17,935 nt of DNA. Origin: Myxococcota bacterium. GTDB taxonomy: Bacteria > Myxococcota_C > UBA6777. The stretch is taken from positions 1 through 17,935 of the forward strand of contig JAKLKB010000177.1 in NCBI GenBank assembly GCA_023150835.1, given 5' to 3'. The notes below the pieces were generated by a model. The model saw only the letters and a list, made by a program, of their open reading frames with translations, was not told where the DNA came from and did no database searches. Each line of letters starts with the position of its first letter. Position 1 is the stretch's first letter. The position numbers and the translations under genes were made by a program. Positions 1 through 17,935 of this stretch are shown here, piece by piece.

Positions 1-1
1 T

Positions 2-130
2 GAAGAAAACAACGAAAACTCGATGGGTTCGTTCAAAACAGATAGCGATGAAGAGGTCACCGACGCAACAGAGATCGGGCAGGCACACCTGTCTGCCCCT
101 ACAAAACACCGTGTGATTTCCAACACGTAG
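2..130 (+). CDS. Possible C-terminal end of an upstream gene (partial)
   Basis: An open frame enters from the left edge and stops at the TAG at 128-130. Its first half reads as an acidic, protein-like sequence (EENNENSMGSFKTDSDEEV). From about residue 18 it is encoded by the first 130-bp repeat, so the natural end of the gene may have been overwritten by the repeat. No domain is recognisable in 42 residues. It may equally be a chance open frame. Confidence 0.2.
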   Translation, partial: EENNENSMGSFKTDSDEEVTDATEIGQAHLSAPTKHRVISNT

Positions 131-312
131 GGGCAACCATGTGTGGTTGCCCTCGCTGAGGTTGGTTTGAACGGACCCACTCGAGGTCACCGACGCAACG
201 GAGCGAGGGCAGGCACGGGGGCCTGCCCCTACAAAACACCGTGTGATTTCCAACATGTAGGGGCAACCAGGTGTGGTTGCCCTAGCTGAGGTTGGTTTGA
301 ACGGACCCACTC
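53..312. repeat. Two tandem 130-bp direct repeats with hairpins
   Basis: Copy 1 is 53-182 and copy 2 is 183-312, nearly identical over the full 130 bp. Both start GAGGTCACCGACGCAAC and end GGTTTGAACGGACCCACTC. Each copy holds two inverted repeats: a GGGCAGGC-type hairpin (77-102 and 207-232) and a GGGCAACC/GGTTGCCC hairpin (131-152 and 261-282). Positions 18-41 resemble the reverse complement of the unit's last 20 or so bases, so the block is flanked by imperfect terminal inverted repeats. This looks like a small non-coding mobile or duplicated element. No transposase is visible. Confidence 0.85.
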
Positions 313-447
313 GATCAAAAACGTCGCTCATGAGGTTCCTTAGAAGACCTCAAAACACAACATGAGCCTCTGCGAAGATATCCCCCAACCAAACACTCGT
401 AATGGTTTGCTAACCCTTTGGTTTTGAAACGAAGCTTTCGTATCGGG

Positions 448-475
448 TTGACAGCGCCCAAGAAAAAAGTACACT
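448..475 (+). promoter_or_regulatory. Candidate sigma70 promoter for the 550-1275 gene
   Basis: A perfect -35 box TTGACA lies at 448-453. A 16-bp spacer separates it from TACACT at 470-475, which matches four of six -10 consensus bases. Transcription would start near 482, about 70 bases before the ATG at 550. This also argues against a translation start upstream of that ATG. The call rests on motif matching only. Confidence 0.4.
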
Positions 476-549
476 CCCCTCCAGTCCCGATGGTATCCCA
501 ACCCAAGCCCGCGCATCTTGATTTCTTGCATCCCCTCATGGAGGTCACG

Positions 550-1275
550 ATGTCTCTTTCGTCTCTGAGTACTGGCTCGATGATCCTTGTCCTCAAGCAT
601 CTCCTTCAACCCGAATCCCGCAAGATCCTCGAACAAATCCCTCTTCTTCAACCCTTCATCCCCGAACTGGAACGCGTCCTCTCCGCCCTCGAATCAAGCC
701 GCCCTGACAAAGCAAGCTCCGATGAAGCCGAACGCATCATCCGCAAAATCCTCAACGACTGCGATCGCAAGCACGATACCCTCAACCGTCACCTCTATCG
801 CTTGCTTGAGATCACCACAGACGCCCTCCCTGAATCGATGAAACCACAATACCAAGCCGTACACGAGCGGCTTTTTCCTCTCGGCTTGGCCGTCAATCGT
901 TTGCGTTGGGTTGACGAGGCTGGCGAAGTTGCCCGCTTCGAAAAGCAACTTCGTTCCGATGCCAACCTCTCTCGTATGCTCCTTGAAATGACCCTCACCG
1001 TCGGCGGTGTCGAACGCCTCAATGGCCTTGCTCTCGCAGAAGCCCTGATCCAAGTCGGCAAAGACATGGATCAAAAACTTCTTGAACTCAACAAGCTCCA
1101 ATCGGGCGGCACGACCGCTGAAACACAAGCCCGACGCGACTTCGTTCGTTGGGTGACGCGCTTCGTTGACCTCGCGCAGATCGCTCTCGCCGCACAACCC
1201 ATCCTCTTGCAAAAATTGCTTGTTGAACTTCAAAAGCAGCTTGACGATGTCCCCTCCGAACCCTCCAAATCCTGA
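550..1275 (+). CDS. Hypothetical all-helical protein, 241 aa
   Basis: I do not recognise this protein. The start is the ATG at 550, with GGAGG five bases upstream. The open frame extends further upstream, but that extension overlaps the candidate promoter and has no Shine-Dalgarno sequence. The protein has no signal peptide, no obvious membrane segment and few cysteines. It appears built of amphipathic helices rich in Leu, Glu, Arg and Lys. The N-terminal part (residues about 10-45) is Leu/Pro-containing. The middle is charged, and the C-terminal helix is rich in Leu, Gln and Ala. It sits alone, followed by the 41-bp array. Its codons favour C in the third position (CTC, CCC, ATC), unlike the G-ending codons of the operon that follows. 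It may be a soluble lineage-specific protein; no function can be given. Confidence 0.75.
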   Translation: MSLSSLSTGSMILVLKHLLQPESRKILEQIPLLQPFIPELERVLSALESSRPDKASSDEAERIIRKILNDCDRKHDTLNRHLYRLLEITTDALPESMKPQYQAVHERLFPLGLAVNRLRWVDEAGEVARFEKQLRSDANLSRMLLEMTLTVGGVERLNGLALAEALIQVGKDMDQKLLELNKLQSGGTTAETQARRDFVRWVTRFVDLAQIALAAQPILLQKLLVELQKQLDDVPSEPSKS

Positions 1276-1301
1276 CACTCTTCAAACCACACGCCCCTTT
1301 T

Positions 1302-1323
1302 GTTCTGCGCTCCCGCCCAGAAC
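1302..1323. other. Short inverted repeat after the 550-1275 gene
   Basis: GTTCTG (1302-1307) and CAGAAC (1318-1323) form a six-base stem with a 10-base loop 27 bases after the stop codon. No T run follows, so it is a weak terminator candidate. Its right arm overlaps the first unit of the 41-bp array. Confidence 0.3.
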
Positions 1324-1651
1324 GCTAAAAAGAGCGTGTTATCGCAGATCGTTTGCAATAGAACGCTAAAAAGAGCGTGTTACCGCAGATCGTTTGCAAT
1401 AGAACGCTAAAAAGAGCGTGTTATCGCAAGTCGTTTGCAATAGAACGCTAAAAAGAGCGTGTTACCGCAGATCGTTTGCAATAGAACGCTAAAAAGAGCG
1501 TGTTATCGCAAATCGTTTGCAATAGAACGCTAAAAACAGGGGTGGAACTTGGGCGTTGGAGGAAAAATCGCTAAAAGCAGGGGTGTAACTTGGGGATTGG
1601 AGGGAAAATCGCTAGAAGCAGCGGTAGAAGTGGGCGGTTGGCCAAAAAAAG
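1320..1651. repeat. 41-bp tandem repeat array with two sequence families in phase
   Basis: Five near-identical 41-bp units start at 1320, 1361, 1402, 1443 and 1484. Each begins GAACGCTAAAAAGAGCGTG and ends CGTTTGCAATA. A sixth start at 1525 keeps only GAACGCTAAAAA, then changes into a different, more diverged sequence (AGGGGTGGAACTTGGG type). The CGCTA anchor still recurs every 41 bp, at 1528, 1569 and 1610. Each unit of the first family can fold as ACGCT-AAAAAG-AGCGT. Position 24 of the unit alternates T, C, T, C, T across the five copies. No coding frame is convincing here. Confidence 0.9.
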
Positions 1652-1775
1652 CCGTGTTCGCGCAGTTTGAAGCGACAGAGTCGTTTGTTTTGAAAACCTG
1701 TGATCTTTTCGCCCACATGGGGTCAAGGGGGTTAAGACCCCTTGTGGGGTGTGGGGTGAAACCCCACAAAATAAG
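1643..1775. repeat. Dispersed repeat, copy 1
   Basis: The segment from the A run after GGCC to the ACCCCAC near 1770 matches 17449-17574 in the same orientation. Shared blocks include AAAAAAGCC.TGTTCGCGC, GAGTCGTTTGT, GGGGTCAAGGGG and CCCTTGTGGGGTGTGGGG. The 3' half can fold through its G and C runs. It is non-coding as far as I can see and directly follows the 41-bp array. The rest of this intergenic stretch (1776-1860) shows nothing further. Confidence 0.7.
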
Positions 1776-1860
1776 CCCGCTGCGTAAGGCCGAAGGTGGT
1801 CGGAGATGAGCGAAAATTTGGGTGTGGAGTGTGAAAGGTTCGGTTGAGAGGGGATATCAC

Positions 1861-1889
1861 TTGACAGGAAGGGGAAGGGAGCATAGCCT
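1861..1889 (+). promoter_or_regulatory. Candidate promoter of the rpiB-nusB operon
   Basis: A perfect -35 box TTGACA (1861-1866) is followed by a 17-bp spacer and TAGCCT (1884-1889), a weak -10 match. It lies 70 to 100 bases upstream of the rpiB start, the first gene of a tightly spaced set of seven. The ideal -35 and spacing make it plausible; the -10 is poor. Confidence 0.35.
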
Positions 1890-1958
1890 TTGCGCGCCTT
1901 GTGGGGTACGCAGTGAGAACAGGCGATAGAATTGTTTGTGAGAAAGAGGAGTTGCGCG

Positions 1959-2414
1959 ATGTGGAAGGTAGCGACAGGCTCGGATCATGCGGGGCGGCGA
2001 TTGCGAATGCAGGTGCAGGAGTGGTTGGCAGCGCGTGGTGTGGAGGTCGTGGATTGTGGGGTGCATGAGCAGGAATCGGTAGATTATCCGTGTTATGCGG
2101 CTCCGGTTGCGCAGCGAGTCCGAGCAGGCGAGGTGGCGTGGGGCGTGTTGGTGTGTGGTAGCGGTTTGGGGATGAGCATGGCGGCGAATCGTTATGCGGG
2201 GATTCGGGCGGCTTTGTGCCGAGAAGAACACAGCGCACGGATGGCACGGATGCACAACGACGCGAATATCTTGGTGTTGGGAGAGCGATTTACAGGAGAA
2301 TCGCTTGCGGAGGCGATCTTGGATGCGTGGATGGCGGCGTCTTTTGAGGGGGGTCGCCATGCGCGCCGAGTGGAATTGATGGATACGCTGCCTGTCGAGA
2401 CAAGCAAGGCGTAG
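1959..2414 (+). CDS. rpiB: Ribose-5-phosphate isomerase B
   Basis: This cytosolic enzyme interconverts ribose 5-phosphate and ribulose 5-phosphate in the pentose phosphate pathway. The 151 residues fit the RpiB/LacAB family. Visible family features are the N-terminal GSDHAG motif (residues 7-12), the loop VCGSGLGMSMAANR with catalytic Cys66, GIRAALC, and HNDANILVLG with His99. The ATG at 1959 was chosen because GAGGAG lies seven bases upstream; an in-frame ATG at 1932 has no such support. It is the first gene of the operon, with glyA starting 87 bases later. Ribulose 5-phosphate is the substrate of RibB encoded downstream, so the linkage is metabolically sensible. The function is secure from motifs. 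Confidence 0.95.
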   Translation: MWKVATGSDHAGRRLRMQVQEWLAARGVEVVDCGVHEQESVDYPCYAAPVAQRVRAGEVAWGVLVCGSGLGMSMAANRYAGIRAALCREEHSARMARMHNDANILVLGERFTGESLAEAILDAWMAASFEGGRHARRVELMDTLPVETSKA

Positions 2415-2501
2415 CGTGGAGGAATCCGTCAGAAAGAACTGTTTGCAACAGGAATGGCCGCCGAACCCGGATGGGGGTGTGCCGCGAAGGAGAGAGGGCC
2501 G

Positions 2502-3779
2502 ATGTATCAATCGTTAGCGAAGACAGATCCCGAAGTGTTTTCGAGTTTGCGTCATGAGTTGCACCGCCAAGAAGAAGGTTTGGAGATGATCGCGTCGGAG
2601 AACTTTGTGTCGCGAGCGGTGATGGAAGCGGTGGGATCGCCGTTGACGAACAAGTACGCGGAAGGGTATCCAAAGGCGCGGTATTATGGTGGATGCGAGT
2701 ATTACGACGAGATCGAGACGTTGGCGATCCAGCGAGCCTGCAAGTTGTTTGGGAGCGATCATGCGAATGTGCAACCGCATTCGGGCGCGCAAGCCAACAT
2801 GGCGGCGTATCAGGCATTGTTGAAGCCGGGGGATACGATCTTGACGTTGGAGTTGGCGCATGGGGGCCACTTGACGCATGGGAGTCCCGTGAATGGTTCG
2901 GGCAAGTTGTACAATGTAGTGCATTATCGGGTGCGACAGGACGATCAGCGGCTGGACTACGATCACATTGCAGAGCAAGCAGCGGCCCACAAGCCGAAGC
3001 TGATCGTGGCAGGCGCGAGCGCATATCCGCGAACGATCGACTTTGCGCGATTTCGACAGATCGCAGACAGCGTGGGGGCGTTGTTGATGGCGGATGTGGC
3101 GCATGTAGCAGGTTTGGTGGTGACGCAGCTTCATCCTGATCCGATGCCGTATTGTCATGTGGTGACGACGACAACGCACAAGACGCTGCGCGGTCCTCGG
3201 GGCGGGTTGATCTTGACGTCGGAGGATTATCGCAAAGCGATCAATTCGGCGGTGTTTCCCGGGATGCAGGGCGGGCCATTGATGCACGTGATCGCGGGAA
3301 AAGCGGTGGCGTTTGGCGAGGCGTTGTTGCCGTCGTTTGCGGCGTATCAGCGGCAAGTATTGGCGAATGCGCAGACGTTGGCCAAGGTGCTGTCCGACGG
3401 TGGAGTGCGTTTGGTGACGGGAGGAACGGACAATCACTTGATCTTGATGGACGTGGGGAGTCTGGGCCTGACGGGTCAACAATGCGAGCAAGCTTTGGAG
3501 CAATCGGGCTTTACGGTGAACAAGAATATGATCCCCTATGATGCGCGCCCGCCGAAGGTGACGAGCGGGATCCGCGTGGGAACCCCCGCGCTGACATCGC
3601 GTGGGATGGGCGTGGCAGAGATGAAGCAGATCGGCGCGTGGATGTTGGAGATCTACAAAGATATCGAGAATGAAGGATTGCGCGGGCGGATTCGTGCAGA
3701 AGTGGCGGCGATGAGCAAGCGTTTTCCGTTGTATCCGGCGTTGGTTTCGGCGGCAGATAGTTTGGGGGGGCAAGGCTGA
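2502..3779 (+). CDS. glyA: Serine hydroxymethyltransferase
   Basis: This PLP enzyme converts serine and tetrahydrofolate to glycine and 5,10-methylene-tetrahydrofolate, the main source of one-carbon units. The 425-residue length is normal for the family. Visible features are [11 protein letters not shown] near residue 25, [18 protein letters not shown] near 50-68, HSGAQAN near 93, the DVAHVAGL segment near 198, and the PLP-binding motif [14 protein letters not shown] with Lys227. The start is the ATG at 2502, with AAGGAG nine bases upstream; an in-frame upstream ATG at 2454 would add a non-family leader. nrdR begins seven bases after the stop, so the two are surely co-transcribed. The enzyme appears intact. 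Confidence 0.97.
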
Positions 3780-3785
3780 GGCCCG

Positions 3786-4268
3786 ATGCGATGTCCTAAT
3801 TGTCAAGCGGAAGAGACGCGAGTGATCGATTCGCGAAGTAGCAAGGATGGCTACGTGGTGCGTCGTCGTCGGGTGTGCGAAGAATGCAAAGGCCGATTTA
3901 CGACGTACGAAAAGATCGAGCAGATGTTGCCGATGGTGACGAAGAAAGATCAACGGCGAGAGTTGTTTGCGCGGGAGAAGATCACGCGAGGGATCATGCA
4001 GGCGTGTCAAAAGCGGCCCGTGAGCATCGAGCAAGTCGAGCAGATCGCCGATGAGATCGAGCGTTTGGTGTCCGAACGCAGCGAGCGAGAGGTGGAGAGC
4101 CAACAGATCGGCGCGTGGGTGATGGAAAAATTGCGCGATGTGGATCAGGTGGCGTATGTACGTTTTGCGAGTGTGTATCGGGAGTTTCGGGACGCCGAAG
4201 AGTTTATGGCGGAGTTGCGGGGGCTTTTGCCAGAAGGGGAAGGGGGAAGACCCCAAACGCAAGGGTGA
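3786..4268 (+). CDS. nrdR: Transcriptional repressor NrdR
   Basis: NrdR is a nucleotide-sensing repressor of ribonucleotide reductase genes. It has an N-terminal zinc ribbon (Cys3, Cys6, Cys31, Cys34) with the family opening MRCPNCQ and the following RRRRVCEECKGRFTTYE. An ATP-cone domain follows (about residues 47-140), with REKITRGIMQACQKRPVS and later YVRFASVYREF. The 160 residues match the family. The start lies seven bases after glyA's stop, with GAGG upstream. No ribonucleotide reductase gene is present here; the position between glyA and ribD is a conserved arrangement I know from myxobacteria and relatives. The C-terminal tail (RPQTQG) is echoed in the downstream spacer. Confidence 0.96.
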   Translation: MRCPNCQAEETRVIDSRSSKDGYVVRRRRVCEECKGRFTTYEKIEQMLPMVTKKDQRRELFAREKITRGIMQACQKRPVSIEQVEQIADEIERLVSERSEREVESQQIGAWVMEKLRDVDQVAYVRFASVYREFRDAEEFMAELRGLLPEGEGGRPQTQG

Positions 4269-4339
4269 TGAGAGGCGTTGTGTGGAGTGTCCCTTGGATG
4301 GGCAGTCGAAACGTCCGCAAACGCAAGGATAATGGAGAG
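4254..4339. repeat. Short duplication spanning the nrdR stop and the ribD start
   Basis: CAAACGCAAGGGTGATG (from 4254) recurs as CAAACGCAAGGATAATGG (from 4318), 64 bp later. Extended leftward, both copies read Arg-Pro-Gln-Thr-Gln-Gly-stop, differing only at synonymous positions. The first copy is the end of nrdR. The second includes a candidate ribD ATG. Confidence 0.6.
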
Positions 4340-4346
4340 ACCTTCT

Positions 4347-5474
4347 GTGGATCGAGATGTGTATTATATGTCGCTGGCGCTTGAAGAAGCGGCGCGAGCG
4401 AGAGGTCGAACCCGTCCGAATCCGATGGTGGGTGCGGTGGTCGTCAAAGAGGGCGAGATCTTGGCGCGGGGGTACCACCATCGCGCAGGTTTGCCGCACG
4501 CGGAGGTGGAAGCGTTGTCACAGATCGGTGAGGCAGCGCGTGGTACGACGATGTATGTGAACTTGGAGCCATGCAGCCATTATGGTCGGACGCCACCTTG
4601 TGCGGATCGGTTGATCGAGGCGGGTGTGGCGCGGGTGGTGGTGGGGGTGACGGATCCGAATCCTCGCGTGGATGGCCGAGGTATCGAGCGTTTGCGTGCG
4701 GCAGGGATCCAAGTTGACGTTGGCGTGTTGGAGTCGGCGTGTGCGGATCTGAATGCGCCATTTTTTACATACATCCGAGCGGGCCGTCCGTATGTGCAGC
4801 TCAAGATCGCGATGAGTTTGGATGCGCGGATCGCGACGAGGACGGGGGATTCGCGTTGGTTGAGCGGAGAAGAGGCTCGGCGTTGGGCGCACCAGTTGCG
4901 CGATCATGCGGATGCGATCTTGGTGGGTGTGGGGACGGTGATCGCGGATGATCCTGCGTTGACGGTGCGTTGGGTGGAGGGGCGCGATCCGTTGCGAGTG
5001 GTGTTGGATTCGACGTTGCGAACGCCGCTGTCGGCGCAGATCGTGGTGGGAGAACAGGCTGCGGGGACGGTGGTGTTTTGCTGTCGCCCTGATGTGGAGA
5101 AGCAAGCGGTGTTGGAAGCGCGGGGCGTGCGCGTCGAGGTGGTCGAGGCGGATGCTGCGGGGCAAGTCTCGCTCGAAGCGGTGTTGCGTCGTCTGCATGG
5201 GATGGAATGTTTGCATCTTTTGGTGGAGGGCGGTGGCGGTGTGCATGGCGCATTTTTGCGGTCGCGTCAGGTGGATCGGTTGTCGCTGGTGTTGACGCCT
5301 TGGTTACTCGGCTGCGACGGGATCGATGCGTTTCGTTTTGCAGGAACGGATCTGTTGAAAGATGCTTTGAAGCTGCGGGGTTTGCGAACGCAACGTTTGG
5401 GGGAAGATATCTTGTTGGAAGCGGAGATGCCGAAGATGGAGCGCGAGAGCGTAGGATCAGGTGAAAGCCGCTGA
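4347..5474 (+). CDS. ribD: Bifunctional riboflavin deaminase/reductase
   Basis: RibD deaminates the pyrimidine product of GTP cyclohydrolase II and then reduces its ribosyl side chain. The N-terminal deaminase domain (about residues 1-145) has the zinc site HAEVEAL (His51, Glu53) and [12 protein letters not shown] (Cys76, Cys85). The C-terminal reductase domain (about 147-375) begins [16 protein letters not shown] and includes the [15 protein letters not shown] and [13 protein letters not shown] segments. I chose the GTG at 4347 because GGAG lies nine bases upstream and the product starts MDRDVYYM, as in the family. The ATG at 4332 is an alternative, but its AAGGA is only two bases away. Both catalytic domains look intact. 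Confidence 0.95.
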
Positions 5475-5524
5475 TGTGTTGGGATATTTGGAAGGTTTGC
5501 GCGTGGTGTTGAATGGAGGGTGCT

Positions 5525-6712
5525 GTGAATAGCAAAGAGCGTGTAGAGCGGGCATTGGAAGAGATCCGCAAGGGCAAGATGATCGTCTTGGTGGATGATG
5601 AAGATCGAGAGAACGAAGGCGATCTGTACATGGCGGCAGAGAAAGTGACACCCGAAGCGATCGCGTTTATGGCATCGCGAGGTCGGGGATTGATTTGCTT
5701 GACGTTGACGGATCAGCGGTGTGCTGAGCTTGCGTTGTCGATGATGGTGACGGAGCAGGACAATCACACGCCCTACGGGACGGCATTTACGGTCTCGATC
5801 GATGCACGTGAAGGGATATCAACGGGGATCAGCGCGCATGATCGGGCGTTGACGATCAAGTTGGCGATCGATCCAAAGACGCGACCAGAGCAGTTGGTGC
5901 GACCGGGCCACATTTTTCCGTTGCGTGCGCGGGAGGGTGGGGTGTTGGTGCGTGCGGGGCAGACGGAAGGGTCGGTGGATTTGTCGAGGATGGCGGGTTT
6001 GCATCCGTCAGGTGTGATCTGCGAGATCATGAAAGAAGATGGGACGATGGCGCGGATGCCGGATCTGGAGGTATTTGCGTGTGAACATGATCTGATGATC
6101 TTGACCATTGCGGATCTGATCGAGTATCGGATGCGGCATGAATCCTTGGTGCAATGCCAACAGGAGTTTGCGTTGACGACGGAGACAGGCGCACGATTTC
6201 ATGCAAGCGTTTGGCGCGATGTGATGGCTGAGCGCACGCATTTAGCGATCCGTCTTGGCGAATGGAGCGAAGAAGAAGAGGTGTTGGTGCGGGTGCATCG
6301 CAGCAGTTTGTTGAGCGATGTGTTTGGATTTCACCGTCCCCACGCTTCGCCATCGCTGCAAGGGGTATTTGAAACGCTCGAAGAAGCAGGAAAAGGCGTG
6401 GTGCTTTATTTGGTGTATCCCGAACCCGGGACGGATCTGATCTATCCGTTGGCTTCGTATGAAGAACGCGAAAGATTGGCCTTGCCCCAAGCGATGCGAG
6501 AGTTGCGGGAATATGGGATCGGCGCACAGATCTTGTCGCGTCTCGGCTTGCGCAATATCCGATTGATGACCAACAACCCGAAGCGGCTTGCAGGGATCGA
6601 TGGTTATGGCCTGACGATCGTTGAACAAGTTTCGATCCCACAAGATACACAGCGACGTGCGGGTCTGACCGTGACCTCGGTGGCTGTCCACGAAGACGGA
6701 GACAAGGTGTGA
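5525..6712 (+). CDS. ribB: DHBP synthase with degenerate GTP cyclohydrolase II domain (RibBA-like, RibBX type)
   Basis: Residues 1-203 are 3,4-dihydroxy-2-butanone 4-phosphate synthase, which makes the four-carbon riboflavin precursor from ribulose 5-phosphate. The [10 protein letters not shown] loop (24-33), [10 protein letters not shown] (126-135) and DDGTMAR-type segment near 171-177 are present. The GHTEA motif reads GQTEG (145-149), so a metal-binding His appears replaced by Gln146. Residues about 205-395 align with GTP cyclohydrolase II, but all three zinc cysteines are gone: Ser261, Pro272 and Ala274 stand where the family has Cys. The RQEGRGIGL loop reads VYPEPGTDL. The YGIGAQIL and TNNPKR segments remain. 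The second domain is therefore probably inactive, structural or regulatory. Start: GTG at 5525 with GGAGG five bases upstream, preferred over the ATG at 5513, which lies just upstream of that ribosome binding site. It overlaps ribH by four bases. Confidence 0.92.
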
Positions 6713-7197
6713 ATATGCCAGAGATCATAGAAGCCAATCTGGTGGTCGATCCAAATGCGCGTTTTGCGCTGGTGGTGTCGCGCTTCAATGAAACGATCTG
6801 CGAGCGTTTGTTGAGCGGTGCGATGGATGCGCTGGTGCGTCATGGCGGAAAAGTCGAGCAGATCGTGGTGGTGCGCGTGCCGGGAGCTTTTGAGATCCCG
6901 TTGGTGGTGCGTCGTTTGGCCCGCAGCAAGCGCTTTGATGCCGTGATCGCGCTTGGGGCAGTAATTCGTGGCGGAACGCCGCACTTTGAATATGTTTGTT
7001 CGGCGGTGACTTCGGGGCTGAATCAGGCCCAGATGGAAACCGATATCCCTGTTGCGTTTGGGATCTTGACAGCAGATACCACAGAGCAAGCGACGGAGCG
7101 GTCGGGGATCAAGATGGGAAACAAAGGCATCGAGGCTGCCCTTGCTGCCGTGGAGATGGTGAACTTATTGAAACAGGTCGATGCGCATGTCTATTAG
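6709..7197 (+). CDS. ribH: 6,7-dimethyl-8-ribityllumazine synthase
   Basis: RibH condenses the RibD-derived pyrimidine with dihydroxybutanone phosphate to give lumazine, the substrate of riboflavin synthase. It usually assembles as pentamers or 60-mer capsids. The 162 residues show [12 protein letters not shown] (substrate loop), [33 protein letters not shown] with catalytic His92, and the [17 protein letters not shown]-terminal segment. The GTG at 6709 overlaps the ribB stop as GTGA and has GGAG seven bases upstream. The ATG at 6715 is nearly as good, with AAGG seven bases upstream. It overlaps nusB at its 3' end. The enzyme looks complete, although no riboflavin synthase follows. Confidence 0.96.
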
Positions 7198-7768
7198 ACG
7201 AAAAGGTCGTGAGTTGGCGTTGATGGTGTTGTATGCGTTGGATGGCGTGCCGACGTTTGAACGGCGAGAGGCTCTGGCGCGTTTTTGGGCGTTGTTCGAT
7301 GAAGATCGCGTCTGGGAAGTGTTTTTAGAAGCGGAACCTGCGATCGAGCATCCGCTAGAACCGCCGCCGTTGTGGTCGCTGTTTGACAGCCTTTCGCTCG
7401 AAGCCAGCCCGCGCCAAACCCCCCCACCCTTCGAGCAAGCCCGCCTTACCACCGAGTTTGCACAGGTGCGGATCGATGGGGTGTTGGATCATCTCTCGAT
7501 CCTTGACGAAGAGATCGGGCGCGCAAGTCGAGGTTGGCGGATTCAACGCATGGCGCAGATCGACCGAAATATCTTGCGGATCGGAGCCTACGAGATCTTG
7601 CATTGTTCGGATATCCCCGGGCCTGTGATCATCAACGAAGCCCTCGAATTGAGCAAACGCTTCTCCTCTCGCGAGTCTCGCTCCTTTATCAACGGTGTTC
7701 TTGATCGGATCTTGCGCACCCGAAACGAAGGCCCCGCCGTCACCACCCGCCCATCCCGCCGCAATTAG
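7187..7768 (+). CDS. nusB: Transcription antitermination factor NusB (enlarged)
   Basis: NusB pairs with NusE (ribosomal protein S10) on boxA RNA and supports rRNA antitermination. The opening [20 protein letters not shown] and the C-terminal core ([50 protein letters not shown]) are typical. At 193 residues it is longer than the usual 130-160. The extra length is a Pro-rich segment about residues 50-85 and a basic tail. The start overlaps the end of ribH; the ATG at 7187 is better spaced from CAGG than the one at 7181. Codon usage changes at about 7390: G-ending codons before, C-ending after, within the insertion. The last gene of the operon. Confidence 0.93.
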
Positions 7769-7803
7769 CTTCCCGCAAAGAAAAGCACACGGAAAGCACT
7801 GAC

Positions 7804-7974
7804 ATTGTTGGGCAGCCACATGGGGCTGCCCCTACGTTTTACGAACGAAGATTAGTGCGTAGACGCCCGATTGTTGGGCAGCCACAGGGGGCTGCCCCTA
7901 CGTTTTACGAACGAAGATTAGTGCGTAGACGCCCGATTGTTGGGCAGCCACAGGGGGCTGTCCCTACGTTTTAC
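7804..7974. repeat. 66-bp tandem repeat array with hairpins, possible bidirectional terminator
   Basis: Units start at 7805, 7871 and 7937; the third is cut off after about 38 bp. Each carries a perfect or near-perfect inverted repeat GGGCAGCC-loop-GGCTGCCC (7810-7831, 7876-7897, 7942-7963), followed by CTACGTTTT. The array lies between the convergent nusB and CBS-domain genes, where the hairpins could stop transcription from either side. The hairpins belong to the same family as those at 77-282. Confidence 0.9.
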
Positions 7975-7999
7975 GATCACACGATGGGCGGATTTCGTA

Positions 8000-8461
8000 T
8001 TAGCGCTTTTTGTTGCGGAGAAAGTCGCCTGCATCGTCGAGGGCTTTGAGGAAGGCGTGAAGTAGGTCATGGGAGGAGATGATGCCGATGGTTTTGCCGG
8101 TCTTGTCGAGGACAGGGAGCGCGTTGAATTTGTGCTCGGTCATCATCTTGAGGGCTTTTTCGAGGGTGTCTTGGGGAGTGACGGTTTTGACTTCGCGGGT
8201 CATGACGTAGCGGACTTCGTAGTCGTCATCGAGGTTGTAAAAGTCATTCCATCCGTCGGGTTCATCGGAGATATCGGGGCGTCGGAGATCGCGATCCGAG
8301 AGGATGCCCACCAATCGGCCCTCTTCTTCGACGAGTAGATGTCGATAACCATCAAGGCGCATCTTAAAAAAGGCCGAACGGACGGACATATCAGGCGGAA
8401 TGGTTTCAGGGTTGGGGGTCATCCATTGGCCAACCGACCAGAGATCTTTGCGCTCTTGCAT
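8000..8461 (-). CDS. CBS-domain pair protein, 153 aa
   Basis: A stand-alone tandem CBS-domain protein, probably cytosolic, of a type that binds adenine nucleotides or related ligands and signals energy state. The first CBS motif is about residues 9-62 (MTPNPETIPPDMSVRSAF to LVGILSDRDLRR). The second is about 83-142 (VMTREVKTVTPQDTLEKAL to TIGIISSHDLLHAF). An acidic linker (SDEPDGWNDFYNLDDDYEV) separates them. The start is the ATG at 8461, with AAGGAG five bases upstream. It is a single gene, convergent with nusB and divergent from the 8805 gene. No fused catalytic or transporter domain is present, so the partner is unknown. Confidence 0.93.
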   Translation of the reverse strand: MQERKDLWSVGQWMTPNPETIPPDMSVRSAFFKMRLDGYRHLLVEEEGRLVGILSDRDLRRPDISDEPDGWNDFYNLDDDYEVRYVMTREVKTVTPQDTLEKALKMMTEHKFNALPVLDKTGKTIGIISSHDLLHAFLKALDDAGDFLRNKKR

Positions 8462-8499
8462 AGGGACTCCTTGTGTTGAGGGTCATGACGATAGTGCAT

Positions 8500-8660
8500 G
8501 GGCCGAGAGGACGGCCTGTTGCATGGTTCGGGGAACGAAGATGGCCTTGGTTGTAAAAGGCCGATGTGTCGTACACGCCGTCGCACAAGGCTGATTCGCG
8601 AAGTGCGCGGTGGTAACGGGCCGATACACGGTGCGTGCGGTTGTGTATAACGTGAAAGGC
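8500..8660. repeat. Degenerate ~30-bp periodicity in the divergent intergenic region
   Basis: The motif (A/G)GGC(C/T)GAT recurs exactly 30 bp apart at 8558, 8588 and 8618. Related copies occur at 8500 (58 bp earlier) and 8706 (88 bp later). The surrounding 30-mers share weak similarity, for example GTGCG and GGTTGT patches. The region contains the promoters for the two divergent neighbours but no clear -35/-10 pair was found. Plus-strand translation gives a 10-residue periodic peptide interrupted by a TGA, so this could be a decayed repeat-coding sequence or a structured RNA region. Confidence 0.45.
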
Positions 8661-8804
8661 GCGGTCTGACAAGTCCACAGCAAGCATCACACCGCTCTTG
8701 GCAAAGAGCCGATGGGTGGGTTAAAAGATTCGTGTTGTGTGCGTTGCGTAAGGCGGCGTGCGAAAGCAGCGAAGCGATAGACTTGTAGTGAGTTGGAGGC
8801 GGAG

Positions 8805-9359
8805 ATGGCGAGACGAGCGGAGTTTGGGAAGCTCAACGTGGGAGATCGATTGTTTGAAGTGCAGTATTACGAGGTGGTGGAGATCGATCGAGAAAAGCGC
8901 GAAGCAGTGTTGCGCAACGAGCGGGGCTATGAGTTGGAAGTGACGCACGACGTGATCGAAGAAGGGATGTACACGGCCAACCAATACAACAGCGAAGAAC
9001 GCCTCCCACGCACGCAGATCGTGGAGATCTTGGAGAACGCCAAAGACACGATCTTCACCGTGAACTTTCACAAACAGCCAAAAGAAAAAGAAGTGTTGGA
9101 AGAAGCGTTGGCGGTGATTCGAGCCGAAGGTACGGGAGATCCGAAGGTGTTTGAGAAACATCTTGGAGAGGCGATTAAGCGCGGCATACACGGCGAAGAA
9201 CGAACCTTGGTGGGATATCTGATCCAGACCGAGCCAAAGATGGGACGCAGCCAAGTGATCGATCTTGAAGCGCCCACCGCCGCCCAACGCATCCGCTTGA
9301 TCGATCATCGCACGATCAATTGGATCGTGATCAAAAATGTGAAATACATCGTCAAGTGA
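8805..9359 (+). CDS. Conserved protein of unknown function, 184 aa
   Basis: I have an impression of having seen similar sequences, with a start like MARRAEFGKLNVGDR and a conserved end around LVGYLIQTEPKMGRS and IDHRTINWIVIKNVKY, but I cannot name a family or function. The protein is soluble, with no signal peptide or membrane span. Residues 1-55 look like a small beta-rich domain (NVGDRLFEVQYYEVVEID, VLRNERGYELEV). Residues 65-135 are charged and helical. Residues 135-184 form a basic segment. The ATG at 8805 has GGAGG five bases upstream. It is monocistronic, facing a convergent zinc-ribbon gene 50 bases away. A nucleic-acid or ribosome-related role is possible from the basic C-terminus, but this is a guess. 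Confidence 0.88.
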   Translation: MARRAEFGKLNVGDRLFEVQYYEVVEIDREKREAVLRNERGYELEVTHDVIEEGMYTANQYNSEERLPRTQIVEILENAKDTIFTVNFHKQPKEKEVLEEALAVIRAEGTGDPKVFEKHLGEAIKRGIHGEERTLVGYLIQTEPKMGRSQVIDLEAPTAAQRIRLIDHRTINWIVIKNVKYIVK

Positions 9360-9409
9360 GCCACGGTGTTTGCTTCGGAACTGGGGGAGGAATCGTTTAT
9401 GAAGTCTTG

Positions 9410-9637
9410 TTAGTGTTTGGGAGGGAGAGGCTCGATGGGGTATTGTTCTTTCCAAGTGTGACGGCAGAGGGGGCATTGGACAAGGCCGGTGGGTCGGCTC
9501 CAAAACAGCACACGGCGTTGTTCGGGGACAGGGCGAACCCATACGCGGCATTGAGGGCATTGGCGGCGAGAGCGGAGTTCGCGCACGACCCACCAGAGGC
9601 CCAAAAACAACAATGCGAAGGGAAGAAGTTTGAACAT
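9410..9637 (-). CDS. Small membrane-anchored zinc-ribbon protein, 75 aa
   Basis: One N-terminal transmembrane segment (residues about 4-19, LLPFALLFLGLWWVV) is followed by a basic stretch and a four-cysteine zinc ribbon. The ribbon is CPQC at 27-30 and CPLC at 55-58, separated by 24 residues. The start is the ATG at 9637, with GAGG upstream. It begins 40 bases after the marC stop on the same strand, so the two may be co-transcribed. The function is unknown; the layout suggests a small metal-binding or protein-interaction module at the inner membrane. Confidence 0.75.
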   Translation of the reverse strand: MFKLLPFALLFLGLWWVVRELRSRRQCPQCRVWVRPVPEQRRVLFWSRPTGLVQCPLCRHTWKEQYPIEPLPPKH

Positions 9638-9677
9638 CGGAGCCTCGTTGTGGGTTGAAGAGGCGCGGGAGCGGGGA

Positions 9678-10334
9678 TTATCCGCGAGTGGCTTGGCGGA
9701 TGACTTCGATCAGGATGGGTTTGCTGCCCGCGATGATGAACTCGACGGCGATCACCATGACGATGAGACCCATGATGCGTTTTGCGACTTTGAGCCCCGT
9801 TTCGCCAAAGAAGGCGATCAATCGGTCGCCTGCGAGCAGGATGATATAGGTCAGAAACAAGATCAACAAGATCGTCGCAATCAAGATGACGAGCTGGATG
9901 TTGCTGTGGGCGTCACGAGTCATGATGATGGCGTTGGAGATCGAGCCGGGACCGCAGATCATCGGGATCCCAAGCGGAGTGATGCCGACGTCAGGGCCTT
10001 TTTGCATGGCGGCTTGTGTTTCGCTTGCGGTGCTTTTGAAGGCGGTGTCTTTGGCTTGAAGCATGTCGTAGCCCATGCCAAAAAACAAAACTCCCCCCGC
10101 GATACGGAAGCCGTGAATGCTCAACCCAAAGAACTTGAAGATCACTTCGCCCAAAACCACAAAGATCACCAACGTGATCGCCGCCGTCAGCGTCGCCTTG
10201 AACGCAATCTGCCGCTTTAACGTTCGATCAAGACCCTCCGTCAAACCCACAAAAACAGGAGCCACCGCCAGCGGATTGATCAAAGAAAAAAAACTCGAAA
10301 AAGCCAAAAGAAAAAAACTCAAATACATCGTCAT
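9678..10334 (-). CDS. MarC family integral membrane protein
   Basis: A member of the MarC/UPF0056 family of six-helix inner-membrane proteins whose substrate is not established. Residues 1-218 show hydrophobic segments near 5-30 (FFLLAFSSFFSLINPLAVAPVF), 45-70, 75-92, 130-140, 150-175 and 185-212. The family features NPLAVAPVF and GITPLGIPMICGPGSIS are present. The ATG at 10334 was chosen because AAGGAG lies nine bases upstream; an in-frame extension to 10394 has none. Its ATG overlaps a TGA of the upstream minus-strand frame (ATGA). Codon usage flips near 10090: G-ending codons (GCG, GTG, TTG, ACG) before, C-ending (GCC, ACC, GTC, CTC) after. Confidence 0.93.
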   Translation of the reverse strand: MTMYLSFFLLAFSSFFSLINPLAVAPVFVGLTEGLDRTLKRQIAFKATLTAAITLVIFVVLGEVIFKFFGLSIHGFRIAGGVLFFGMGYDMLQAKDTAFKSTASETQAAMQKGPDVGITPLGIPMICGPGSISNAIIMTRDAHSNIQLVILIATILLILFLTYIILLAGDRLIAFFGETGLKVAKRIMGLIVMVIAVEFIIAGSKPILIEVIRQATRG

Positions 10335-10790
10335 CGCAAACAACTCCTTCTGTTCGGCGTGCGAAATAGACCGATACATCGGTGCTTTTTGCACTCCTTG
10401 GCGCTTTCCTTGGCGCAGGGGGATTCAGCGCGCAAAGCAATAATCACCGCTCGATCAAAAATCAAGAAGAGTCCACGGAAAGCACGGAAAGCACGGAAAG
10501 GGGCAGAAAAGGGGGGCAGGAAAAGGCGTTCGCTCAACCATGAGAGGTACTCTCGAAGCAAGTCTTTGTTGTGGGATGGTTGGCGATCTGTGATCTCGGT
10601 GGGTTTTTCGGTGCTGATGTGTTGGTGCCAGAAGGTATGGTGATTTTCGGGATCGTATGTATTGGAAGCGCCCTTGCTGTGTGGAGAATTCCAGATCAAG
10701 CGGTATCGTTCGTTCTTTTCTGTGGCGGGCCATCGGTGAGCGGCTTGTTGTACTGCGAACGCATTGATCCTGCGAACGTTTGAGATTCGG
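10331..10790 (-). pseudogene. C-terminal part of a frameshifted small gene
   Basis: In the frame shifted by one base from the 84-residue ORF upstream, the sequence is protein-like over about 80 residues. It includes RRINAFAVQQAAHRWPATEK and then HQHISTEKPTEITDRQPSHN and a Leu-rich helix (LLREYLSWLSERL). It has no good start codon of its own; a TTG at 10699 overlaps the TGA of the upstream ORF. The simplest reading is one gene split by an indel near 10770-10790. After about residue 85 it runs into a CACGGAAAG repeat (10474-10500), so the true C-terminus may be eroded. I do not recognise the family. Confidence 0.4.
10474..10500. repeat. Three 9-bp tandem repeats
   Basis: CACGGAAAG occurs three times in a row (10474-10482, 10483-10491, 10492-10500). 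Related GCACACGGAAAGCAC occurs at about 7786-7800 after nusB. This is a simple-sequence element inside the decayed gene region. Confidence 0.85.
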
Positions 10791-10950
10791 GAGTATGCAC
10801 GGATCGCGCAGGCAAACGTTGTGTTCGTGTGGCTTCTTTGATCTTCTCCTCAGACAGCATCGGAAGCCGTTCGTGTGGGGGAACATCGTTTTGTTGGGGG
10901 CGGAAGAGGCCTTTTGCGGATGGCCCGAGGGTGTGTAGTTGGAGCGTCAT
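10696..10950 (-). CDS. Hypothetical 84-aa protein, probably the 5' part of a frameshifted gene
   Basis: The ATG at 10950 has a near-ideal ribosome binding site (AAGGAG, six bases upstream), so translation very likely starts here. The product opens MTLQLHTLGPSAKGLFRPQQ and contains LSEEKIKEATRTQRLPARS. It is hydrophilic, with no membrane span. The last 25 or so residues read poorly, while the alternative frame over the same bases is protein-like, pointing to a frameshift. It lies 65 bases downstream of ccoS on the same strand and could be read from the cbb3 assembly operon. Function unknown. Confidence 0.5.
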   Translation of the reverse strand: MTLQLHTLGPSAKGLFRPQQNDVPPHERLPMLSEEKIKEATRTQRLPARSVHTPESQTFAGSMRSQYNKPLTDGPPQKRTNDTA

Positions 10951-11015
10951 AAAAAACTCCTTTTTTTCGATGGGTGCGCTGGTTATGGTATGAAATACAA
11001 GCGTATAGCTCTGAT

Positions 11016-11249
11016 CTATTTTTGTTCATCGTTTGGTGTGTGAAAGGGCGGAGGATGCGGGTGGGTTGGAGGAGTTGTGTGGTTGGGAGGGTTCGTTTTT
11101 TTGGTGTGTTTGTTTTCATCGAAGAGGATGCGCATGGCGGGTGTATCGAGGTCATCGAACTGGCCATTTTTGGCGGCCCAAACGAAGAAGCCGACAGCAG
11201 AGGCAGAGAAAAGCAAGGCAAGGGGGAGGACAAGGTAAAGCGCTTCCAT
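11016..11249 (-). CDS. ccoS: cbb3-type oxidase assembly protein CcoS
   Basis: A small inner-membrane protein needed for incorporating haem and copper cofactors into the catalytic subunit of cbb3 oxidase. Residues about 3-25 form a single membrane helix (MEALYLVLPLALLFSASAVG). The family motif WAAKNGQFDDLDTPAMRILFDE follows. The 77 residues end in a His/Pro/Thr-rich tail that may bind metal or be simply low complexity. The ATG at 11249 has AAAGGA nine bases upstream. It lies 27 bases after the ccoI stop and is the last clear gene of the operon. Confidence 0.95.
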   Translation of the reverse strand: MEALYLVLPLALLFSASAVGFFVWAAKNGQFDDLDTPAMRILFDENKHTKKTNPPNHTTPPTHPHPPPFHTPNDEQK

Positions 11250-11276
11250 GAAGCAGGTTCCTTTCGATGGATCGCG

Positions 11277-13940
11277 TCAAGATGACGAGAGCGCGGAGTG
11301 TGGGGGAAGTATGGGGCAAGCCGCGTTGGGATCGACGGCAGCAGTTGTGGGGAAAGTATAGGCGCGAAAAGAGAGGGTGACGACGGTGAGAGAAGAAAGG
11401 GGCATGAGGATGGCGGCGGCCAAAGGGCCGATCATTCCGGCGACAGCGAGGGTTGCGCCGAGGATATTGTAGGAGAGAGAGAAGCGGAGATTGCGTCGGA
11501 TGGCGTGGAGGGTGTGTTGTGCGCCGTCAAGAAGCTCGTGAAGAGGCGTCATGCCGGGGCGCGAAAGGAAGATATCTGCGATGGCAAGGCAGGCTTCTGC
11601 GCCTCCGTGAACGCCGATACCGACGGTTGCAGCGGAGAGTGCAGCGGCATCATTGACGCCATCGCCGACCATGACGACAGGAGCGGGGGTTTGGTTGACG
11701 ATGCGCAGTTTGTCTTCGGGAGATAGGCCACCGTGACAGCGTTGCAAGTCGATCTGAAGGCGTTTGGCGACAGCGTGGACGACGTGCGGATGATCACCCG
11801 AAAGGATACCGATACGCCAGCCTTTGCGTTGGAGGGTTTGGAGCGTGGAAGCGGCGTCTTTGCGGATCGGATCGCCAAGCGCAACGATGGCGGCGATCTG
11901 TTGGTTGACGGCGATCAGGGCGGGTGTAAGGGCGTCTTGGGTGATGGTCTCAAGGGTGACTTCGGCCTGCGGGGGCAGAGGCCCAAAGCGGCGAACAAAA
12001 GCCGAAGGAGAAAGCACCGCAAGAGTATCGTTGCCGAAACGTGCGGTGATGCCTTCGCCGACGGTGTATTGGACATCGGAAAGGCCGGTTGTTTGGGATT
12101 GAGGGAGAGCCTGCGCGAGTGCGAGAGCGATGGGATGGGCGATCTGGGATTCGAGGGCTTGGACGAGTGCAGGCAAAGAAGGCTGCCCGTCGTGTTCGGT
12201 CGGAAGTTCGGCGATCGGATGGGGAATGGGCGAGAAGATGGCGGAAGATGCAGGAGTGTTGGGATATGGATGGGGTGTTGAAGCGTCGGAGAGTCGGGTG
12301 GTGCCAAACCATTGGATGAGGCGGAAGTTGCCTTCGGTGAGCGTGCCGGTTTTGTCGAGCCAGAGCGTGCCGGGAGTGGCGAGGGATTCGAGGAGCGCGC
12401 CGCCTTTGATCAGGATGCCACGTCGTGCAGCACGCCCGATGCTAACGCCGATGGCAAGGGGCGTTGCGAGAGCCAGAGCGCAAGGGCAACAGATGACCAA
12501 GAGCGCGACGGCGTGTTCGAGAGCAAGGGAGGGATCGAGGTATGACCACAAGATCGCCGTGATGATCGCAAGGATCACCACCACCACCACAAAGCGACCC
12601 GCGAGGCGATCGGCGAGTTGGACGATGGGAGCGCGTTTTTGACTGGTTTCTTCGACTTCGCGCAAAAGCTGTCCGAGGCGAGTTTCGCTGCCAGCGCGTT
12701 GGATGGTCACACGAACAACGGCGCTCAAATTGAGCGTACCCGCGAAGATCGAGTCGCCTTCGTTGCGGTGTGTGGGGCGAGATTCACCCGTTAGGATCGC
12801 GCTATCGATCAGGGTGTGGCCTTGGCAGATCAGGCCGTCTGCGGGGAAGGTTTCACCTGCGAGGACTTCGACGATATCGCCCGATTGAAGGGCTTCGACA
12901 GAGACGGATTGTCGCTGTTCACCGTTGATTCGCGTGGCACGCGATGGAGAGAGGCTGTAGAGCAACTCGGTGGCTTGTGCAGCCATCCGTTGCTGGCGGC
13001 GTTGCAGCCACCGCCCAACAAGCAAGAGGAAGATCAGGGCCGTCACCGAATCGAAGTAGATCTCGCCGTGTCCGCGAAAAGTGTTGACGGCCCCCGAGAG
13101 AAAGCCGGCAGCCAAGCCCAACGCGATCGGTTGGTCGATATGCAGGCTTTGCGCACGCAAGGCCCCGATCGCGCTGCGAAAGAACAATGATCCTCCCCAG
13201 ATCATCGACGGGATGGTGAGCAAAAAGCTGATCCAGCGAAAGAGGTTGCGATAAGCGGGTTCCATGCCGGAGAATATGCCGCTGTAGAGGGCAAAAGCCA
13301 ACAGCATGACGTTTCCCGCCACAGCCCCCGTCAAAGCGATGCGGATCAACATCTGCCGATCTTCTTTTTGTTGATGGGAGCCCTTGTAGAGATCGCGGTA
13401 GGGATGGGGCAGATAACCAAGGCGATCTAAGAAGATCGCGATCTGTGAAAGGCGTTGGTGTTCGGGATTCCAGATCAAGCGCAAAGCGGATCGGCGAAAG
13501 TCGACCCGCGCTTCGTGAACCCCCGCGAGAAGAGAAGGCAACTTTTCGAGCAGCCAGATACATGCGGCACAATGGATGCCTTCGAGATAAAGTTCGATCT
13601 CTTGAAGCTGGCTGTTTTTGTATGGTTGTGTGTAGAGCTTTTGAAACACAGCATCGTCGAAGTGAGCGTATGGTTCGGGTTCTTGGGCGGCTTGGGGTCG
13701 TGTGGGCTTTCCTTGGAGCGTTTGAGCATAGAGCGCCTCAAGACCGTGTTTGTTGAGCAACAAAGCGGCCATCTCGCAGCCGTTGCAGCAGTATTGGGCT
13801 GTTCGGTCGGCACGCAACAAGCCCTTGGGGACGGGCAGACCACAGTGATCGCAAGGGATCTCGCCGTTTGAGGGAGCGGGCGGATCGGCGGTGGGAGCAA
13901 TGGAGTCGGTGGGTGGGCTGTTGGGCTTGGTGGATGTCAA
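11277..13940 (-). CDS. ccoI: Copper-transporting P1B-type ATPase CcoI/FixI
   Basis: CcoI exports copper across the inner membrane for cbb3 oxidase assembly. In order it has a PF12156-like N-terminal metal site (CDHCG with Cys30/Cys33 and YCCNGC at 50-55), an HMA domain with GIHCAAC (Cys124/Cys127), and membrane helices. Then come the actuator motif TGES, the ion-path motif CPC in VICCPCALALATPLAIG, the phosphorylation motif DKTGT, an HP motif in the nucleotide domain, and GDGVNDAAAL. The nucleotide domain carries a Pro/Ser-rich insertion of about 35 residues after DKTGTLTEGNFRL. No suitable ATG exists: the TTG at 13940, with AAGGA eight bases upstream, is the likely start. A longer frame to 14153 overlaps the upstream gene and adds low-complexity sequence. 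887 residues. Confidence 0.94.
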   Translation of the reverse strand: MTSTKPNSPPTDSIAPTADPPAPSNGEIPCDHCGLPVPKGLLRADRTAQYCCNGCEMAALLLNKHGLEALYAQTLQGKPTRPQAAQEPEPYAHFDDAVFQKLYTQPYKNSQLQEIELYLEGIHCAACIWLLEKLPSLLAGVHEARVDFRRSALRLIWNPEHQRLSQIAIFLDRLGYLPHPYRDLYKGSHQQKEDRQMLIRIALTGAVAGNVMLLAFALYSGIFSGMEPAYRNLFRWISFLLTIPSMIWGGSLFFRSAIGALRAQSLHIDQPIALGLAAGFLSGAVNTFRGHGEIYFDSVTALIFLLLVGRWLQRRQQRMAAQATELLYSLSPSRATRINGEQRQSVSVEALQSGDIVEVLAGETFPADGLICQGHTLIDSAILTGESRPTHRNEGDSIFAGTLNLSAVVRVTIQRAGSETRLGQLLREVEETSQKRAPIVQLADRLAGRFVVVVVILAIITAILWSYLDPSLALEHAVALLVICCPCALALATPLAIGVSIGRAARRGILIKGGALLESLATPGTLWLDKTGTLTEGNFRLIQWFGTTRLSDASTPHPYPNTPASSAIFSPIPHPIAELPTEHDGQPSLPALVQALESQIAHPIALALAQALPQSQTTGLSDVQYTVGEGITARFGNDTLAVLSPSAFVRRFGPLPPQAEVTLETITQDALTPALIAVNQQIAAIVALGDPIRKDAASTLQTLQRKGWRIGILSGDHPHVVHAVAKRLQIDLQRCHGGLSPEDKLRIVNQTPAPVVMVGDGVNDAAALSAATVGIGVHGGAEACLAIADIFLSRPGMTPLHELLDGAQHTLHAIRRNLRFSLSYNILGATLAVAGMIGPLAAAILMPLSSLTVVTLSFRAYTFPTTAAVDPNAACPILPPHSALSSS

Positions 13941-13944
13941 GAAG

Positions 13945-14793
13945 TCAGTCCTTTTTCGGGTTGTGGGGCTTGAGAGGCCGAGAAGTTGGGCGCGGTGGTG
14001 AGGAGAGGCAAGGGGCGGGTGTTTCGGGCTTGCGGATGCGCGGATCGAGGATTGGGTCGGTATCGTAAGCGGGCGGAAGTAGAGGGGCGTGAGAGTGGCG
14101 ATGGGAGTGGGTGTTGGGGAATAGAGCGATCTTGGCGCGTTGGGAAAAGGCAAGCCCGCCGATGACGATCAAAGCGATCGCACTCAAGCGCGGAACCCAC
14201 GCACCAAGGGCAAGGCTGAGGCGTCGGATGCCAAGGCCAAGCGCAAGCAAGGCAGGGACAGTACCCGCCCAAAAAGCGTACATGACCAACGCACCACGTA
14301 TGGGATCGCCCGTGGAAGCGGCGCTGACAACGAAGGCATACAACCAGCCGCATGGAAGGGCGGTTGTGAGCAAGCCTAACCACAAAGCACGTCGATGGTT
14401 CGGCTGTTCGCGGAGCGTTTTGTAGGCGAGAAAGACGATGCGTTGAAAGCCCGCAGGGAGGCGTGTTTGGAGCGAGAGGTAGCCGCTTTGTTGGGCAAGC
14501 ATCCCAAGGCCCCAAAGGATCAACAAGATCCCCGTGATGTAGAGCGCGGCGTGTTGGAATCCCGCAAAAGCGCCGAGGCGATTGAGGCCCGCTCCCACAA
14601 GACCCGCGAGCGCTCCAAGAGCGGTGTACGTCAGCAGCCGCCCGAGATGATAAGCCGTATGTGCGCCGATACCGCCTTGTTTTCCATCGCCTTGGTCGCC
14701 TGCGTAAAAGGCCACAAATCCCCCGCACATCCCGACACAATGGAGGCTACCGATCAAACTCGCAAGAAAGACACTACCAAGAAGAGATCCCAT
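13945..14793 (-). CDS. DsbD_2/SafE-like membrane protein of the cbb3 assembly operon
   Basis: An integral membrane protein of the sulfite exporter TauE/SafE (DsbD_2-like) type that recurs in ccoGHIS clusters. A role in copper or thiol handling is inferred from context, not shown. The N-terminus has a membrane helix with HCVGMCGG (residues 17-24), and a second conserved LPCGWLY lies near residue 142. About six membrane segments are visible. After the last helix is a His-rich cluster (HSHRHSH) and a Pro-rich cytosolic or periplasmic tail of about 50 residues. The ATG at 14793 has AAGGA upstream; the frame extends further up to 15045 but inside ccoH. The stop is four bases before the ccoI TTG, implying coupling. 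Confidence 0.88.
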   Translation of the reverse strand: MGSLLGSVFLASLIGSLHCVGMCGGFVAFYAGDQGDGKQGGIGAHTAYHLGRLLTYTALGALAGLVGAGLNRLGAFAGFQHAALYITGILLILWGLGMLAQQSGYLSLQTRLPAGFQRIVFLAYKTLREQPNHRRALWLGLLTTALPCGWLYAFVVSAASTGDPIRGALVMYAFWAGTVPALLALGLGIRRLSLALGAWVPRLSAIALIVIGGLAFSQRAKIALFPNTHSHRHSHAPLLPPAYDTDPILDPRIRKPETPAPCLSSPPRPTSRPLKPHNPKKD

Positions 14794-14815
14794 CAAAAGC
14801 CATCCTTTCGGTGCG

Positions 14816-15334
14816 TTAGCTTTTGGAGACGGGGAGTTTGAGCATCTTGCGAGACTGAGCCGCAAAGCGTTGGGGGCCGCGTTGTGCATGGAGGCGGAAG
14901 ATCCAAAGTCCGGGCCGATGGGCCAATATCGGAGAAGTATAACGTCCTTTGCCGGTGGGTTTGAGCGTAAGGCGGAGAGGTTGGCTGGCTTGGGCATTGT
15001 GAAAGGCGCGAACGGTGACATCGGCATCTTGGAGTGGTGAGCCATCTTGGGCCTGCAAAGTAACGGAGAGGATCTGGAGGGTTGGGCGCGTTGGATGGGG
15101 CTTGAGCGTTAGATCAAAACGCCAGCCCAGTCGTGTGCTTTGGGTGTTTTCATCGACTTGTTTGTCCCATTCGACGGCTTTTTTGTAATAGTTGTCTTCG
15201 ACGGCGAAAGAAGGATCGTTGATGGCGATCACGACCATCAAGAGGCTTCCGCCAGAACTGATCGCAAGAAGGCCGACGAGCAGCCAAGGCCAAAACCAGC
15301 CTTCGCTGCGTTGGGGAGAAGGTGTGGGGGTCAT
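14816..15334 (-). CDS. ccoH: cbb3 oxidase assembly protein CcoH/FixH
   Basis: FixH-family protein of 172 residues with one N-terminal membrane helix (residues about 13-37, WFWPWLLVGLLAISSGGSLL). The family hallmark AINDPSFAVEDNYYKKAVEWD follows, then a periplasmic beta-rich domain with the LTLKPTGKGRY and PGLWIFRLHAQR segments. It stabilises the oxidase during assembly. The ATG at 15334 shares one base with the ccoG stop (TGATG) and has AGGAG nine bases upstream. The next gene starts 22 bases after its stop. Intact. Confidence 0.95.
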   Translation of the reverse strand: MTPTPSPQRSEGWFWPWLLVGLLAISSGGSLLMVVIAINDPSFAVEDNYYKKAVEWDKQVDENTQSTRLGWRFDLTLKPHPTRPTLQILSVTLQAQDGSPLQDADVTVRAFHNAQASQPLRLTLKPTGKGRYTSPILAHRPGLWIFRLHAQRGPQRFAAQSRKMLKLPVSKS

Positions 15335-17328
15335 CAAAAGCTGCTCCTAGAGGGTGGGGCTTGACGGAGTGTGGGCGTGGTCGGGAGTGAGGCAGGCGGA
15401 GCGATCGGAAGAGAGGCTGCGGAAGGAAGGGTTGTCGAGGTGGGAGGTGCGGATGGGCGGGATGTAGGGGCCGTCGTGTTGTTGGGAGATGCGGAAGGAC
15501 GGGATGTATGGGCCGTCGTGTTGTTGGGAGATGCGGAAGGACGGGATATATGGGCCGTCGTGTTGTTGGGAGATGCGGAAAGACGGGATGTATGGGCCGT
15601 CGTGTTGTTGGGAGATGCGGAAAGACGGGATGTATGGGCCGTCGTGTTGTTGAGAGGTGCGGATGGAGGCGGTACTGCGGGTGTGGTGGATGTAGAAGAT
15701 GCGGAAGGGTGGGGTGTTGTGGAAGCATACGGACGAGGCGGCCCGATTAGCGGGAAGTTGCGTTCCCAAGTGAAGCCTTTGCCATCGGAGACGCGGATCT
15801 TGACGGTGTAGGGGTTTTGATCGTGGGCGGAGCGCGGGATCATGGTAAAGACGTTGGCTTTGTCGAGTCCGTAGGCATCGATCTCGATGGGATTGATGGG
15901 GATGATGGAACGCAGGGGGCGATCTTTGGGGCCGATGATCTCGATGCGGTAGGATTGTTTGGAGGCGGTACGGTTGGCGACGCGGATGTGGAGGTGGTTG
16001 CTGAGGCTACCGTCGCCAAGGAGCTTGTAGGGTTCGCTGCCAGCGCGCAATATGGAGGCTTCGGCACGGGTGCGGCTGGTACGGGTCATGGCGAAAGCAA
16101 GGACCGAAAAGAGGAAAAGGATCAGAACGGAATAGACCAGAGTGCGCGGTCTTTTGAGGCGGAGGCGCGGCCCGCCTTCGATTTCGGCTTGCGAAGCATA
16201 ACGGATCAGGCCCTTGGGTTTGTTGACTTTGGTCATGATGGCGTCGCAAGCGTCGATACATTGGGCGCAATTGATGCACTCCATTTGTAATCCCTCGCGG
16301 ATATCGATCCCCATCGGGCAAGCGACCACGCAAGCGCCACAGTCGATGCAGTCTCCCCACTCGTTGGCCGAAGGGGCCGAAGTGGCGGAGGATACGGAGC
16401 TTAGGAGAGAAGCGGTCGGAGCGGCGGATGGCGTCGAAGAAGTTGGTGGAACGGAAGGGGTAAGCTGTGTCGAAGAAGACGGTGGGATGGAAGGGATAGG
16501 CTGTGCCGAAGAAGACGGTGGGATGGAAGGGATCGGCTGTGCCGAAGAAGACGGTGGGGCGGAGGTTTTGCGCAGGGCGGCGCGTCCGCGTGGCTCACCA
16601 CGGTTGGGGTCGTAGCCGACGATCAGGGTGTTGCGGTCAAGGAGGGCGGACTGGATGCGTCCATAAGGGCAGGCGACAAGGCAGGTTTGTTCGCGGAAGT
16701 AGGCGAAGTCAACGAAGATAAGGAGGGTGGTGATCAACATGACAAGGAAAGGAGCGGGGTGTTTGAAAGGGGATTCACGGACCCAGATCCAGAGGACTTC
16801 GGGGCTGACAAAGTAGGCGAGGAAGCTGTTGGCGAGGATGGCGGCGATCAGCAAAAAGATCGCGTATTTGAGTAAGCGGATGGGGGAGAAGAAGCTTTCG
16901 CGATCGCGTTTGAGGCGTTGAGCGGGGGGGCCTTCGAGCCAGTGTTCGATCGGTCGGAAGAGGAATTCCATGTAGACGGTTTGAGGACAAGCCCATCCGC
17001 ACCAAACGCGGCCAAAGAGGGCGGTAAATAAAAAGATGGCAAGGCCGACAGCAAGCAAAGACAGCCAAAGGATCAAGGTATCGGTGGGGAAGAAGGTAAA
17101 GCCGAAGATCGTAAAACGGCGAGCGGTGAGATCGAGCAAGAAGAGATGTTTGCCGTTCCAGCGCAGGTAGGGCAAGACGACAAAGATCAGCATCAAGAAG
17201 TAGGCAAGCCACTTTCGCTGTGCATGGAGCTTGCCGGTGGAAAGTTTGGGGTGGATCCAACGACGGGTGCCGTCTTTGTTCATGGTGGGTAGGACACGTT
17301 CGTTGGAAGTGGGGGTTGGGTTGTTCAT
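15334..17328 (-). CDS. ccoG: cbb3 oxidase accessory protein CcoG/FixG with repeat-encoded expansions
   Basis: CcoG is a polytopic ferredoxin-like protein implicated in copper reduction for cbb3 assembly. Membrane helices lie near residues 41-55, 83-105, 152-174, 192-210 and 396-413. The GRVWCGWACPQTVY motif (107-119) and CLVACPYG (216-223) precede two 4Fe-4S motifs, CIDCGACVVACP (327-338) and CINCAQCIDAC (351-361). The C-terminal Ig-like periplasmic domain runs about 440-530. Two extra segments are present: a Pro/Ser linker (about 256-322) just before the Fe-S motifs, and a Ser/Thr/Pro/Asn tail (about 531-664). Without them the length is normal, about 465. The ATG at 17328 has AAGG upstream; a second Met lies 15 residues later. 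Confidence 0.95.
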   Translation of the reverse strand: MNNPTPTSNERVLPTMNKDGTRRWIHPKLSTGKLHAQRKWLAYFLMLIFVVLPYLRWNGKHLFLLDLTARRFTIFGFTFFPTDTLILWLSLLAVGLAIFLFTALFGRVWCGWACPQTVYMEFLFRPIEHWLEGPPAQRLKRDRESFFSPIRLLKYAIFLLIAAILANSFLAYFVSPEVLWIWVRESPFKHPAPFLVMLITTLLIFVDFAYFREQTCLVACPYGRIQSALLDRNTLIVGYDPNRGEPRGRAALRKTSAPPSSSAQPIPSIPPSSSAQPIPSIPPSSSTQLTPSVPPTSSTPSAAPTASLLSSVSSATSAPSANEWGDCIDCGACVVACPMGIDIREGLQMECINCAQCIDACDAIMTKVNKPKGLIRYASQAEIEGGPRLRLKRPRTLVYSVLILFLFSVLAFAMTRTSRTRAEASILRAGSEPYKLLGDGSLSNHLHIRVANRTASKQSYRIEIIGPKDRPLRSIIPINPIEIDAYGLDKANVFTMIPRSAHDQNPYTVKIRVSDGKGFTWERNFPLIGPPRPYASTTPHPSASSTSTTPAVPPPSAPLNNTTAHTSRLSASPNNTTAHTSRLSASPNNTTAHISRPSASPNNTTAHTSRPSASPNNTTAPTSRPSAPPTSTTLPSAASLPIAPPASLPTTPTLRQAPPSRSSF
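15434..15685. repeat. 42-bp tandem repeats encoding the CcoG C-terminal tail
   Basis: Units of 42 bp begin at 15434, 15476, 15518, 15560, 15602 and 15644; the first and last are diverged. On the coding strand each unit gives 14 residues of the form SASPNNTTAHTSRP. The period is a multiple of three, so copy-number change would preserve the frame. Confidence 0.9.
16436..16570. repeat. 36-bp tandem repeats in the CcoG internal linker
   Basis: Units start at 16436, 16472, 16508 and 16544, the last one partial. They encode a 12-residue Pro/Ser motif (PPSSSAQPIPSI). They lie between the conserved NRGEPRGRA segment and the first 4Fe-4S motif of CcoG. The period is again in frame. Confidence 0.88.
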
Positions 17329-17448
17329 CTTAGACCTTTCGCCACCGTGGGGAGGTGGCTTGCCCATCCGTGAGCATGGGAAAGAGAACGGGCGATCTTG
17401 CGGGATACACCCTTTCTTGAGGGACTGTGATTTGGAGCGACGCAGTTT

Positions 17449-17574
17449 CCAAAAAAGCCATGTTCGCGCCAGATCAAGCGAGAGAGTCGTTTGTGTGAAA
17501 AGCGTTTGTTCGTCTCGCCGATGCGGGGTCAAGGGGCGGGAGGTCCCTTGTGGGGTGTGGGGCGCTGCCCCATA
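17449..17574. repeat. Dispersed repeat, copy 2
   Basis: This matches 1643-1775 in the same orientation, with blocks AAAAAAGCC.TGTTCGCGC, AGAGTCGTTTGTGTG and GGGGTCAAGGGG, then CCCTTGTGGGGTGTGGGG. It sits upstream of ccoG in the intergenic region 17329-17666. The following GCGCTA-GGT-TAGCGC palindrome (17576-17590) is not in copy 1. No clear promoter for ccoG was identified in this stretch. Confidence 0.7.
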
Positions 17575-17666
17575 CGCGCTAGGTTAGCGCTATAGATACT
17601 TGAAAAGACAAAAAAAAGGATATGCTTCATGGTTCAAACCCTTTTTTCCAACAGAGGAGAAAAGCC

Positions 17667-17810
17667 ATGAAGCACACCCAAAAAGAACATACCTCGTCTC
17701 TTCTTTTCGAGCAACAACGTACACCGATCGAAGAGCTTGCACAGAAGCACGGCATTTTGAAGCGGAGGAGACAGATCCGCTGCATCGGTGAGCTCTTTAC
17801 CACAAGATGA
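17667..17810 (+). CDS. Small hypothetical protein, 47 aa
   Basis: The ATG at 17667 has a strong GAGGAG seven bases upstream. The product opens MKHTQKEHTSSLLFEQQRTP and contains a helix-turn-helix-like stretch (IEELAQKHGI) and a basic cluster (LKRRRQIR). The size and composition could suit a small regulator or the N-terminal piece of a transposase, but I recognise no family. Its stop overlaps the next ATG as ATGA. It diverges from ccoG. Confidence 0.45.
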   Translation: MKHTQKEHTSSLLFEQQRTPIEELAQKHGILKRRRQIRCIGELFTTR

Positions 17811-17935
17811 GCGGGAAGGCTCCCACCACAGGCGTGTGTGAGCGAAGCGAACAGGCTTGGTGGGAGATGAAAGCGAATGCTTCGGGTGCTTCGGGTGCTT
17901 CGGAGGCTTCAGAAAGAATTGGGTTGCAGAAATCG
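17807..17935 (+). CDS. Reading frame running off the right edge (partial)
   Basis: An ATG at 17807 overlaps the stop of the 47-residue ORF (ATGA) and stays open for 43 codons to the window end. It opens MSGKAPTTGVCERSEQAWWE and contains an Ala-Ser-Gly repeat (GASGASEASE) encoded by 9-bp DNA repeats. The overlap suggests translational coupling, but the underlying DNA is an inverted repeat plus a simple repeat, so a chance open frame is quite possible. Confidence 0.25.
   Translation, partial: MSGKAPTTGVCERSEQAWWEMKANASGASGASEASERIGLQKS
17820..17866. other. Inverted repeat near the right edge
   Basis: CTCCCACCA (17820-17828) pairs perfectly with TGGTGGGAG (17858-17866) around a 29-base loop containing GAGCGAAGCGAAC. 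No T run follows. It may be a palindromic intergenic element rather than a terminator. Confidence 0.6.
17878..17904. repeat. 9-bp tandem repeat
   Basis: TGCTTCGGG occurs at 17878 and 17887, with a third copy at 17896 ending GGA. In the partial frame above it encodes Ala-Ser-Gly units. Confidence 0.8.

Follow-up and report, generated by a model that had tools for sequence, protein, structure and literature searches.

The window, by which we mean the whole stretch of 17,935 nucleotides analysed here, carries on its plus strand the gene run rpiB-glyA-nrdR-ribD-ribBX-ribH-nusB, and its features are collected in Table 1. The gene between ribD and ribH encodes a two-domain protein of riboflavin synthesis with two possible start codons. 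GTG 5525 is the likelier start, since a GGAGG sequence lies five bases 5' of it, at 5515-5519. The residue numbers Ser261, Pro272 and Ala274 used below count from this GTG; counted from ATG 5513, the same residues are 265, 276 and 278. Control of the operon by an FMN riboswitch was also considered and rejected, as Rfam gave no match within the window at the gathering score.

Table 1. Features of the riboflavin locus, in positions of the window.
Feature	Position	Strand	Basis or remark
glyA and nrdR, upstream neighbours	2454..4268	+	order conserved
ribD (deaminase/reductase), operon partner	4278..5474	+	PF00383 and PF01872
ribBX gene	GTG 5525 or ATG 5513 to stop 6712	+	ORF 5513-6712
DHBP synthase (RibB) half of RibBX	5525..6130	+	PF00926, TIGR00506, near-invariant columns
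RibX half: GCHII fold lacking the zinc ligands	6131..6637	+	PF00925, functional columns, AlphaFold model
Former zinc site	6305..6346	+	Cys54 to Ser (6305-6307), Cys65 to Pro (6338-6340), Cys67 to Ala (6344-6346)
Former GTP loop	6413..6439	+	VYPEPGTDL in place of RQEGRGIGL of E. coli RibA
YGIGAQIL, containing GxGxQ	6512..6535	+	sequence and survey of RibBX
Replaced C-terminal tail	6638..6709	+	alignment; very low model confidence
ribH (lumazine synthase), operon partner	6709..7197	+	PF00885
nusB, operon neighbour	7181..7768	+	PF01029

Elsewhere in the window, a 188-residue open reading frame (8793-9356, plus strand) matches no Pfam or NCBIfam family. Intergenic tandem repeats are found at 53-314 (130-base unit), 1319-1536 (41 bases) and 7804-7976 (66 bases). 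On the minus strand, the gene at 15334-17532 encodes a CcoG/FixG-like protein whose Pro/Ser/Thr-rich repeats stem from tandem repetition in the DNA, with a unit of 36 bases before Fer4_18 (16435-16558) and one of 42 bases in the tail at the C-terminus (15441-15667).

The N-terminal half of the ribBX product is a complete predicted DHBP synthase with a conserved active site. PF00926 covers residues 12-205 with 283 bits, and TIGR00506 (ribB) scores 252.9 bits, above its cut-off; the RibB domain is the only one in the protein to pass an NCBIfam cut-off. When compared with the 39 columns that are near-invariant in active fusions, this half departs from them solely by a two-residue insertion at positions 82-83.

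The C-terminal half is matched by PF00925 over residues 217-373, with 130 bits versus about 216-217.5 bits for the genome's own stand-alone RibA. We aligned it with 88 fusions (the window protein among them), six stand-alone RibA and E. coli RibA, 95 proteins in total, and scored 18 columns that are zinc-binding, GTP-binding or catalytic in E. coli RibA, with roles as assigned from its structure (2bz0/2bz1). The window protein retains six of these columns (R49, V50, H51, Y105, R128 and T149 in E. coli numbering) and none of the three zinc cysteines, as compared to 16-18 columns in active relatives. D126 and K154 are exchanged for Glu and Arg, respectively, and C54, C65, C67, Q70, E92, G93, R94 and T114 are lost. 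The replacement of the cysteines by Ser261, Pro272 and Ala274 and the reading of the RQEGRGIGL loop as VYPEPGTDL, both proposed in an earlier, sequence-only reading of this DNA, agree with the alignment to E. coli RibA, and the residue numbers are right when counted from GTG 5525. That reading had placed the start of the feature at 6293, which is 12 bases ahead of the first of the replaced codons. It had also described the domain as otherwise full length. The core of the GCHII domain is indeed present, with YGIGAQIL, TNNPKR (from 6569) and IDGYGL (from 6596) kept as claimed, but the protein lacks about 6-8 residues ahead of the Asp126 column, and unrelated sequence has taken the place of the NxxYLxxKxxKxGHLL tail at the C-terminus.

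Across the 95 aligned proteins, 20 lack every zinc cysteine, 74 keep 16-18 of the 18 columns and a single one lies between, and given this split the loss of the zinc site cannot be regarded as a chance pattern. The protein in between (L060, G032:C28) is RibBX-like, keeping all three cysteines with 7 of 18 columns, and is possibly an intermediate or an enzyme with another activity. In line with the alignment, the window protein scores 66.7 bits against TIGR00505 (GTP cyclohydrolase II; cut-off 205.85) and falls under the cut-offs of all the bifunctional RibBA equivalogs (448.8 versus 513 for NF010626 and 415 versus 569 for NF006803). With neither zinc ligands nor GTP loop left, this half is almost certainly unable, as predicted from its sequence, to open the GTP ring. 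Bifunctional RibBA identity is ruled out by the same two losses in the active-site alignment, and annotation of the gene as 'bifunctional RibBA' would be wrong.

As the assembly is fragmented into 239 contigs, one could ask whether an assembly error or a frameshift has disfigured a normal ribBA. The same loss, however, is present in an independent MAG (G002) whose protein shares 61% identity with that of the window genome (G000) and occupies the same operon slot; moreover, the reading frame holds no stop or frameshift, and the motifs on either side of the lost sites are in frame. We therefore regard an artefact as a practically negligible possibility. The identification of the gene as ribBX is near certain.

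The AlphaFold model of the protein has a mean pLDDT of 83, and the strands and helices of the RibX half are mostly predicted with confidence; values drop below 50 at 273-278, once the zinc loop, and at 305-307, once the GTP loop. The top solved-structure matches of the model are 4i14 (M. tuberculosis RibBA) and 6mnz, an entry titled as RibBX of A. baumannii, the latter ranking first by a second aligner (Z 35.8, rmsd 3.1, 335 of 336 residues).

The genome (7.56 Mb, 93% complete) contains exactly two GCHII-family matches, namely the window gene and the separate RibA on contig C104, which keeps 17 of the 18 GCHII columns. The window gene is the sole DHBP synthase found in it, and ribE is located on contig C52. 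Since an intact ribA, one DHBP synthase, ribE, ribD and ribH are all encoded, riboflavin synthesis appears to be within reach of this genome, and the GTP step is predicted to fall to RibA. The sequence-only reading had suggested a search for a separate ribA with intact cysteines, since the lack of any other GTP cyclohydrolase gene in a riboflavin prototroph would have spoken against its proposal, and the RibA on C104 removes this objection; sequence, structure comparison with 6mnz and genome context all agree with the RibBX-type protein that it proposed.

The pairing of RibX-type proteins with a second GCHII-family protein extends beyond this genome. Sixty genomes from across the bacteria were surveyed, with G001 and G044 left out of the count as their loci are missing or split. 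A second PF00925 protein occurs in 8 of 8 RibX-type genomes (G000, G002, G003, G004, G012, G032, G045 and G057) but in just 3 of the remaining 44 (p about 2e-7), four of the eight belonging to one family and so not being independent. G032 enters this count through L060, with its three cysteines. Some of the surveyed genomes hold further variants. The second protein of G057, besides its RibBX, is a RibA-like one of 174 residues with three cysteines and no EGR motif (L136, G057:C4), and G012 has both a RibBX of 331 residues and a RibBA with an intact GCHII half (17 of 18 columns) and an unusual RibB half (L063, L053). Additionally, G002 and G004 carry PRK07198-type proteins resembling GTP cyclohydrolase II (L041 and L043, 740-752 bits). 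As a UTP cyclohydrolase structure, 7eev, appears lower down in the list of fold matches to the RibX half, these extra proteins may be URC1-like.

The comparison of G000 with G002 bears on whether the RibX half is maintained. The two proteins are 78% identical in the RibB half and 48% in the RibX half. Four-fold degenerate sites differ by 0.73 and 0.838, respectively, and are thus saturated, and second codon positions differ by 0.10 and 0.257. Considering a second-position difference of 0.257 while four-fold sites are saturated, the RibX half is under purifying selection, which is weaker than in active GCHII halves: active fusions with 75-80% identity in RibB show 61-79% identity in GCHII, versus 48% for RibX. 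This faster divergence indicates that part of the RibX half is weakly constrained. Together with the lost tail, the deletion, and the residues at the former cysteine positions, which vary from Ser, Pro and Ala in G000 to Asn, Gln and Gly in G002, it could be taken as the mark of a decaying, functionless remnant, tolerated with RibA elsewhere. We consider such decay unlikely. The frame has stayed open and the domain has been kept in both genomes despite the saturation of synonymous sites, the second-position difference is well under the value of about 0.75 expected without constraint, both proteins share the derived, non-canonical motifs VRVHRS and DVFGFHR where the zinc site used to be, and the domain is retained in other zinc-less lineages as well. 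A pseudogene is rejected on the grounds of G002 and the codon-position differences, and the view of the sequence-only reading, selection and not decay, is supported. Shared motifs beside variable cysteine positions are as expected if catalysis was lost and the domain retained.

The same new residues at the old zinc site, along with the persistence of R128, T149, Y105 and an acidic residue at 126, might instead point to a zinc-free catalytic activity of the RibX half itself. We hold this to be very improbable, in view of the disappearance of the E92/G93/R94 loop, Q70 and the zinc site, and of the presence of the new motif in two sequences only.

Within the GIGAQIL stretch of the window protein, three residues merit separate attention: Gly131, Gly133 and Gln135 in E. 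coli numbering, hereafter GxGxQ. The motif is kept in all 20 zinc-less RibBX, in 64 of 68 zinc-bearing fusions (each single residue in 64-65 of them) and in none of seven stand-alone RibA, a small comparison side in which five proteins come from the phylum of the window genome. At the sequence level, GxGxQ marks the fused enzymes and survives the loss of catalysis in separate lineages. We infer that it serves the fusion, presumably through a contact with RibB or through dimerisation; the helix could also be needed simply for folding.

The retention of the core fold and of the fusion-specific GxGxQ, with the ligand loops lost and modelled at low confidence, would suit a RibX half that is purely a scaffold or dimerisation unit for RibB stability, with neither ligand nor regulation. 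This is a serious alternative, towards which we nevertheless remain more doubtful than inclined: the four RibBX of the phylum all retain residues that belong to the GTP site of RibA, namely Arg128, Thr149 and, at 154, a basic residue, which leaves room for a ligand, and in Shewanella RibX reportedly acts as a regulator of RibB, through a mechanism described as unknown (Brutinel et al., 2013, as cited in PMC10012899). We give about even odds to the broader proposal that the dead half regulates or stabilises RibB, a role suggested by analogy with other species and by motif retention.

The analysis covered five genomes of the phylum. Trees built from the RibB half alone require 6-7 changes of the zinc-less label; well-supported branches force at least five changes in the careful tree and three in the quick one. 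Such counts carry no direction, and we take the changes to be losses of the zinc site, the regain of three cysteines and a GTP loop being implausible. The RibBX of G000 and G002 form one clade (support 100/99). In the RibB tree this pair groups apart from the three proteobacterial RibBX sampled (Acinetobacter, Burkholderia and Novosphingobium); the AU test does not reject their union in one clade (p = 0.35), and a common origin with them is possible. By contrast, G003 and G004, of the same family, carry a RibBX of a different kind from that of G000 and G002, and the AU test rejects a single clade of all four (p = 0.002), with the reservation that the branch of G003/G004 is fairly long, an effect which the test controls incompletely. 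RibBX lies between ribD and ribH in G000 and G002. In G003 and G004 the run rpiB-glyA-nrdR-ribD-ribH-nusB is intact with no ribBX between ribD and ribH, the gap measuring about 80 and 150 bases, respectively (L139 5943-6023; L140 6403-6556); their RibBX genes are found on other contigs, where the GC content matches and the flanks are not shared. The simplest reading is that G003 and G004 lost the operonic ribBX and use another RibBX instead. No RibBX was found in G001, of the same genus as the window genome, which is likely due to an assembly gap, given that ribD and ribH of the operon and any DHBP synthase are absent from it too.

Taken together, we propose with a probability of roughly 90% that the window gene is a ribBX whose RibB half is active and whose GCHII half is catalytically dead, the separate RibA doing the GTP step. 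According to this model, the ancestor would have been an operonic bifunctional RibBA, and the presence of a second ribA would have left the cyclohydrolase half free to lose catalysis. The N-terminal half, judging by its full conservation, would make 3,4-dihydroxy-2-butanone 4-phosphate from ribulose 5-phosphate, and the RibA encoded on C104 would act on GTP. The dead half would have been retained as a folded partner whose most likely task is to tune or stabilise RibB, probably by way of contacts involving the GxGxQ helix. A wider picture, in which RibBX arose several times from RibBA, the phylum swapped its operonic RibBX, RibX and RibB make their working contact through the GxGxQ helix and selection has kept the dead domain as a regulator and no relic, is put forward as a tentative suggestion. 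Its elements (multiple origins of RibBX, replacement within one phylum and GxGxQ retention) are worth following. For the question of why RibBX keeps its dead half, this lineage, with a less eroded RibX, a sole DHBP synthase and two RibBX types, offers a natural comparison, and GxGxQ a specific set of residues to probe.

As regards known systems, the proteobacterial RibBX (Shewanella, Aeromonas salmonicida and A. baumannii 6mnz) resemble the window protein in combining a complete RibB, a GCHII half without zinc ligands and most catalytic residues, and a separate ribA. The Aeromonas salmonicida protein complements an E. coli ribB mutant and not a ribA mutant, and its gene, like that of the window, belongs to a rib operon, where it stands between nrdR and nusB (PMC10012899); Aeromonas has a second ribB, whereas the window RibBX is the sole RibB of its genome. 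Compared to 6mnz, the window RibX is less eroded C-terminally and keeps TNNPKR. A RibBA from a deltaproteobacterial MAG (L077) shares the operon slot and 57% identity over 374 residues with the window protein, and yet it holds 18 of 18 GCHII columns. Arabidopsis RIBA2 likewise retains DHBP synthase but no longer GCHII activity, and zinc-binding residues are reported to be absent from the non-GCHII isoform (PMC3509567), but it is a plant isoform beside the bifunctional RIBA1, while the window gene is operonic and accompanied by a stand-alone RibA. Campylobacterota RibBA-like proteins (L110-L117) also join RibB to a GCHII remnant without zinc ligands, and differ in being shorter (339-358 residues) and in forming their own clade in the RibB tree. 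RibBX is thus an already published kind of protein, to which the window protein adds a case from a little-known uncultivated group.
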